Below are positions 1 through 64,000 of a stretch of 64,000 nt of DNA, one piece after another. The notes beneath the pieces are model-generated. The model ran no database searches and was not told the origin of the DNA. It worked only from the letters and a program-made list of their open reading frames with translations. Both the position numbers and the translations under genes were made by a program. The stretch is from contig NZ_JOHR01000011.1 of NCBI RefSeq assembly GCF_000719775.1, positions 1 through 64,000 of the forward strand, written 5' to 3'. This DNA comes from Streptomyces sp. NRRL F-5135. Its GTDB lineage: Bacteria > Actinomycetota > Actinomycetes > Streptomycetales > Streptomycetaceae. Position 1 is the stretch's first letter, and each line of letters opens with the position of its first letter.

Positions 1-315
1 GGAGGCGTACGTATGGACTCGGGCGTACGTCGCGCGTCACAAATCACGCTTTAGTGTCCGGACACGCACCTCCTACGACCCCACCCCTCCCGCCCGGGGC
101 CCGTGCCACGCCCGCCGACGAGTGAGCCGAAGACCAGGGCGCCCGATACGTCCCGGCCGAGCACGTCCGCCGGCGAGTGAGCCGAAGGGGGCGCGGCCGC
201 TGTCGAAAGGGAGAGCGCGCAGAGGTTTGTGAGGTACGAGCAAACCGAGCACGGTCGACCGTCGACAGTGGCTTGAAGCGCCCCCGGAGGCGAACCGAGC
301 CCCACAAAAGGGGGA
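1..315. other. Non-coding left edge of window
   Basis: No credible gene is seen. It holds a perfect 12-bp palindrome (GTGTCCGGACAC, 54-65), a direct repeat GGCGTACGT (4-12 and 22-30), and copy A of a dispersed element described separately. The neighbouring gene to the left is outside the window. Confidence 0.6.
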
Positions 316-320
316 TCAGC
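109..320. repeat. Dispersed intergenic element, copy A
   Basis: Bases 137-213 match 54607-54681 with only a few substitutions and 1-2 base indels. Bases 137-159 are identical over 23 nt to 26260-26282. The core 24-mer (CGAGTGAGCCGAAG type) is duplicated inside this copy at 109-132 and 164-187. The tail at 273-320 (CTTGAA, then AAAAGGGGG and TCAGC) again matches the tail of the 54.6-kb copy. The element runs right up to the stop codon (316-318) of the minus-strand gene to its right, as the other long copy does for its own neighbour. Confidence 0.75.
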
Positions 321-2388
321 TGGGGTCGAGATCGATCACCTGCGTGCGCTCCTCGGGCGTCGTGCCGCGCAGCGCCTGCCGCATCGCCACCGCCACGTCG
401 GCCGAGGAGACCGGGTGCTGCTTGCCGTCGGCCCTCGTGATCGTGATGCCGTCGAAGACGCCTTCCAGCAGCTGGTCGATCGCGTCCCTGTCGTAGACGT
501 CGACCAGCTTCCCGTCGACCGCCTTCATCGAGAGGATCTTGGGCAACGACTTCGCCGGGCCGAACTGGATCTGCTTGTCGCCCGCCTTGATCGTGATCAG
601 GCCGGACATGGCCGGCTCGGCGAACTCCTTCATCGCCCGGTCGAGTTCGGCCTGGCTGATCGTCGGCTCCCGGGTGGTGGAGGGCAGTTCGACGTTCTCC
701 GTCCGCCCGGTCTGGACCTGGGCCCGGTAGGCGTCCCGTACGGAGATGATCGAGTGGTTGACGTCCAGCGCCTTGCCCGCCTTGCCGGGGACGGCGACGG
801 CCCTGCCGGGTTCGAACTTGATCGTTCCCTCGGCGGCCGTGCCCGACGTGCCCGCCAGGTCGGTCAGCGCCACGCTCAGCTTCTCCTCGTCCACGGGGAT
901 CACCGGCTCGGCGACCCGGGCGCCGCCGAAGAGCGAGCCGATCACCGAGACGGGGTTGTAGTCGCTGCCGGCCGCGGCCCGGACGGTCGCCTGGCTGTCC
1001 AGCCGCAGGCCGGCCTTGTCCGGGGAGAGCTCCTGGGTCTTGCCGTCGACGGTGAGCCGCAGCGGCGCGGCGGCGCGCTTGCCGAGGGCGGAGTCCAGCT
1101 TGATGACCGCCTCGTCGCGGGTGCCGCCCCCGATGTCGACCCCCAGGACGGTGGTTCCCTTGGGGACGTCGGAGTGGTTCATCAGCAGACCGGCCCCGTA
1201 GACACCGCCCGCGGCCACGACGACGGCCACGCCGAGCAGCATCAGCTTGGAGCGGCCCTTCTTCGGGGGCTTGGCGGGCTTGGCGGAAGCCGCGGGGGCG
1301 GGGCCGGCCGGCGGCTTGCCCTCGACCGGGCCCGGCCGGTCCGGTTCGGAGAACCCGTCGCCCTGGCCCGGTCCCTCGATTCCGCTGGGGTGGGCGGACG
1401 GCCCGGCCTGCGGCGTACCGCCCGGCTGGACCGGGCCGGCAAAGGGCGAGCGGTGCTCCGGCGGCACCACGGGGATGCCGCTGCTGAGCGTGGCGCCGGA
1501 GACATGACCGCCGGGCTCGGGCGCGGGCGGCTGCGGGGTCAGTTCGGCGGTGTCGTCGGACAGCCCCCGGCCGCCGCCCTCGGCGGGCGGGACCATCGGT
1601 GACAGCGACGGGGTCCCCAGCGGCGGGGTGGCCGACGGGGGCGCGCCCAGCGAGGAGTCGCCGGCGGCCGGTCCCGTGGTCGGGCCGTTGGGGGCGCCCG
1701 ACGCGCCGGGCGTACGGATGCCGAGCGGCGGGGTGGTCGGGCCACCGGACGGGAACCCGTTGGTTCCCGTCGAGGTCCCGGCGCCGGCGGCGAGGTCGGC
1801 GAGCGCGCCGTCGCCGGCCGACGGCCGCGCGCCGTCCGCGTAGTACGGGGACTGACCGTGCTGGTCGCCCGGAGCGGTCGCCGGGGCGGCGGCACCCGCG
1901 ATGGCGGCGGCGCCCGTGCCGGAGCCCGTCCGGCCCTGCTGGGCTGCCTTGCGGGGCGCGAACCAGTCGCTCGTCGGTTTCTCCCCCGCCGGCTTCGGCT
2001 CTTCCGCCGCCTCGGCGGGCCGCTGCGTCTCCGCGGGTGCCTGGGCGGCCTTGGCGGGGTCGGGACGCGGAACACTTCCCGTGCGCTCCGCCGTACGGGT
2101 GGCCGTCCTCTCGCCCTGGGCGTCCACGTCGCTCATGGGCGTACGCATCACGACGGGCGGGATCGGCCGCGAACCCGGGATGTTGATCCGGATCCGCGTG
2201 GTCAGCGTGGTTTCCGTTCTGGGCTGGTCCGCCGGTGGCGCGGGCTCCGCGTCGGCCTCCTCCTGGGCGTCCTGCTGGGGGTGCAGCGACGGGTACTGGC
2301 GGGATCCGTACGGCGGTGTGCCCGACGGGTACGCGGCTCCGCCGCGCCCCTGGGGCCCGGAGGACGAACTGTCAGTTTCACGACTCAA
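316..2388 (-). CDS. Membrane-anchored protein with PG_binding_4-like repeats
   Basis: 690 aa from a TTG start at 2388, chosen because GGAG lies 8 bases upstream and the product begins SRETDSSSSG; an in-frame extension of 53 codons upstream has no such support. Residues 1-370 are low complexity, rich in Pro, Gly, Ala, Thr and Glu, probably cytoplasmic and disordered. One membrane helix lies near 379-401 after a KKGRSK stop-transfer patch. The outer ~290 residues hold two repeats resembling PG_binding_4 (YoaR/VanW-associated), starting around GTTVLGVDIGG and GLITIKAGDKQ. No VanW domain follows. A role in cell-wall binding or remodelling is inferred. Nearest neighbour on the same strand is 198 bp upstream, so it probably has its own promoter. 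Confidence 0.8.
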   Translation of the reverse strand: MSRETDSSSSGPQGRGGAAYPSGTPPYGSRQYPSLHPQQDAQEEADAEPAPPADQPRTETTLTTRIRINIPGSRPIPPVVMRTPMSDVDAQGERTATRTAERTGSVPRPDPAKAAQAPAETQRPAEAAEEPKPAGEKPTSDWFAPRKAAQQGRTGSGTGAAAIAGAAAPATAPGDQHGQSPYYADGARPSAGDGALADLAAGAGTSTGTNGFPSGGPTTPPLGIRTPGASGAPNGPTTGPAAGDSSLGAPPSATPPLGTPSLSPMVPPAEGGGRGLSDDTAELTPQPPAPEPGGHVSGATLSSGIPVVPPEHRSPFAGPVQPGGTPQAGPSAHPSGIEGPGQGDGFSEPDRPGPVEGKPPAGPAPAASAKPAKPPKKGRSKLMLLGVAVVVAAGGVYGAGLLMNHSDVPKGTTVLGVDIGGGTRDEAVIKLDSALGKRAAAPLRLTVDGKTQELSPDKAGLRLDSQATVRAAAGSDYNPVSVIGSLFGGARVAEPVIPVDEEKLSVALTDLAGTSGTAAEGTIKFEPGRAVAVPGKAGKALDVNHSIISVRDAYRAQVQTGRTENVELPSTTREPTISQAELDRAMKEFAEPAMSGLITIKAGDKQIQFGPAKSLPKILSMKAVDGKLVDVYDRDAIDQLLEGVFDGITITRADGKQHPVSSADVAVAMRQALRGTTPEERTQVIDLDPS

Positions 2389-2586
2389 GGCAGGTTCTCC
2401 CGGTTGGCTCCGCCGCCCGTTCTTACTGGTACTCAACTGTTCAGGTCCCCCAATACCGAAGGCGAGGGGATGGCCCGGAGCGCGCACCACCATACTGGCC
2501 TCGGCGGGCACGCACCTGACGACCGAGTGAGCGTCGCCCCGGCACACCGTCCTGACAGGGCCGATTCGGCGCCCGCCGAGCGCGCT

Positions 2587-3006
2587 TCACTCCTCAAGTC
2601 GGCCGGGTTTCGAACCCGGTTGCGGCAACCGCCACATGGTGGCGCAGATCACAGCCATGGCCATGCCGCCCAGCAGGTAGGCGAGCGGTCCGAGGCCGGC
2701 GGAGAAGACGACGTCCCCCTCCGGGCGGCCGATGCTCAGACCGATGGCGGCGGCCAGCCAGCCGATGCCGGGCGCCGCGACCCCGAGTTGGGTGCCGGTG
2801 ACGTACCGGCCGCCGTAGAAGAGGCCGGTGGTGGCGAGCAGCGCGAGCAGCAAGCCGCCCGGGAACCAGCCGCTTTGGACGAGCGAACCGGCCGTGCCGA
2901 CCAGGGCGCCGAGCACGGCCAGGCCGAGGTATGCGGCAATTCGCCCGGGTCTGGGCGGAGATGTCAACCAGGAGCCCGGTTCCGGCGCCCCCTGCCGCGC
3001 GCTCAC
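2587..3006 (-). CDS. DUF6113-type integral membrane protein
   Basis: 139 aa, GTG start overlapping the stop of mshB by 4 bases (GTGA), so it is translationally coupled to it. Four hydrophobic stretches are visible (about residues 23-45, 48-64, 78-92 and 104-122), with short charged tails. Such proteins sit beside mshB in Streptomyces; no biochemical function is known to me. The coupling suggests a shared need with mycothiol biosynthesis, but that is inference. Near the 3' end lies a perfect inverted repeat around TTCGAA that imitates a tRNA T-arm (see rejected items). Confidence 0.75.
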
Positions 3007-3890
3007 GCGTCCACCCCCGCGAAGAGGTCGCTCTCGCGTTCGCCGGCGGGCGCCCCGGAGCGGCCGTGGACCAACTCGTAGAACTCGGTGGCGAAGATCG
3101 GCTGCCCCAGGTTGTTGGAGAGCGCGAAGAAGGGCCCGTCCACGGCGATCTGGGTGGCGTGCGCGCGCATCGCGGCGGCCTTGCGCTCGGCGTACGGCGT
3201 CCCGTCGATCGCCGCGGTGATCTCGGAGTCGGCGACCACACCCGGGATGTCGTCGAGCGCGGCGACGCCAGGAAAGGCCGCGCCCGCCGCGCGCAGCCGC
3301 TCGAAACCCTCCTCCGCGACCGTGCGCGGCACCCGGTTCCAGTAGATCTTCGAGATCGTGTGCGGGCCTGAAGAATTTGGCCGAAAATCGGCGGTGCCGG
3401 CAAGCTCCGCGGCCCGCGTCGCAACCCTGTGGGCCTGAATGTGGTCGGGGTGGCCGTACCCGCCCCCCGGGTCGTACGTCACCAGCACCTGCGGCCGGAC
3501 CTCCCGGATCACATCCACCAGGTGGCCTGCGGCTTCGTCCAGATCGGCGGACCAGAAGGCGCCCGCGCGGCTGTTCTGCTCCAGTCCCATCATCCCGGAG
3601 TCGCGGTACCGGCCGGGCCCGCCCAGGAAACGGTGGTCGGTGACGCCCAGCTCCCGCATGGCGGCGGCGAGTTCGCGAATGCGATGAGGGCCGAGGGTGT
3701 CCTCGCGATCGGCCGCCAGATGGGCGAGCCCGGGCGGGATGATCTCGCCCTCCTCGCCAAGCGTGCAGGTCACGAGCGTGACCAGGGCGCCCTCGGCCAC
3801 GTACTTGGCCATGGTGGCGCCGTTGTTGATCGACTCGTCGTCCGGGTGCGCGTGCACCAGCAGCAGACGGCGGGCGGGGAGATCGGTCAT
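3003..3890 (-). CDS. mshB: N-acetyl-GlcN-Ins deacetylase MshB (mycothiol biosynthesis)
   Basis: 295 aa LmbE/PIG-L-fold metal hydrolase that removes the acetyl group of GlcNAc-inositol in mycothiol synthesis, in the cytoplasm. The N-terminal HAHPDDE motif supplies zinc ligands and the catalytic Asp; the second motif [13 protein letters not shown] supplies the distal His ligand. Length matches the family. The ATG at 3890 has no Shine-Dalgarno sequence, but TAGGCT (3897-3902, minus strand) lies 6 bases before it, suggesting a leaderless mRNA. The next gene is coupled through GTGA. A paralogous role (Mca, mycothiol S-conjugate amidase) is possible, but length and synteny favour MshB. Confidence 0.92.
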
Positions 3891-4440
3891 GGAGACAGCC
3901 TACGAGGCGGCACGAAAGGGACGTGCGTGAGACCGAGGTCTTGTCCGGCGCGGTCCTGTCCGGCGGACCGCCGGGGGGCGCGCGGCGGACCGTCGCACGC
4001 GACCTCGGCCAGTGCGGTCACTGGCCGAGGTCGCCGGGCACACGATCGCTGCTCGTACGGGCGCCGGTCGCCGGTCGTACGGCGCCGGGCTCGGTGGCCG
4101 GACATCCGGGATCCGCGCGATCACCGGCGTCGGGGGGACCCGCCTCGAACAGCCGAAGCCTCGAGAACGGGGTGAGAGATGAGGGATGGGGGATCGAGGG
4201 GATGGCGGTCGGCGGGGGCGAGTGGGGGATGAAAGGGCTTGAACGGGGATGGGCGGGGATGGGTGGGACCAGTTCGGCCGTCGCGGCGGTCAGGACCAGA
4301 CTGCGCTGGTCAAGGCTGGTCGGACCGGCCGGCCGTCCAAGTACGTCCAGTACGAGGACGATCCTCCGCCTTGCGATCGCACGCACCAGACGCCGCGAGC
4401 CCCGCCCTGCGGGCGGACGGCGCTACTTTCGAAGCACGCC
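3891..4440. other. 550-bp intergenic region with a perfect hairpin and a G-rich tract
   Basis: No gene is supported; a 173-codon plus-strand ORF lacks a ribosome site and reads as low-complexity. Contains the leaderless mshB -10, a perfect 14-bp hairpin (4001-4032), a plus-strand G-run tract (about 4170-4267) and a short GC hairpin (4402-4416) 25 nt past the stop of the next minus-strand gene, which could terminate it. Confidence 0.6.
4001..4032. terminator. Perfect 14-bp inverted repeat, 4-nt loop
   Basis: Arms 4001-4014 and 4019-4032 are exactly complementary around the loop CGGT. No T-run follows on either strand. It lies 110 bp upstream of mshB and about 410 bp downstream of the small gene at 4441-4635, so it could be a terminator shielding mshB or a protein-binding palindrome. 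Confidence 0.55.
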
Positions 4441-4635
4441 CTAGAACTTGATCCCGCCGATCATCCCGGCCACGTTCGTGGTCAGTTCACTGATCGTGGG
4501 AGCGATGGAGGAACTGGCGATGTAGAACCCGAGCAGCATGCAGACCACCGCGTGTCCGGCCTTGAGTCCGGCTTTCCGGACCAGCAGGAAGACGATGATC
4601 GCCAGCAGCACCACCGCCGAAATCGAGAGTGCCAC
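4441..4635 (-). CDS. Small two-helix membrane protein
   Basis: 64 aa. GTG start preceded by an almost perfect ribosome site (GGAGGTGA, 9-base gap counting from GGAGG). The peptide is almost wholly hydrophobic: a first helix ISAVVLLAIIVFLLV, a short KAGLKAG linker, then a second weaker hydrophobic segment and a C-terminal MIGGIKF. Small proteins of this kind occur in Streptomyces chromosomes and, from memory, near plasmid transfer genes, but no transfer gene is present here. No function assigned. The upstream DNA shared with the divergent peptidase gene is unusually AT-rich for this window. Confidence 0.7.
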   Translation of the reverse strand: MALSISAVVLLAIIVFLLVRKAGLKAGHAVVCMLLGFYIASSSIAPTISELTTNVAGMIGGIKF

Positions 4636-4792
4636 GGCGGTTCACCTCCGTAAATATTCGATCGGGATATCGCAGCGTGCATGTGCCGGCAGATTCCTAC
4701 CCACCTAGCGCCACAGATCATAACTATCCGTACCCACGCATCGATCGGTGCATGGCAGCACAGGGGGGCGCACGAGCGCTACTTTCGGTCGT

Positions 4793-7132
4793 ATGACCTT
4801 GAGCCAGCACGTCTCGTTTCCGCGGCAGTCGGCGAGGACCCAGCGGTTCACGCTCGGCGCCCCGCGCTCCTTCACCGTGTCCCCGGACGGAGAGCGGGTC
4901 GTCTTCCTGCGGTCCGCCGGCGGCACGGACCTGACGAACCGCCTCTGGGTGCTGGACCTGCGCGCCCCGGACGGTTCCGCCGCCGGCGGGGGCGGCCGGG
5001 AGCGGGTCGCGGCGGACCCCGCGGTGCTGCTGGGCGGCGGCGTCGAGCGGCTCACGCCCGAGGAGCGGGCCCGGCGCGAACGCGGCCGCGAGGGGTCGGC
5101 CGGGATCGTCGGGTACGCGGTGGACAGCGCGGTCGAACTGGCCGCCTTCACGCTCTCGGGCCGGCTCTTCGCCGCGGAGCTGCGCGCCGGGACGGCCGGC
5201 CAACTGCCCGCGCGGGGGCCGGTGATCGACCCGAGACCCGCGCCGGACGGACGGCACATCGCGTACGTGTCGCGGGGCACGCTGCGGGTGATCGGCGCGG
5301 ACGGCACGGGCGACCGCGAACTCGCGGGCCACGAAACGCCGCAGGAGGCCGCTGGAGGCGATGTCACCTACGGGCTGGCGGAATTCATCGCGGCCGAGGA
5401 GATGGGCCGCACACGGGGCTTCTGGTGGTCTCCTGGATCCGACAGGCTGCTGGTCGAACGGGCGGACACGGCCCCGGTGCACCGCTGGTGGATCTCCGAC
5501 CCGGCGCACCCCGACCGCGAACCGGCCTCCGTCGCCTACCCGGCGGCGGGCACCCCCAACGCGGACGTGCGGCTCTTTCTGGTCGATCTCCACGCGGGGG
5601 ACGCCACGGACGCAACGGAGCCCACGGACGCCCCGGAGCCGACGAACACCCCGGATCCCACGGATGCCCCGGATGCGACAGGCACAACAACTGCCCCGGA
5701 CGCCCCAGGTGCCCCGGACGCGTCGTCCGTACCCGCGGATCGCCCCTCCCGCAGCCGTACGGAAGTGCTCTGGGACCGCGCCCGCTACCCCTACCTCGCC
5801 CGCGTCCACTGGTCCTCGGCCGGCGCCCCGCTGCTGCTCGTCCAGAGCCGGGACCAGCGCACCCAGCTCCACCTCGCGGTCGACACGGAGACCGGCGCCA
5901 CCCGCACCGTCCACCACGACGAGGACCCGGCCTGGCTGGAGCTCTCCGCCGGGGCCCCCGCCTGGGCGGCCGACGGGCGGCTCGTCCGGCTCGCGGACGA
6001 GGGCGGCGCCCGGGTCCTGATGGTCGGCGACCGCCCGCTGACCGGCGCGCGGCTGCACCCGCGCGCCGTGCTGGACATCGGCGAGGACGACATCCTGATC
6101 TCCGCGTCGGCGGGCGAGGAGGCCCCCGAGCCCGAGATCGGCGAGGTCCACGTGTACCGGGTCAACGAACTGGGCGTCGAGCGGCTCTCGGAAGGACCGG
6201 GGCTGCACTCGGCCGTGCGGACGGGCGCCGTGACCGTACTCGTCTCGGCACGGCCGGACGCCCCCGGCGCCTCCGTACAGGTGCTCAGGGACGGCAAGCG
6301 GGTCGCCGTCATCGCCTCGTACGCCGAGCGGCCGGCGCTCACGGCGCGCGCACAACTCACCGAGGCGGGCGCGACCCGCATTCCCTGCGCCGTCCTGCTC
6401 CCCACCGGCTACCAGGAGTCGGACGGTCCGCTGCCGGTCCTGATGGACCCCTACGCCTGCCCCCACGGCCAGCGGGTGGTCGCCGCGCACAACCCGCACC
6501 TGACGTCCCAGTGGTTCGCCGACCAGGGGTTCGCGGTGATCGTCGCCGACGGCCGGGGCACCCCCGGCCGCTCCCCGGCCTGGGAGAAGGCCGTCAAGAA
6601 CAACATGCTGCTCGCGCTGGACGACCAGATCGAGGCGCTCCACGACCTGGCCGGGCGGTACCCGCTGGACACCGGCCGGGTGGCGATGCGCGGCTGGTCG
6701 GGCGGCGGCTGGCTGGCCGGGCTGGCCGTCCTGCGCCGCCCCGACGTCTTCCACGCGGCCGTGGTGGGCGCCCCCGTCACCGACGTACGGCTGTACGACA
6801 CGCACTACATGGAGCGCTACTACGGCCTCCCCGGCGAGGCGCCCGAGGTGTACGCGGCCCACTCCCTGATCACGGACGACGGGCTCTCCTCCCCCGCCGA
6901 GCCCGCGCGGCCCATGATGCTCGTCCACGGCTTCGCCGACGACAACGTGTTCATGGCCCACACGCTGCGGCTCTCCGCGGCGCTGCTCGCGGCGGGCCGG
7001 CCGCACGAGGTGCTGCCGCTGACCGGGGTGAGCCACATGACGCCGCAGGAGGAGGTCGCGGAGAACATGCTGCTGCTCCAGGTGGACTTCCTTAAGCGTT
7101 CGCTGGGCATGTCCGGACGCACCGCGCCCTGA
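4793..7132 (+). CDS. S9 family serine peptidase (DPP-IV/prolyl oligopeptidase type)
   Basis: 779 aa. N-terminal half is a DPP-IV-like beta-propeller (SFTVSPDGERVVFLRS, DPRPAPDGRHIAYVS), C-terminal third an alpha/beta-hydrolase. Catalytic Ser636 lies in GWSGGGW, the Asp in HGFADDNVF, the His in GVSHM. A Thr/Asp/Pro-rich insert at about residues 270-316 looks like a flexible loop. No signal peptide is visible, so it is probably cytoplasmic and cleaves peptides after Pro/Ala-type residues. The start ATG at 4793 is preceded by TACTTT with a 7-base gap and no Shine-Dalgarno; an in-frame GTG at 4748 is less likely because family similarity begins around SFPRQSARTQRF. Its position beside two peptide importers fits a role in using imported peptides, which is inference. 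Confidence 0.9.
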   Translation: MTLSQHVSFPRQSARTQRFTLGAPRSFTVSPDGERVVFLRSAGGTDLTNRLWVLDLRAPDGSAAGGGGRERVAADPAVLLGGGVERLTPEERARRERGREGSAGIVGYAVDSAVELAAFTLSGRLFAAELRAGTAGQLPARGPVIDPRPAPDGRHIAYVSRGTLRVIGADGTGDRELAGHETPQEAAGGDVTYGLAEFIAAEEMGRTRGFWWSPGSDRLLVERADTAPVHRWWISDPAHPDREPASVAYPAAGTPNADVRLFLVDLHAGDATDATEPTDAPEPTNTPDPTDAPDATGTTTAPDAPGAPDASSVPADRPSRSRTEVLWDRARYPYLARVHWSSAGAPLLLVQSRDQRTQLHLAVDTETGATRTVHHDEDPAWLELSAGAPAWAADGRLVRLADEGGARVLMVGDRPLTGARLHPRAVLDIGEDDILISASAGEEAPEPEIGEVHVYRVNELGVERLSEGPGLHSAVRTGAVTVLVSARPDAPGASVQVLRDGKRVAVIASYAERPALTARAQLTEAGATRIPCAVLLPTGYQESDGPLPVLMDPYACPHGQRVVAAHNPHLTSQWFADQGFAVIVADGRGTPGRSPAWEKAVKNNMLLALDDQIEALHDLAGRYPLDTGRVAMRGWSGGGWLAGLAVLRRPDVFHAAVVGAPVTDVRLYDTHYMERYYGLPGEAPEVYAAHSLITDDGLSSPAEPARPMMLVHGFADDNVFMAHTLRLSAALLAAGRPHEVLPLTGVSHMTPQEEVAENMLLLQVDFLKRSLGMSGRTAP

Positions 7133-7205
7133 GAGGCGGAACAGGCGCCCGGGAACGGGCCCCCCGGGGGAACAGACACCCCAGGACAGAAACCGGAAAC
7201 CGGCT

Positions 7206-7262
7206 CCGGCGCCAGGCGCCGGAAACGGGCGACCGGCCGGGACCCTGGAGTCCCGGCCGGTC
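7206..7262. terminator. Two hairpins between convergent genes
   Basis: Arms 7231-7242 and 7251-7262 form a perfect 12-bp stem (GACCGGCCGGGA) with an 8-nt loop. A second perfect 8-bp hairpin lies at 7206-7222. They sit between the peptidase stop and the stop of the convergent ABC ATPase gene, so they can end transcription from both sides. Confidence 0.75.
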
Positions 7263-7391
7263 TACGGCACCCGCACGGCCGTACACCGAGAAGCGTGCCG
7301 CGTCCGTATATCGGTACCGGGTCGGCCAAGTTGCGCTCGCGTTAACGACGTTGGGGACATTACGGGTGGTCGGCCGGGTGGCCCGGCGTCC

Positions 7392-8462
7392 TCACGCGCC
7401 CCGTCCGGCCTCGCCCGTCCCGTACGGCTCATCCGGCTCGTCCGGCTCCGCCGCGAAGTGGCAGGCCGACGGGTGCGCGGCGGGACCGCCCGAGGCCCGG
7501 TACGCCTCCGGCACCGCCAGTTCCGGAACCTCCCGCGCGCATCTCTCCCGCGCCTTCCAGCAGCGCGTACGGAACCGGCAGCCCGAGGGCGGGTGCGCCG
7601 GGGACGGCACCTCCCCCGCCAGCGGGATCCGCGCCCGCCGCGCCCGCGCCGCGGGGTCCGGCCGCGGCACGGCGGACAGCAGCGCCCGCGTGTAGGGGTG
7701 GGTGGGGTGCTCGTAGATCTCGGTGTCCGTCCCGGTCTCGGCCAGCCGTCCCAGGTACATCACCGCGACCCGGTCCGAGATGTGCCGGACGACCGAGAGG
7801 TCGTGGGCGATGAAGAGGTACGCCAGGCCGAACTCGGCCTGGAGCCGTTCCATCAGGTTGACGACCTGGGCCTGGACGGAGACGTCGAGGGCCGAGACCG
7901 GTTCGTCGGCGACGATGATCTCCGGGCGCAGCGCGAGGCCGCGGGCGATGCCGATGCGCTGGCGCTGGCCGCCGGAGAACTGGTGCGGGTAGCGGCCCGC
8001 GTAGTCGGGGTCCAGCCCGACCACCTCCAGCAGTTCGCGCACGCGGCGCCGCCGGTCGCCCTTCGGCGCGGCCTCGGGGTGGATCTCGTACGGCTCCCCG
8101 ACGATGTCGCCCACGGTCATCCGCGGGTTGAGCGAGGTGTACGGGTCCTGGAACACCATCTGGATGTTCCGCCGGACCGCCTTCAGGGCCCGGCCCGAGA
8201 GCCTGGTGATGTCCTCGCCCCGGTAGCGGATCCGGCCCGCCGTGGGGCGCTCCAGGTGCACCAGCGTCCGCGCGACGGTCGACTTGCCGCAGCCGGACTC
8301 CCCCACGATCCCCAGGGTCTCGCCGGCGGCCAGCTCGAAGGAGACGCCGTCGACCGCCCGTACGGCCCCGGTCCGCTTCTTGAACAGGACTCCGCGGGTC
8401 AGCGGATAGTGCTTGACGAGGTCCCGCACTTCCAGGATCGGCTCGGCCGGCCGCTCAGCCAT
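7392..8462 (-). CDS. Peptide ABC importer ATPase, DppF/OppF type
   Basis: 356 aa. Walker [10 protein letters not shown], signature SGGQRQR, Walker B IIVADEP, and a switch His in AHDLSVVRH. The C-terminal oligopeptide_HPY domain carries the Cys pattern [14 protein letters not shown] typical of Dpp/Opp ATPases that hold an iron-sulfur cluster. The ATG at 8462 overlaps the end of the preceding ATPase gene by 8 bases (ATGGCTGA), so the two are coupled. It pairs with the DppD-type subunit to energise the permease encoded upstream. Substrate unknown; di- or oligopeptides by family. Confidence 0.9.
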
Positions 8463-9540
8463 CGCCCTCCTCCGTCCCGCCCGGCGCACGTGTTCCGCCC
8501 GGCGTCTCCGTCCCGCCCGGCATCTCCGTCCCACCCCGCATCTCCGTCCCGTCCGGCGCCCCCGTCCCGCCCGGCGTCTCCCTCCAGAAGAAGCACGCGC
8601 TCGTCCGCTCCGGCGCCACCTCGAACTGGGGCGGCACCTCCGTCCTGCACACCTCCCGCGCGCGGGGGCAGCGCGGGTGGAAGGCGCAGCCGGGCGGGAT
8701 CCGGCGCGGGTTCGGCGGCAGCCCCTTGATGGCGTACAGCTCGCGCCCTTTGCGGTCCACGCGCGGGACGGACTCCAGCAGGCCCTCGGTGTACGGGTGG
8801 GCCGGGCGCCGGTAGATGTCGCGCACGGGCGCGCTCTCGACGATCCGGCCCGCGTACATCACCACGATCCGGTCGGCGACGTCCGCGACGACGCCCAGGT
8901 CGTGGGTGATCAGGACGAGCCCCATGGCCAGCTCCCGGCGCAGCTCCGCCAGCAGGTCCATGACCTGGGCCTGAACGGTCACGTCCAGGGCGGTGGTCGG
9001 CTCGTCGGCGATGATCAGCGCGGGCTCCAGGGCCAGCGCCATGGCGATCATGATGCGCTGGCGCATGCCGCCGGAGAACTGGTGCGGGTAGTCCCCGGCC
9101 CGGTCCTTCGCCGCCGGGATCCCGACCCGGTCCATCAGCCGCACCGCCTCGGCCCGCGCGGCCTTGCGGGACATGCCCCGGTGCACGGTGAACATCTCGC
9201 CGAGCTGGGCGCCCACGGTGAGCACGGGGTTGAGCGCGGAGAGCGCGTCCTGGAAGATCATCGCCATCTCGGCGCCCCGGATCCGGCGCCGCCGCTCCTC
9301 CTTGAGCGTCAGCAGGTCCTGGCCCCGGAACAGCACCCGGCCGGCCGTGATCCGGCCCGGCGGCGAGTCCAGGATGCCCATGACCGCCTGGGCGGTGACG
9401 GACTTGCCGGAGCCCGACTCGCCGAGGACGGCGAGGGTCTCCCCCGCGTCCACCCGGTAGCTGACGCCGCTCACGGCCGGGACGGTCCCGTCCCGGGTAC
9501 GGAACTCGACGTGCAGGCCGGTCACCTCCAGCAGTGCCAC
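8455..9540 (-). CDS. Peptide ABC importer ATPase, DppD/OppD type
   Basis: 361 aa. Walker A GESGSGKS, signature SGGMRQR, Walker [13 protein letters not shown], switch His in [12 protein letters not shown] tail with [14 protein letters not shown]. The last ~40 residues are an unusual run of five-residue PGGTE-like repeats, encoded by a ~15-bp degenerate repeat, absent from typical family members and probably a disordered tail. The 3-base gap to the permease stop upstream and the 8-base overlap with the next ATPase show operon organisation. Confidence 0.9.
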
Positions 9541-9543
9541 GGA

Positions 9544-10569
9544 TCACCTCAGCTTGGGGTCGAGGGCGTCGCGTACCACGTCGCCGAGCATGATGAACGC
9601 GAGCACCGTGACCGCCAGCGCGCCGGCCGGCCAGAGCAGCATGTGCGGCGAGTTGCGGATGTACGGCGAGGCGTTGGAGATGTCGATCCCCCAGGACACG
9701 GCCGGCGGTTTGAGGCCCACCCCGAGGTAGGAGAGGGTCGCCTCCAGGGCGATGAACGTGCTCAGCGCGATGGTCGCCACGACGATCACCGGCGCGACGG
9801 CGTTCGGCAGGATGTGCCGGAGCAGCAGCCGCGTACTGGACGCGCCCAGTGCCCGGGCCGCCTGGACGAAGTCGTTCTGCTTGACCGAGAGGACGGAGCC
9901 GCGGGCGATCCGGGAGAGCTGGGGCCAGGTGAGCAGCACCATGAAGCCGATGACCGGCCAGACGGTGGAGCTGGTCACCACCGACAGCAGCACCAGTCCG
10001 CCGAGCACCACGGGGATTCCGAAGAAGATGTCGGTCACCCGGGACAGGGCCGCGTCCCAGAACCCGCCGAAGAAACCGGCGAGTCCGCCGAGGACCGACC
10101 CGATGAGGGCGACGCCGAGGCTGGCGAGGACACCGACGACGACCGAGGTCCGGGCGCCGTACACCGTACGGGTGTAGACGTCGCAGCCCTGTGCCGTGAA
10201 GCCGAAGGGATGGCCGGGCCGGGCTCCCTCCTGGGCGCGGCCGAGGTCGCAGGAGAGGGGGTTGCCGCCAGCGATCAGGGACGGCCGGACGGCGATGACC
10301 ACCAGGAAGACGATGACGAGCGCGGAGACCACGAAGACGGGGTCGCGGCGCAGATCGCGCCAGGCGTCCGCCCACAGGCCGCGCGGCCGCCCCACGGGTC
10401 CGCCGCCGCCCGGCCCGGCGTCGCCGGGGGCGGTTCCCCGGGGGACGGGGGGACCCTCGGGGCCGCGTTCCCGGGCGGCGCCCTCACTGGTCGCGAGGTC
10501 CATCGCGCCACCGGCGCCGGTCGCCGCGACGGCTCCGTCACCGGCCGGGGACACGCGCGGCTCAGGCAT
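9544..10569 (-). CDS. Peptide ABC importer permease, DppC type
   Basis: 341 aa. A ~65-residue Pro/Gly-rich cytoplasmic N-terminus precedes a first helix ([19 protein letters not shown]), then the BPD_transp_1 core with about five further helices and the EAA loop ARALGASSTRLLLRHILPN that docks onto the ATPase. The C-terminus RDALDPKLR is the usual DppC ending. It overlaps the DppB-type gene by 8 bases. It forms the pore with that protein. Confidence 0.9.
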   Translation of the reverse strand: MPEPRVSPAGDGAVAATGAGGAMDLATSEGAARERGPEGPPVPRGTAPGDAGPGGGGPVGRPRGLWADAWRDLRRDPVFVVSALVIVFLVVIAVRPSLIAGGNPLSCDLGRAQEGARPGHPFGFTAQGCDVYTRTVYGARTSVVVGVLASLGVALIGSVLGGLAGFFGGFWDAALSRVTDIFFGIPVVLGGLVLLSVVTSSTVWPVIGFMVLLTWPQLSRIARGSVLSVKQNDFVQAARALGASSTRLLLRHILPNAVAPVIVVATIALSTFIALEATLSYLGVGLKPPAVSWGIDISNASPYIRNSPHMLLWPAGALAVTVLAFIMLGDVVRDALDPKLR

Positions 10570-11485
10570 GGCGGATCCTCGGGTCGAGCACCGCGTACAC
10601 CACGTCGACCAGCAGGTTCGCCAGCAGGAAGACGATCACGAGCACGGTCACGAACCCGACGACCGTCTGGGTGTTCTGGCGCAGGATGCCCTGGTAGAGC
10701 TGGAAGCCGACGCCGTGGATGTTGAAGATCCGCTCGGTGACGATGGCCCCGCCCATCAGCGCGCCGACATCCGTCCCGATGAAGGTGACGACCGGGATCA
10801 GCGAGTTGCGCAGCAGGTGCCGGGTGATCACCCGGTGCCGGGGCAGGCCCTTGGCGACGGCGGTACGGACGTAGTCCGCGCGCGCGTTCTCGGCGACCGA
10901 GGTACGGGTGAGCCGGGTGACGTACGCGAGGGAGACGGAGGCCAGCACCAGCCCGGGCACGATCAGCTCGTCCAGGGGCGCGGCGGCGGAGACCGCGGGC
11001 GGGACCAGCCGCCACTCGACGCCGAGCAGGAGCTGCGCCAGCAGACCGGTCACGAAGATCGGCACGGAGACGGCCATGAGGGTCAGCAGCAGCACGGAGG
11101 TGTCGACGGGCCGCCCCCGGCGCAGGCCCGTGACGACGCCCAGGGTGATCCCGATGACGATCTCGAGGACGACCGCCACGAGTGTCAGCCGGAGGGTGAC
11201 CGGGAAGGCCGTGGCCATCAGGTCGATGACCCGCTGCCCGTTGAAGGCGGTGCCGAAGTCGCCGGAGAAGACGTTCCCCATGTAGGTGAGGTACTGCCGC
11301 CACACCGGCTGGTCGAGGCCGAACTCCTGGCGCAGCCGCGCCTCGGTCGCCGGGTCGCACTGGCGCTCCCCGCACAGGCCCGCGACGGGGTCGCCCATCA
11401 CATGGACCATCAGGAAGATCAGCAGGGTCGTGCCGACGAAGACGGGGATCATCTGGAGCAGCCGCCGGGTCACATACCGCCCCAT
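10562..11485 (-). CDS. Peptide ABC importer permease, DppB type
   Basis: 307 aa. Opens with MGRYVTRRLLQMIPVFVGTT, the standard DppB start, then six helices. The large external loop has two Cys (GLCGERQCDPATEARLRQEF) and the EAA motif reads TAVAKGLPRHRVITRHLLRN. It ends RNILDP-like (VLDPRIRHA). It follows the binding-protein gene by 13 bp in the same operon. Confidence 0.9.
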   Translation of the reverse strand: MGRYVTRRLLQMIPVFVGTTLLIFLMVHVMGDPVAGLCGERQCDPATEARLRQEFGLDQPVWRQYLTYMGNVFSGDFGTAFNGQRVIDLMATAFPVTLRLTLVAVVLEIVIGITLGVVTGLRRGRPVDTSVLLLTLMAVSVPIFVTGLLAQLLLGVEWRLVPPAVSAAAPLDELIVPGLVLASVSLAYVTRLTRTSVAENARADYVRTAVAKGLPRHRVITRHLLRNSLIPVVTFIGTDVGALMGGAIVTERIFNIHGVGFQLYQGILRQNTQTVVGFVTVLVIVFLLANLLVDVVYAVLDPRIRHA

Positions 11486-11498
11486 GCCGGTCGCCCCC

Positions 11499-13151
11499 TC
11501 ACCTGACGTCGATCTCGTCGAAGACCGGCACGCTGAAGGGGTTCAGTTCCACGTGGCGGATCCGGTCCGAGTACCCGGCGCTGCCGTTCTGGTACCAGAG
11601 CGGGATGGTCGCCATCGCGTCCCGTACGGCCTCCTCCGCGCGCCGGAAGGTGGCGACGGCGGTCTTCGTCCCGGTCTCCGCGTTCGCCCGGTCGACCAGG
11701 GCGTCGAACCTCCTGTCGCTCCAGCCGCCGTCGTTGGACGAGGCGCCCGTGTAGTAGAGCGGCTGGAGGAAGTTCTGGATCAGCGGGTAGTCCATCTGCC
11801 AGCCCGCCCGGAACGGGCCGGTCAGCTTGTGCCGTCCGATCTTGTTGCGGAAGTCCGCGTAGGTGCCGACGGGGCTGCCCACGCACGCGTGGTCGTCGCG
11901 CAGCGCGTTGTTGACGCTGTTGCAGACGGCGTCGACCCAGTCCTTGTGGGAGCCGGTGTCGGTGTTGTACGTGATCGTGAGCCGGCCGCCGGGGATGCCG
12001 CCGCCGTCCGAGACCATCCGTCGGGCGGCGGCGGGGTCGTACCGGCAGGCGCGGCCGCAGAGCCCGGGCCGGTAGCCGCCGGCGGCGCCGAGGACCGGGG
12101 AGGTCCAGTCGGTGGCGGGGGTGCGGGTGGAGCGGAAGATGGTCCTGGTGATCTGCTCGCGGTCGATGGCCATGGACAGGCCGGTGCGGACCTTGGCCGC
12201 TCCCGGGGTGTTCCACCTCCGGTCGTAGAAGGGGAAGGCGAGCATCTGGATGATTCCGGCGGGGGTGTTGAGGTACCGGCCGTCGAGATCCTTGCGCACG
12301 TTCTTCAGCTGGGCGGCCGGAATGTCGTCGACGAGGTCGAGGTTCCCCGAGACGAGGTCGGTGTAGGCGGTGTTGTTGTCCGTGTAGACGACGAGGTCCA
12401 CACCGCCGTTGCGCGCCGCGTCCGGCCCGCGATATCCCTTCCAGGCGCGCAGGGACATCTGGGCGCCCCTGGTGTATTTCTCGACGCGGTACGGTCCGTT
12501 GCCGACGGGCTTGGCCAGCCAGGCGTCGTGGTGCTCGAAGAACGCGGTGGGCAGGGGCGCGAAGGCGGCGTAGCCGAGGGTGTCCGGCCAGGTGGAGAAC
12601 CGCTGGGACAGGGTGACGGAGAACGTCCGGGGGCCGGTGATCCGCAGCCCCGAGAGGGTGGTGGCGGTGGGTTCGCCCGAGACCGGGTGGACCTTGTCGT
12701 ATCCGTCGATGTACTGGAAGAAGTAGGCGTTCTTCTGGTTGTTCTTGAGGTACGCGCCGTAATTCCAGGCGGTCACGAAGGATTTCGCGGTGACCTTCTC
12801 ACCGTCGCTGAACCGCCGGCCGTCCTTGACGGTGACGGTGTAATGCGTGGAGTCGGTGGTCTCGATCTTCTCGGCGAGCGCGTTCTCGGCCCGTCCGGTT
12901 CTGGGGTCGTACCGCTTGAGCCCCCGGAAGATCATGTCGAGGACCTTGCCGCCCTGGACCTCGTTGGTGTTCGCCGGTTCCAGCGGATTCTGCGGGTCGC
13001 CCCAGGAGGCGCGCACGATCCCGGTGACCCCGCTGCCGATGGCGCCCCCGGCTCCCCCGCCGCAGCCCACGGCCCCCACCGTCCCCGTCAGCACCAGCGC
13101 GGCCCCCGCGCACACGGACCGCGGCAGCGGACCGGGCAGGGCGAGACGCAT
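11499..13151 (-). CDS. Oligopeptide-binding lipoprotein (SBP_bac_5)
   Basis: 550 aa. ATG at 13151 with GGAGG six bases upstream. Signal peptide ends in a lipobox-like GAVGC, so it is probably a lipoprotein on the outer face of the membrane. The body is a cluster-C binding protein (NPLEPANTNEVQGGKVLD, AFAPLPTAFFE, AMATIPLWYQ). First gene of a five-gene importer operon read SBP, DppB, DppC, DppD, DppF. A C-terminal segment rich in Asp/Asn is typical. Probably binds oligopeptides; exact ligand unknown. Divergent from the nucleotidyltransferase gene across a 228-bp spacer. Confidence 0.9.
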   Translation of the reverse strand: MRLALPGPLPRSVCAGAALVLTGTVGAVGCGGGAGGAIGSGVTGIVRASWGDPQNPLEPANTNEVQGGKVLDMIFRGLKRYDPRTGRAENALAEKIETTDSTHYTVTVKDGRRFSDGEKVTAKSFVTAWNYGAYLKNNQKNAYFFQYIDGYDKVHPVSGEPTATTLSGLRITGPRTFSVTLSQRFSTWPDTLGYAAFAPLPTAFFEHHDAWLAKPVGNGPYRVEKYTRGAQMSLRAWKGYRGPDAARNGGVDLVVYTDNNTAYTDLVSGNLDLVDDIPAAQLKNVRKDLDGRYLNTPAGIIQMLAFPFYDRRWNTPGAAKVRTGLSMAIDREQITRTIFRSTRTPATDWTSPVLGAAGGYRPGLCGRACRYDPAAARRMVSDGGGIPGGRLTITYNTDTGSHKDWVDAVCNSVNNALRDDHACVGSPVGTYADFRNKIGRHKLTGPFRAGWQMDYPLIQNFLQPLYYTGASSNDGGWSDRRFDALVDRANAETGTKTAVATFRRAEEAVRDAMATIPLWYQNGSAGYSDRIRHVELNPFSVPVFDEIDVR

Positions 13152-13379
13152 GGGCCCTCCTCGTCGGACGCGGGCGGCGTGTGCCCCCAATAGACCCCGG
13201 ACGGCACCGCCCCGCACGCGGGGGACGGCTGTACGGGCGTCGGGCCGCGCCGCGCCCGGCGGACAGGGGCCCCGAGCCCGGCGGCACGGGCCCCGCGCCC
13301 GGCAGGCCACGCGTTCCGTCCCGGCGGGGCGGCCCGCGGCCTTCCGGCCCGTTCCCGCCGCACGCGCTCCCGTGCGAGA

Positions 13380-14165
13380 GTGACCCGTGTGACCGCCCCC
13401 CATGCCGCCGTGGCCCCGCTCCTGGAACGTTTCGCCGCCGAGATCAGCGCCGTGGTGCCCGTGGTCGCGCTCTGGGCGCACGGATCGCTGGCCCTCGGGG
13501 ACTTCCGGCCGGGCCGCAGCGACCTCGATCTGGTGGCCGTGGCCGACGCGGAACTGACGGACGTACAGGGGGAACGGCTGCGCGCCGTGCACCGCGGGCT
13601 CGTCGCCGAGGACCCGCTCGCCGTCACGCTGCACTGCGCCTACCTGTCCCGGACGGATCTGGCGGACGCCGGGCGGGAGCATCCGACGTGGGCGCAGGGC
13701 GAGTGGTTCGAGCGGCCGGTCAGCCCGGTGAGCCGACGCGAACTGGCCGTCGGCGCACTTGTGTTGCACGGTCCTCCCCCGGTCGGTCTGCTGCCGCCGG
13801 TGAGCGACGCGGAGCTGACGGGGTTCATCCGGGAGGAACTGGGCGGCTACTGGCTGCGCGCGGCGGACCGGCCCGAGCTGTGGCACCAGGACATCTGGGT
13901 GGACCTGGGCATGCTGACCCTCGCACGCGCGTCGGTGACCCTGCGGGACGGCCGGCTCGTCACCAAGCGGGAGGCTCTGGACGAGCTGCGGGCGCTGGGC
14001 GCCCCGGAGGCGGTGGTCGAGGACATCCGGCGGCGCAGGTACGGCCCGGACGGAACCGCTGCGGACGGAGCCGGTACGGACACCGCGCCCGGCCGGCCCG
14101 CCGGGCGCGGCGAGCTGGCCCGGACGTTCGTGCGATCTGCCATCACCGGCGTGCTGGCCCGGTAG
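13380..14165 (+). CDS. AadA-like nucleotidyltransferase
   Basis: 261 aa. The nucleotidyltransferase motif GSLALGDFRPGRSDLDL matches GSxxxGDxxxxSDxDL of the pol-beta fold. The later part, with LHGPPP, GGYWLRAAD and TLARASVTLRDGRLVTKREA, resembles the DUF4111 domain of aminoglycoside (3'')(9) adenylyltransferases. It could adenylylate streptomycin/spectinomycin-like drugs, but housekeeping homologues without resistance activity are common in Streptomyces. Start is GTG 13380 or GTG 13389; neither has a strong ribosome site. It stands alone, convergent with bldKE. Confidence 0.75.
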   Translation: MTRVTAPHAAVAPLLERFAAEISAVVPVVALWAHGSLALGDFRPGRSDLDLVAVADAELTDVQGERLRAVHRGLVAEDPLAVTLHCAYLSRTDLADAGREHPTWAQGEWFERPVSPVSRRELAVGALVLHGPPPVGLLPPVSDAELTGFIREELGGYWLRAADRPELWHQDIWVDLGMLTLARASVTLRDGRLVTKREALDELRALGAPEAVVEDIRRRRYGPDGTAADGAGTDTAPGRPAGRGELARTFVRSAITGVLAR

Positions 14166-14176
14166 GACACGGTAAG

Positions 14177-14222
14177 CGTACGGGCCCGCACCCGAGGCTC
14201 TCCCCGGGTGCGGGCCCGTACG
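14177..14222. terminator. Perfect 18-bp hairpin between convergent genes
   Basis: Arms 14177-14194 and 14205-14222 are fully complementary with a 10-nt loop. The stem is strong in both orientations and lies between the nucleotidyltransferase stop and the bldKE stop, so it probably serves both. Confidence 0.85.
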
Positions 14223-14292
14223 CGTACCGACGCCCGGACGGCCCGGCGGTCCGTGCGAGCGGTGCGGCCCGACGTGCTCCGCCGGCGCCGCG

Positions 14293-15423
14293 TCACTCCT
14301 CGCCGGACAGCTCCTTCTCGATCGCCACCAGCGCCGGGTCCATGACGACGTCCGTCTCGCGCGCCTCGGTGGTCGGCTCCTCCGGGAAGTGGCAGGCCGT
14401 CAGGTGTCCCTCGCGGCTGCCGGAGAGCTGGATCAACGGCGGCTCCTCCGTCGCGCACTTCTCCCGCGCCTTCCAGCAGCGCGTACGGAACCGGCAGCCC
14501 GACGGCGGCATGATCGGCGACGGGACGTCCCCGGCCAGCCGGATGCGCTCGCGCTTCTCCTGGTCGAGGTCCGCCTCGGGCACCGCCGACAGCAGCGCGT
14601 GGGTGTACGGGTGGCGGGGCCGCTCGTACAGCGAGTCGCGGTCCGCGACCTCCACCACCTTGCCGAGGTACATCACGGCGACGCGCTCGGAGAAGTGCCG
14701 CACGATCGACAGGTCGTGGGCGATGAAGACGAAGGCGATGCCGAGGTCCCGCTGGAGTTCCTGGAGCAGGTTGACCACCTGCGCCTGGATCGAGACGTCG
14801 AGCGCCGAGACCGGCTCGTCGGCGACGATCAGCTTGGGCTCCAGCGCGAGCGCGCGGGCGACCCCGATGCGCTGGCGCTGACCGCCGGAGAACTCGTGCG
14901 GGAAGCGGTTGTAGTGCTCCGGGTTGAGACCGACGATCTCCAGCAGCTCCCGGACCCGGGCCTCCCGGCCCTGCGGCGGATTGATGCCGTTGATCTCCAT
15001 CGGGCTGGAGATGATCGTGCCGACCGTCTGCCGGGGGTTCAGCGAGGCGTACGGGTCCTGGAAGATCATCTGGATCTCGGACCGGATGGGCGCCAGCTGT
15101 TTGCGGCCCGCGTGCGTGATGTCCTGGCCCTTGTACGTGATCGAGCCGTCCGTCGGCTCCAGCAGCCGGGTGAGCAGCCGGCCGGTGGTGGACTTGCCGC
15201 AGCCGGACTCGCCGACCAGCCCGAGGCTCTCGCCCGGGTAGACGCTCAGGGTCACCCCGTCCACGGCCTGGACGGCGCCCACCTTGCGCTTGATGGGGAA
15301 GCCGCCGTAGATCGGGAAGTGCTTGGTCAGGCCCTTCACTTCGAGCAGCGGCTCGGACGAGGCGGCCGCGCGGGGCGGCGGCACCGCGTCCTCGACGGTG
15401 GTGTTCGTGTTCTTCTCGCTCAT
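14293..15423 (-). CDS. bldKE: BldKE, oligopeptide importer ATPase (DppF type)
   Basis: 376 aa. Walker [10 protein letters not shown], signature SGGQRQR, Walker [12 protein letters not shown], switch His AHDLSIVRH; Cys-rich tail [14 protein letters not shown]. The start at 15423 (second ATG of ATGACCATG) is preferred because GGGG lies 8 bases before it; 15429 is the alternative. Last gene of the bldK operon. In S. coelicolor bldK imports an oligopeptide signal needed for aerial growth, and loss gives a bald phenotype; assignment here rests on gene order (permease, SBP, permease, two ATPases) and location next to typA. Confidence 0.9.
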   Translation of the reverse strand: MSEKNTNTTVEDAVPPPRAAASSEPLLEVKGLTKHFPIYGGFPIKRKVGAVQAVDGVTLSVYPGESLGLVGESGCGKSTTGRLLTRLLEPTDGSITYKGQDITHAGRKQLAPIRSEIQMIFQDPYASLNPRQTVGTIISSPMEINGINPPQGREARVRELLEIVGLNPEHYNRFPHEFSGGQRQRIGVARALALEPKLIVADEPVSALDVSIQAQVVNLLQELQRDLGIAFVFIAHDLSIVRHFSERVAVMYLGKVVEVADRDSLYERPRHPYTHALLSAVPEADLDQEKRERIRLAGDVPSPIMPPSGCRFRTRCWKAREKCATEEPPLIQLSGSREGHLTACHFPEEPTTEARETDVVMDPALVAIEKELSGEE

Positions 15424-15448
15424 GGTCATTGCCCCAGTCGCCGGTACA

Positions 15449-16510
15449 TCAGCCCAGCCGGGGCTGAATCTTCTCGATGAAAACCTGCTGCTTGCGCTCC
15501 GCCTCCAGGTGGCAGGCGGAGCCGCGCCCCGCGGGCAGCAGCGGACGCTCGCTGGTGCAGCGTCCCCCGCCCACCAGGTCGACATAGTCGCACCGGGGGT
15601 TGAAGGCGCAGCCGGCGGGCGGGTTCAGCAGGCTGGGCGGGGAGCCCGGGATGGGCCGCAGCGGCTCGCTCACATCGGACGCCAGGCGGGGCATCGACCC
15701 CAGCAGGCCCCAGGTGTAGGGGTGCTCGGGCCGCTTGAGCACCTCGCGTACGGAGCCGCGCTCGACGGCCCGGCCCGCGTACATCACCAGCAGGTCGTCG
15801 GCGACGTTGGCGACGACTCCGAGGTCATGGGTGATCAGGATGATCGCGGAGCCGAACTCCTGCTGGAGGTCCTTGAGCAGGTCGAGGATCTGCGCCTGGA
15901 CGGTCACGTCCAGGGCGGTCGTCGGCTCGTCGGCGATCAGCAGCTCGGGGTTGCAGACCAGCGACATGGCGATCATGGCGCGCTGGCGCATACCGCCGGA
16001 GAACTGGTGCGGGTAGTCGTCCACCCGGTTCTTCGGGTCCGGGATGCCGACCTTGCCGAGCATCTCGATGGCCCGCGCCCGGGCCTCCTTCTTGCTCGCG
16101 CCGGTGTGCTTCATGTACGGCTCGGCGATCTGCCGGCCGACGGTGTAGTACGGCGACAGGGCGGTCAGCGCGTCCTGGAAGATCATCGCCATCTTGTTGC
16201 CCCGGAGCTTCTCCAGCTCCTTGTCCGAGGCGTCGGTGAGGTCCTGGCCGTCCAGCAGGATCTCGCCCGTGATGGTGCTGGACTGCGGGTTGTGCAGACC
16301 CAGGATGGACAGGTTGGTCACCGACTTGCCGGAGCCCGACTCGCCCACGATGCCCAGGGTCTGGCCGCGCTCCAGGTCGAAGGAGAGCCCGTCCACGGCC
16401 TTGACGAGACCGTCCTCGGTGGAGAAGTGCACCCGCAGGTCGCGCACCGACAGGAAGGCGTCCGGGTCGGTCGGGGCCGGGGCGTCCTCGGTCTTGGTGA
16501 GTGTGGTCAC
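15449..16510 (-). CDS. bldKD: BldKD, oligopeptide importer ATPase (DppD type)
   Basis: 353 aa. Walker A GESGSGKS, signature SGGMRQR, Walker [13 protein letters not shown], switch THDLGVVAN, and Cys tail [18 protein letters not shown]. The GTG at 16510 has AGGAGAG upstream. Eleven bases separate it from the bldKC stop and 25 from the bldKE start, so the three are one transcription unit. It forms the ATPase heterodimer with BldKE. Confidence 0.9.
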
Positions 16511-16521
16511 GGTCTTCTCTC

Positions 16522-17499
16522 CTAGGACAGGCGCACGCGCGGGTCGATCACGGCGTACATGGCGTCCACGATCAGGTTGAACAGCAGGATGAAGGCGGCG
16601 CTGACGATCATCACGCCCATGGTCAGCGGCAGGTCCTTGTCGATGACCGAGTCACGGGCGAGCCGGCCGATGCCGGGCAGGCCGAAGGTGATCTCGGTGA
16701 CCATCGCACCGCCGAAGAGGGCGCCGAGGTCCATGCCCAGGATGGTGACGATCGGGATGAGCGAGCCGCGCCAGGCGTACCGGAAGAAGACGTACCGGCT
16801 GCTCATGCCCTTGGCGCGGGCGGCCCTGACGTGCTCCTCCTGGAGCTGTTCGATCATGGTCGACCGGGACATGCGGGTGTAGTTGGCGGTGAAGATCACC
16901 GACATCACGAGCCAGGGGATCAGCAGGCCCATGAACCAGCCGCTGACACTCTCGCCGATCGGGACCCAGCTGGGCTTGTCCAGCCAGCCGGTGCTGTAGA
17001 CGAAGAGGCCGAGGACGACCGGGCCGAGGAAGTAGATCTGCATCGACGTGAGCACCAGCGAGGCGGAGCTGAAGACCTTGTCGATCGCGGTGCCCTTGTT
17101 CTTGGCGGCGATCAGGCCGGCGCCCAGGCCGACGATCAGGAAGACGATGAGGCCGCCCACCGAGAGCGAGAGCGTCAGGGGGAACCGGTCGACGATGGTG
17201 TCCCACACGTTCTGCTGGTTGCTGAAGGAGACACCGAAGCAGGGGGCCGAGCAGTGGCCGACGGCGAAGTCGCGGCCGGCGAAGATCCCCACGAGGAAGT
17301 TCCAGAACTGCACGGGCACCGGCTTGTCGAGGCCGAGGTTCTGGTGGATCACAGCCAGCGCGTCCGGAGTGCAGTTCTTGCCACAGGCCAGCAGGGCGGG
17401 GTCCTGCGGGATGGCGAAGAACATGAAGAACGTGACCGCACTGATCAGGAAGAGGGTCAGGATGGCGCCGAACGTCCGGCGAATGAGGAATTGAAGCAT
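16522..17499 (-). CDS. bldKC: BldKC, oligopeptide importer permease (DppB type)
   Basis: 325 aa. Begins MLQFLIRRTFGAILTLFLIS as DppB-type permeases do. The first external loop carries two pairs of Cys (ACGKNC and GHCSAPC), possibly disulfides. EAA loop is RAARAKGMSSRYVFFRYAWR. Six membrane helices. It is separated from bldKB by a 110-bp gap containing a large hairpin, unlike the tight spacing of the genes that follow it. Confidence 0.9.
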   Translation of the reverse strand: MLQFLIRRTFGAILTLFLISAVTFFMFFAIPQDPALLACGKNCTPDALAVIHQNLGLDKPVPVQFWNFLVGIFAGRDFAVGHCSAPCFGVSFSNQQNVWDTIVDRFPLTLSLSVGGLIVFLIVGLGAGLIAAKNKGTAIDKVFSSASLVLTSMQIYFLGPVVLGLFVYSTGWLDKPSWVPIGESVSGWFMGLLIPWLVMSVIFTANYTRMSRSTMIEQLQEEHVRAARAKGMSSRYVFFRYAWRGSLIPIVTILGMDLGALFGGAMVTEITFGLPGIGRLARDSVIDKDLPLTMGVMIVSAAFILLFNLIVDAMYAVIDPRVRLS

Positions 17500-17550
17500 G
17501 GCAGGTCGCTGCTCTCAGGACGGCGGCTGTGAGGGGGTCGAGGGTGGTGC

Positions 17551-17603
17551 CGGGCGGACCGGAGGCGCGCACTCCGCCGGGTGCGCGCCTCCGGGTCCGC
17601 CCG
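17551..17603. terminator. Large intercistronic hairpin between bldKB and bldKC
   Basis: The left arm 17551-17572 pairs with the right arm 17581-17603 over 22 bp with a single bulged G and an 8-nt loop. It begins 7 bases past the bldKB stop on the minus strand and has no T-run. It could be a partial terminator or a 3' stabiliser that raises bldKB mRNA over the membrane and ATPase genes, as seen in many binding-protein operons. Confidence 0.75.
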
Positions 17604-17609
17604 CGCGCG

Positions 17610-19409
17610 CTACTTCTTCAGGTACAGACGCGTCACGTCGACGTAGCTGGAGTCCGCCGAGTAACGGAGCCCACCGACGTTGGAGCCGAAGATCTGGAAC
17701 ACCTTGGTGTAGTAGATCGGGGCCGCCGGGTTGATCCGCTCGACGATGTCACGGTGCAGCGCGCCCCAGGCCTTCTGGGCCTCGGCCGGGTCCGTGATCT
17801 TCAGGATGCGGGCGATCTCCTTGTTGACCTTCTCGTCGTTGATGTGCGAGTAGACCGACGAACCGTCCTGGAGCTGCGTGCCGTCGTACAGCGGCGGGAA
17901 GACCGTGGAGGCGGACGGCCAGTCCTGGCCCCAGCCGGTCATGTAGAGGTCCAGGCCGTTGTCGACCTTGCCGACCTGCTCGTACCAGGTCGCCTGGTCG
18001 ATCTCCTTCTTCACGACCTCGAGGCCGATGGCCTTCAGCCGGTCGGCGATGACGACGGACTGCTGCTGGCGGACCGGGGTGTTGGCGTAGGCGTAGACGA
18101 CCTTCTTGCCCTCGGCGCCGGCCTCCTTGATCAGCTGCTTGGCCTTCTCGACGTCACCGTTCGGCTTCTTCAGCTTGCCGAAGGGGTCGTACGTCTTGTC
18201 GTAGCCGGGCGTGGTCGGCGACATCAGGCCGGTCGCGGTCTCACCGCCGTACGCGCCACCGTCGAGCTTGTAGATCTGCGCGCTCGGCAGCGCGTAGGTG
18301 ATGGCGTCCCGGACCTTCTTGTCCGTCATCCGGTCCAGGTTGAAGTTCAGCTGCCAGACGTACGGTGCGTACCCCTGGATGGTGCGCTTCATCGCCTCGG
18401 GGTCCTCGACGACGTTGCGCACCTGGTTGGTGGCGACCTGGCCGGTGAACATGATGGAGTTCTTGGCCTCGCCGCGGTCGGCCAGCAGCGTCTTGGTCTG
18501 GTCGTCGTCGCTGTGGTTGAACCCGATGTTGAAGCCGTCCACGTACTGGTGCCGGACCGAGTCGGTCTTCGGGTCCCAGTTGGTGTTCTTGACGAGCTTC
18601 AGCGACTTGCCGGGCTTGAATTCGGCGATCTTGTACGGGCCCGTCGCGACGGGGGCCGTGTCGTACTTCTCCTTGGTGTCCGTCTTCTCGGGCACCACCG
18701 AGTAGCCGGGCATGGCGAGCGCCTGCGGCAGGTCGGGCTGGGGCTCCTTGAACTTGAAGACGACCGTCTTCTCGTCCGGGGTGGCGAGGACCGAGTCGGG
18801 CAGGTGCTTGCCCTTGTACGGTCCGTCCGGGAGCGCCTTGCGGTAGGTGGTGCCGGAGCCCGAGAGCCACTGCTGGATGTAGGTCGGGCCGTCCGTGATG
18901 AACGGGGCGTACATCCGCTCGATGGTGTGCCGGATGTCGGCGGAGGTGATGGCGGAGCCGTTCTGGTCCTTCAGCCCGTCCTTCAGGGTGAAGGTCCAGG
19001 TCTTGCCGCCGTCGGTCTGCTTGCCGGAGTCGGTGGCCAGGTCGCCGACGAGGGTCTGCTTGCCCTCGTCGTCCTCCTGGTACTGGGTCAGGCCGCGCTG
19101 GATGAGCCGGTCCAGGATCTTGCCGTCGCTGACGTACGTCTGACCCGGGTCCAGGTGGGAGAAGTCGTCCTCCTGGAGGACGGAGATCGTCCCGCCGGGC
19201 TTGGCGCCCGGGACCTCGGCGGCCGGGCCGGTGGACGCCTTCGCGTCGCCGTAGGTGACGGCCGCCGACTGCTTGGCGGCGTCCTCCTGGGTCTTGCTGT
19301 TGTCCTTGGAGCCGCTGTCATTGCTCCCGCCGCAGGCGGTCAGCACCAGCGACCCGGCCGCCAGGGCGATGACGGCAGCACGTGTCCTGCGCGTGCCAAA
19401 GATGCTCAT
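17610..19409 (-). CDS. bldKB: BldKB, oligopeptide-binding lipoprotein
   Basis: 599 aa. The ATG at 19409 is preferred (GGGGA 8 bases upstream); an ATG five codons earlier is possible. Signal peptide with lipobox LTAC followed by a Ser/Gly/Asp linker, then an SBP_bac_5 fold (VSDGKILDRLIQRGLTQY, YALPSAQIYKLDGG, WGQDWPSASTVFPPL). It captures the peptide signal outside the membrane and delivers it to BldKA/BldKC. Hairpins lie on both sides of the gene in the operon. Confidence 0.9.
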   Translation of the reverse strand: MSIFGTRRTRAAVIALAAGSLVLTACGGSNDSGSKDNSKTQEDAAKQSAAVTYGDAKASTGPAAEVPGAKPGGTISVLQEDDFSHLDPGQTYVSDGKILDRLIQRGLTQYQEDDEGKQTLVGDLATDSGKQTDGGKTWTFTLKDGLKDQNGSAITSADIRHTIERMYAPFITDGPTYIQQWLSGSGTTYRKALPDGPYKGKHLPDSVLATPDEKTVVFKFKEPQPDLPQALAMPGYSVVPEKTDTKEKYDTAPVATGPYKIAEFKPGKSLKLVKNTNWDPKTDSVRHQYVDGFNIGFNHSDDDQTKTLLADRGEAKNSIMFTGQVATNQVRNVVEDPEAMKRTIQGYAPYVWQLNFNLDRMTDKKVRDAITYALPSAQIYKLDGGAYGGETATGLMSPTTPGYDKTYDPFGKLKKPNGDVEKAKQLIKEAGAEGKKVVYAYANTPVRQQQSVVIADRLKAIGLEVVKKEIDQATWYEQVGKVDNGLDLYMTGWGQDWPSASTVFPPLYDGTQLQDGSSVYSHINDEKVNKEIARILKITDPAEAQKAWGALHRDIVERINPAAPIYYTKVFQIFGSNVGGLRYSADSSYVDVTRLYLKK

Positions 19410-19483
19410 GATGAGGGTCCCCATCTGTCAGTAGTGATCCAACTGTGCTGCCTGGCGCGTCCGGTACGTACGTCCCGGCGCCC

Positions 19484-19503
19484 GGGGGGCAGCGCTCCCC
19501 CCC
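19484..19503. terminator. Short GC hairpin between bldKA and bldKB
   Basis: GGGGGG (19484-19489) pairs with CCCCCC (19497-19502) around a 7-nt loop. It lies 10 bases beyond the bldKA stop on the minus strand. No T-run. It may act as an RNA-processing or attenuation point. Confidence 0.5.
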
Positions 19504-19512
19504 AGCTGGACG

Positions 19513-20541
19513 TCAGCGTCCGGACTTGGGGTCGAAGGCGTCTCGGACCGAGTCACCGAGAAGGTTGAACGCCACGACGAAGATCACCATGGCGACACCC
19601 GGGAAGACCATGTAGGCCGGGTCCTGCTCGTAGATGCTCGCGCCGGTGGCGAACATGCGGCCCCAGTCGGGCGTGGGCTCGACGAACCCGACCCCGACGA
19701 AGGAGAGGAAGGCCACCGAGAGAATGGTGGACGGGAGCAGCAGCGTGGCCTGCACCAGGATCGGCGTCACCAGGTTGGGCAGCAGCTCCTTGCGGATGAT
19801 GCGCCAGGGCGAGGCCCCCGCGATCTTCGCGGCCTCCACGAACTCCCGCTCGCGCAGCGAGAGGGTGGCGGCCCGGATCAGCCGGGAGAGCCCCATCCAG
19901 CCCAGCGTGGAGAGCACGACGATGATCGCCGCCGCGCGCAGCGCGGTGGGGGTCTCCTCGTCGGGGCGGACGAAGGCGGCCACGACCACCGGCATGGAGG
20001 CGATGAAGAAGAGCTGGCTGGGGAAGCCCAGCAGGAAGTCCGTCAGCCGGCCGAGCCAGTAGTCGACCTTGCCGCCGTAGTAGCCGCCGACGAGTCCGAT
20101 CACCACGCCGACGAGGACCATCAGGACGGTGGCCGCCAGGGCGGTGTAGATCGAGGTGCGCATGCCGTAGACCAGCTGCATGAACACGTCGCGGCCCAGG
20201 TTGGGTTCGATGCCGAACCAGTGGTCCGGGGACATCCCGCCGAAGGTGCCGGTCGGCATGTTGAACTCGTCGAGCAGGTCCAGGCTGTCCTGGCCGTAGA
20301 GGGTGTACGGGTCCTTGCCGTACACCATCTTGATCAACGGTGCGGCGAGCGCGACCAGGAAGAAGAAGAGGACGACGAAGGCGGAGACGACCCCGGTCCT
20401 GTCGCGCCGGAAGCGACGCCACATCAACTGGCCGGGAGAGAGCCCGGCCGGCGTCTTGGCCTCCTGGGAACCGTCCTTGGGGCCTGCCGCGTCCGGAACT
20501 GCGGACGTGCGGTCGCCCTCGGTCTGCACGGGACTGGTCAC
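19513..20541 (-). CDS. bldKA: BldKA, oligopeptide importer permease (DppC type)
   Basis: 342 aa. A ~45-residue hydrophilic N-terminus, then RTGVVSAFVVLFFFLVALAA as the first helix and a BPD_transp_1 core with EAA loop EAAKIAGASPWRIIRKELLPN. Ends RDAFDPKSGR. The GTG start overlaps the stop of an upstream 31-codon leader ORF (GTGA), and GGAAGGA lies 6-7 bases before it. First structural gene of bldKABCDE. Confidence 0.9.
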   Translation of the reverse strand: MTSPVQTEGDRTSAVPDAAGPKDGSQEAKTPAGLSPGQLMWRRFRRDRTGVVSAFVVLFFFLVALAAPLIKMVYGKDPYTLYGQDSLDLLDEFNMPTGTFGGMSPDHWFGIEPNLGRDVFMQLVYGMRTSIYTALAATVLMVLVGVVIGLVGGYYGGKVDYWLGRLTDFLLGFPSQLFFIASMPVVVAAFVRPDEETPTALRAAAIIVVLSTLGWMGLSRLIRAATLSLREREFVEAAKIAGASPWRIIRKELLPNLVTPILVQATLLLPSTILSVAFLSFVGVGFVEPTPDWGRMFATGASIYEQDPAYMVFPGVAMVIFVVAFNLLGDSVRDAFDPKSGR

Positions 20542-20633
20542 GATCGTCCTTCCCCCGCGCTGATCACTGCCGCGGTCACCACCGTGCCCACGGCCGTGTG
20601 CCCGACCCGGCCGGTGCTGACGGCACCACGCAT
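20538..20633 (-). CDS. 31-aa leader peptide ORF coupled to bldKA
   Basis: ATG at 20633-20631 with a full AGGAGG ribosome site 6 bases upstream, the best in this operon. The peptide is Val/Thr/Ala/Gly-rich (MRGAVSTGRVGHTAVG and onward, ending SAGEGRS) with no Cys, no TTA codon and no run of a single rare codon. Its TGA overlaps the bldKA GTG. It probably sets bldKA translation by coupling; a signalling or attenuation role is possible but nothing in the sequence proves it. Confidence 0.6.
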   Translation of the reverse strand: MRGAVSTGRVGHTAVGTVVTAAVISAGEGRS

Positions 20634-21032
20634 GGGGTCCTCCTCATGAGTCCACTTGTCACTGCCAGAGAGGCCCGGTCTACGCGCGCTGACAACTCTG
20701 CGCAGTGCGGTGTTCCCAAGACCCCGAAGTGTGCTCGTGAGCCGACGCACCCCCACAGCGCACTGACCCATTGACCCGAGCTCAATGGCCAACTATTAAG
20801 TACGGCCGGGCCGTAAACCACACTTAAAGGGTCTCGTTTTGACAACATCGTCACCCCCTGTCCGCCCGAAATCCGGACAAAGTTAGTCCAGGCAGACACC
20901 CGCGAAACGGACCGTTAACACATCATCCGGTGATCACAGGTCGATAATCGGACGTCACTCGTGAAAACGCGCTTGACGTGAAAACGCCAATTCTGCTGCG
21001 CCGATGTGTCGCTCCGCGCCCCGGCGAAAGAC

Positions 21033-21083
21033 GTGAGGCGCCCGGCCACCCCCGTGAACTCAAGGGGTGACCGGGCGCCTCAC
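21033..21083 (-). terminator. typA terminator hairpin
   Basis: Arms 21033-21052 and 21064-21083 pair over 20 bp with one position that is C-A on the plus strand but a G-U wobble in minus-strand RNA, so it is best as RNA from typA. It lies about 75 bases beyond the typA stop. Confidence 0.75.
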
Positions 21084-21124
21084 GCGCCGAGCGGTTCCGG
21101 GCGCCTCACGCGCCGAGCGGTTCC
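21073..21124. repeat. Perfect 26-bp tandem duplication
   Basis: Bases 21073-21098 and 21099-21124 are identical. The unit begins with part of the right arm of the typA terminator (GGGCGCCTCAC), so the duplication copied half of the hairpin. A third partial copy (GGGCGCCTCG) follows near 21130. Confidence 0.85.
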
Positions 21125-21155
21125 GGGCCCGGGCGCCTCGGCCCGGGCGGCCGGG

Positions 21156-23030
<1,875 letters not shown>

Positions 23031-23387
23031 GCTGGCTGGGGCTTCTCTCGATCGTGGGTGCGGCGCGTGGTGTTCCTCGTACGCCCGCCGGGCGGACACG
23101 CCACGGCTCGTCCCATGGTACGGGGCCGGGCGGAGAGGGGCTTCCCGCCCCGATCGAGGGCCTGGGCGCGAGGGTGGAGCGGGACGGGGGGCGCGGGGCG
23201 CGTGGGGGGCGCCACGAGGAGGAGAAACCGCAGGGAACGGCCCGGGTCGGGGACGGGCACGAGCTTGCCCGCCGGCACGGCCGACGGGCAAGTCGATTAT
23301 CGGTTTCTCCGCTTTTTCTCCGCCTGTTCTCTCCGTTGCCTCTCCTGTCCCTCGCCTGCCCGCCCCCTGCGCGTCGGCGGGTGTTCG
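23031..23387. other. typA upstream region
   Basis: No gene supported. Contains a hairpin with an 8-bp outer stem (23264-23271 with 23285-23292) and a 3-bp inner stem, which could terminate the minus-strand binding-protein gene ending at 23388. A pyrimidine-rich stretch on the plus strand (about 23293-23360) gives purine-rich RNA on the minus strand. Confidence 0.5.
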
Positions 23388-26105
23388 CTACTTCTTCTTG
23401 CCGTCCGGCCCGGCCGATCCGGCCTTCTGGAAGCCGATGTCCTGGTAGCGGGGGGTGGACAGGCCGAAGGCTCCCGCGTTCACCAGCCCCGGCTTGGCGG
23501 CCACCAGCTCCGGGCGCTGGTAGAGCGGGATGGAACCGGCCGCCGCCCAGATCCGCGCGTCCGCCCGCCGTACGAGATCTCGGGCCGCCTTCTCGTCCAG
23601 TTCGGCGACCGCCTGGTCGAAGAGCTGGTCGATGTGGTTGGTGCCGACCCGCGTGTAGTTCTGCTCCACCAGCAGCGAACCGTCGCTCGCGGGCACCGGC
23701 TTGGCGAAGATCGGCCGGCCGTCGGTCGCCGGGTAGGCGGTGGCGGGCCAGGAGTAGAGGGCCAGGTCGTAGACGCCCGAGGCGATGTGGTCCTTGAAGT
23801 ACGAGGCGTCGTCGACCTTGGTGATCTCCGTACCGATCCCGATCCGGTCGAGCATCCGCGCGATCCGCTCACCGACCGCGCGCAGGGACTCCGACCCCTC
23901 GCCCTTGGGCAGGACGAACCGGAGGGTGAGGCGCTTGCCGTTCTTCCCGAGCGGCCCGCCCACCGGGGCGGGGGCGGCGGTGCCCCGGGGCGCGTAGGCG
24001 CCCGTCACGCCGCTCTGCTTCTTGTCCTGCGGCTCCTGGGCCGCCCGCGCCGGCTGCTGCCGGCTGCCGGAGTCCTCGAAGAACGCGCCCCTGCGCAGCA
24101 TGGACCCGCCCTGGAGCGGGGCCTCCTGGAAGTGGGTGTCGGTCGCCCTGCCCGGGGAGAACTCGGGGGCGAACGGGCTGTACGGAAGGGCCCGGCCGGG
24201 CCTGTCGTCCTGGTGCGCCACGGCGGGCGGCCTGCCGTCCTGGCGCTCCTCGCCGGGCTTGCCGTCCCGGCGCGCCTCGCCGGGCTTGCCGTCCTGGCCG
24301 ACGATGTACGTGCCCTCGTCGGTGGCCGCCTCGTCGGCGGCGCTCTGCTCCACCGGCTTCTTCCCCGTGCCGGGCTTGCGCTCCGGCTCGCGCTCCGCCG
24401 GGCGCTGCTGACGCGCCTGCGCCTTGTCGGCCCGCTCGGCCGGACGCCGCGCCTCCTGCTCGCGGCCGTCCGCCTCGGCCCTCTCCCGCCGTCCTTCCCC
24501 GGCCCGCTCCTCCTCGGCCGTGCCCCGCCCCGGCGCGCGCCGCTCGGACGGCCGCTCCTCGACCGGCCCGGGCCGCGCCTGCCGCTCGCCCGGGGCGGCC
24601 CCCTCGGTCCCCGACCGCTTCTCGTCCGAGTTGCCGCCGTCCTCGTTCCCCTCGTCGCCGCCGTCCTCCTTGTCCGCGTCGGCGGCCTTCTTCTTCTTGC
24701 CCTCGGAACCGGCCTTGACCCCGGCCTTCTTCAGCGCCCCGCCGGGCGTCCAGCCGGCGTCCGCCAGCAGGGCCAGCGCCTCCTTCGTGTCCTGCTCGCC
24801 GAGCGCGTCACTGCTGTCCGCGTACGCCTCCTGCCCGAGCAGGGCCAGGTGGCTGCCGAGCGGCCGCGCGGGCAGCCCGAGCGGCTTGAGGACGAGGTCG
24901 GCCAGCTCCTGGCGGTCGATCGCGCGGGCGATGGCGCGCCGTACCCGCTCGTCGGCCAGCGGCCCCGACTCCCCGTTCATGGCCAGCTGGGTGTAGGCGG
25001 GCTCCAGCGACCTGCGCAGCTCGTAGCGGCGCAGGGCCTTCTGCTCCCGCGCGTACCGCTTGATCGCCGCCGCCGTCTGCTCCCGCGCGATCCGCGCCTC
25101 CTCGGCCTTCTCGTCGTCGGACCCGTGGGCCAGCGCCCAGGAACGCAGCGCGGAGGCGGGAGTGATCTCGGCGCCGGGGCCGTGGTTGAGCGCCTGGCCT
25201 TCGGTTCCCGTGTCGGCGAGCGCCAAGGAGACGCGTTCCGCCCCCTTGGTGTCCAGCTCCGCCAGGTCGATCTTGCCGTCGGCGAGGGCGGACGCGCGCT
25301 TGTTCCTCGGCACCGCGCTCAGCACGATCGCGTCCAGCTTGGCCGGGTCGCCCCACCAGCGGGGGTTGCGGACCAGCGTGACCTTCTTGTCCTTGCGGTC
25401 CACCGACTTGACCTTGAACGGCCCCGCCGTCGTCTTCAGCGCGGACCTGGCCTTGTCGTTGAACGAGTTGGGCTTACCGGTGATGTCCTTGGGATACAGG
25501 GGGGTGAAGAGGGATTTCCAGTCGGCATAGGGCTTGGCGTAGGTGACCCGGACCTCCAGGTTGCTCGCCCCGCGCTCGATCTTCTCGATCCGCTCGTAAC
25601 CGGCGTTACGGGCCGTCCAGTACGCGGAGTCCTTGCCGCGCAGCGCCCGCCACTGGGCCGCGAAGTCCGCCGCGCCGATCTCCCGCCCGTCGCTCCAGAC
25701 CGCCTGTTGGTTGAGCTTGTAGAGCACGACCTGCTTGGGTTCGCGCTCGACCACCTTGGCGGACTCCAGATAGTCCTTGTTGTGCTGCGGCCGGCCCCGC
25801 TTGTCGAGGGTGAAGAGGGAGGGCAGCACCGCCCCGGCGATCCGGCTGGTCGCACTGGACGCGTCGGCCTGGAAGACGTTGAGGGTGGCGGGCACGGAGT
25901 CGACCGCCCACCGCAGGGTGCCGCCCTGGGAGACCACGTCCCGCGCGGCGGGCGCGATGTCCGGCGCGGCGGAGGCGTCGCCGCCGTCCTGGTCCGAGGA
26001 GCAGGCGGACAGCCCGGGAAGGGCGAGGACACCGGTGGTGACGAGGGCGACGGAGCGGAGTGTTCGGGAGCATGTCCTCCCGCGTGGGGCGCCGACGTGG
26101 GACAT
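23388..26105 (-). CDS. Oligopeptide-binding lipoprotein with a ~255-residue charged insert
   Basis: 905 aa. Signal peptide with lipobox LSAC followed by SSDQDGGD. Both halves of an SBP_bac_5 protein are present: N-terminal residues ~55-460 (GGTLRWAVDSVPATLNVFQ, LNQQAVWSDGREI) and C-terminal ~722-905 (LTLRFVLPKGEGSESLRAVG, GSIPLYQRPELVA). Between them lies a run of about 255 residues very rich in Glu, Lys, Arg, Asp, Gly and Pro, with PGEARRDGKPGEERQDG repeats. Usual family length is 500-600, so the insert accounts for the excess. No permease or ATPase is adjacent; it may feed one of the nearby importers. ATG at 26105 has GAGG nine bases upstream. Confidence 0.88.
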   Translation of the reverse strand: MSHVGAPRGRTCSRTLRSVALVTTGVLALPGLSACSSDQDGGDASAAPDIAPAARDVVSQGGTLRWAVDSVPATLNVFQADASSATSRIAGAVLPSLFTLDKRGRPQHNKDYLESAKVVEREPKQVVLYKLNQQAVWSDGREIGAADFAAQWRALRGKDSAYWTARNAGYERIEKIERGASNLEVRVTYAKPYADWKSLFTPLYPKDITGKPNSFNDKARSALKTTAGPFKVKSVDRKDKKVTLVRNPRWWGDPAKLDAIVLSAVPRNKRASALADGKIDLAELDTKGAERVSLALADTGTEGQALNHGPGAEITPASALRSWALAHGSDDEKAEEARIAREQTAAAIKRYAREQKALRRYELRRSLEPAYTQLAMNGESGPLADERVRRAIARAIDRQELADLVLKPLGLPARPLGSHLALLGQEAYADSSDALGEQDTKEALALLADAGWTPGGALKKAGVKAGSEGKKKKAADADKEDGGDEGNEDGGNSDEKRSGTEGAAPGERQARPGPVEERPSERRAPGRGTAEEERAGEGRRERAEADGREQEARRPAERADKAQARQQRPAEREPERKPGTGKKPVEQSAADEAATDEGTYIVGQDGKPGEARRDGKPGEERQDGRPPAVAHQDDRPGRALPYSPFAPEFSPGRATDTHFQEAPLQGGSMLRRGAFFEDSGSRQQPARAAQEPQDKKQSGVTGAYAPRGTAAPAPVGGPLGKNGKRLTLRFVLPKGEGSESLRAVGERIARMLDRIGIGTEITKVDDASYFKDHIASGVYDLALYSWPATAYPATDGRPIFAKPVPASDGSLLVEQNYTRVGTNHIDQLFDQAVAELDEKAARDLVRRADARIWAAAGSIPLYQRPELVAAKPGLVNAGAFGLSTPRYQDIGFQKAGSAGPDGKKK

Positions 26106-26259
26106 GACGTGTACCTCTTCGTCCTGTTTGTCGAATTTATAGATGATCACACACACATGTCCACCCACTGAAGGGGAACGGGCGACCTCCGGCGCGGCCG
26201 ACACGGCGAGAGGGCCCCCAACCTCACCCGGAGAGCGGAACCGCGCGGGGCGGAGACCG

Positions 26260-26282
26260 GGGCGCCCGATACGTCCCGGCCG
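26260..26282. repeat. Dispersed intergenic element, 23-bp fragment (copy C)
   Basis: Identical over 23 nt to 137-159 at the left end of the window. It lies in the spacer between the binding-protein gene and the divergent small gene at 26449. Only the first part of the element is present. Confidence 0.65.
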
Positions 26283-26448
26283 GGCCGGGGGTTTCCCGAG
26301 CCGCGCCTCACCCACCCCCGGGGGTGAACCCGGCCTTGAAAAAAGAAATGTGACGCGGAACACTCGCTAGACGCACCAGAGTGCCGTCCGAGGCTGCCGC
26401 CCGACGGCTCCCCGCATGCCACCCAAACAGTGGAAGTGAGGGCAACTC

Positions 26449-26679
26449 GTGTCTCTGCAAGATGATTTGACGGCGGTCAGGCGCTGCCTGGACGACCTGG
26501 TCCGCACGGTCGCGCAGCTGGAGCGGAACCTGGCCCGCGCGAACGAGAACGAGTTCCGGCCCCAGCCCGTCCGCCGCGCCGACGATCTGGTCACCATCTC
26601 CGACGCCCCGTACAACACCGCCCTGTGGACGGACTCGGACGACGAGGGTCTGGGCGTGCGGGACCGACGCGCGCCGTAG
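26449..26679 (+). CDS. Small conserved coiled-coil protein
   Basis: 76 aa from GTG with GAGGG seven bases upstream. The first ~35 residues form an amphipathic, heptad-like helix (LTAVRRCLDDLVRTVAQLER). The C-terminus LWTDSDDEGLGVRDRRAP is, from memory, conserved among Streptomyces small proteins next to sdh. No catalytic motif. May be a partner or regulator; function unknown. Confidence 0.7.
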   Translation: MSLQDDLTAVRRCLDDLVRTVAQLERNLARANENEFRPQPVRRADDLVTISDAPYNTALWTDSDDEGLGVRDRRAP

Positions 26680-26787
26680 CCGGGGCCCGCGTCCCCTCGA
26701 CAGCCACCGCCGCCCCGCACTCCCCCGCGACGCGGCCCCCGCACCGTTCTGCCGTTCCGCCCCCCTAGGAGCCCCTGGAGATCTCCC

Positions 26788-27645
26788 TTGGCCACCGGTA
26801 CGGAACCTCCCGATGTGAGCACCACACCCCGGTCCGCCCCGGGCGCGCACGGCGGGGCCGGGGTCCGCGGCGCCTCGCGCGCCGCCATCGCCCCCCGCCA
26901 CCTGCGTACGGACCGCTGGTGGCTGGCGCCCGCCGCGACCGCCGCCGGGCTGCTCGCCTTCGTCGTGTACTCGACCTGGCGGGCGTTCGCGAACGCCGAC
27001 TACTACGCGGCGCCGTACGTCTCCCCGTTCTACTCGCCCTGCCTCGCGGAGAACTGCGTCCCGATGCGGCACGGCCCCAACTGGGAACTGTTCGGCAGCT
27101 GGTGGGGCCTGTCCCCCGCCCTGCTGATCCTGATCTTCCCGCTGGGCTTCCGGCTGACCTGCTACTACTACCGCAAGGCGTACTACCGCGGCTTCTGGGC
27201 CTCCCCGCCCGCCTGCGCCGTCGCCGAGCCGCACCGGCGCTACACGGGCGAGACCCGCTTCCCGCTGATCCTCCAGAACGCCCACCGGTACTTCTTCTAC
27301 GCCGCCGTGCCGGTCGCGGGCGTCCTCACCTACGACACCGTGCTCACCTTCCGCGACGCGGAGTACGCCTGGGGCCATATGGGCCTCGGCTCGCTGATCT
27401 TCCTGGTGAACGCCGCGCTGATCTGGGCGTACACGCTCTCCTGCCACTCCTGCCGGCATGTCATCGGCGGCCGGCTGCGGCACTTTTCCAAGCACCCGGT
27501 GCGCTACCGGCTCTGGGGCTGGGTGGGGAAGCTGAACAACCGCCACATGCGGCTCGCCTGGGCGTCGCTGGTCAGCGTGGCGCTGTGCGACCTGTACGTC
27601 TACCTGCTGGCCACGGGAGTCTTCGACGACCCGCGCCTGTTCTGA
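26788..27645 (+). CDS. sdhC: Succinate dehydrogenase membrane anchor (Sdh1 type)
   Basis: 285 aa, TTG start with GGAG seven bases upstream. About five membrane helices (LAPAATAAGLLAFVVYST, LSPALLILIFPLGF, FFYAAVPVAGVLTY, GLGSLIFLVNAALIWAY, WASLVSVALCDLYVYLL). Several His residues within or beside helices could bind haem (NAHRYFFY, WGHMG, CHSCRHVIGG, NNRHMRL). Gene order anchor-flavoprotein-iron-sulfur matches mycobacterial Sdh1 (Rv0249c-0247c) rather than the classical sdhCDAB. It anchors the enzyme and passes electrons to menaquinone. Confidence 0.85.
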   Translation: MATGTEPPDVSTTPRSAPGAHGGAGVRGASRAAIAPRHLRTDRWWLAPAATAAGLLAFVVYSTWRAFANADYYAAPYVSPFYSPCLAENCVPMRHGPNWELFGSWWGLSPALLILIFPLGFRLTCYYYRKAYYRGFWASPPACAVAEPHRRYTGETRFPLILQNAHRYFFYAAVPVAGVLTYDTVLTFRDAEYAWGHMGLGSLIFLVNAALIWAYTLSCHSCRHVIGGRLRHFSKHPVRYRLWGWVGKLNNRHMRLAWASLVSVALCDLYVYLLATGVFDDPRLF

Positions 27646-27791
27646 CCCGCCCGGGCGGACCCGGGCAGACCGTGCGGACCCGACCCGACCGTGCGGGCCC
27701 GAGCGGACCCGGGCAGACCCCAGCCGACCCCAGCCGACCTGAGCCGACCCGACCTGTCCGACAGAGGGCGAGAGACGGAGAACCTTCCCCC

Positions 27792-29858
27792 ATGACCCAA
27801 CTCGAACGCCATCAGTGGGACGTCGTGGTGGTCGGCGCCGGCGGCGCGGGGCTCCGGGCCGCCGTCGAGGCGCGGGAACGCGGCGCCCGTACCGCCGTGA
27901 TCTGCAAGTCCCTCTTCGGCAAGGCCCATACGGTGATGGCCGAGGGCGGCATCGCCGCCTCCATGGGCAACGTCAACTCCGGCGACAACTGGCAGGTGCA
28001 CTTCCGCGACACCCTGCGCGGCGGGAAGTTCCTCAACCAGTGGCGGATGGCCGAGCTGCACGCGCGGGAGGCACCGGACCGGGTCTGGGAGCTGGAGACC
28101 TGGGGCGCGCTCTTCGACCGGACGCCCGACGGCAGGATCTCCCAGCGCAACTTCGGCGGACACGAGTACCCCCGCCTCGCCCATGTCGGCGACCGTACGG
28201 GCCTGGAGCTGATCCGCACCCTCCAGCAGCGGATCGTCGCCCTGCAACAGGAGGACTTCCGCCGGTACGGCGACTACGAGGCGCGGCTGAAGATCTATCA
28301 GGAGTGCACGGTGACGCGCGTCCTCAAAGACGCCGTCCTCCAGGACGACGCCGGAGACACGGGGGGCGCCGGCGCTCCGGCGGGCAGCGCCCCCGCGAGC
28401 GGCGGCAGGGTGGCCGGCGCGTTCTGCTACGAGCGGGAGTCGGGCCGCTTCTTCGTGCTCGAGGCACCGGCCGTCGTCCTCGCCACCGGTGGCATCGGCA
28501 AGTCCTTCAAGGTGACGTCCAACTCCTGGGAGTACACCGGCGACGGGCACGCGCTGGCGCTGCTCGCGGGCGCTCCCCTGCTGAACATGGAGTTCGTGCA
28601 GTTCCATCCGACCGGCATGGTCTGGCCGCCGTCCGTGAAGGGCATCCTCGTCACCGAGTCGGTGCGCGGGGACGGCGGGGTGCTGCGCAATTCCGAGGGC
28701 AAGCGGTTCATGTTCGACTACATCCCGGACGTCTTCAAGGAGAAGTACGCGGAGTCCGAGGACGAGGGCGACCGCTGGTACGAGGACCCGGACAACAACC
28801 GGCGGCCGCCCGAGCTGCTGCCCCGTGACGAGGTGGCCCGTGCCATCAACGCCGAGGTGAAGGCGGGCCGTGGCTCGCCGCACGGCGGGGTGTTCCTCGA
28901 TGTGTCGACCCGGATGCCGGCGGAGGTGGTGCGGCGCCGGCTGCCGTCGATGTACCACCAGTTCAAGGAGCTGGCGGACGTGGACATCACGGCGGAGGCC
29001 ATGGAGGTCGGGCCCACCTGCCACTACGTCATGGGCGGGGTCGCGGTCGACTCGGAGACCGCCGCCGCGCCGGGCGTCACCGGCCTGTACGCGGCGGGCG
29101 AGGTCGCCGGCGGCATGCACGGCTCCAACCGGCTCGGCGGGAACTCGCTCTCCGACCTGCTGGTCTTCGGCCGACGGGCGGGGCTGTACGCGGCGGAGTA
29201 CGCGATGGGGCTCGACGACGCCCGGCCGGTCCCGGACGAGGCGCTGATCGACGCGGCGGCGGCCGAGGCACTGCGCCCGTTCGGTGGCGGTACGGGGAAC
29301 GGCCCGGACAGCGCCACGGAGCCCGCGGAGAACCCGTACACGCTCCACCAGGAACTCCAGCGGACGATGAACGACCTGGTGGGCATCATCAGGCGCGAGG
29401 ACGAGATGCGGGACGCACTGGCGAAACTGGCCGAGCTGCGGGCACGGGCCGGACGCGTCGTGGTCGAGGGGCACCGGCAGTTCAACCCCGGCTGGCACCT
29501 CGCGCTCGACCTGCGGAACATGCTCCTGGTCAGCGAGTGCGTGGCGCGGGCGGCCCTGGAACGTACGGAGAGCAGGGGCGGCCACACCCGCGAGGACCGG
29601 CCCGGCATGGACCACGTCTGGCGCCGGATCAACCTGCACTGCCGCCTGGTGGAGCCCGCGTCCCAGGAGCCCGGGAGACCGGAAGACCCCGGTCGGCCCC
29701 TGTCACCGGGAGAGGCCCCCGGGGACCCGGTCGGTCCGGGTGACGGCGTGATCGCGCTGTCCCGGCACACCACCGAGCCCATCCGCCCGGACCTGCTCGC
29801 CCTGTTCGACAAGGAGGAGCTGGTCAAGTACCTCGCCGAAGAGGAGTTGCACGAGTGA
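27792..29858 (+). CDS. sdhA: Succinate dehydrogenase flavoprotein subunit
   Basis: 688 aa. FAD-binding [14 protein letters not shown] at the N-terminus; His for covalent FAD in the KAHTVMAEGG region; substrate site QFHPTGMVWPP; catalytic Arg region TESVRGDGGVLRN; second FAD motif GSNRLGGNSLSD. The TGA overlaps the sdhB GTG. An insert near residues 190-205 (DTGGAGAPAGSAPASGG) and a Pro/Gly-rich stretch near 625-645 look like loop expansions. Oxidises succinate to fumarate, which the two fumarases in this window would use. Confidence 0.93.
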   Translation: MTQLERHQWDVVVVGAGGAGLRAAVEARERGARTAVICKSLFGKAHTVMAEGGIAASMGNVNSGDNWQVHFRDTLRGGKFLNQWRMAELHAREAPDRVWELETWGALFDRTPDGRISQRNFGGHEYPRLAHVGDRTGLELIRTLQQRIVALQQEDFRRYGDYEARLKIYQECTVTRVLKDAVLQDDAGDTGGAGAPAGSAPASGGRVAGAFCYERESGRFFVLEAPAVVLATGGIGKSFKVTSNSWEYTGDGHALALLAGAPLLNMEFVQFHPTGMVWPPSVKGILVTESVRGDGGVLRNSEGKRFMFDYIPDVFKEKYAESEDEGDRWYEDPDNNRRPPELLPRDEVARAINAEVKAGRGSPHGGVFLDVSTRMPAEVVRRRLPSMYHQFKELADVDITAEAMEVGPTCHYVMGGVAVDSETAAAPGVTGLYAAGEVAGGMHGSNRLGGNSLSDLLVFGRRAGLYAAEYAMGLDDARPVPDEALIDAAAAEALRPFGGGTGNGPDSATEPAENPYTLHQELQRTMNDLVGIIRREDEMRDALAKLAELRARAGRVVVEGHRQFNPGWHLALDLRNMLLVSECVARAALERTESRGGHTREDRPGMDHVWRRINLHCRLVEPASQEPGRPEDPGRPLSPGEAPGDPVGPGDGVIALSRHTTEPIRPDLLALFDKEELVKYLAEEELHE

Positions 29859-30640
29859 CTGCGAGTGGGTCCACCGCCTACGAGGCACGGTTCAGGGTGT
29901 GGCGCGGCGACGCGGACGGCGGCGAGCTGAGGGACTTCACCGTCGAGGTGAACGAGGGCGAGGTCGTCCTGGACATCATCCACCGCCTGCAGTCCACCCA
30001 GGCCGCGGACCTGGCGGTGCGCTGGAACTGCAAGGCGGGCAAGTGCGGTTCGTGCAGCGCGGAGATCAACGGCCGTCCGCGGCTGATGTGCATGACCCGG
30101 ATGTCGGTCTTCTCGCGCGAGGAGACGATCACGGTGACTCCGCTGCGCGCGTTCCCGGTGATCCGGGACCTGGTGACGGACGTGTCGTTCAACTACGCCA
30201 AGGCACGGGAGGTACCGGCGTTCGTGCCGCCGCCCGGGGTGGCCGCCGGGGAGTACCGGATGCGGCAGGTCGATGTGGACCGGTCGCAGGAATTCCGCAA
30301 GTGCATCGAGTGCTTCCTGTGCCAGGACACCTGTCATGTGGTCCGGGACCACGAGGAGAACAAGACGGCGTTCGCCGGGCCGCGCTTCCTGATGCGGGTG
30401 GCGGAGCTCGACATGCATCCGCTGGACGCGGCGGAGCGGTCCGGGCTCGACCGGAAGCGGACGGCCCAGGACGAGCACGGCCTGGGGTACTGCAACATCA
30501 CCAAGTGCTGTACGGAGGTCTGCCCCGAAGGGATCCGGATCACGGACAACGCCCTGATCCCGCTCAAGGAGCGGGCGGCGGACCGGAAGTACGACCCGCT
30601 GGTGTGGCTGGGGAACAAGATCCGGCGCCGCGGCGAGTAG
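29855..30640 (+). CDS. sdhB: Succinate dehydrogenase iron-sulfur subunit
   Basis: 261 aa, GTG start overlapping sdhA by 4 bases. [2Fe-2S] ligands in CKAGKCGSC and a distal Cys in RLMC; second cluster CIECFLCQDTC; third set CNITKCCTEVCPEGI. The arrangement matches fumarate reductase/Sdh1-type subunits. It carries electrons from the flavin to the membrane anchor. Last gene of the operon, followed by two strong hairpins. Confidence 0.93.
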   Translation: MTASGSTAYEARFRVWRGDADGGELRDFTVEVNEGEVVLDIIHRLQSTQAADLAVRWNCKAGKCGSCSAEINGRPRLMCMTRMSVFSREETITVTPLRAFPVIRDLVTDVSFNYAKAREVPAFVPPPGVAAGEYRMRQVDVDRSQEFRKCIECFLCQDTCHVVRDHEENKTAFAGPRFLMRVAELDMHPLDAAERSGLDRKRTAQDEHGLGYCNITKCCTEVCPEGIRITDNALIPLKERAADRKYDPLVWLGNKIRRRGE

Positions 30641-30657
30641 CTCCCGGCGCGGCCCGT

Positions 30658-30757
30658 ACCGGGGGCGGGGCCGGACCGGCCCCGCCCCCGGTCCGGCTGC
30701 CCGGGGCCGCGCGCCGGCGTCGTCGGCCCGTCCGCCGTAGGCCACGGCGGACGGGCC
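30658..30757. terminator. Double hairpin after sdhB
   Basis: Arms 30658-30674 and 30676-30692 are a 17-bp near-continuous palindrome. A second perfect 14-bp stem follows (30725-30738 with 30744-30757, 5-nt loop). Together they form a strong tandem terminator for the sdh operon. Confidence 0.8.
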
Positions 30758-30875
30758 GGCACGGCCAAGCGGCCCCGGGGCGCCGTCGTCCGCACGGTCG
30801 CGGCTGTCCCGCCGCCGTCGCTCCGTACGCACCCGTCCGGTCGCGGACGTACGGATACGGGCTTAGCCTCCGACT

Positions 30876-31175
30876 GTGACGCTCCCCGCACACCGATCCC
30901 CGCCGCACATAGCCGGCCGGCCGCGCCCGGTCCTGGAGGTGACTCCGGCCGTGCTGGTCCTGGCCTGGTGGCCGGTCGCCGGATCCGCCCCCGGCGCCCT
31001 GGCCGTCGCACTGACCGGCGACACCGCCCCCGAGGCCGGTGCCGCGAGCAATCTGGTGCTGCCCGTGGCCGTCGTCGTGGTGGTGGCCGTGGTCGCCACG
31101 TACTCCTTCCGCAAGCGCAAACGGCGGGCACGGACCCGTACGACTCCGGGCGGTGGGCGGCGGGACCGGGGCTGA
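30876..31175 (+). CDS. Small membrane protein
   Basis: 99 aa from GTG. TAGCCT (30864-30869) ends 6 bases before the start and no ribosome site is seen, so a leaderless mRNA is likely; this supports the ORF being real. Two hydrophobic segments (VLVLAWWPVAGSAPGALAVAL and NLVLPVAVVVVVAVVATY) followed by a basic RKRKRRARTRT tail. No recognised family. Confidence 0.6.
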   Translation: MTLPAHRSPPHIAGRPRPVLEVTPAVLVLAWWPVAGSAPGALAVALTGDTAPEAGAASNLVLPVAVVVVVAVVATYSFRKRKRRARTRTTPGGGRRDRG

Positions 31176-31263
31176 GCCCTCCCCGGCCCTGCCGTCCACC
31201 GCGCGGAGCCGCACGCGGGCCGGGCCGCGCGACCTCTAAGAGCGGTCCGGACGATCAGAACCG

Positions 31264-33813
31264 TCAGAACATGCTGAGCAGTTGCTCCACCGTGGGCTCC
31301 GGCAGCGGCTTCCCGTCGGGCAGGGACAGCTCGAACCAGACCGTCTTGCCGCGCGGCGTACGGCGCGAGCCCCAGGCCGCGCTCAGCTGCCCCACCAGTT
31401 GCAGCCCCCGCCCCCCCTCGTCCGTGTCCCGCGCCCGGCGTCGTCTGGGCTGCACCAGCCCGGCGTCCCAGACCTCGCACACGAGCGTGCGGTCGAGCAG
31501 CAGCCGCAGCCTGATCTCGCCCTCGCCGTACCGCATCGCGTTGGTGACCAGCTCGCTGACCAGCAGCTCCACGGTGTCCACCAGGGGTTCGAGATCCCAG
31601 GCGACCAGCTGCGTACGGGCCAGCTCCCGCGCCCGTCCCACCGAGCGCGGCTCGCGCGGCAGCCGCCAGTCGCCCACCGAGTCGGCCGGGAGTCCCTGGA
31701 TACGGGCCATCAGCAGCGCGATGTCGTCCTCGCCGTGGCGGGTGTCCAAGGTGCTCAGGACATGGTCGGCGACGTCCTCCAGCGGTCGCTCCGCCCGGGT
31801 CAGCGCCCCCCGCAGTCCGCTCAGTCCCTCGTCCAGCGGATGGTCCCGGGACTCGACCAGCCCGTCCGTGTAGAGGGCCAGCAACGCGCCCTCCGCCAGA
31901 TCGACCTCCACCTGCTCGAACGGCTCCCCGCCCACGCCCAGGGGCATGCCCGGCGGTACGTCCAGCATCAGGGCCTCCTCGTCCGGTTCGACCAGGACGG
32001 GCGGCAGGTGCCCGGCGTTGGCGAAGGTGCAGCGCCCGGTGACCGGGTCGTACACCGCGTAGACGCACGTCGCGAGGTAGACCTCGGCGAGGTCCGCGTC
32101 CCGGGACTTGTGCGCGACCCGTGAGGCGTGCTGCGCGCCGCTCGGCGAGCCGAGGCCGCGGGCGATCTCGTCCAGCGCGGACAGCACCTCGGCGGGCTCC
32201 AGGTCGAGCAGCGCCAGCGTCCGCACGGCCGTGCGCAGCTCGCCCATGGCCACCGCCGCCCGCAGTCCGCGTCCCATCACGTCGCCGACGACCAGCGCCG
32301 TGCGGTGGCCGGGCAGTTCGATGACGTCGAACCAGTCGCCGCCCACTTCCGTCGCCGTGTTGCCCGGCAGGTAGCGGCAGGCGATGTCGAGTCCCGCGGC
32401 TTCCGGGTCGCCCGGGGGCAGCAGGCTGCGCTGGAGGATCAGCGCGCGCTCGTGCTCCCGGCGGTAGAGGCGGGCGTTGTCGATGCAGACGGCGGCCCGC
32501 GCGGCCAGTTCCACGGCGAGCGCCTGGTCCCGTTCCCCGAACGGCTCGCTGCCCTTCGTACGGGAGAACTGCACGAGCCCGATCACCTTGTCGTGCGCGA
32601 CCATCGGGACCGCGAGCGTGGACTGGACCGGGCTGCCCAGCTCGCCCGGGACCGTCTGCACCCGGCCGGTGCGCAGCGCGTCCGCCCTTCGGGAGCTGAA
32701 GGGAAAGCGGTGGACCGCGCCGAGCACCGGCGGCACGTACCCGCCGTCGTACCCCCCGGCCGAACCGGACAGCGGTACGTCGGAGACGGCGCTGGCGAAG
32801 GCGACCCTGCGCAGCCGGGCGCTGCCGCCGCCGGAGTCCGCGCGGGACGAGCTCCAGCGCCCGGGCGGCGCCTCCTCGCCGGTGATCAGGGACTGGTAGA
32901 GGTCGACCGAGGCGAGGTCGCAGAAGCCGGGGACGGCGACCGAGAGCAGTTCGCGGGAGGTGGTCTCCAGGTCGAGCGAATTACCGATCCGCGCGCTCGC
33001 CTCGTTCAGGATCGCGAGATTGCGCCGGGCGCTGGCCGCCTCGCGGGCGGCGTTCTGACGGTTGGTGACGTCGGTGCCGACGACGGCGACCCCGACGGTG
33101 CGGCCGGATCCGCTGTGCACCCGGTAGAGATTGACGGACCAGTGCCGGCGCTCGCCGACGCCGGGGGCGATACCGACGATCTGGAGGTCGGTGACGGACT
33201 TGCCGCTCTCCATCACCTGTGCGAGGGCGTCGGCCATGCGGTCGGCCTCGGGCCGGGAGAGGTAGTCGTGGACCGTACGGCCGCGGTGGTCCTCGACGGA
33301 TCCGCCGAAGACGGTCGCGAACCGCTCGTTCACTCGTTGCATAGTGAAGTCGGTACCGAAGAGCATAAATCCAAAAGGAGATTGGCCAAAAATCGCCTGA
33401 GCGGACATCAGGTCGGTTTCGATCCCGCGCAGCGCGCGTACGTCGACGACGAGACACAGGGCACCGCGTTCGCCCGCCGCCGTCTCGCTCGGCATGACGT
33501 AGATCTCGGCGACGCCGTGCTCCCCGCCCGTCGCGAAAGGGACCAGACCGGTCCATTCCTTGCCGTCGAGAATCTCCCTCACCTTGCGGCGACCACGCGG
33601 CCACAGCTCGGCGGGCATGAACGCCTCGACCGGGTCCTTGCCCCTGACCTCGTGCGGGCCGATGCCGAACAGTTCGGCGGCCCGGTCGCTCCACTGATCG
33701 ACCAGCCCGTCGGGGTCGATCGAGAAAGAAGCGACCCTTATGTAGTCATAGATCGAGCCAGGCGGACTGCTCTGCCATACGACGTCGCCCGCCGTCCCAG
33801 ATATCTCGCTCAC
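31264..33813 (-). CDS. PAS-GAF-SpoIIE phosphatase with C-terminal HATPase domain
   Basis: 849 aa. Order: PAS at about 30-130, second PAS ~138-255, GAF ~275-460, PP2C-type SpoIIE domain ~480-690 (metal sites GGDWFDV, GDVMGRG, YTDGLVESRD), RsbW-like HATPase ~705-835 (ELLVSELVTNAMRYG, DEGGRGLQLV). Typical Streptomyces partner-switching regulator that dephosphorylates an anti-anti-sigma factor in response to a sensed signal. GTG start with GGAGGGGA upstream. Divergence is absent: the next gene on the same strand is another HATPase protein 145 bp upstream. Confidence 0.92.
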   Translation of the reverse strand: MSEISGTAGDVVWQSSPPGSIYDYIRVASFSIDPDGLVDQWSDRAAELFGIGPHEVRGKDPVEAFMPAELWPRGRRKVREILDGKEWTGLVPFATGGEHGVAEIYVMPSETAAGERGALCLVVDVRALRGIETDLMSAQAIFGQSPFGFMLFGTDFTMQRVNERFATVFGGSVEDHRGRTVHDYLSRPEADRMADALAQVMESGKSVTDLQIVGIAPGVGERRHWSVNLYRVHSGSGRTVGVAVVGTDVTNRQNAAREAASARRNLAILNEASARIGNSLDLETTSRELLSVAVPGFCDLASVDLYQSLITGEEAPPGRWSSSRADSGGGSARLRRVAFASAVSDVPLSGSAGGYDGGYVPPVLGAVHRFPFSSRRADALRTGRVQTVPGELGSPVQSTLAVPMVAHDKVIGLVQFSRTKGSEPFGERDQALAVELAARAAVCIDNARLYRREHERALILQRSLLPPGDPEAAGLDIACRYLPGNTATEVGGDWFDVIELPGHRTALVVGDVMGRGLRAAVAMGELRTAVRTLALLDLEPAEVLSALDEIARGLGSPSGAQHASRVAHKSRDADLAEVYLATCVYAVYDPVTGRCTFANAGHLPPVLVEPDEEALMLDVPPGMPLGVGGEPFEQVEVDLAEGALLALYTDGLVESRDHPLDEGLSGLRGALTRAERPLEDVADHVLSTLDTRHGEDDIALLMARIQGLPADSVGDWRLPREPRSVGRARELARTQLVAWDLEPLVDTVELLVSELVTNAMRYGEGEIRLRLLLDRTLVCEVWDAGLVQPRRRRARDTDEGGRGLQLVGQLSAAWGSRRTPRGKTVWFELSLPDGKPLPEPTVEQLLSMF

Positions 33814-33958
33814 GCGACCGTCCCCTCCAGCTCACGCACCGGACCGGCCTAACCCGCAGTATTCAGCACTACGGCTGCGGTCGACACGGCGTTCACGATC
33901 ACAGCACACTCTCGCTCCTTTTGAGACGTGTCGACGTGATCGTTGTCCCTTCAGACTT

Positions 33959-34525
33959 CTAACCAGGGAGCGGCAGCTCGAACCACACAGTCTTTCCCGT
34001 CTTCCCCCGACGTGTTCCCCATCGGCGTGACGAACACGCCACGAGCTGAAGACCGCGCCCCCCTTCATCATCGGGGCCCACGCGCCGCGCGGCCGGTGGA
34101 TCGGGCAACGCATCGGAGATTTCGACCAGCAGAGCGGCGCCCTCCCCCTCGACGGCGCTCCCTGTCCCGCACTGTGCGCCCTGTGAACCACCGGGTGCGC
34201 CGCCGCCGTCCCGGCCGGCTCCGGCCGGGGCGGAGCCATCGGGTCCGGAGCCGTCGGGCCCGGGGCCCGCGCGGCCGGCGGCGGACGGGCCCGGGGTGCC
34301 GGGGCGGACCGCCAGCCGCACCCCGATCGGGCCCGTCGCGTACCGGAGGGAGTTGGTCACCAACTCACTGACCAGCAGGATCGCCATCTCGCGGAGCGCG
34401 GGGGGCAGGCCCCAGGCATCCAGCGCGTCGTGCACGGCGTGCCGGGCGTCGTGCGCCGTGTCGAGCACCGCAGGGAAGGTCCACTCGGCGCTCGCGCCAC
34501 CCTCTGTGTCGATCAAGCCGATCAC
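33959..34525 (-). CDS. RsbW-like ATP-binding protein (HATPase_c_2)
   Basis: 188 aa, GTG start. The N-box MAILLVSELVTNSLRYA and G1-box DDEGGRGLQLVACSSRRWG mark a GHKL kinase of the anti-sigma factor group. A Gly/Pro/Ser-rich insert (about residues 78-120) separates the two motifs. Could phosphorylate an anti-anti-sigma protein or bind a sigma factor; no such partner gene is adjacent. May work with the SpoIIE phosphatase downstream. Confidence 0.85.
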   Translation of the reverse strand: MIGLIDTEGGASAEWTFPAVLDTAHDARHAVHDALDAWGLPPALREMAILLVSELVTNSLRYATGPIGVRLAVRPGTPGPSAAGRAGPGPDGSGPDGSAPAGAGRDGGGAPGGSQGAQCGTGSAVEGEGAALLVEISDALPDPPAARRVGPDDEGGRGLQLVACSSRRWGTRRGKTGKTVWFELPLPG

Positions 34526-34907
34526 TTCCCGAGACCGACGGAAGGGGCCGCATCCTTTATAGGGCGGTTAATCGGCACATACCCGATATTCAAAGCGGCT
34601 ACCGCCACGGCGGGCGCACGGTGGCACCAATGGAGCACGGGCGACGAGGGGCGCATAGGAGGGGGGTACGGGGGAGTATGCCGGAAGCACGGTCGTCGGG
34701 GACGCGCGGAGGCGGGGGCCGCCGGGCGGTCGCGGCGGGCCGTGCGGCCGAGGGGCGCGTCGCCCCGGGCCCGGGAGTTCGTCGGCGCGGCCCAGGGGTT
34801 CACGCGGCTCAAGGGCTCACGCGACTCAGGAGCTCACGCGGCTCAGCGGCTCACGCGACTCAGGGGCTCAGGTGTCCGTCGCGTGGCCGGGCGGTCCATC
34901 GGGCGCC
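34526..34907. other. Promoter region of the RsbW-like gene and 17-bp repeats
   Basis: 34545-34600 is AT-rich for this window and probably carries the promoter of the minus-strand RsbW-like gene. 34799-34866 is a 17-bp tandem repeat. Plus-strand ORFs here run antisense into the Nudix gene and are not credible. Confidence 0.5.
34799..34866. repeat. 17-bp tandem repeat, four copies
   Basis: Units 34799-34815, 34816-34832, 34833-34849 and 34850-34866, consensus CTCACGCGRCTCAGGGG with 1-3 changes per copy. A fifth partial unit (CTCAGG) follows. It lies 40 bases past the Nudix stop on the minus strand. Confidence 0.85.
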
Positions 34908-35318
34908 TCAGAGATTCGCCGGCGCGGCCGCGCGCAGTCTGCGGACCACTTCGGCCACGGCGGGGCGGTCCTGGTCGAGCCAGTCCACCGTGTACGCCTC
35001 GTCGGGACCGAGCCAGCGCAGTTCGTCGTGGTCCTCCAGAGGCAAGGGATCGCCGGAGAGCAGCCGGACGGTCCACACCTCGAGCACATAGCCGGGCTTG
35101 AGCGCCCAGCGACCGGGGATCCGCTCCACCGGCCGGGCCACCACGCCGAGTTCTTCCCTGAGCTCGCGCACCAGGGCGTCCTCGGGCTCCTCTCCCGGCT
35201 CCAGCTTGCCGCCGGGCAGCTCCCACCGGCCGGCCAGCTCCTCGGGCGCGCTGCGGCGAGCGGCCAGCAGCCGCCCACGGTCACAGACGGCACCGGCCAC
35301 CACGACTCGCTCACTCAT
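34908..35318 (-). CDS. Nudix hydrolase (MutT-like)
   Basis: 136 aa. Complete Nudix box GGKLEPGEEPEDALVRELRE followed by ELGV, within a (d)NTP pyrophosphatase-sized protein. The N-terminus VVVAGAVCDRGRLLAARRS and downstream GRWELPGG match MutT enzymes that sanitise 8-oxo-dGTP; the substrate cannot be fixed from sequence. ATG at 35318 has TACGCT 7 bases upstream and no ribosome site, suggesting a leaderless transcript. Confidence 0.9.
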   Translation of the reverse strand: MSERVVVAGAVCDRGRLLAARRSAPEELAGRWELPGGKLEPGEEPEDALVRELREELGVVARPVERIPGRWALKPGYVLEVWTVRLLSGDPLPLEDHDELRWLGPDEAYTVDWLDQDRPAVAEVVRRLRAAAPANL

Positions 35319-35340
35319 ACGCGGGAGCGTAACGCGGCAC

Positions 35341-35520
35341 CTAACCGGCGGCCTGTCCGACCCGTTCCACGCAGTACAGCCGCTCGTCGGCGCGGCCGTC
35401 CAGGCTGTCCGCCATCTTCCGCGCCTCGTCCTCGGTGGCGTACTGACCGACGCGGTAGCGGTTGCCGTTGGCGTCCTGCCGTATCACCAGCCAGGGGAGC
35501 ACGGCTCCGGTGTCGTTCAT
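35341..35520 (-). CDS. Small SPOR-domain-like protein
   Basis: 59 aa, ATG at 35520 with GGGAGA upstream. Sequence opens MNDTGAVLPWLVIRQDANGN and continues RYRVGQYATEDEARKMADSL, ending in YCVERVGQAAG. The pattern (hydrophobic strand, RVG-Y-T-EA, helix) is that of a half-length SPOR fold as annotated in many Streptomyces. No signal peptide or membrane helix, so peptidoglycan binding is doubtful. It ends 22 bases before the Nudix start. Confidence 0.8.
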   Translation of the reverse strand: MNDTGAVLPWLVIRQDANGNRYRVGQYATEDEARKMADSLDGRADERLYCVERVGQAAG

Positions 35521-35837
35521 CGGGCGTCTCCCACGGCCGGACCGTGTCTCAGTGAGCTTCTCCAGGAAACCGCAATGCGCATATGCCGGAGCCTACGCCT
35601 GACCTTCACTCAGCGGTTATCGAGACGCACAAACAGGTGCGCATCCGGCCAACAATGCGCCCAAAAACCGCGACCCCGCGCGCCCCCTTCGTTGACTCGT
35701 GTTACAGAAGCCAGTTCAAGCCATGTGCCCCCCGCGAAATCTCTGCGGACGCATCAACCGACCCGCCCCACGCAGCCCTCCGTACCACGCGAGGCGCACG
35801 GGCCCGCCACGACCCGGTCGCCCGTCCCCTCGGGCGT
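35521..35837. other. Intergenic region between GntR and SPOR genes
   Basis: No gene supported. Less GC-rich at 35570-35720, consistent with the SPOR-gene promoter on the minus strand. No clear terminator for the GntR gene was found. Confidence 0.45.
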
Positions 35838-36590
35838 TCATTTCACCGACAGGTGATACGCGATCCGGTACCGGTCCGCCGGCACGACCACGTCCGCCGT
35901 CTCCACCGGCCGGCCCGACGCGTAATACGTCCGCTCCAGCACCATCACCACATGCCCCGGGACACCGCCGAGCGCCAGGAGCTCCTCCGCCAGCCCCGGG
36001 CGCGCGCCGACCTCCTCCAGCACGTTGTCCACGACGATGTCGATGGCCGCCATCCGCTCCACCACGCCGCAACCGCCCAGGGGGCCCTCCTCGGGCAGCA
36101 TCACCGGCGTGCGCCCCGTGAGCGCGAGCGCCTCCCAGGAGGTGGAGAGCATCATCGGCTCGCCGCCGTCCCGGAAGACGTACCGCGTGCGCATCACCCG
36201 GTCCCCCGGCGCGATGCCGAGCCGGACGGCGATCTCCGGGGGCGCCTCCCCCTGCTCGCTCCGGGACTCCCACGTGCCGCGCGCGCCCGCCTCCGCCTGC
36301 TCCTGCCGGAACGGGCTGGCACCGGACGGCGGCCGGTAGCCGGAGCGCGCGATCCGGCGCGGAACGGGCCGCTCCCGTACGTAGGTGCCCGAGCCGGAGC
36401 GCCCCTCGACCAGCCCCTCGGCCATGAGCACCTTGCGGGCCTCCAGCGCGACCGTGTCGGAGACTCCGTAGTCCTTGCGGATGCGCGCCTGCGACGGCAG
36501 TCGGGTGTGCGGCGGCAGCGCACCGTTGACGATCTTCTCGCGCAGATCGCTCGCAACGCGCAGATAGGCGGGCTGCTCACCGAAGGCCAC
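35838..36590 (-). CDS. GntR/HutC-family transcriptional regulator
   Basis: 250 aa. Winged-helix GntR domain at residues ~6-72 (YLRVASDLREKIVNGALPPH, LPSQARIRKDYGVSDTVALEARKVL) and UTRA effector domain at ~100-245 (RTRYVFRDGGEPMMLSTSW, RTYYASGRPVETADVVVPADRYR). UTRA domains bind small ligands such as sugars or phosphosugars. GTG start with AGGGGAG upstream. Divergent from the GH65 gene 354 bp away, which it might control. Confidence 0.9.
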   Translation of the reverse strand: MAFGEQPAYLRVASDLREKIVNGALPPHTRLPSQARIRKDYGVSDTVALEARKVLMAEGLVEGRSGSGTYVRERPVPRRIARSGYRPPSGASPFRQEQAEAGARGTWESRSEQGEAPPEIAVRLGIAPGDRVMRTRYVFRDGGEPMMLSTSWEALALTGRTPVMLPEEGPLGGCGVVERMAAIDIVVDNVLEEVGARPGLAEELLALGGVPGHVVMVLERTYYASGRPVETADVVVPADRYRIAYHLSVK

Positions 36591-36944
36591 GGGCCACTCC
36601 CCTCAGGACACCCATCAGGTTGACAGACAGCAACAGATTGGCAACCGTGGGTTGTTGACCGCAAGCACGGGCCAAAGATTAACCCGAAGTAATGAGTTGG
36701 GTGTACGCAGGGAGGACCCCCTTCCGGAGGCCCGCGCGAGGCGCTCGTGCTCGGCGTGCAGACGCCATCGCGCGCCCGACGGGGCCGCTCCGCGCCGACG
36801 ACCGCCTCGCCGGGCCGCGCCGTACACGCCGAGCCCGCGCCGTACACGCCCGGCCCGGCCGGGCCCCGGTCCGGCGACGGGAATCAGCCGTTCACCACGC
36901 GCGCCCCATGCCCCCGGCCGTACCGCAGTTCGTACCGTCCTCCC
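36591..36944. other. Divergent promoter region, GntR and GH65 genes
   Basis: Holds a palindrome CAACC-GTG-GGTTG (36642-36654) and a looser GTTG-8-CAAC pair just to its left, candidate GntR operator sites. TACCGT (36933-36938) is the likely -10 of the leaderless GH65 transcript. 36655-36930 is GC-rich with nothing recognised. Confidence 0.5.
36642..36654. promoter_or_regulatory. Candidate GntR operator palindrome
   Basis: Five-base arms CAACC and GGTTG around GTG, 52 bases upstream of the GntR start codon. Position and symmetry suit autoregulation; no experimental basis. Confidence 0.35.
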
Positions 36945-39728
36945 GTGAGTCTCCCGCGTACCCGCCGCACCCGCCGCGCTCCTTCCCCCGCCCGCCTGCT
37001 CCGTTTCCGCGCCCCGCTCCTCGTCTCCACGCTCGCCACCGGCGCGCTGGTCCTCACCGTCCCTCCCCTCTCGCACGCCGACGACGACCACGCCCCGGCG
37101 GTCCGCCCTTCCCCCGCCCGCGACGCCGACCGGTGCCGGGAGTCCGATCGCGGCTGGTCCCCCGCCGCCGTCCGCGTCGACCCGGCCGACAGCCACCACG
37201 CCTACACCGGCAACGGCTACCTCGGCGTGCGGATCCCGCCGTCCGGCTCCGGATACGCCGAGGAGGGCACGCCGACCGGCTGGCCGCTGTACGGCCCGCG
37301 CTACGACGGCTCCTTCGTCACCGGTCTGTACGCCCACGAACCGGCCACCACCGCCGGCCGGCAGGTGCTCGCCGCGCTGCCCACGTGGACGACACTGGAC
37401 GTGCGCGCCGGGGACGGGACGTCCGCCTCGGCCCCCGGCGGGCGGGCCCGGATCTCCGCCTACCGCCAGAGTCTGCTGCTGCGCTGCGGGGTGGTCGTCA
37501 CCCGGCTGCGCCGCACCACGGCCGACGGCCGCGCCACGGATCTGGTGTACGAGGTCCTCACCGACCGCTCCGACCCGCACGTCGGGGCCGTACGGCTGAC
37601 CCTGACCCCGCGCTGGAGCGGGACGGCGGTCATCGGCGCGGACCCGGACTGGCGCGGGGCACGGCGGCTCACCCGTACCGGCACGGACGGGAGCGCCGGC
37701 GCGCGCGTCGTGTCCTTCCGCGCGCACGGCACGGGAACGACGGGTGCCGTCGCCTCCGTCCTCCGGCTCCCGCGACCGTCCGGAGGCGCCCGTACGAACG
37801 CGCCCGGGGAGCCGAGCCGTACGGACTCCTCCCCGGCGCCGGGCACGATCCCCTCCGTGGCGCGGGCCGACGGTTCGCACACCGTCACGCTCCGGGCCGG
37901 CGTCACGTACACCGTCGTCAAGTACGTCGGCGTCGACACCTCCCGTACGGCCACCGCCCCGGGACCGGCCGCGCTCGGCGCCGCGCGGCGGGCCGCCGGG
38001 CGGGGCTGGGACGCGCTGTACGCCGCCAACGCGGCCGCCTGGGCGAAGCTGTGGGCGGCCGGCGTCGACGTACCCGGCGACCCCGCGCTCCAACTGTGGC
38101 TGCGGGCCGCGCGTTACGGCCTGCTGACGGCCGTCCGGGAGGGCGCCGCGGACAGCGTCGCGCCGGCCGGCCTGAGCAGCGACGACTACGCGGGCCTGGT
38201 CTTCTGGGACGCGGACACCTGGATGTTCCCCGGCCTGCTGGCCACCGACCCCGAACTGGCGCGCACGGTCGTGGAGTACCGCCACCGCACCCGCCCCGCC
38301 GCGGCCCGCAACGCCGACAAGCTCCGTTTCCAGGGCCTGTTCTTCCCCTGGACCAGCGGCGGCACGGGGGACGTCTGGACGGAGTGCCAGAGTTGGTACC
38401 CGCCGCACTGCGTCACCCAGAACCACCTCCAGAGCGATGTCGCCCTCGCCGCCTGGCAGTTCTACCTGGCGACCGGTGACCGCGCCTGGCTGCGCGAGCG
38501 CGGCTGGCCGCTGCTGCGCGGGATCGCCGAGTTCTGGGCGTCGCGGGTCACCGCCACCGCCGACGGCGGCTACTCGGTGCGGGAGGTGGCGGGCCCCGAC
38601 GAGTACAGCAACGGCGTCACGGACGCGGTCTTCACCAACGCGGGCGCCGCCACCGCGCTCCGGGCCGCGACCAGGGCCGCCGCGCTCGTCGGCGAGCCGG
38701 CCCCCGGATCGTGGACGCGGATCGCCGACCGGATCCGGATCCCGTACGACGCGGAGCGGAAGATCTACCTCCAGTACGCCGGCTACACCGGCTCCGCCAT
38801 CAAACAGGCCGACACGGTCCTGCTGACGTACCCCCTCGAGTGGCCGATGCCGGCCGGGGCGGCGGCCGCGACACTCGACTACTACGCCGCGCGCACCGAC
38901 CCGGACGGGCCCGCGATGACGGACTCGGTGCACGCGATCGACGCGGCGGTCGTCGGAGCGCCGGGCTGTGCGACGTACACGTATCTGCGCCGGGCGGTCG
39001 AGCCGTTCGTCCGGGGGCCGTTCGCGCTGTTCTCGGAGGCGAAGGGCGACCGGGCGGGCGCGGACGACCCGCTCTCCGGCTCGCCCGCGCAGGACTTCCT
39101 GACGGCGAAGGGCGGCTTCCTCCAGGTGTTCACGCACGGGCTGACGGGGCTCCGGCCGCGGGAGGACGGCGTACGGCTGGACCCGCTGCTGCCGCCGCAG
39201 CTGGCGGCCGGGGTCACGGTGCGCGGCCTGCGCTGGCAGGGGCGCGTGTACGACATCGCCCTCGGCGCGCGCGAGACGACGGTCCGGCTGCGGTCGGGCG
39301 AGCCGTTCACCGTGCACACCCCGGCGGGCGAGCGGCTGCTGGAGTCCACGCTCACGCTGCCCACCCGCCGCCCGGACCTGGCGCCGACGGACAACGCGGC
39401 CCGGTGCCGCGCGGCGACGGCGTCCTCGGAGCAGCCGGGCCGGTACGCGCCGGCCGCCGTGGACGGCAGCCCGGCCACCGCGTGGGTCCCGGCGGACGCG
39501 ACGGCCGCGCTCACGGTGGACCTGGGACGCACGGTGCCCGTCGCGTCGGTCACGCCCGGCTGGACGGGGCCGAAGCCCGCCGCGTACGAGATCGAGACGT
39601 CGCGGGACGGCGCGCGCTGGCAGCCGTGGCGGGCGGGGGCGGCGGTACGGCACGTACGGGTGCGGGTGCGCGCGCCGGCGGGGCGGACGCGTACGGGGAT
39701 CGGCGAGCTGACGGTGCGGACGTCGTAG
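36945..39728 (+). CDS. Secreted glycoside hydrolase family 65 enzyme (acid trehalase/phosphorylase type)
   Basis: 927 aa from GTG 36945, preceded by TACCGT with a 6-base gap (leaderless). Arg-rich N-terminus and hydrophobic LLVSTLATGALVLTVPPLS ending SHA form a signal peptide, possibly Tat-like. GH65 N-terminal beta-sandwich (YTGNGYLGVRI), then an (alpha/alpha)6 barrel with FWDADTWMFPGLL, the general acid Glu553 in GPDEYSNGV, and KQADTVLL. A C-terminal galactose-binding/F5-8C-like domain (SSEQPGRYAPAAVDGSPATAW) begins near residue 820. Probably cleaves trehalose or a related alpha-glucoside outside the cell; phosphorolysis cannot be excluded. Earlier in-frame codons are rejected. Confidence 0.88.
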   Translation: MSLPRTRRTRRAPSPARLLRFRAPLLVSTLATGALVLTVPPLSHADDDHAPAVRPSPARDADRCRESDRGWSPAAVRVDPADSHHAYTGNGYLGVRIPPSGSGYAEEGTPTGWPLYGPRYDGSFVTGLYAHEPATTAGRQVLAALPTWTTLDVRAGDGTSASAPGGRARISAYRQSLLLRCGVVVTRLRRTTADGRATDLVYEVLTDRSDPHVGAVRLTLTPRWSGTAVIGADPDWRGARRLTRTGTDGSAGARVVSFRAHGTGTTGAVASVLRLPRPSGGARTNAPGEPSRTDSSPAPGTIPSVARADGSHTVTLRAGVTYTVVKYVGVDTSRTATAPGPAALGAARRAAGRGWDALYAANAAAWAKLWAAGVDVPGDPALQLWLRAARYGLLTAVREGAADSVAPAGLSSDDYAGLVFWDADTWMFPGLLATDPELARTVVEYRHRTRPAAARNADKLRFQGLFFPWTSGGTGDVWTECQSWYPPHCVTQNHLQSDVALAAWQFYLATGDRAWLRERGWPLLRGIAEFWASRVTATADGGYSVREVAGPDEYSNGVTDAVFTNAGAATALRAATRAAALVGEPAPGSWTRIADRIRIPYDAERKIYLQYAGYTGSAIKQADTVLLTYPLEWPMPAGAAAATLDYYAARTDPDGPAMTDSVHAIDAAVVGAPGCATYTYLRRAVEPFVRGPFALFSEAKGDRAGADDPLSGSPAQDFLTAKGGFLQVFTHGLTGLRPREDGVRLDPLLPPQLAAGVTVRGLRWQGRVYDIALGARETTVRLRSGEPFTVHTPAGERLLESTLTLPTRRPDLAPTDNAARCRAATASSEQPGRYAPAAVDGSPATAWVPADATAALTVDLGRTVPVASVTPGWTGPKPAAYEIETSRDGARWQPWRAGAAVRHVRVRVRAPAGRTRTGIGELTVRTS

Positions 39729-39816
39729 CACTCGCGGCTCGCGGCTCGCGGCTGGCGGCTCGCGGGAGGTGAAGTGCGGCGGGCGCGGGCGGCTCACCGG
39801 GTCCCGGTGCGCCGGC

Positions 39817-40179
39817 TCACCAGGCCTCGGTGCGTACGAACGCCGCGGTGCGCAGCTGAAGCCACTCCGTACCGCCCCACGCGGCGAGCGCGAGCGCGGC
39901 GACGACGGCGAGGGCGGCCCTCCCCTCGCGTCCGCGGCCGGCCCGGGTGCGGGCGACGAGCGCCCAGGCGCCGAGCGCGAGCGCGGGCGTGCCGAACAGC
40001 GTCAGCGGCAGATCGACGTAGAGCAGGCTGAGGTCGCGCTCGTTCTCGAACGTGCCGCGCAGGCCGGGCGCGGCGCCGAGTCCCCATACGGCGAACCCGG
40101 TCAGGAAGCCGCCCACGACGGCGAGCGCGCCGCTCCAGCCGCTCGTCGCCGTGCGCACTCTCGATTCACTGTCGCCCAT
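39817..40179 (-). CDS. Small integral membrane protein
   Basis: 120 aa from ATG 40179. Three or four hydrophobic segments (SGALAVVGGFLTGFAVWGLG, LLYVDLPLTLFGTPALALGAW, AALAVVAALALAAW). The upstream DNA has no ribosome site on this strand, so the start is uncertain. Some codons upstream also stay open. No family recognised; likely a lineage-specific membrane protein. Confidence 0.6.
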   Translation of the reverse strand: MGDSESRVRTATSGWSGALAVVGGFLTGFAVWGLGAAPGLRGTFENERDLSLLYVDLPLTLFGTPALALGAWALVARTRAGRGREGRAALAVVAALALAAWGGTEWLQLRTAAFVRTEAW

Positions 40180-40309
40180 ACGAGGAGGGACGTGTGCGGC
40201 GGAGTTCCGGTTGCGCGGGCGACTTTCCGGCTTCGCCGGATGCCGGGCCCGCCTCGTACATACGCTGACCAGGAGGGACGTACGTAATGAATCGAGGTGT
40301 GCACGGCAC

Positions 40310-41155
40310 ATGGGAACGAGCCGCCAGAAGAAGCCCCAGCGGGCCCGGGACGCCGACCGTCCGGGCATCTGGATCGGGTACGGCAAACTCGTCGGACTGC
40401 TCCGGGAACGGGCCGGCCTGAGCCGGCAGGACCTCGCGGACGCCGTGGGGTGCTCGTACCGGCAGATCGCCTCGATCGAGGAGGGCCGCAGACCGGCGAA
40501 GCCCGCCTTCACGGACACGGCGGAGACGTTACTGAAGGCGGGCGGGGTGCTGGCGGTGCTCCAGGACCAGGTGAGCCTGGCCCAGCGTCCGCTGTTCTTC
40601 CGCAGCTTCTCGGCGATCGAGGCGGCGGCGATGGCCCGCTACTCGTACGATCCGATGATGGTCCCGCCGCTGCTCCAGACGGAGGCCTACGCGCGCAGGC
40701 TGATGGCCTCGCGCCTCCCGCCGCTCGACGGCGAGGACCTGGACCGTCACGTCGCGGCCCGCCTGGCCAGGCAGGCGCTGCTGACCCGCGGGAACCCGCC
40801 GCCGCTGCTGGTCTTCGTCATCGAGGAGAGCGTCCTGCACCGCCCGATCGGTGGCCGGGACGCGCTGCGGGAACAGCTCGGCCGGCTGCTGGAGTGCGGT
40901 CGCCTGCGCCATGTGGAGATCCAGGTCCTCCCCCTGATCCGGTCGGGCCAAGCGGCCGTGCACGGCCCCCTGGTGCTGGTGGAGACGGTGGAACGGGAGC
41001 AACTGGCCTATGTGGAGTCCTGGGACGGCGGCTCCCTGGTCACCGAACGGGCGGAGGTGAGCGACATCGCGATGCGCTTCGGCATGGTCCGCTCCCAGGC
41101 ACTGGACCCGGAGGAGTCGGCCCGCATGATCGAACGGGCGGCGGCGAAGCTGTGA
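40310..41155 (+). CDS. XRE-type regulator with DUF5753 (TTA codon)
   Basis: 281 aa. N-terminal helix-turn-helix (LLRERAGLSRQDLADAVGCS, YRQIASIEEGRR) and a C-terminal DUF5753 domain (MVPPLLQTEAYARRLMAS, PPPLLVFVIEESVLHRPIG, EVSDIAMRFGMVRSQALDP). This class usually works with a neighbouring DUF397 gene. Leu74 is encoded by TTA (40529-40531), the only in-frame TTA noticed in this window, so translation should depend on the bldA tRNA and be delayed to development. GAGGTG lies upstream of the ATG at 40310. Confidence 0.9.
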   Translation: MGTSRQKKPQRARDADRPGIWIGYGKLVGLLRERAGLSRQDLADAVGCSYRQIASIEEGRRPAKPAFTDTAETLLKAGGVLAVLQDQVSLAQRPLFFRSFSAIEAAAMARYSYDPMMVPPLLQTEAYARRLMASRLPPLDGEDLDRHVAARLARQALLTRGNPPPLLVFVIEESVLHRPIGGRDALREQLGRLLECGRLRHVEIQVLPLIRSGQAAVHGPLVLVETVEREQLAYVESWDGGSLVTERAEVSDIAMRFGMVRSQALDPEESARMIERAAAKL

Positions 41156-41485
41156 CGACGGGGACGTGTCCGATCGACCACCGGTGTGGCGCCCGGATCG
41201 GCGGGGCCGGGACAAACGCGTCCCGGCCCCGTCACCGGCCCGTCCCCAGTACGGGAGGAGCCCCGGCAGATCATGGTCGGCCGGCCCCGGCGAGATCTCG
41301 CGCGGAGACCGCACCGGTCACCGGCGTGCTCGGCCACGTCGAGGCAGGACACCCACGCTCCAGCACGTCCACACCGGCGGACAGCACCTGCGGGCACTCG
41401 CAGAGACGCCAGGCCCTCGCCGTTAAGGCTGCCTTGACGTGGTCAGCCGGTAGTTGCCGCCGTCGTAGCGGAACCGTGCCCCGCC
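41156..41485. other. Intergenic debris downstream of the DUF5753 gene
   Basis: No intact gene. On the minus strand, 41423 to about 41510 reads as a short protein-like tail ending in TTSRQP and TAA, possibly the C-terminus of a truncated gene. The rest is unassigned. Confidence 0.4.
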
Positions 41486-41638
41486 GTGCTCGACGACGAG
41501 AAACGATCCGGCCTACGGCTGATCTCCAGCCCGAAAGAGATCAGCCTGCTTCAGCAGCGGTATGCGAAACTGCGCTCGCAGGCCCTGCCCCCCGAGGACT
41601 CCGTGGGCCTGCTGAAGCGATTGCGAGGAGCGCTATGA
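41486..41638 (+). pseudogene. C-terminal remnant of a DUF5753-type regulator
   Basis: Reads VLDDEKRSGLRLISSPKEIS then LLQQRYAKLRSQALPPEDSV and GLLKRLRGAL, the usual C-terminal end of Scr1/DUF5753 regulators, with no HTH part upstream; an in-frame stop lies at 41435-41437. Its TGA overlaps the ATG of the DUF397 gene, the normal arrangement of such pairs. So a full regulator once preceded the DUF397 gene and its first ~80% was lost. Confidence 0.7.
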
Positions 41639-41820
41639 CCACGTCCGACCTGACCTGGTTCAAGAGCAGTTACAGCGGCTCGCAGGGAGACGACTGCGTC
41701 GAGGTGGCGCAGGGCACACAGGCGATCCACGTCCGGGACTCCAAGGACCTGCGGAGCCCCGAGCTCGCCCTCTCCCCCACCGCGTGGAACGACTTCGTCA
41801 GCTACGCCGCCCAGAACTGA
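41635..41820 (+). CDS. DUF397 protein
   Basis: 61 aa. Conserved core TWFKSSYSGSQGDDCVEVA, then VRDSKDLRSPELALSPTAWN and DFVSYAAQN. GAGGAG lies upstream of the ATG. DUF397 proteins act with DUF5753 regulators (WhiJ-like systems; possible antitoxin or co-regulator). Here its coupled partner is a truncated remnant; the intact DUF5753 gene 480 bp upstream may be the present partner. Confidence 0.9.
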   Translation: MTTSDLTWFKSSYSGSQGDDCVEVAQGTQAIHVRDSKDLRSPELALSPTAWNDFVSYAAQN

Positions 41821-41823
41821 CCC

Positions 41824-42639
41824 TCACGCCCCGGCCCGTGCCGGATCCGTCCGGCACGGGGCGGTGTCGTTCGCCTTCCTCAACCGCACGGAGAAGTGCG
41901 CGTGCGCGTCACGCATCTCCTTCTCTCGTTCGGCCTTGTAGAAGGGGGCGGTGCAACCCCCGGGGGAGGCTCGGGGCACTCCTTCTTCTGGTGCAGGGTC
42001 TCGTTGCGCAGCCGGGTGTCCAGGTGCGGGCGGCGCCGCTCCGTCTCGCCGCCTCGGTACGCCGGGCAGCAGGGAGTCGGTACGCCACTGGGCGACGTGG
42101 TCGCGGTGGGCGACGTGGTCGCGGTAGGTGGCGAGGGGTTCGCTGATCGCCTCCCTCCACGCGGCCCGCCCGGCGTCCAGGTGGGCGCGGGCCGCGGCGA
42201 CGGCGGCCGGGACGAGGGCCTGGAGCCGGTCCGGGTCGCCGGGGCCGCCGGTGCGGGCGGGCCTCGGGCCGGCCTTCGCGTCGTGCAGCGCGTCCGCCAT
42301 GGGACGCACCTCGGGCGTGCCGGTGCCGCTCCCGGTGCCGTCGGCGCCGAGCCCGGTCACGGCCATCCGAGGGCGTTGGAGTGGATGCCCTGGACGAGGA
42401 ACACCGGCCATGGCGGCCGGGTCGAGCAGCGAGATCAGGTCGGCGAAGGAGCGCTTGTCGCCGTTGTGCGGGGCCGCGCCGGCGAGGAGCAGGGCGTCCG
42501 TGCGCGGGACGAGGGCCTCGGCGAAGGCGCGGCGCCGACTGCCGGGGTTGATCAGGTTGTGGGACTCGTCGATGACGACGGCGTCCCAGCGGATTCGCGA
42601 CAAAGCACGAGGAGACCCGCCGCCGGGAACGCTACCCAC
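41824..42639 (-). pseudogene. Degenerate SNF2/DEAH-type helicase fragment
   Basis: Residues from ALSRIRWDAVVIDESHNLIN to FADLISLLDPAAM carry helicase motif II (DESH) and a motif III region in which the usual ATPHNG reads AAPHNG. Walker A and everything upstream are missing. After about 70 residues the similarity jumps to a segment like the far C-terminus (DPDRLQALVPAAVAAARAHL), with a local DHVAHRDHVA duplication, then loses frame. Relatives include large helicases of defence systems and HepA-like proteins; this copy cannot be active. Codon use becomes erratic toward the 3' end. Confidence 0.65.
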
Positions 42640-42711
42640 CAGGCGGGACGCCGGTGTACGGATGGTCGAAGCTCTGGCCTGAATTTCAGCCGAAGCATGC
42701 CTGTTCCTGGC

Positions 42712-43128
42712 TCAGTCGGCGGTGCCGGGTTCCACGACCCACTCGGCTCGCAGCCGGCTCACCGAGGCGATCATGTCGAAGTCGCCGTCGTAGTGCAGGA
42801 CAGTGGCCCGGTGCCGCTCGGCGGTTGCCGCGATGAGGACGTCGGCCAGCGACAGTGCCCGGTGAAAGCCGGCGTTCAGGGCCAGGCTCTGGATCTCCAG
42901 CGCCCGCTCGAACTCCTCGTCGTTGCAGGGAAGATAGTCGAGACCGCGGAGCAGGGTGCGCAGTCGCAGCGCCTCGGGCTTGCCGCGCGCCGAGTACAGA
43001 ACCTCGTACTCGGTCGGGGCGCATACCGCGAGGAGTCCGTCCCTGTCCAGCACGTCCAGCCGCGCCCGCACCTCCGGCTTGCCCCGACGGGCCAGCGCGG
43101 ACTTGTCGATGAGGTAACGCCCCTTCAC
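42712..43128 (-). CDS. PIN-domain ribonuclease toxin (VapC-like)
   Basis: 138 aa. PIN-fold acidic residues are visible: Asp8 in YLIDKSAL, a Glu in the APTEYEVLYSA segment, Asp in SLADVLIAATA, and Asp in HYDGDFD. GTG start overlaps the antitoxin stop by 4 bases. Such toxins cleave tRNA or rRNA when freed from the antitoxin. Complete length for the family. Confidence 0.88.
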   Translation of the reverse strand: MKGRYLIDKSALARRGKPEVRARLDVLDRDGLLAVCAPTEYEVLYSARGKPEALRLRTLLRGLDYLPCNDEEFERALEIQSLALNAGFHRALSLADVLIAATAERHRATVLHYDGDFDMIASVSRLRAEWVVEPGTAD

Positions 43129-43376
43129 GCCGCCGAGGCCCCGCCTTCACGCTTGAGCGAGCCGTCCGAATTCCGCGGCCCGGTCTGCGACCGGATCTCC
43201 GCGAACGCGTCCTCGAACTCTCCCTCGTCAATAGCGTCGAACAGTTCCCGGCGCAGCCGCAGCTTCACACCGTCCTCCATGGCCGCGCGCACTGCGGCGG
43301 CCTTGGTCTTCACGCCGTACACCCTCATCGCCTGCTCGACAATCTCGTCGTCCAGATCGATCACAGTCCTGGCCAT
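43125..43376 (-). CDS. Antitoxin of VapB type
   Basis: 83 aa. MARTVIDLDDEIVEQAMRVY is the standard ribbon-helix-helix start of VapB antitoxins, followed by TKAAAVRAAMEDGV. The C-terminal half would wrap the toxin. ATG with GGAGG upstream; coupled to the toxin gene. The pair probably autoregulates from the AT-richer region just upstream (43377-43440). Confidence 0.88.
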   Translation of the reverse strand: MARTVIDLDDEIVEQAMRVYGVKTKAAAVRAAMEDGVKLRLRRELFDAIDEGEFEDAFAEIRSQTGPRNSDGSLKREGGASAA

Positions 43377-43580
43377 CAGTTATCCCTCCGCAGATCGACA
43401 ACCCGGCAATGATATCAATTTCAAGACAGGAATGACATCAGGATGCGGGGGTGCCGAGGACACAGATCAGAGGCAGGCGTACAGCGCCGGATATCGATCA
43501 CCTTCCGGAGGTTTGAGCTTCAAGTTTGAGCGCCTCGCCCCAGGAGGCGCCCCGGCACAATCCCAGCACGGGAAAACCAA

Positions 43581-43608
43581 AGGGTCCGACCCCGAAGAGC
43601 CGGACCCT
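43581..43608 (-). terminator. ychF terminator with UUCG loop
   Basis: In minus-strand RNA a 12-bp stem (8 perfect pairs AGGGUCCG/CGGACCCU, then four pairs with two G-U wobbles) closes a UUCG tetraloop, followed by UUUGGUUUU. It lies about 47 bases after the ychF stop. A textbook factor-independent terminator, rare in this GC-rich DNA. Confidence 0.85.
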
Positions 43609-43654
43609 ATCTGACCTGCACGTTTGCGAGATCTACAACGTGATACGTCAGCCG

Positions 43655-44743
<1,089 letters not shown>

Positions 44744-45117
44744 GTTGGCGACTTCCTGGAGTGGGTACTGAGCGCGGCCCCGGCGGGCCCGATCCCCCAG
44801 TTTACGGGCGGCCCGCCGCGGCCGATGACCGGTTCGCCGCGCGGCGCCGCCCAGCGCCTCCCGCCCCGCGGCGCCTCATCGCGTACGGCCGCGGCGCCTC
44901 ACCGCGTACGGCCGCCGGGCCGGACTCCGCCTTGCCCGCCGCGCCCGGACTCCGGCACGGCGGTACGGGCCCGCCCGAGCGGTCCGGGGCCCGCCCGGGC
45001 GTCTCCGTGCCTCGAACGCCGGGGCAAGGTCGCTCCAAGGGCGTGTCCCATGCCTGATTCGTCCCCCTCCGGCGCCTACGTTGGTCCGGTGGAGCAGCAC
45101 AGGACGGAGCGGCACCG
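44744..45117. other. Divergent spacer, ychF and DUF6542 genes
   Basis: No gene supported. Contains a 23-bp tandem duplication with one mismatch (44868-44890 and 44891-44913). TACGTT (about 45077-45082) could be the -10 for the DUF6542 gene, giving a start site near 45089. Confidence 0.5.
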
Positions 45118-45918
45118 ATGGCGCAGCGCAGGACCCACCAGCCCCAGCGGCACCCCCGCCCGCAGCGCGCCCCGGCGCAGCGGCGCGCCATGACGGCGGG
45201 GGGTTCCCTGCCGGACAACGCCCTGCCCGCACGGCCCCTGCTGTCAGGTCCCCCGGCCGGCGGTGCCACGACGGGGCGGCGTGTGACCACGGGCCGCGCC
45301 GGGTCGGGAGGCGCCGTGCCGGGACCCGGCGGGCCCGGCCCGGCCGCGTGGTCGGAGGGGTCCGCCGACGGCGGCCGGGCCCGTGGCTCCCGGACCGGCG
45401 CATCCACCCGGGCCGGCGGGCCCACCCGGACCGCCGCCGTGTCCCGGCGGCGGGGGGCTGCCGGGCCGACGCGGCCGCGCGGCCTGCCCAACCCCCGGTT
45501 CACCGGGCTCGGCGCCGGGCTCTTCGCCACCGCCACCATGCTCTTCTGCGCCTACGCGGACCAGTTGCTCTTCGACGGCGCCCAGGCGGTGTACGGGGCG
45601 ATGTTCCTGCCGGTCAGCGCCGTGACCGCGCTGTGGGTACGCCCCGCCGACCTCGTGACCGCCCCGATCAGCGTGCCGATCGCCTTCGCGGTCGGGGCGC
45701 TCCCGATCGCCGGGGGCGCGGGGGGCTTCGGCGGACACGCGATGGCGCTCGTCACCACCCTGGCCGTGCACGCGGGCTGGCTGTACGGCGGCACGCTCGT
45801 CGCGGGTCTGATCGCGACCGTACGGAAGATCCAGGACATGGGCCGTCGCCAGCGAGCCCGGGAGGCCGCGGCCACCAGGGCGGCTGTCGCCGCCTTCCGG
45901 GCCTCCCGCCACGGCTGA
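45118..45918 (+). CDS. DUF6542-type membrane protein
   Basis: 266 aa from ATG 45118 with GGAG nine bases upstream. The first ~125 residues are Pro/Gly/Arg-rich and disordered; the rest has about four membrane helices (GAGLFATATMLFCAYADQLL, GAMFLPVSAVTALWV, APISVPIAFAVGALPIAG, ALVTTLAVHAGWLYGGTLVAGL) and a basic tail. Lies beside ychF in Streptomyces. An alternative GTG at 45089 in another frame closes after 34 codons, so the true N-terminus deserves caution. Function unknown. Confidence 0.75.
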   Translation: MAQRRTHQPQRHPRPQRAPAQRRAMTAGGSLPDNALPARPLLSGPPAGGATTGRRVTTGRAGSGGAVPGPGGPGPAAWSEGSADGGRARGSRTGASTRAGGPTRTAAVSRRRGAAGPTRPRGLPNPRFTGLGAGLFATATMLFCAYADQLLFDGAQAVYGAMFLPVSAVTALWVRPADLVTAPISVPIAFAVGALPIAGGAGGFGGHAMALVTTLAVHAGWLYGGTLVAGLIATVRKIQDMGRRQRAREAAATRAAVAAFRASRHG

Positions 45919-46040
45919 CACGTCCGGCCGCGCGCCCCGGCCGGGCCAGGGCACGCCTCGGCCACACGTTGCCGCGCCTGCCGACCGCGCGCGCCCGGAC
46001 CGGCCTCCCCGGACCTGCCGGGCCGCCCGTTCCACGTACA

Positions 46041-46078
46041 CGTGCCGGGTGCCCGACCGTTCGGGCGCGCGCGGCACG
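46041..46078. terminator. Hairpin between convergent DUF6542 and ppgK
   Basis: Outer arms CGTGCCG (46041-46047) and CGGCACG (46072-46078); inner perfect stem GCCCGA/TCGGGC with loop CCGT (46051-46066). Placed between two convergent stop codons, so probably bidirectional. Confidence 0.7.
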
Positions 46079-46094
46079 TCCCGGCGGGTGACGA

Positions 46095-46832
46095 TCAGCT
46101 CTCGGACGCCGCCATCGCCGCGCCCACGATCCCCGCGTTGTTCTGCAGCTCCGCCGGGACGATCTCGGCCCTGATGCCCTCGATCAGCGGCAGGAACTTG
46201 TCGGCCTTGCGGCTCACTCCGCCACCGATGATGAACAGCTCAGGCGAGAAGAGCATCTCCACGTGCTCCAGATACTTCTGGACCCGGTGCGCCCAGTGGT
46301 GCCAGCTGAGGTCCTCGTCCTCCTTGACCTTGGTCGACGCGTGCTTCTCCGCCTCGTGGCCGTGCAGCTCCAGATGTCCCAGCTCCGTGTTGGGCACGAG
46401 CTTGCCGTCGATGAAGAGCGCACTGCCGATGCCCGTACCGAAGGTCAGCAGGAAGACCACACCCTTGCGGCCCCGCCCCGCGCCGAACGCCATCTCCGCG
46501 ACGCCTGCCGCGTCCGCGTCGTTCAGGACACTGACCCGCTGCCCCAGCCGGTCGCCGAGCAGCTCGCCCGCGTCCGTGTCGATCCACGACTTGTCGACAT
46601 TGGCGGCCGTACGGATCACGGACCCGGTGACCACCCCGGGGAAGGTGACGCCCACCGGGCCCGCCCAGCCGAAGTGCCGCACCACCTCCACCACGCCGTC
46701 GGCGACGCCGTCGGGCGTCGCCGGGTGCGGGGTGAGCACTTTGTGCCGCGGCTCGGCCAGGTCGCCGCGGTCCAGGTCAACGGGCGCGCCTTTGATGCCC
46801 GAGCCGCCGATGTCCACTCCGAAGACGTTCAT
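46095..46832 (-). CDS. ppgK: Polyphosphate glucokinase
   Basis: 245 aa ROK-family kinase that phosphorylates glucose using polyphosphate (or ATP). DIGGSGIKGAPVDL is the phosphate-1 motif, TFPGVVTG and LNDADAAGVAE carry the catalytic Asp, FGTGIGSALF the second phosphate motif, then ELGHLELHGHEAEKHAS, characteristic of PpgK. ATG 46832 has TAACGT 7 bases upstream and no ribosome site (leaderless). Feeds glucose into glycolysis and glycogen or trehalose synthesis. Confidence 0.93.
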   Translation of the reverse strand: MNVFGVDIGGSGIKGAPVDLDRGDLAEPRHKVLTPHPATPDGVADGVVEVVRHFGWAGPVGVTFPGVVTGSVIRTAANVDKSWIDTDAGELLGDRLGQRVSVLNDADAAGVAEMAFGAGRGRKGVVFLLTFGTGIGSALFIDGKLVPNTELGHLELHGHEAEKHASTKVKEDEDLSWHHWAHRVQKYLEHVEMLFSPELFIIGGGVSRKADKFLPLIEGIRAEIVPAELQNNAGIVGAAMAASES

Positions 46833-47143
46833 GGAAGCCACGTTACGGCCAGCCGCCGACAGCGACGTCCGGGAGGGCTCGGCCCGCGAGCGCGGGAGGC
46901 GGCGGAGGCCGACGACGGCCGGTGCCCGGAGCGATGTGCGGCACCCGGGGCGCGACGGCCGGGGTCCGGACGATGGCGGGGCGCCCGGACCATGACGGGG
47001 CGCCCGGACCATGACGGGGCGCCCGGATCACGGCGGGGCGCCCGGATCACGGCGGGGCGCCCGGATCACGGCGGGGCGCCCGGACCATGATCGGCGCGCG
47101 CACCGGCAGCCGGGCCCAGAAGCGTCTGATCAGCGCCCGCTCG
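46833..47143. other. ppgK upstream region with minisatellite
   Basis: The ppgK -10 lies at 46840-46845. 46975-47088 is a 19-bp x 6 tandem repeat. No gene; the ppgK-strand ORF through the repeat is an artefact of its open frames. Confidence 0.6.
46975..47088. repeat. 19-bp minisatellite, six copies
   Basis: Six head-to-tail 19-bp units (46975-46993 and so on), consensus GRCGGGGCGCCCGGAYCAY. Units 1, 2 and 6 end ACCAT; units 3-5 end ATCAC. Each unit contains the palindrome GGGCGCCC. It lies between the ispH stop and the ppgK start. Confidence 0.95.
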
Positions 47144-48175
47144 TCACGCCTTCTCGGCCAGCGCCGCGGCCTCCGCCCGCAGGTCGCGCCGCAGTTCCTT
47201 GGGCAGCGAGAACGTGATCGACTCCTCGGCCGCCTTGACGATCTCGACATCCTCGAAACCGCGCTGGGCGAGCCACTCCAGCACACCTTCGACCAGCACC
47301 TCCGGAACGGACGCGCCCGAGGTGACGCCGACCGTCGAGACCCCGTCCAGCCAGCTCTCGTCGATCTCCTCCGCGCCGTCCACCAGGTGCGCGGCGCCCG
47401 CGCCGGCGCCGAGGGCGACCTCGACCAGCCGAACGGAGTTGGAGGAGTTCTTGGAACCGACCACGATCACGAGGTCCGCGTCGGCGCCCATCTGCTTGAC
47501 CGCGATCTGACGGTTCTGCGTGGCGTAGCAGATGTCGTCGCTCGGCGGCGAGATCAGCTTCGGGAAGCGCTCCTTGAGCGCGTCGACCGTCTCCATCGTC
47601 TCGTCCACGGACAGCGTGGTCTGGGACAGCCAGACGACCTTCGAGTCGTCCCGCACCTCGACGTTCGCCACGTCCTTCGGGCCGTCGACCAGCGTGATGT
47701 GGTCCGGAGCCTCGCCCGACGTGCCGATGACCTCCTCGTGGCCCTCGTGGCCGATGAGCAGGATGTCGTAGTCCTCGTTGGCGAAGCGGACGGCTTCCTT
47801 GTGGACCTTCGTCACCAGGGGGCAGGTCGCGTCGATGGTGGCGAGCTTGCGCTCGGCCGCCTCCTGGTGGACGACCGGCGCGACACCGTGCGCCGAGAAC
47901 ATGACGATCGACCCCTCGGGGACCTCCGCCGTCTCGTCGACGAAGATCGCGCCCTTCTTCTCCAGGGTCTTGACGACGTACTTGTTGTGGACGATCTCGT
48001 GGCGCACGTAGACCGGGGAGCCGTACTGCTCCAGGGCTTTCTCCACGGCGATCACGGCGCGGTCGACCCCGGCGCAGTAGCCACGGGGAGCGGCGAGCAG
48101 GACGCGTTTGCCGGCGCGGCGCGCGGCGTCTCCACGGGGGGTGGCGGCGGGCGACGGGCGGGACGTAGCAGTCAT
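47144..48175 (-). CDS. ispH: 4-hydroxy-3-methylbut-2-enyl diphosphate reductase IspH
   Basis: 343 aa. Three cluster Cys in [20 protein letters not shown] and ICYATQNRQ; substrate residues in SAHGVAP and [12 protein letters not shown]. Last step of the MEP pathway to IPP and DMAPP, using a [4Fe-4S] cluster. ATG 48175 is supported by TACGAT 7 bases upstream (leaderless); earlier in-frame starts are unlikely. Divergent from the APC transporter gene. Confidence 0.95.
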
Positions 48176-48294
48176 GCGTCCCATCGTAAGGCCGTGTGAG
48201 CAAGGCTGATGATCGGCCGTCCGTCGCACACTGGGCGGACGGGGAGACGGTGCGCGGAGACCGGCGGCGCGGACGAAGTGGCTGGAGGGCCGGG

Positions 48295-49881
48295 ATGAGC
48301 GACGGGATCGACGACGGCAGCGGCGGCAACGGCAGCGCCAACGGCGCGAGCAGCAACAGCGCGAGCGGCAAGGGCGCGAGCGGAAACGGCGGGAGCGGAA
48401 GGAGCGCGGGGGCCGTACGGGGCGGCACGCTGCGGCGGACGCTCGGCTTCCGGGACCTCGTCGTCTACGGGCTGCTCTTCATCGCCCCCATGGCGCCCGT
48501 GGGCGTGTACGGCACGCTCGACGCCCGCTCGCACGGTTCCGTCGCGCTCGTCTACGTGGTGGCGACGGTCGCCATGTCGTTCACGGCGTTCAGCTACGCC
48601 CAGATGGTGCGGGTCGCCCCGCAGGCCGGCTCCGTGTTCGCGTACGCGCGCAAGGGGCTCGGCGAAGGGCCCGGATTCATCGCCGGGTGGATGGCGATGC
48701 TCGACTATCTGCTGATCCCCGCCGTGGCCTACCTGTTCGCCGGGATCGCCATGGAGGCACTCGTGCCGTCCGTCGACCGGTGGGTGTGGACGGCGCTGGC
48801 CGTCGTCGTCACCACGGCTCTCAACCTGTGGGGGGTGCGGGCGGCGGCGCGGGTCGGATTCGCGGTGCTGGCGATGGAGATCGCGGTGCTGCTGGTGTTC
48901 GTCGTCTCGGCGCTCGTCGTGCTCGTACGGAACGGTGCCGAGCGCGGCTGGGCGACGCCGTTCACCGGGGACACGGTCTTCTCGGTGACGGCGGTGCTCG
49001 GCGCGGTGTCGGTGGCGGTGCTGTCGTATCTGGGGTTCGACGCGATCGCCTCGTTCGCGGAGGAAGTGAAAGGGACGAGGGAGGGGGCGGAAAAGGAAGG
49101 GAAGGCAACGGGGAAGGGGACGACAGCGACACAGGGCACGGCGGCGGCGAAGGGGCGGGCGGACGAAGGGGCGGGCGGGTCACGGCAGGTTGCGCGGGCC
49201 CTGCTGGCGTGTCTGGCGCTCGCGGGCGTGCTGTTCGTCGTACAGACCTACCTGGTGGCGCTGCTGGAACCGGTGACGTCCGCGCAGCTCGCGGCCGACC
49301 CCGCGAAGCAGGGGTCGGCGTTCTACGACGCGGTGGACCGGTCGGTCGGCGGCTGGCTGCACGATCTGGTGGCGGTGAGCAAGGCGATCGGCGCGGCGTT
49401 CGCGGCGCTGGCGGGGCAGGCGGCGGCGGGGCGGCTGCTCTTCGCGATGGCCCGCGAACGCCGCCTGCCGCGCGCGCTCGCCCGCACGGACTCGGGCGTA
49501 CCGCGGGTGGCGCTGCTGCTGGCGGCGGTGGTGACGCTGGTCGCGGCGGTCTGGGCGGCGCGCCGCCCGGACGGCCTGGACGAGCTGGTCTCCGTCGTGA
49601 ACATCGGCGCTCTGACGGCCTTCGTCCTGCTGCACGCGTCGGTGGTGGGCTGGTTCGCGGTACGCCGGGCGGCCGGTTCCCCGCGCCCGGTCGCGCAGGT
49701 GGTGCTGCCGGTGATCGGCGCGGCGATCCTGATCGCCGTCATCGCGGCGGCGGCGAGGACGGCGCAGCTGGTGGGAGCGGCGTGGCTGGTGCTGGGGGTC
49801 GTCGTGGTGCTGGCGCAACGGCGCCGGGGCGGTGCCGCCCCACGGCCTCCGGCATCCGGGAAGGACGAGGGCGAGCACTGA
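48295..49881 (+). CDS. APC superfamily amino acid/polyamine permease
   Basis: 528 aa. ATG 48295 with GGAGGG upstream. After a Ser/Gly/Asn-rich N-terminus (~40 residues) there are about 12 membrane helices. Helix 1 carries the APC hallmark [17 protein letters not shown] and helix 3 region has [14 protein letters not shown]. Between helices 6 and 7 a Lys/Gly/Ala-rich cytoplasmic insert ([16 protein letters not shown] and onward) enlarges the loop. Substrate unknown. Confidence 0.88.
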
Positions 49882-50027
49882 CGGTGCCTGCCCCGCCCGG
49901 GCGGGAGGACGGCACCCGGGCGCCGTGCCGCTCGGCGCGGGCCGGGCGCCGTGCCGCCGGGCACGGGGACCGGCGCCGATCCGCCGGGCGCGGGGCGGTG
50001 TCGTACCCGGCCTATACGCTCCTCGGT

Positions 50028-51236
50028 ATGGCTCTCCACACAACCGCGGAAGCTCCGCTGCCCGTCGGCGAGGTGTCCCGGCTCATCGGCGGGTGGATCG
50101 ACCGGCTCGGGGCCGTCTGGGTCGAGGGGCAGATCACGCAGCTCTCGCGCCGGCCCGGCGCCGGCGTCGTCTTCCTGACGCTGCGGGACCCGTCGCACGA
50201 CATCTCCGTGAGCGTGACCTGCTTCCGGCAGGTCTTCGACGCGATCGCCGATGTCGTCTCCGAGGGCGCGCGGGTCGTGGTGCTGGCCAAGCCGGAGTGG
50301 TACGCGCCGCGCGGGCAGCTGTCGCTGCGGGCCACGGACATACGGCCGGTCGGGATCGGTGAGCTGCTGGTCCGGCTGGAGCGCCTGAAGAAGTCCCTGG
50401 GCGCGGAGGGGCTCTTCGCCCGGGACCGCAAGAAGCCCCTGCCCTTCCTGCCGCAGCTGATCGGTCTGGTCTGCGGCCGCGCGTCCGCGGCCGAGCGCGA
50501 CGTGCTGGAGAACGCGCGGCGGCGCTGGCCCGCCGTGCGCTTCGAGGTGCGCAACACCGCCGTGCAGGGGGTCAACGCGGTCGCCCAGGTGGTCCAGGCG
50601 GTGAAGGAGCTGGACGCCCTCCCCGAGGTCGACGTGATCATCGTGGCGCGCGGCGGCGGCAGCGTGGAGGACCTGCTGCCGTTCTCCGACGAGCAGCTCG
50701 TCCGGGCGGTGGCCGCCTGTCGCACGCCCGTCGTCTCGGCCATCGGCCATGAGCCGGACTCACCGCTGCTCGACCTCGTCGCGGACGTCCGCGCCTCGAC
50801 GCCCACCGACGCGGCGAAGAAGACCGTGCCGGACGTCGGCGAGGAGCTGCAGCGCGTACAGGCGCTGCGGGAGCGTGCGCTCCGCTGTGTCCGGGGGCTG
50901 CTCGACCGCGAGGAGCGCGGCCTCGCGCACACGCTCGCCCGGCCCGCGCTGGAGCGACCGCACCGGATGGTCGAGGAGCGCCGGGCCGAGGTGGACGCGC
51001 TGACCGACCGCGGCCGCCGGGTGCTGCGCCATCTGCTGGACCGCGCGGACTCGGAGCTGTCGCACACGCTGGCGCGCGTGGTCGCGCTGTCGCCCGCCGC
51101 CACGCTGGAGCGGGGGTACGCCGTGCTGCAGCGGCCGGACGGGACGGTCGTACGGTCCCCGCGGGAGGTCACCGCGGCCGAGGAGCTGCGCGCCCGGGTG
51201 GCCGAGGGCGAGTTCTCGGTGCGGGTGTCGGAGTGA
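50028..51236 (+). CDS. xseA: Exodeoxyribonuclease VII large subunit
   Basis: 402 aa. N-terminal OB domain ([36 protein letters not shown]), catalytic Exonuc_VII_L domain with [35 protein letters not shown] and [20 protein letters not shown], and a coiled-coil C-terminus. Degrades single-stranded DNA with XseB. ATG 50028 lies 7 bases after TACGCT with no ribosome site (leaderless). Confidence 0.95.
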
Positions 51237-51360
51237 GCCGGTGGGACCCCCGCGGCGAGCGCGGCGGGTGCCGAGCCCGGGCGCGCCGCCGCGCCCCGGC
51301 CCATGGAATTGTCGTTGTCGGACCGCGCCCCGCCGTGCGGCGCGTACCTAGGGTGGACAC

Positions 51361-51699
51361 ATGGCCAGGACGGACGAAGTGACGACCGGAAAGACCAGCG
51401 GAGAAGCGGGCCGGGGGACGAGCGGAGAAGCGGCCGGCGAGGCGGTGGGCGGGACGACGCTCGGCTACGAGCAGGCGCGGGACGAGCTGATCGAGGTCGT
51501 CCGCCGGCTGGAGGCCGGCGGCACGTCGCTCGAGGACTCGCTGGCGCTGTGGGAGCGCGGCGAGGAGCTGGCGAAGGTGTGCCGCCGCTGGCTGGAGGGG
51601 GCCCGGGCGAGGCTGGACGCGTCGCTGGCCCACGAGGCCGAGGAAGCGGAGGCGGATTCCCGGGCCGCCGACAGGGGGACGGGCGAGCCCGGCGCGTAG
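51361..51699 (+). CDS. xseB: Exodeoxyribonuclease VII small subunit
   Basis: 112 aa. Helical hairpin [39 protein letters not shown] is the family signature. The N-terminal 30 residues are a Gly/Thr/Glu-rich tail. TAGGGT (51349-51354) ends 6 bases before the ATG, so it may be transcribed separately from xseA as a leaderless mRNA; 124 bp separate the two genes. Confidence 0.93.
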
Positions 51700-51874
51700 T
51701 GCCCCTCCCGGCAACGTTTGCCCCGTCGCGTCACCAGGTCCCGGGTTCCGCCTCGACGGGAGGACGGGCCCGGCGCGCGTCAGCGGTACGGGCCGGCCGA
51801 ACCCCGCGGGCCCGCGAGAGGGCAGGAGACGGCTCCACGCGCCTGTGAATCGGAACACCCAGGTCCGGATTTAG

Positions 51875-51903
51875 TTGAAGCTTCACCCAACAATATGTAC
51901 GGT
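51875..51903 (+). promoter_or_regulatory. Promoter with overlapping palindrome, RutE-like gene
   Basis: TTGAAG (51875-51880), 17-base spacer, TACGGT (51898-51903). The palindrome TGAAGCTTCA (51876-51885) overlaps the -35, a usual place for a MarR/PadR-type repressor site. No regulator gene is adjacent. Confidence 0.5.
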
Positions 51904-51961
51904 GAAGCCGAATTCTTGATCCCACGATCACGCGATCCCGCACGTTCCGGAAGGTGCACCG

Positions 51962-52549
51962 ATGTCCCTCGCCCTCGACCCCGCCGCCCAGGACCTCCTC
52001 TTCCGGGAGGCCCGGACCGCCAACACCTTCTCCGCCGAGCCGGTGACCGAGGAGCAGATCCGGGCCGTCTACGACCTGGTCAAGTACGGCCCCACCGCCT
52101 TCAACCAGTCGCCCCTGCGGGTCGTCCTCGTCCGTTCCGCCGAGGCTCGCGAGCGCCTCGTACCGCTGATGTCCGAGGGCAACCGGCCCAAGACGGCCAC
52201 CGCCCCGCTCGTCGCGATCCTGGCGGCGGACAACGAGTTCCACGAGGAGCTGCCGCGGCTCTTCCCGCACTACCCGCAGGCCAAGGACTTCTTCACCGAG
52301 CGCCCGGTGCGCGAGGGCGCCGCCGCGCTGAACGCCGCGCTCCAGGCCGGCTACTTCATCGTCGGCGTGCGTGCGGCGGGCCTGGCCGCCGGGCCCATGA
52401 CCGGCTTCGACCCCGCCGGAGTCCAGAAGGAGTTCCTGGACGACGACCACACCCCGCTGATGATCGTCAACATCGGCAGGCCCGGCGAGAACGCCTGGTT
52501 CCCGCGCTCCCCGCGACTCGCCTACGAGGACGTCGTCACCACCGTCTGA
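51962..52549 (+). CDS. Nitroreductase-family malonic semialdehyde reductase (RutE-like)
   Basis: 195 aa. Nitroreductase fold with FMN contacts; YGPTAFNQSPLRVVLV and the acidic insert NEFHEELPRLFPHYPQAKDF fit the RutE/HadB subgroup, which reduces malonic semialdehyde or related aldehydes and quinones with NAD(P)H. Conserved GYFIVGVRAAGLAAGPMTGF. Other rut genes are absent, so a general detoxification role is as likely as pyrimidine catabolism. ATG 51962 has GGAAGG upstream. Single-gene transcript by the flanking promoter and hairpin. Confidence 0.88.
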   Translation: MSLALDPAAQDLLFREARTANTFSAEPVTEEQIRAVYDLVKYGPTAFNQSPLRVVLVRSAEARERLVPLMSEGNRPKTATAPLVAILAADNEFHEELPRLFPHYPQAKDFFTERPVREGAAALNAALQAGYFIVGVRAAGLAAGPMTGFDPAGVQKEFLDDDHTPLMIVNIGRPGENAWFPRSPRLAYEDVVTTV

Positions 52550-52591
52550 CACCCGTCCGCGGCGGCCTGCCCGTACACACGGGCGGGGCCG

Positions 52592-52648
52592 GTACGACGC
52601 GGCGAGGCCGCCCGTCCTTCCACGGACGGGCGGCCTCGTCGTCGTACG
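52592..52648. terminator. 15-bp hairpin between convergent genes
   Basis: Perfect 15-bp stem (52603-52617 with 52624-52638) and 6-nt loop, with further partial pairing on the outside. It serves the RutE-like gene and the convergent DUF4245 gene. Confidence 0.85.
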
Positions 52649-52688
52649 TGGCCCGGCCTCAGCGGCCCCAGCCCCCTCATCAGGACTG

Positions 52689-53264
52689 TCAGGCGTCACC
52701 CTGCGGCTTCCGGGACTCCTGCGGCTCCTGGGCCGGCGCGGCGTCCTTCCCGGCCTCGAGCGCCGCCGCCATCTCACCCAGCCGCTCGAAGGACGCGGTA
52801 CCGGTCACGACCGTGGTCGCGCCGTCCTCCGTACGGACCAGGGCGTCGTACTTGGGCCCCTCCCAGCGCCCCCACTCCTCGCCCGCCACCTGCTGCGTCC
52901 GGCCCGAGTCCGCGGCCTTCTGGCTGACTTCCGGCACGTACTTCCGCGGGGGCGCCGTGGACTGCTCGACGGCGACGTACTCGCCGTCCGGGTCGAGGTA
53001 GCCGAGGTGCCAGGCGTCGTCGCTCTCGGTCTTGTACGAGACCGACGTGGCCTTCCAGCCCTCCGGCAGGCCCGCCGGGGCCAGCACCGGGTACGGCGCG
53101 GCGCGCCGGGCGGTCAGCAGCTCGACGCGGTAGTCGACCGGCTGGACCGGAGCCGCTTCGTCGTCGTGCGGAATGAACACATAGATGACCGCGACGACCG
53201 CTCCGATGACCGCCATCGACAGGATCATGTCCCGAACTGTCTGCTTGCCTCGCATACCTGCCAC
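52689..53264 (-). CDS. DUF4245 membrane-anchored protein
   Basis: 191 aa. One N-terminal helix (MILSMAVIGAVVAVIYVFI) after a short basic start, then an extracytoplasmic domain with YPVLAPAGLPEGWKATSVS and WHLGYLDPDGEYVAVEQS, the DUF4245 pattern. A Gln/Pro/Lys tail ends the protein. Start GTG 53264 or ATG 53255. Divergent from glpX, as in other actinobacteria. Function unknown. Confidence 0.85.
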   Translation of the reverse strand: MAGMRGKQTVRDMILSMAVIGAVVAVIYVFIPHDDEAAPVQPVDYRVELLTARRAAPYPVLAPAGLPEGWKATSVSYKTESDDAWHLGYLDPDGEYVAVEQSTAPPRKYVPEVSQKAADSGRTQQVAGEEWGRWEGPKYDALVRTEDGATTVVTGTASFERLGEMAAALEAGKDAAPAQEPQESRKPQGDA

Positions 53265-53387
53265 CCCACCATGGTCGCATCACGGTCCGGCGCTCATCCG
53301 TGGGCCCCACTGCTCAACTTGTCGATGTACGGATAGAGTCATATCACCCTCTTATCCGGCCGTCGCCGTACAGAAAGGTGCGTTCCG

Positions 53388-54419
53388 ATGACCGAGCATC
53401 ATCTGCCTCCCCCGCTCGAGGTGTCTCCCGAGGCACCCGACCGCAACCTCGCCCTGGAACTCGTCCGGGTCACGGAGGCGGCGGCCATGGCAGCCGGCCG
53501 GTGGGTCGGGCGCGGCGACAAGATCGGCGCGGACGGCGCCGCGGTGAACGCCATGCGCACCCTCGTCTCCACCGTCTCGATGAACGGCGTGGTCGTCATC
53601 GGCGAGGGCGAGAAGGACGAGGCGCCGATGCTGTTCAACGGTGAGCACATCGGCGACGGCACCGGCGCCGAGGTCGACATCGCCGTGGACCCCATCGACG
53701 GCACGACCCTGAACGCGAAGGGCATGCCGAACGCGATCGCCGTCCTGGCCGCCGCCGACCGGGGCGCGATGTTCGACCCGTCCGCGGTCTTCTACATGGA
53801 CAAGCTGGTCACCGGGCCCGAGGCCGCCGACTACGTCGACATCAACGCGCCCGTGTCGGTGAACATCCGCCGGGTCGCCAAGGCCAAGAGATCCGCCCCG
53901 GACGACGTCACGGTCGTCGTCCTCGACCGGCCCCGGCACGAGGGCCTGGTCAAGGAGATCCGGGAGACCGGCGCCCGGATCAAGTTCATCTCCGACGGCG
54001 ACGTGGCCGGTTCGATCATGGCCGCGCGTGAGGGCACCGGCGTGGATCTGCTGATGGGCATCGGCGGCACGCCGGAGGGCATCATCTCGGCGTGCGCCAT
54101 AAAGTGCCTCGGCGGCGTGATCCAGGGCAAGCTCTGGCCCAAGGACGACGCGGAACGGCAGCGGGCGATCGACGCGGGGCACGATCTGGACCGCGTTCTG
54201 TCCACCGACGACCTGGTCAGCGGCGACAACGTGTTCTTCGTCGCCACCGGCATCACGGACGGCGAGCTGCTGCGCGGGGTCCGCTACCGCTCGGAGACGG
54301 CGACCACCCAGTCCCTGGTGATGCGCTCCAAGTCGGGCACGATCCGGCAGATCGACTCGACGCACCGGCTCTCGAAGCTGCGGGCCTACAGCACGATCGA
54401 CTTCGACCGCGCGAAGTGA
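53388..54419 (+). CDS. glpX: Fructose-1,6-bisphosphatase class II
   Basis: 343 aa. Li-sensitive phosphatase motif [13 protein letters not shown], metal Glu in [11 protein letters not shown], and [15 protein letters not shown] and [20 protein letters not shown] characteristic of GlpX. Makes fructose 6-phosphate in gluconeogenesis; usually the only FBPase in Streptomyces. AAAGGTG lies 8 bases upstream of the ATG. Alone in its transcript; followed by a minisatellite rather than a clear terminator. Confidence 0.95.
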
Positions 54420-54504
54420 CGCTCCGCGCGCGGTTCCCGCCGGGCGGCGGGACCGGGTGAGTGGGCCCGGGCGGTGTGGTGCCGGTGCCCGCCGGGCGGC
54501 GGGG

Positions 54505-54602
54505 CCCGGTGGGTGGTGCCCGGTGGGTGGTGCCCGGTGGGTGGTGCCCGGTGGGTGGTGCCCGGTGGGTGGTGCCCGGTGGGTGGTGCCCGGTGGGTGG
54601 TG
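54505..54602. repeat. 14-bp minisatellite, seven perfect copies
   Basis: Seven identical head-to-tail copies of CCCGGTGGGTGGTG (54505-54518 through 54589-54602). The plus strand has regularly spaced GGG and GG runs, so it could fold into G-quadruplexes. It lies between glpX and the convergent WhiB gene. Confidence 0.97.
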
Positions 54603-54606
54603 CCGG

Positions 54607-54706
54607 GGGCGCCCGTGACGTTCCGGCCAGACACGTCCGCCGACGAGTGAGCCGAAGGGGCGCGCCGCTGTCGAAAGGGAGGCTGTGCTTGAAAAGGGGG
54701 TCAGCC
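54607..54706. repeat. Dispersed intergenic element, copy B
   Basis: 54607-54681 matches 137-213; the tail 54686-54706 matches 273-320 with the middle part missing. As with copy A, it ends at the stop codon of a minus-strand gene (TGA at 54701-54703). Confidence 0.75.
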
Positions 54707-55078
54707 GGCCGCGGCGACCCTGCCGCCCGCCGACGCCGCCGTCTTCCTCAGCTCCAGTTCTCGCCGCCTCCGCCGGGCCAGCACCACTCTGCGCTCGGCG
54801 GCCGTGAGTCCGCCCCACACCCCGTACGGCTCGGGCTGGAGCAGCGCGTGTTCCCGGCAGTCGACCATGACCGGACAGCGGGCGCAGACCCGCTTCGCGG
54901 CCTCCTCCCGCGCCAGTCTGGCGGCCGTCGGCTCCTTGGACGGGGCGAAGAACAGTCCGGCTTCGTCCCGGCGGCACACCGCCTCCGAATGCCAGGGGCC
55001 GGCCTGATCCTCCCGAGTGGGACTCCGCTGTGGCGGGACGGCGGCGACCTGCAAGGGCTGATGCGGCAGTTGCAGCAC
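54701..55078 (-). CDS. WhiB-family iron-sulfur regulator
   Basis: 125 aa. Four cluster Cys: AVCRRDEAGLF, then RVCARCPVMVDCREHAL, giving C-x29-C-x2-C-x5-C. The turn GVWGGLTAAERR and basic tail ARRRRRELELRK are the DNA/sigma-contact region. GTG start with CAGGAG eight bases upstream. By position next to glpX it is probably the orthologue of WblI, but that is synteny from memory. Acts with HrdB-type sigma factors as a redox- or NO-sensitive regulator. The promoter region holds GCACT-G-AGTGC (55151-55161). Confidence 0.9.
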   Translation of the reverse strand: MLQLPHQPLQVAAVPPQRSPTREDQAGPWHSEAVCRRDEAGLFFAPSKEPTAARLAREEAAKRVCARCPVMVDCREHALLQPEPYGVWGGLTAAERRVVLARRRRRELELRKTAASAGGRVAAAG

Positions 55079-55319
55079 GGTCTACTCCTGACGACGGCTT
55101 CGCGAGCGAGAGACGATGCAGCCTTCCCTACCCGCTGTACGCACTCCTATGCACTGAGTGCTACCCAGTTCGGAGTTCGGAATACCGTGCGGAATTCCGG
55201 ACAACATGAGCCCGCCGGACGTTTTTGGCCGGAAAACGCCGCACCCTTCGGACGCGATCCCAGCCACCTCGGGACGAAGCGAGAGGCCACCTCATGCCGG
55301 CGCGGGCGGGCAGGCGAGC

Positions 55320-56024
55320 TCAGTAGCCGAAGTGCTTGCGGAGGTGACGGCGCAGGTCGGTGATCAGTTTGCCGCGCTTGGGCTTGGCCTCGACATTGCC
55401 GAACACGGAAAAGCCGTTCACGACGACGACCGGCGCGTCGGGCTCCGAACTCTCCAGCGTGACGACCTCGAAATTCCCGAAGATGCCCGTACCGCTGCCG
55501 CGCAGGGAGATGTTCTCGGGCACGTAGACCTCGACATTGCCGAAAATGGACGTCGCGTTGATCACCGTCGTCCGCTGGCTGAAGAGCGCCTCGGTCAGGT
55601 CGATCTCGACATTGCCGAAGAGCGAGAACGCCTGCGTCTTGCGGCCCACGCGCCAGCGGCCCCTGCGGGTCGTGCTGCTGAAGACCGCCACCAGGTTCTC
55701 GGCGGGAGCACCGGACTCCTCGGGGCCGTAGCCGTACGACACCGCAGCCGAGGGTCCGGCGGCGGCGCGGCCGTCGGCGCCGACGGCGGGCAAGTCCCGC
55801 ACCAGGGGCTCCAGTTCACCGACGGTCTTCGCCCGGTAGACCGAGTCGATCCGCTCGGCATGCTCCTCGGCGTCCAGCCGGCCCTCCGCCAGGGCTTCCC
55901 GGAGGATGTCCGCGACCCGGTCCCGGTCCGCGTCGGAGGCCCTGATGGCGGCGGGAGGCGGCGCCGGGTCGGCGGCGGGCCGCACCGGCGCGTCCGGCTT
56001 CTGAGGCTGCTTTTCGAGGTCCAC
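55320..56024 (-). CDS. DUF1707 and LiaF/YvqF-like C-terminal domain protein
   Basis: 234 aa from GTG 56024, chosen because TACCCT lies 6 bases upstream (leaderless) and the product starts MDLEKQPQ; GTG 56030 is the alternative. DUF1707 at about 26-80 (IRASDADRDRVADILREALA, EGRLDAEEHAERID) and a C-terminal beta-helix-like part with repeated FGNVE and SIFGNVEVYVP, as in LiaF. No membrane helix. Probable envelope-stress or cell-wall signalling protein. A CGCGAT-AG-ATCGCG palindrome lies just upstream (56043-56056). Confidence 0.85.
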   Translation of the reverse strand: MDLEKQPQKPDAPVRPAADPAPPPAAIRASDADRDRVADILREALAEGRLDAEEHAERIDSVYRAKTVGELEPLVRDLPAVGADGRAAAGPSAAVSYGYGPEESGAPAENLVAVFSSTTRRGRWRVGRKTQAFSLFGNVEIDLTEALFSQRTTVINATSIFGNVEVYVPENISLRGSGTGIFGNFEVVTLESSEPDAPVVVVNGFSVFGNVEAKPKRGKLITDLRRHLRKHFGY

Positions 56025-56286
56025 GGCCACAGGGTAGCGAAACGCGATAGATCGCGACTAGGGGCAGGGTGCCGTACGGCGCGCCGGACGGCGGAACCAA
56101 GCCGCGCGGCCGGACACCCGGAGTCGAATCCAGCCCCCGGCCCCCCGACTCTCGGCCCCCACCCCCCGATCCCCGATCCCCGAACTGAGCCTTACCTCAC
56201 AGCAGCGCTGTCGGTACCGCGTCCTACGCTGGACAGGCGCCGCCGAAGCGGGCCGCGCCACGTCCGTCGAGTGAGGAATGGCCGAC

Positions 56287-57954
56287 ATGCCAGAGTTTGC
56301 GTACTCCGACCTGCTTCCGCTGGGAGAGGACACCACGCCCTACCGGCTGGTGACCGCCGAAGGCGTCTCGACCTTCGAGGCCGACGGGCGTACCTTCCTC
56401 AAGGTCGAGCCGGAGGCGCTCAGGACGCTCGCCGCCGAGGCCATGCACGACATCTCGCACTACCTCCGCCCCGCCCACCTCGCGCAGCTCCGGCGGATCG
56501 TGGACGACCCGGAGGCGTCCTCGAATGACAAGTTCGTGGCGCTCGACCTCCTGAAGAACGCGAACATCGCAGCGGCCGGCGTGCTGCCCATGTGTCAGGA
56601 CACCGGCACGGCGATCGTCATGGGCAAGCGCGGGCAGAACGTGCTGACCGGGGGGAGCGACGAGGAGGCCTTGTCGCACGGCATCTACGACGCGTACACG
56701 AAGCTGAACCTGCGCTATTCGCAAATGGCTCCGCTCACCATGTGGGAGGAGAAGAACACCGGCTCGAACCTGCCCGCGCAGATCGAGCTGTACGCGACCG
56801 ACGGCGGCGCCTACAAGTTCCTCTTCATGGCGAAGGGCGGCGGTTCCGCCAACAAGTCGTTCCTCTACCAGGAGACCAAGGCGGTCCTCAACGAGACCTC
56901 CATGATGAAGTTCCTGGAGGAGAAGATCCGTTCGCTGGGTACGGCGGCATGCCCCCCGTACCACCTGGCGATCGTCGTGGGCGGCACGTCCGCGGAATTC
57001 GCGCTCAAGACCGCCAAGTACGCCTCGGCGCACTACCTGGACGAACTGCCCACCGAGGGCTCGCCCACCGGGCACGGCTTCCGGGACAAGGAGCTGGAGG
57101 AGCAGGTCTTCGAGCTGACGCAGAAGATCGGCATCGGCGCCCAGTTCGGCGGCAAGTACTTCTGCCACGACGTGCGGGTGGTGCGCCTGCCGCGGCACGG
57201 CGCGTCGCTGCCCGTCGCGATCGCCGTGTCCTGCTCGGCGGACCGCCAGGCCGTCGCGAAGATCACCGCCGAGGGCGTCTTCCTGGAGCAGTTGGAGAAG
57301 GACCCGGCGCGGTTCCTCCCGGACACCACGGACGAGCACCTGGACGAGAGCGGGGACGTCGTACGGGTCGACCTGAACCGCCCGATGGACGAGGTCCTCG
57401 CCGAGCTGACGAAGTACCCCGTGAAGACGCGGCTCTCGCTCACCGGCCCGCTGGTCGTCGCCCGCGACATCGCCCACGCCAAGATCAAGGAACGGCTCGA
57501 CGCGGGCGAGGGCATGCCGCAGTACCTGAAGGACCACCCGGTCTACTACGCGGGCCCGGCCAAGACGCCGGAGGGTTACGCCTCGGGGTCGTTCGGCCCG
57601 ACGACGGCCGGCCGGATGGACAGCTACGTGGAGCAGTTCCAGGCGGCCGGCGGTTCGAAGGTCATGCTCGCCAAGGGCAACCGTTCGAAACAGGTCACCG
57701 ATGCCTGTGGGACGCACGGCGGCTTCTACCTCGGCTCGATCGGCGGCCCCGCCGCCCGGCTCGCGCAGGACTGCATCAAGAAGGTCGAGGTCCTGGAGTA
57801 CGAGGAGCTGGGCATGGAGGCCGTCTGGAAGATCGAGGTGGAGGACTTCCCCGCGTTCATCGTCGTGGACGACAAGGGCAACGACTTCTTCACCGAGCCC
57901 GCACCGGCCCCGACATTCACCAGCATCCCGGTCCGGGGCCCCGGCCTGTCCTGA
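56287..57954 (+). CDS. Class I fumarate hydratase ([4Fe-4S])
   Basis: 555 aa. ATG 56287 is preferred (GAGGA about 9 bases upstream, product [12 protein letters not shown]); ATG 56278 is possible. Cluster Cys in [10 protein letters not shown], later Cys near [10 protein letters not shown] and [10 protein letters not shown]; alpha and beta domains are fused as in bacterial FumA/FumB. Substrate residues in [12 protein letters not shown]. Interconverts fumarate and malate and is oxygen-sensitive, in contrast to FumC encoded 4 kb downstream. Confidence 0.95.
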
Positions 57955-57984
57955 GTCACCCCTAATACTCCAGCAGCGGTGTAC

Positions 57985-58030
57985 CAACAGCCTCCCAGAC
58001 CCCTCGGCGTCGCCGGGGGGTCTGCTGTTG
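57985..58030 (+). terminator. Terminator after class I fumarase
   Basis: CAGACCCC (57996-58003) pairs with GGGGTCTG (58017-58024), extended inward by CGGCG/CGCCG and outward by CAACAG/CTGTTG. It marks the left border of the accessory island. Confidence 0.75.
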
Positions 58031-58114
58031 CGCGCCTTGGCGGCGCTATGAGTCCCCCGCTCCCGTGGCTTAAAGGGCACCCTTGACGCCAACGCGGCAG
58101 CATCGGAAGGGTCC

Positions 58115-58143
58115 GTGCGTAGAAGTCCGTGCAATCCGCGTAG
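58115..58143. promoter_or_regulatory. Candidate operator, GTGCGTAGA / GTGCAAT-CGTAG motif
   Basis: Two related half-sites (GTGCGTAG and CGTGCAATCCGCGTAG) lie 15 bases upstream of the first island gene. The second resembles CGTGCAATTTCGTAG at 59766-59780, which precedes the second group of island genes. Likely bound by the island's own DUF5753 regulator. TTGACG (58083-58088) with AAGGGT 18 bases later is a possible promoter. Confidence 0.45.
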
Positions 58144-58157
58144 CCCGGGAGGCTGCT

Positions 58158-58619
58158 GTGTCGCTACGGTTCATCGCCAAGGACCCGAACACGGACGGGG
58201 CGAACTGCCCCACGGTGTGGGTTGACGAGGAGAAGCAAGAGATCGTGTTGCAGGGTTGGACGGTGGATGAGGCGACGCGCGCCGAGTGCCTGAAGACCGG
58301 CCCCATGCCCGACAGTGAGACCGTCGTCCGGCTGCCTATGCGTATGGTCGCCGCCATCAGGGATGGCTTGCAGTGCCGCAGACGGCCCCACCGTTCAGTG
58401 AGCTGCTGGCGAACTGCCAGCGATCCGCCGTGCACCTGGAGATGCGCGACTTCTACGACGACCCCGACGAAGCTCCGCGCGTGGCCGCGTGGAAGGCCGG
58501 GCATCGGGCGGACCCGAACGACCGAGCGTCCTGGTGGCGTCCCTGGCTCGACATGGTGTCCGAGGCGGTCTCCCGTGGCGTCGTCATCCGCCGCGCCCGG
58601 ATCGTCTCCGAGCCGGTGA
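58158..58619 (+). CDS. Small island protein with an out-of-family tail overlapping the next gene
   Basis: 153 aa from GTG with GGGAGG upstream. The first ~73 residues (SLRFIAKDPNTDGANCPTVW, QEIVLQGWTVDEATRAECL, ETVVRLPMRMVAAIRDG) look like a small protein that commonly precedes DUF6879 genes. Beyond this the frame turns into Arg/Pro/Thr-rich text that lies antiphase to the DUF6879 coding sequence for 247 bases. The family normally stops near the DUF6879 start, so a lost stop codon or frameshift around 58370-58385 is likely. Function unknown. Confidence 0.6.
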   Translation: MSLRFIAKDPNTDGANCPTVWVDEEKQEIVLQGWTVDEATRAECLKTGPMPDSETVVRLPMRMVAAIRDGLQCRRRPHRSVSCWRTASDPPCTWRCATSTTTPTKLRAWPRGRPGIGRTRTTERPGGVPGSTWCPRRSPVASSSAAPGSSPSR

Positions 58620-58897
58620 GCGAGTACACCCGCTACCTCTACGACGGCACGTTCACCAACATCGCCGCCGGTGAGCAGATCCGTTGGCTTCCCCGCCGGA
58701 ACGCGTCGGATCTGGCACTCCCCGGCAATGACTTCTGGTGCTTCGATGACCGACTGGTGAGGTTCGGCTACTTCTCCGGTGAGGGCGTGTACCTCGGCGA
58801 CGAAGTGGACGACCGCCCCGAGGTGGTCAAGCTGTGCGCCTCGGCGTTCGAAGCCGTCTGGGACCGGGCCGTTCCGCACGACCGCTACAGGATCTGA
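58373..58897 (+). CDS. DUF6879 family protein
   Basis: 174 aa from GTG 58373 with GGGATGG upstream. Features RSAVHLEMRDFY, VIRRARIVSEPVSEYTRYLY, NIAAGEQIRWLPRRNASDLA, LPGNDFWCFDDRLVRFGYF and a C-terminal ASAFEAVWDRAVPHDRYRI. Such proteins are common beside DUF5753 regulators in actinobacteria, and some relatives are described only as effector-like; no activity is known. It ends 15 bases before the regulator gene, so they form one unit. Confidence 0.85.
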   Translation: MPQTAPPFSELLANCQRSAVHLEMRDFYDDPDEAPRVAAWKAGHRADPNDRASWWRPWLDMVSEAVSRGVVIRRARIVSEPVSEYTRYLYDGTFTNIAAGEQIRWLPRRNASDLALPGNDFWCFDDRLVRFGYFSGEGVYLGDEVDDRPEVVKLCASAFEAVWDRAVPHDRYRI

Positions 58898-58912
58898 GAA
58901 CACACAGCACCA

Positions 58913-59761
58913 ATGGCCCGTTCCCCTTCGTCCAGCGTCCAGGCGGCCCGTGAGGCGCTTGCAGCACGCCTTCGGGATATTCGCCTGGACGCTGGCCTGA
59001 AGGCCCGCGAGGTGGCCGTACAGGCTGGCTGGCACCCCTCCAAGGCGAGTCGGCTGGAGAACGCTGTAACGCCCCCTTCGGACGCCGACATTCGCGATTG
59101 GTGCCGCATCTGTGGAGCCGACGATCAAGCAGCCGACTTGATCGCCGCGTCTCGGTCGGCAGAGTCGATGTACGTCGAGTGGCGACGGCTCCAGCGCACC
59201 GGGCTACGCCGACTCCAGGAGTCGTACGTACCGCTCTTCGAGCGCACCCGAACCTTCCGAATCTACTGCTCCAACGTGGTGCCCGGTCTGCTCCAGACAC
59301 CCGCGTACGCAACCGCGCTGCTGGGTGAGATCACCGACTTTCGGCAAACGCCCAATGACGTCATGGAGGCCGTGGCCGCCCGCATGGATCGGGCGCGTGT
59401 TCTCCGCGAAGGAGATCACCGATTCGCCATCCTCGTTGAAGAAGCCGTCTTGCGGTACTGCATCGGCGACGCCGGAGTCATGGCCGGGCAACTGGGCCAT
59501 CTGCTGTCGATCATGTCCTTGCCGGCCGTCTCCCTCGGAGTCGTGCCGTTTAGCGCCTCCCGGCACATGTGGCCGCTGGAAACCTTCTCGATCTACGACA
59601 GCGCGCAAGCTCAGGTGGAGCTGCTGACAGCGGCTGTGAACGTGACAGCGCCATCGGAGATCGAGCAGTACGCGAGAGCCTTCGAACGACTGTCGGAAGC
59701 GGCTGTCTACGGGGCCACGGCACGAACCTTGATCGCGAAGGCCATCGAGGCACTCGGCTAA
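58913..59761 (+). CDS. XRE-type regulator with DUF5753
   Basis: 282 aa. HTH at about 14-70 (ALAARLRDIRLDAGLKAREV, AVQAGWHPSKASRLENAV) and DUF5753 from ~100 (YCSNVVPGLLQTPAYATALL, RFAILVEEAVLRYCIGDAGV, LPAVSLGVVPFSASRHMWPL). Only weak translation signals, probably coupled to the DUF6879 gene. No TTA codon. Likely represses or activates the island through the CGTGCAAT/CGTAG motifs on either side. Confidence 0.9.
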   Translation: MARSPSSSVQAAREALAARLRDIRLDAGLKAREVAVQAGWHPSKASRLENAVTPPSDADIRDWCRICGADDQAADLIAASRSAESMYVEWRRLQRTGLRRLQESYVPLFERTRTFRIYCSNVVPGLLQTPAYATALLGEITDFRQTPNDVMEAVAARMDRARVLREGDHRFAILVEEAVLRYCIGDAGVMAGQLGHLLSIMSLPAVSLGVVPFSASRHMWPLETFSIYDSAQAQVELLTAAVNVTAPSEIEQYARAFERLSEAAVYGATARTLIAKAIEALG

Positions 59762-59765
59762 CGCG

Positions 59766-59790
59766 CGTGCAATTTCGTAGAACTTCGTAG
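59766..59790. promoter_or_regulatory. Candidate operator with TTCGTAGA direct repeat
   Basis: CGTGCAATTTCGTAGAACTT and onward contains TTCGTAGA twice, 10 bp apart (one helical turn), directly after the regulator stop codon. TAACGT (59812-59817) downstream could be the -10 of the next unit, so the repeat would sit at the -35 zone. Confidence 0.45.
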
Positions 59791-59849
59791 AGCCCCGATG
59801 TGGCCCGTTCCTAACGTGGCCTGCACGACCAGAGGAGGGGCGAGCGATC

Positions 59850-60056
59850 ATGGCGAGCGACGCAAGAGCCCGACTGTCTGAGGCGTTCGACGTGTTCGGC
59901 AGCAACGGCATGCTGTTGGTGTTCCACGACTCGGATGATCCGTTGGGAACGACGGCTGAGGGGGCGGACGCTCCGCCTCATTCGGGAGTGGGCCGTACGA
60001 GCCTGCGGGAACGGGTCGCCGAGGCCAATGCTCGGAGCCGTGGCGAAATCCTCTGA
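59850..60056 (+). CDS. Small hypothetical protein (island)
   Basis: 68 aa, ATG with a strong GAGGAGGGG ribosome site. Begins ASDARARLSEAFDVFGSNGM, then LLVFHDSDDPLGTT and a C-terminal helix SLRERVAEANARSRGEIL. No motif recognised. Its TGA overlaps the next ATG by one base (TGATG), so the two are translated together. Confidence 0.65.
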   Translation: MASDARARLSEAFDVFGSNGMLLVFHDSDDPLGTTAEGADAPPHSGVGRTSLRERVAEANARSRGEIL

Positions 60057-60259
60057 TGGCGCGCACCGAACCGCGCCGCCCCAGAACGATCACTCAGAAT
60101 CTGTGGTCGCACGGGGAGTACTGCGGAACGTGTGCCGGACACCGCGAAATCTGGTGCCCCCTCTGCTTCGGCTTCGAGGGTTGCTCGGGCTGCAACAACC
60201 GGCGGAAAGTGCTTTGCCCTACGTGTGCCGGCGGTCAGCTCCTGCCCAACGTCTGTTGA
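60056..60259 (+). CDS. Small protein with four CxxC motifs (zinc-ribbon-like)
   Basis: 67 aa. CGTC, CPLC, CSGC and CPTC are spaced through the protein, together with a His and an Asn-Cys ending. The layout resembles two zinc ribbons or the Cys-rich part of DnaJ. Basic N-terminus (MARTEPRRPR). Coupled to the preceding gene. May bind zinc and act as a partner or nucleic-acid-binding protein; no family assigned. Confidence 0.7.
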   Translation: MARTEPRRPRTITQNLWSHGEYCGTCAGHREIWCPLCFGFEGCSGCNNRRKVLCPTCAGGQLLPNVC

Positions 60260-60403
60260 TCATTTCTCGCTGATCTCCGCCCCTGTCGGGTCTGACCCGA
60301 TCCCCTCTCCCCCATGGCTCGGAATCCCGGTGGGGGCGGGCAACACCCCGTTCCGCATACAGCGGGACGGTTCAAGAGGCACCATCCAACTGGAGGTAAC
60401 CAG

Positions 60404-60541
60404 ATGCGCAAGCAGTGGCTCACGGCCGAAGACCCCGGCAACCCCCAGGACGACAGCGACAGCGGCAACAAGCACGGCGGCGGCGGGTCCGACGAGGGCG
60501 GCAACACGAACGACGGCCAGGGACCGGCGGACGGCCGCTGA
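60404..60541 (+). CDS. 45-aa Asp/Gly/Asn-rich peptide, candidate RiPP precursor
   Basis: ATG with GGAGG and an 8-base gap, a near-perfect ribosome site. The peptide has a short basic/aromatic start (MRKQWLTAEDPGNPQ) then an acidic, Gly-rich tail with DDSDSG, SDEGGN, TNDGQG and PADGR. It has no Cys and few Ser/Thr, so it does not suit lanthionine chemistry, but it has two Asp-Gly pairs, the sequence most prone to succinimide formation. Its TGA is followed at once by the ATG of a PIMT-like methyltransferase. Assignment as a precursor is inferred from size, composition and context. Confidence 0.6.
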   Translation: MRKQWLTAEDPGNPQDDSDSGNKHGGGGSDEGGNTNDGQGPADGR

Positions 60542-61720
60542 ATGACCGAGCAGCAAGGAACGGACGCCAGCCCCGAGCGGCTGGCGTCCGCGCTGATGGA
60601 GAAGGGCGCCCTGACGTCTGACTGGCTTCCCGCCTTCAAGCGGGCGCCGCGCCATCTGTTCGTACCGGATGTGATCTGGCCGGGTACTGCGGGCGGCAAC
60701 CGGCAGAAGAGCCGGATCATCCGTTCCGAGGACTCTCGGGCGTGGTGGGACGCCGTTTACACGGACGCGCCGATCACGACGCAATGGGACGACGGCGCCC
60801 ACACGGGTCCCGATAAGGGCAAGATCCCTTCGTCTTCCAACTCTATGCCCACCATGGTCTTTTCGATGCTCGACGCCCTGAGCGTCCATGAAGGCCATCG
60901 GGTTTTGGAGATCGGGACGGGTACCGGCTGGAACGCCGCGCTGCTGTCGCACCGCGTAGGCCCTGAGAACCTCGTCACGGTCGAGGTGGACGAAGCCACG
61001 GCGGCGGACGCCAGGAAGCGTCTTCAGGACGCGGGGTTCGTACCGCTGGCCGTGGTCGGTGACGGTGCAGCCGGATTCGGGCTGGAGGCCCCGTACGACC
61101 GGGTGATTGCGACGTGCTCGATTGGCCAGATCCCTTACGCCTGGATCGAGCAGACGAAGCCGGGCGGGGTGATCGTGGCCCCTTGGGGGCCGACGTACGG
61201 CGGAGAAGCGGTCGTGAGGCTCACGGTGAAGTCGGATGGATCGGCGTCGGGGAAGTTCCTCGGGTCCTCGGCGTTCATGCGGCTTCGTGCCCAGCGCACG
61301 GAGCGAAAACACGTTCGGGAGTACCTGAAGGGCAAGCCGTGGCCAGCCGACGGCGTCAAGTCGACCACGGCGCTCTCCCCGGATGACGTGGGCGACTGGC
61401 GCGTCATGTTCGCCATCGGGGTTCAGGTGGCCGACGCATTCCCTTGGGTGGAGACATACAAGGACGGCTCTTACACCCTGTGGCTTCGAGACACGGCGGT
61501 CACGTCGTGGGCTACGGCCGACTTCGAGAAGGATCGGACAGAGTTCGCAGTCGTGCAGTCTGGTCCCAGGAAACTGTGGGACGAGGTCGAAAAGGCGTAC
61601 CGCTGGTGGGAGAAGCAAGGTTGTCCCGGCTTCGAACGATTCGGGCTCACGGCCACTGTGGACGGCGAAACCATATGGCTGGATGAACCAGGAAACCCAG
61701 TTCCTCCGATTCTCGGCTAA
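60542..61720 (+). CDS. PIMT-like O-methyltransferase with C-terminal extension
   Basis: 392 aa. The core resembles protein-L-isoaspartate O-methyltransferase: substrate-side SSSNSMPTMVFSMLDAL, SAM motif I VLEIGTGTGWNAALL (near residue 121), acidic loop VTVEVDEATAADARKRL, and YDRVIATCSIGQIPYAWIEQ, KPGGVIVAPWG. Ordinary PIMT is about 210-230 aa; here ~170 extra residues follow, as in methyltransferases of RiPP clusters (FxLD-type, ATP-grasp-type and aspartimide-forming OlvSA-like groups). It starts on the base after the peptide gene's stop and has no ribosome site of its own, so it is coupled to it. Likely modifies that peptide at Asp. Confidence 0.82.
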   Translation: MTEQQGTDASPERLASALMEKGALTSDWLPAFKRAPRHLFVPDVIWPGTAGGNRQKSRIIRSEDSRAWWDAVYTDAPITTQWDDGAHTGPDKGKIPSSSNSMPTMVFSMLDALSVHEGHRVLEIGTGTGWNAALLSHRVGPENLVTVEVDEATAADARKRLQDAGFVPLAVVGDGAAGFGLEAPYDRVIATCSIGQIPYAWIEQTKPGGVIVAPWGPTYGGEAVVRLTVKSDGSASGKFLGSSAFMRLRAQRTERKHVREYLKGKPWPADGVKSTTALSPDDVGDWRVMFAIGVQVADAFPWVETYKDGSYTLWLRDTAVTSWATADFEKDRTEFAVVQSGPRKLWDEVEKAYRWWEKQGCPGFERFGLTATVDGETIWLDEPGNPVPPILG

Positions 61721-61734
61721 ACAAGAACCACCAG

Positions 61735-61760
61735 GGGCACCCGGCGCCGGCCGGGTGCCC
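61735..61760 (+). terminator. Terminator at the right border of the island
   Basis: Perfect 10-bp stem GGGCACCCGG/CCGGGTGCCC (61735-61744 and 61751-61760) with a 6-nt loop, 15 bases after the methyltransferase stop. Confidence 0.8.
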
Positions 61761-61817
61761 GCTGAGTTCGAAGGACTAGATCGGAGCCACCGATGTTTCC
61801 TCGCTCCCGGCCTCGCT

Positions 61818-61886
61818 CCGGTGGTCACCCTCGGGTGGCCACCGGGGAAGCGGGAACACTGGGGACGGCACACACGCTGTCCCCAG
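61818..61886 (+). promoter_or_regulatory. Two hairpins in the fumC leader
   Basis: 61818-61830 pairs with 61833-61845 (one G-U), and CTGGGGAC (61859-61866) pairs perfectly with GTCCCCAG (61879-61886). The second ends about 9 bases before the AAGGAGG ribosome site of fumC. They may be a terminator and a leader structure controlling fumC translation. Confidence 0.5.
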
Positions 61887-61908
61887 GGATCCCCAAGGAG
61901 GCACGACC

Positions 61909-63429
61909 ATGACGACGGACGAGAGCCGGCCCCAGGCGAACCCGCCCGCGAACCCCCCGGCGGACACGAACGCGAACACGAACACGCCGGCGAACCCGCC
62001 CGCGAACACGCCGGCGGGCACGAGCCCGGACACCCGCACGGACGTCGGCGAGTACCGCGTCGAGCACGACTCCATGGGCGAGGTACGGGTCCCCGCGCAC
62101 GCCAAGTGGCGGGCGCAGACGCAGCGCGCCGTGGAGAACTTCCCGATCTCGGGCGCCCGCCTGGAGCGCGCCCACATCGAGGCGCTCGCCCGGATCAAGT
62201 CCGCCGCGGCCAAGGTCAACGCCGAGCTCGGGGTGGTCGACGCCCAGGTCGCGGACGCCATTCGGCAGGCGGCGGCCGAGGTGGCGGAGGGCCGCTGGGA
62301 CGACCACTTCCCGGTGGACGTCTTCCAGACGGGCTCCGGTACCTCTTCGAACATGAATACCAATGAGGTGCTCGCCACGCTCGCCTCCGAGCGCCTCGGC
62401 CGGCCGGTGCACCCCAACGACGAGGTGAACGCCTCGCAGAGCTCCAACGACGTCTTCCCGTCCTCCATCCACATCGCCGCGACCGCCGCCGTCACCCGCG
62501 ACCTGATCCCCGCGCTGGAGCACCTGGCCGCGGCCCTGGAGCGCAAGGCGGAGGAGTTCCGCGACGTCGTCAAGTCGGGCCGTACGCACCTGATGGACGC
62601 CACGCCCGTCACACTGGGCCAGGAGTTCGGCGGCTACGCCGCCCAGGTCCGGTACGCGGTGGAGCGGCTGACCGCCTCGCTCCCCCGCCTCGCCGAGCTG
62701 CCCCTGGGGGGCACGGCGGTGGGCACCGGCATCAACACCCCGCCCGGCTTCTCGGCCGCCGTCATCGCCGAGGTCGCCCGGTCGACCGGACTGCCGCTGA
62801 CCGAGGCGCGCAACCACTTCGAGGCACAGGGCGCCAGGGACGGGCTGGTGGAGACCTCGGGACAGCTGCGTACGCTCGGCGTCTCCCTGACCAAGATCGC
62901 CAACGATCTGCGCTGGATGGCGTCCGGCCCGCGCACGGGCCTCGCGGAGATCAGCCTGCCCGACCTCCAGCCGGGCTCCTCGATCATGCCCGGCAAGGTC
63001 AACCCGGTGATCCCGGAAGCGGTCCTCATGGTCGCGGCCCAGGTCACCGGCAATGACGCGACGGTCGCCGCGGCCGGCGCGGCCGGTAACTTCGAGCTGA
63101 ACGTGATGCTCCCCGTCATCGCCAAGAACCTGCTGGAGTCCGTACGGCTGCTGGCCAACGCCTCCCGCCTGCTGGCGGACCGTACGGTCGACGGCATCGT
63201 CGCCCACACCGAGCGGGCCAGGCAGTACGCGGAGTCGTCGCCGTCCGTCGTCACCCCGCTGAACCGGTACCTCGGCTACGAGGAGGCCGCGAAGGTCGCC
63301 AAGAAGTCCCTGGCCGAGGAGCGCACCATCCGGGAGACGGTGCTGGCCGAGGGCTATGTGGAGCGCGGCGTCCTCACGCTGGAGCAACTGGACGAGGCGC
63401 TGGACGTGCTGCGCATGACCCGGCCCTGA
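61909..63429 (+). CDS. fumC: Class II fumarate hydratase
   Basis: 506 aa. Signature [11 protein letters not shown], plus [46 protein letters not shown] and [11 protein letters not shown]. Iron-free, oxygen-stable homotetramer acting in the TCA cycle. Usual length is ~460; the extra ~45 N-terminal residues are Pro/Ala/Asn/Thr repeats ([20 protein letters not shown]), encoded by a short degenerate repeat. ATG 61909 has AAGGAGG upstream, so the extension is translated. Confidence 0.95.
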
Positions 63430-63449
63430 CCACCGACCGGCCCTCGGCC

Positions 63450-63509
63450 CGGGCCGCCACCCGGGCCGCCACCCGGGCCGACACCCAGGCCGCCGCCCGG
63501 GGCGCCACT
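63450..63509. repeat. 12-bp degenerate tandem repeat
   Basis: About five copies of CGGGCCGCCACC; the first two are perfect, later ones have one to several changes. It lies 20 bases past the fumC stop. No clear hairpin terminator is seen in this spacer. Confidence 0.7.
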
Positions 63510-63594
63510 CCGACGACGATCCGAGCCGACGCCCCGAGCCACCACCCGGACCACCGACCGGCCCGATCGTCGGCGGAAGCCCTAAGATCTGCGC

Positions 63595-64000
63595 ATGACA
63601 GCGACGGAAGCGAACGGCCGGCATTGGGCTCCCGGCACCCAGATCCTGTGGCGGTACCGCGAGAACGCCGGGAACCGTGTGCACATCTGCCGTCCCGTCA
63701 CGGTCGTACAGGACACCGACGAACTGCTCGCCGCCTGGCTGGCCCCGGACACCCCGTGCGTGCGCCCGGTGCTCGCGGACGGTACGCCCGTCAACCACGA
63801 GCCGCTGGCCACCCGCTACACCAAGCCGCGGACGGTGGTGCGCGACCGCTGGTACGGGATGGGCGTGCTGAAGCTCGCCCGGCCCGGCGAGCCCTGGTCG
63901 GTGTGGCTGTGGTGGGAGCGCGACTGGCGCTTCCAGAACTGGTACGTGAACCTGGAGGAGCCCCGTACCCGCTGGGCGGGCGGTGTGGACTCCGAGGACC
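63595..64000 (+). CDS. DUF402 family protein (partial, runs off the window)
   Basis: First 135 codons of a gene cut by the window end. HWAPGTQILWRYRENAGNRV, WYGMGVLKLARPGEPWSVWL and WWERDWRFQNWYVNLEEPRT match DUF402/FomD-like proteins, metal-dependent nucleoside-diphosphate or CMP-phosphonate hydrolases in known cases. TAAGAT (63583-63588) ends 6 bases before the ATG and there is no ribosome site, so a leaderless transcript is likely. Confidence 0.85.
   Translation, partial: MTATEANGRHWAPGTQILWRYRENAGNRVHICRPVTVVQDTDELLAAWLAPDTPCVRPVLADGTPVNHEPLATRYTKPRTVVRDRWYGMGVLKLARPGEPWSVWLWWERDWRFQNWYVNLEEPRTRWAGGVDSED

Follow-up and report, generated by a model that had tools for sequence, protein, structure and literature searches.

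The window, i.e. the stretch of 64,000 nt from Streptomyces sp. NRRL F-5135 (contig NZ_JOHR01000011.1) that was analysed, contains a cassette of two genes, which encode a small peptide and a methyltransferase (Table 1). The translation of positions 60404-60541 is MRKQWLTAEDPGNPQDDSDSGNKHGGGGSDEGGNTNDGQGPADGR. The 45-aa peptide contains 7 Asp, 2 Glu, 11 Gly and 4 Asn but no Cys (Gly 24.4%, Asp 15.6%, Pro 6.7%), and Asp-Gly pairs are located at residues 37-38 and 43-44. The TGA of the precursor gene directly abuts the ATG of the methyltransferase gene. The initial annotation had described a 45-codon gene with a strong ribosome binding site directly before the methyltransferase ATG, and both the gene order and the ribosome binding site are confirmed by our analysis. 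A scan for promoters and terminators gave no signal above chance, and no signal for peptide export was evident by eye.

Table 1. Features of the two-gene cassette and of the genes upstream of it (positions in the window)
Feature	Position	Strand	Remarks
Precursor peptide gene	60404..60541	+	45 aa plus TGA; relatives encode homologous peptides 5′ of the enzyme gene
Ribosome binding site GGAGGT of the precursor gene	60392..60397	+	6 nt from the ATG
Codons of Asp16-Asp17 (conserved acidic pair in QDDS), next-best candidate modification site	60449..60454	+	Asp17 in 22/22 aligned precursors
Codon of Asp37 (N-D-G), predicted aspartimide/isoaspartate site	60512..60514	+	Asp in 49/49 intact precursors
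PIMT-like O-methyltransferase (PAMT type) with C-terminal domain, 392 aa	60542..61720	+	
GTGTG SAM-binding loop, residues 125-129	60914..60928	+	Invariant in 30/30 aligned enzymes
WEKQGCP, match to WXXXGXP, residues 356-362	61607..61627	+	Motif from PMC13001092
HTH-DUF5753 regulator, upstream, associated, probably regulatory	58913..59761	+	Pfam DUF5753 2.4e-38, PHROG 9908
DUF6879 gene 5′ of the regulator, linked to the cassette at some loci only	58373..58897	+	Pfam DUF6879 4.1e-57

The Pfam family PCMT matches residues 72-248 of the 392 residues of the enzyme (E 2.3e-28), and the ~144 residues beyond this match represent a C-terminal domain. A PIMT core with a C-terminal extension had been noted before; the extension is present, but its length is ~144 and not ~170 residues. 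The structure 1DL5 was aligned over 307 residues of the enzyme, and the C-terminal domain is TmPIMT-like. The NCBIfam model TIGR04188 matches residues 14-377 (E 1.4e-99) with a score of 333.9, which is below its cut-off of 380. In a PADLOC analysis, the enzyme matched only mad2, over the methyltransferase core (5.8e-15). When peptide and enzyme were predicted as one chain with AF2, the enzyme was modelled well and the peptide was left unplaced (block pLDDT 23-39 for residues 1-50). The precursor has a net charge of -5 and the enzymes are acidic, too; charge complementarity between precursors and enzymes was absent over 39 pairs (Spearman 0.21, p 0.19).

Enzyme matches are present in 191 of the 199 sampled genomes of the genus, and most of them are distant. 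For 40 loci with flanking regions, a small ORF of the precursor type, picked by eye, is located upstream of the enzyme gene in 39, while L048 has a shortened remnant (non-ATG starts were written as M). A protein search with the peptide yielded 22 proteins at E<=0.01, and the named ones are from Streptomyces apart from one from Kitasatospora. With a profile built from 22 precursors, 44 of 392 genomes of the genus gave matches, at 49 places in total, 46 of them at E<1e-6. A methyltransferase match is present in the locus for 45 of the 45 strong places examined (of 46), three of the matches being partial or broken (in L185 the enzyme is split over frames, in L189 the match is partial, and L190 is described below); this count left out the strong match G073:C752 and three weak ones (E 0.003-0.006). 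The proposed check for a conserved peptide next to close homologues of the enzyme thus had a positive outcome at all 45. In samples of wider scope, 25 of 150 genomes and 7 of 17 genera of the family contain the precursor, as do 4 of 394 genomes of the class, all four in the genus of the window. The family sample comprised 28 places, i.e. 2 known, 9 examined and 17 left out. Enzyme match and precursor are both present at each of these nine loci, which come from five genera of the family; eight precursors were found by the HGGG pattern and that of L208 (HGGSG) by eye, and the enzyme of L214 is split over frames.

A comparison of the core codons at 15 loci revealed a pairwise identity of 0.706 at codon position 3, versus 0.937 and 0.935 at positions 1 and 2, respectively. 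This variation, together with the presence of peptide homologues directly 5′ of homologous methyltransferases in many genomes, argues that the precursor gene is not a chance ORF. Two loci deviate in their organization. In L190 (G012 contig C1), an HGGGG precursor is in one open frame with an enzyme that lacks the first ~83 residues, which may reflect a deletion, a natural gene fusion or an error of assembly. In L048 (G048 contig C133), the enzyme is intact and the precursor is cut to its C-terminal part, and the cassette may be decaying or altered. A scan of genome contigs uncovered three distant loci only. The genome G000 has more PIMT-homologue loci, L077 (contig C23) and L003 (contig C2); the precursor at the C23 locus is Pro-rich and type I-like.

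A tree of 55 enzymes groups all 32 that have HGGGG precursors into a single clade (SH-aLRT 99), which is sister to 16 enzymes with Pro-rich precursors (SH-aLRT 99); a quick method without bootstrap was used, repair PIMTs were not part of the tree, and the fragments L079 and L080 were left out. The precursors linked to this one methyltransferase clade are Gly-rich, acidic and proline-poor, and have the motif order QDDS..HGGGG..NDG, while their N-terminal part is short and variable. The division into groups A, B, C and P is based on inspection of the precursors by eye, and A and B are not each a single clade. For group A, the group of the window (15 loci, 105 pairs), the core identity is 92.8% versus 66.7% for the enzyme, and core identity is above enzyme identity in 105 of 105 pairs. 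The dN and dS values of the core for the 105 pairs are 0.066 and 0.73, with a median dN/dS of 0.11, and by this comparison the peptide is under selection at the amino acid level.

Identity of the whole precursor, including the leader, exceeds that of the enzyme in 100 of 105 group A pairs and 16 of 21 group B pairs, versus 11 of 105 pairs of the Pro-rich group (the precursor of L077 was extended upstream for this comparison). At an enzyme identity of 0.5-0.6, the whole-precursor identities are 77.9% for group A (30 pairs), 61.8% for group B (12 pairs) and 39.2% for the Pro-rich group (71 pairs). The core/enzyme comparisons and the comparison with the Pro-rich relatives at matched identity indicate that a constant peptide is a trait of this branch, which is strongest in group A. 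The near-invariance of the core makes it likely that the peptide has a conserved partner.

An Asp is present at position 37 in all 49 intact precursors (33 distinct cores), and the search for conserved Asp positions proposed in the initial annotation thus had a positive outcome. The count is based on 50 loci, with the eroded L048 as the one miss; some of the loci, such as L128 and L186, are probably one and the same prophage. The search pattern was written after the sequences had been viewed and required the DD and HGG motifs, so that its count for Asp17 is not independent. The residue following Asp37 is Gly in 43 of the 49 precursors, Thr in two, Asp in two, Asn in one and Glu in one. Gly following Asp is a context that favours aspartimide formation. 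The pair 43-44 is not conserved, i.e. it has a Glu in L047 and is missing in most group B precursors; both Asp-Gly pairs pointed out initially thus exist, but broad conservation is confined to 37-38. Asp37 in NDG is the likeliest predicted target. That the enzyme would modify Asp17 (or Asp16) in QDDS and not Asp37 is rather unlikely, although Asp17 is as constant within the branch as Asp37, being invariant in 22 of 22 aligned precursors, and is located inside the most conserved block. Residues other than Gly at n+1 are also known to be tolerated (PMC13001092). Yet the prevalent Gly after Asp37 argues for this residue, and the Pro-rich type I precursors lack QDDS but have a C-terminal Asp-Gly, the Asp of their PDG aligning with Asp37.

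The original imiditide paper is reportedly that of Cao et al. 2023. The class of imiditides or type I pamtides was published in 2023 (Lee et al. 2023, PMC10787088), and its systems consist of two genes, for a ~45-aa precursor rich in Gly, Pro and Asp and for a PIMT homologue (PMC10787088, PMC13001092). Methylated and aspartimide species have been enzymatically shown for SpaM acting on SpaA of Streptomyces sparsogenes (PMC10787088), and were reported for NmaM acting on NmaA of Nonomuraea maritima (PMC13001092, Zhu and Link 2026). The cassette of the window is quite probably a two-gene imiditide/type I pamtide unit under the control of the upstream HTH regulator. It shares with SpaA/SpaM and NmaA/NmaM the two-gene unit, the ~45-aa, Gly/Asp-rich and Cys-free precursor, the extended PIMT as sole modifying enzyme, the conserved Asp and the WXXXGXP motif, which was described for RiPP-associated PIMTs (PMC13001092). 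The precursor fits the type I profile in length, Gly and Asp (17.3% and 10.2% in reported type I precursors), but poorly in Pro (6.7% versus 16.8% reported; PMC10787088). It also differs from the strongly positive type I peptides with charge-based recognition of the review PMC13001092, a trait that is typical but not strictly defining.

The initial annotation had proposed a PIMT and peptide pair as a candidate for an aspartimide/isoaspartate RiPP, which is supported, by comparison only, by the pairing, the enzyme family and the conserved Asp. The system is a branch of the published class. No other class-defining RiPP enzyme was found: the 15 ORFs of the window between 51.4 and 64 kb encode, by Pfam, the enzyme itself, regulators, fumarases, and housekeeping or unmatched proteins, and no lanthionine, ATP-grasp or lasso enzyme is among them, as had been stated. 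Compared by description only, the cassette of the window differs from SpaA/SpaM and NmaA/NmaM in its precursor, which is Pro-poor, has a net charge of -5 and has a near-invariant HGGGG core, as well as in its distinct enzyme clade, the carriage by phages and the linked HTH regulator. The Pro-rich type I-like pairs of the same genus (L062-L077) share the architecture and the C-terminal D-G, but they belong to the sister enzyme clade and their precursors diverge faster than the enzyme. In type II pamtides/cysimiditides the PIMT homologue is likewise the sole modifying enzyme, but the precursor has two zinc-binding CXXCXGXG motifs (PMC13001092), whereas the peptide of the window is devoid of Cys. 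The enzyme of Group 13 graspetides (TIGR04188) is homologous over nearly the whole length, but the window enzyme scores under the cut-off of that model and the 15 ORFs include no ATP-grasp gene. In Actinomadura (L079, L080), small tetracysteine peptides precede PIMT homologues, and these are apparently type II pamtides.

A tblastn search against phage records revealed 12 with an enzyme match. The full-length enzyme, at 56-58% identity, is present in 8 records of 5 phages (Austintatious, PapayaSalad, Alderaan, Ididsumtinwong and Bioscum), all of which are from S. venezuelae ATCC 10712. In the four phages examined, the gene before the enzyme encodes a precursor with QQDD..HGGGGSETSGGNSSDGSGP (phage and plasmid precursors were read from the DNA), and the cassette is located between endolysin-side genes and genes for an HTH regulator or an integrase; a serine integrase is annotated in two of the four records. 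A related capsid gene is present in 26 records of Streptomyces phages, and the other 18 of these have no enzyme match by tblastn; in two of these phages, other genes come after the endolysin. In Hardy et al. 2020 (PMC7650747), software predicted Alderaan to be temperate, with the reservation that it has no integrase and may have turned lytic; the word "methyltransferase" is absent from the available text of that article. A tRNA as attachment site was considered, because a tRNA is annotated before the precursor in two phage records, but ARAGORN finds none there.

Homologues of gp22, gp23 or the endolysin are present in 8 of the 49 cassette loci compared, probably representing six distinct elements. 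L132 contains an endolysin and a tail fibre gene together with an A-type precursor, L053 contains a head-morphogenesis gene and an endolysin together with a C-type precursor, and L060 is on a 37.8-kb contig that also encodes a phage capsid protein. Together with the Austintatiousvirus phages, these neighbourhoods make up at least three phage contexts, in which the cassette has three different precursor subtypes. The cassette was also found on a plasmid (enzyme identity 67.7%), and around the copy in the window no prophage is recognisable. By these comparisons, the cassette is mobile, as accessory cargo of Streptomyces phages of a temperate group that also occupies chromosomal and plasmid sites. 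The literature searched contained no report of PIMT-type RiPP enzymes as phage accessory cargo, and the main texts of both class papers (PMC10787088, PMC13001092) contain no word starting with "phage". As far as our searches go, a branch with constant core, phage carriage and regulator linkage is undescribed, although some of its precursors may stand uncommented in supplementary lists of the class papers.

Imiditide-type precursors with PIMT homologues were seen beside the lysis genes of Streptomyces phages and prophages, in L081 (16959-18364), L082, L083, L084, L128, L132 (8001-9176) and L053 (7909-9221). On the viral contigs L137, L141 and L138, distant PIMT homologues are preceded by small ORFs of other kinds (acidic, rich in Lys or containing CxxC motifs), which are possible further phage-borne pairs.

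The 3 kb upstream of the cassette encode an HTH regulator in 32 of the 42 loci; none of the 42 has one downstream, and 10 show none. The upstream regulators belong to two exchangeable families, i.e. HTH-TPR in 18 and DUF5753, the family of the window, in 14 of the 42 loci. The order DUF6879-HTH is the same in L039, L044, L057, L059 and L061. Among 25 neighbour clusters, no family beyond enzyme, precursor and regulators occurs in more than 8 of 44 loci, the most recurrent being DUF6879 (8 of 44) and an MFS-containing cluster (5 of 44), and most neighbours are unannotated.

By analogy with the known systems, we infer that the cassette brings about methylation of an Asp and conversion to an aspartimide. 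The coupled genes would yield a linear 45-aa peptide, and the methyltransferase with SAM would methylate one Asp side chain, most likely that of Asp37 in N-D-G. The backbone amide of Gly38 would then attack the ester and generate the aspartimide (-18 Da), which would slowly hydrolyse, mostly to isoaspartate.

It is very improbable that the enzyme serves protein repair or regulation as a PIMT acting on a different target, with the small gene as no more than a coupled leader or partner. The fold matches repair PIMTs closely, and conserved immediate adjacency would also fit a translational leader, but selection acts on the amino acids of the peptide, precursor type and enzyme clade travel together, and the two-gene logic was enzymatically shown for SpaA/SpaM (PMC10787088). 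The C-terminal domain, the WXXXGXP motif and the placement in a clade of enzymes with precursors also make an ordinary repair PIMT unlikely; clustering with such enzymes had been named in the initial annotation as a possible refutation. A signalling unit, in which the adjacent HTH regulator would bind the modified peptide as its ligand in the manner of RRNPP systems (e.g. the phage arbitrium), is quite improbable: near-identical cores are found with DUF5753 regulators (L039, L044, L191) as well as with HTH-TPR ones (L192, L202), the regulator of the window is not of the TPR type, unrelated TPR proteins score equal or higher, and no export signal is evident by eye. It is somewhat less improbable, though still unlikely, that the peptide is secreted and acts as an antimicrobial or between species. 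Antimicrobial activity is common among RiPPs, many group A precursors have GG at the end of their N-terminal part, as leader peptides can, and transporter genes occur near some cassettes, albeit kilobases away (the MFS-containing cluster). Against secretion, no dedicated exporter or peptidase stands out in the 25 neighbour clusters, in which most neighbours are unannotated, and for an arms-race peptide a less constant core than that of group A would be expected.

The lack of a recognised dedicated exporter or peptidase favours an intracellular action, and a constant peptide on phages, a plasmid and chromosomal sites, after a phage-type regulator, would suit an activity inside the cell. Our guess is an action for the element or lysogen, e.g. 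superinfection exclusion. Streptomyces intracellular anti-phage lanthipeptides offer a precedent (PMC12360287), likewise thought to be intracellular RiPPs with a phage connection but differing in chemistry. We tentatively consider it possible, albeit doubtful, that a near-invariant aspartimide peptide, carried again and again by Streptomyces phages of a temperate group and by mobile sites of the chromosome, is active within the lysogen and either blocks competing phages or informs the lysis-lysogeny switch. If true, a phage-borne intracellular peptide would be the first biological role for imiditides, and the branch would add PIMT-type RiPP enzymes to phage accessory cargo. The review of aspartimide RiPPs regards linking peptides to biological function as the bigger challenge now (PMC13001092). 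The branch offers a handle on function, with its near-invariant core and with isolated phages of the laboratory strain S. venezuelae ATCC 10712 in which the cassette is present; it is missing from related phages that infect other hosts.

The cassette of the window lies between two unlike fumarase genes that are 3.95 kb apart (57954-61909). The fumarase genes are within 1.3 kb of each other in 19 of 29 relatives, and for the remaining 10 a flank of 1.5 kb did not reveal the first gene; the spacing in the 19 suggests that the spot is a variable insertion site. Two small ORFs between regulator and precursor, 59850-60056 and 60056-60259, were rejected as cassette members, no homologue of either being found at the other loci compared. 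The latter encodes a 67-aa Cys-rich protein with several CxxC pairs, resembling a DnaJ zinc finger (PHROG 28723, 6.8e-14), and occurs in 16 of 199 genomes. PADLOC analysis of 78 neighbour proteins, chosen from 19 loci (of 274 in 37 loci), gave matches to 31 families at 1e-8, including AbiU, AbiLi and AriA; these matches have no baseline, and therefore we do not claim a defence island. A short tandem DNA repeat is located at 54461-54650 and is read as GGWCPVGGARWVVP-like units in the listed ORFs.
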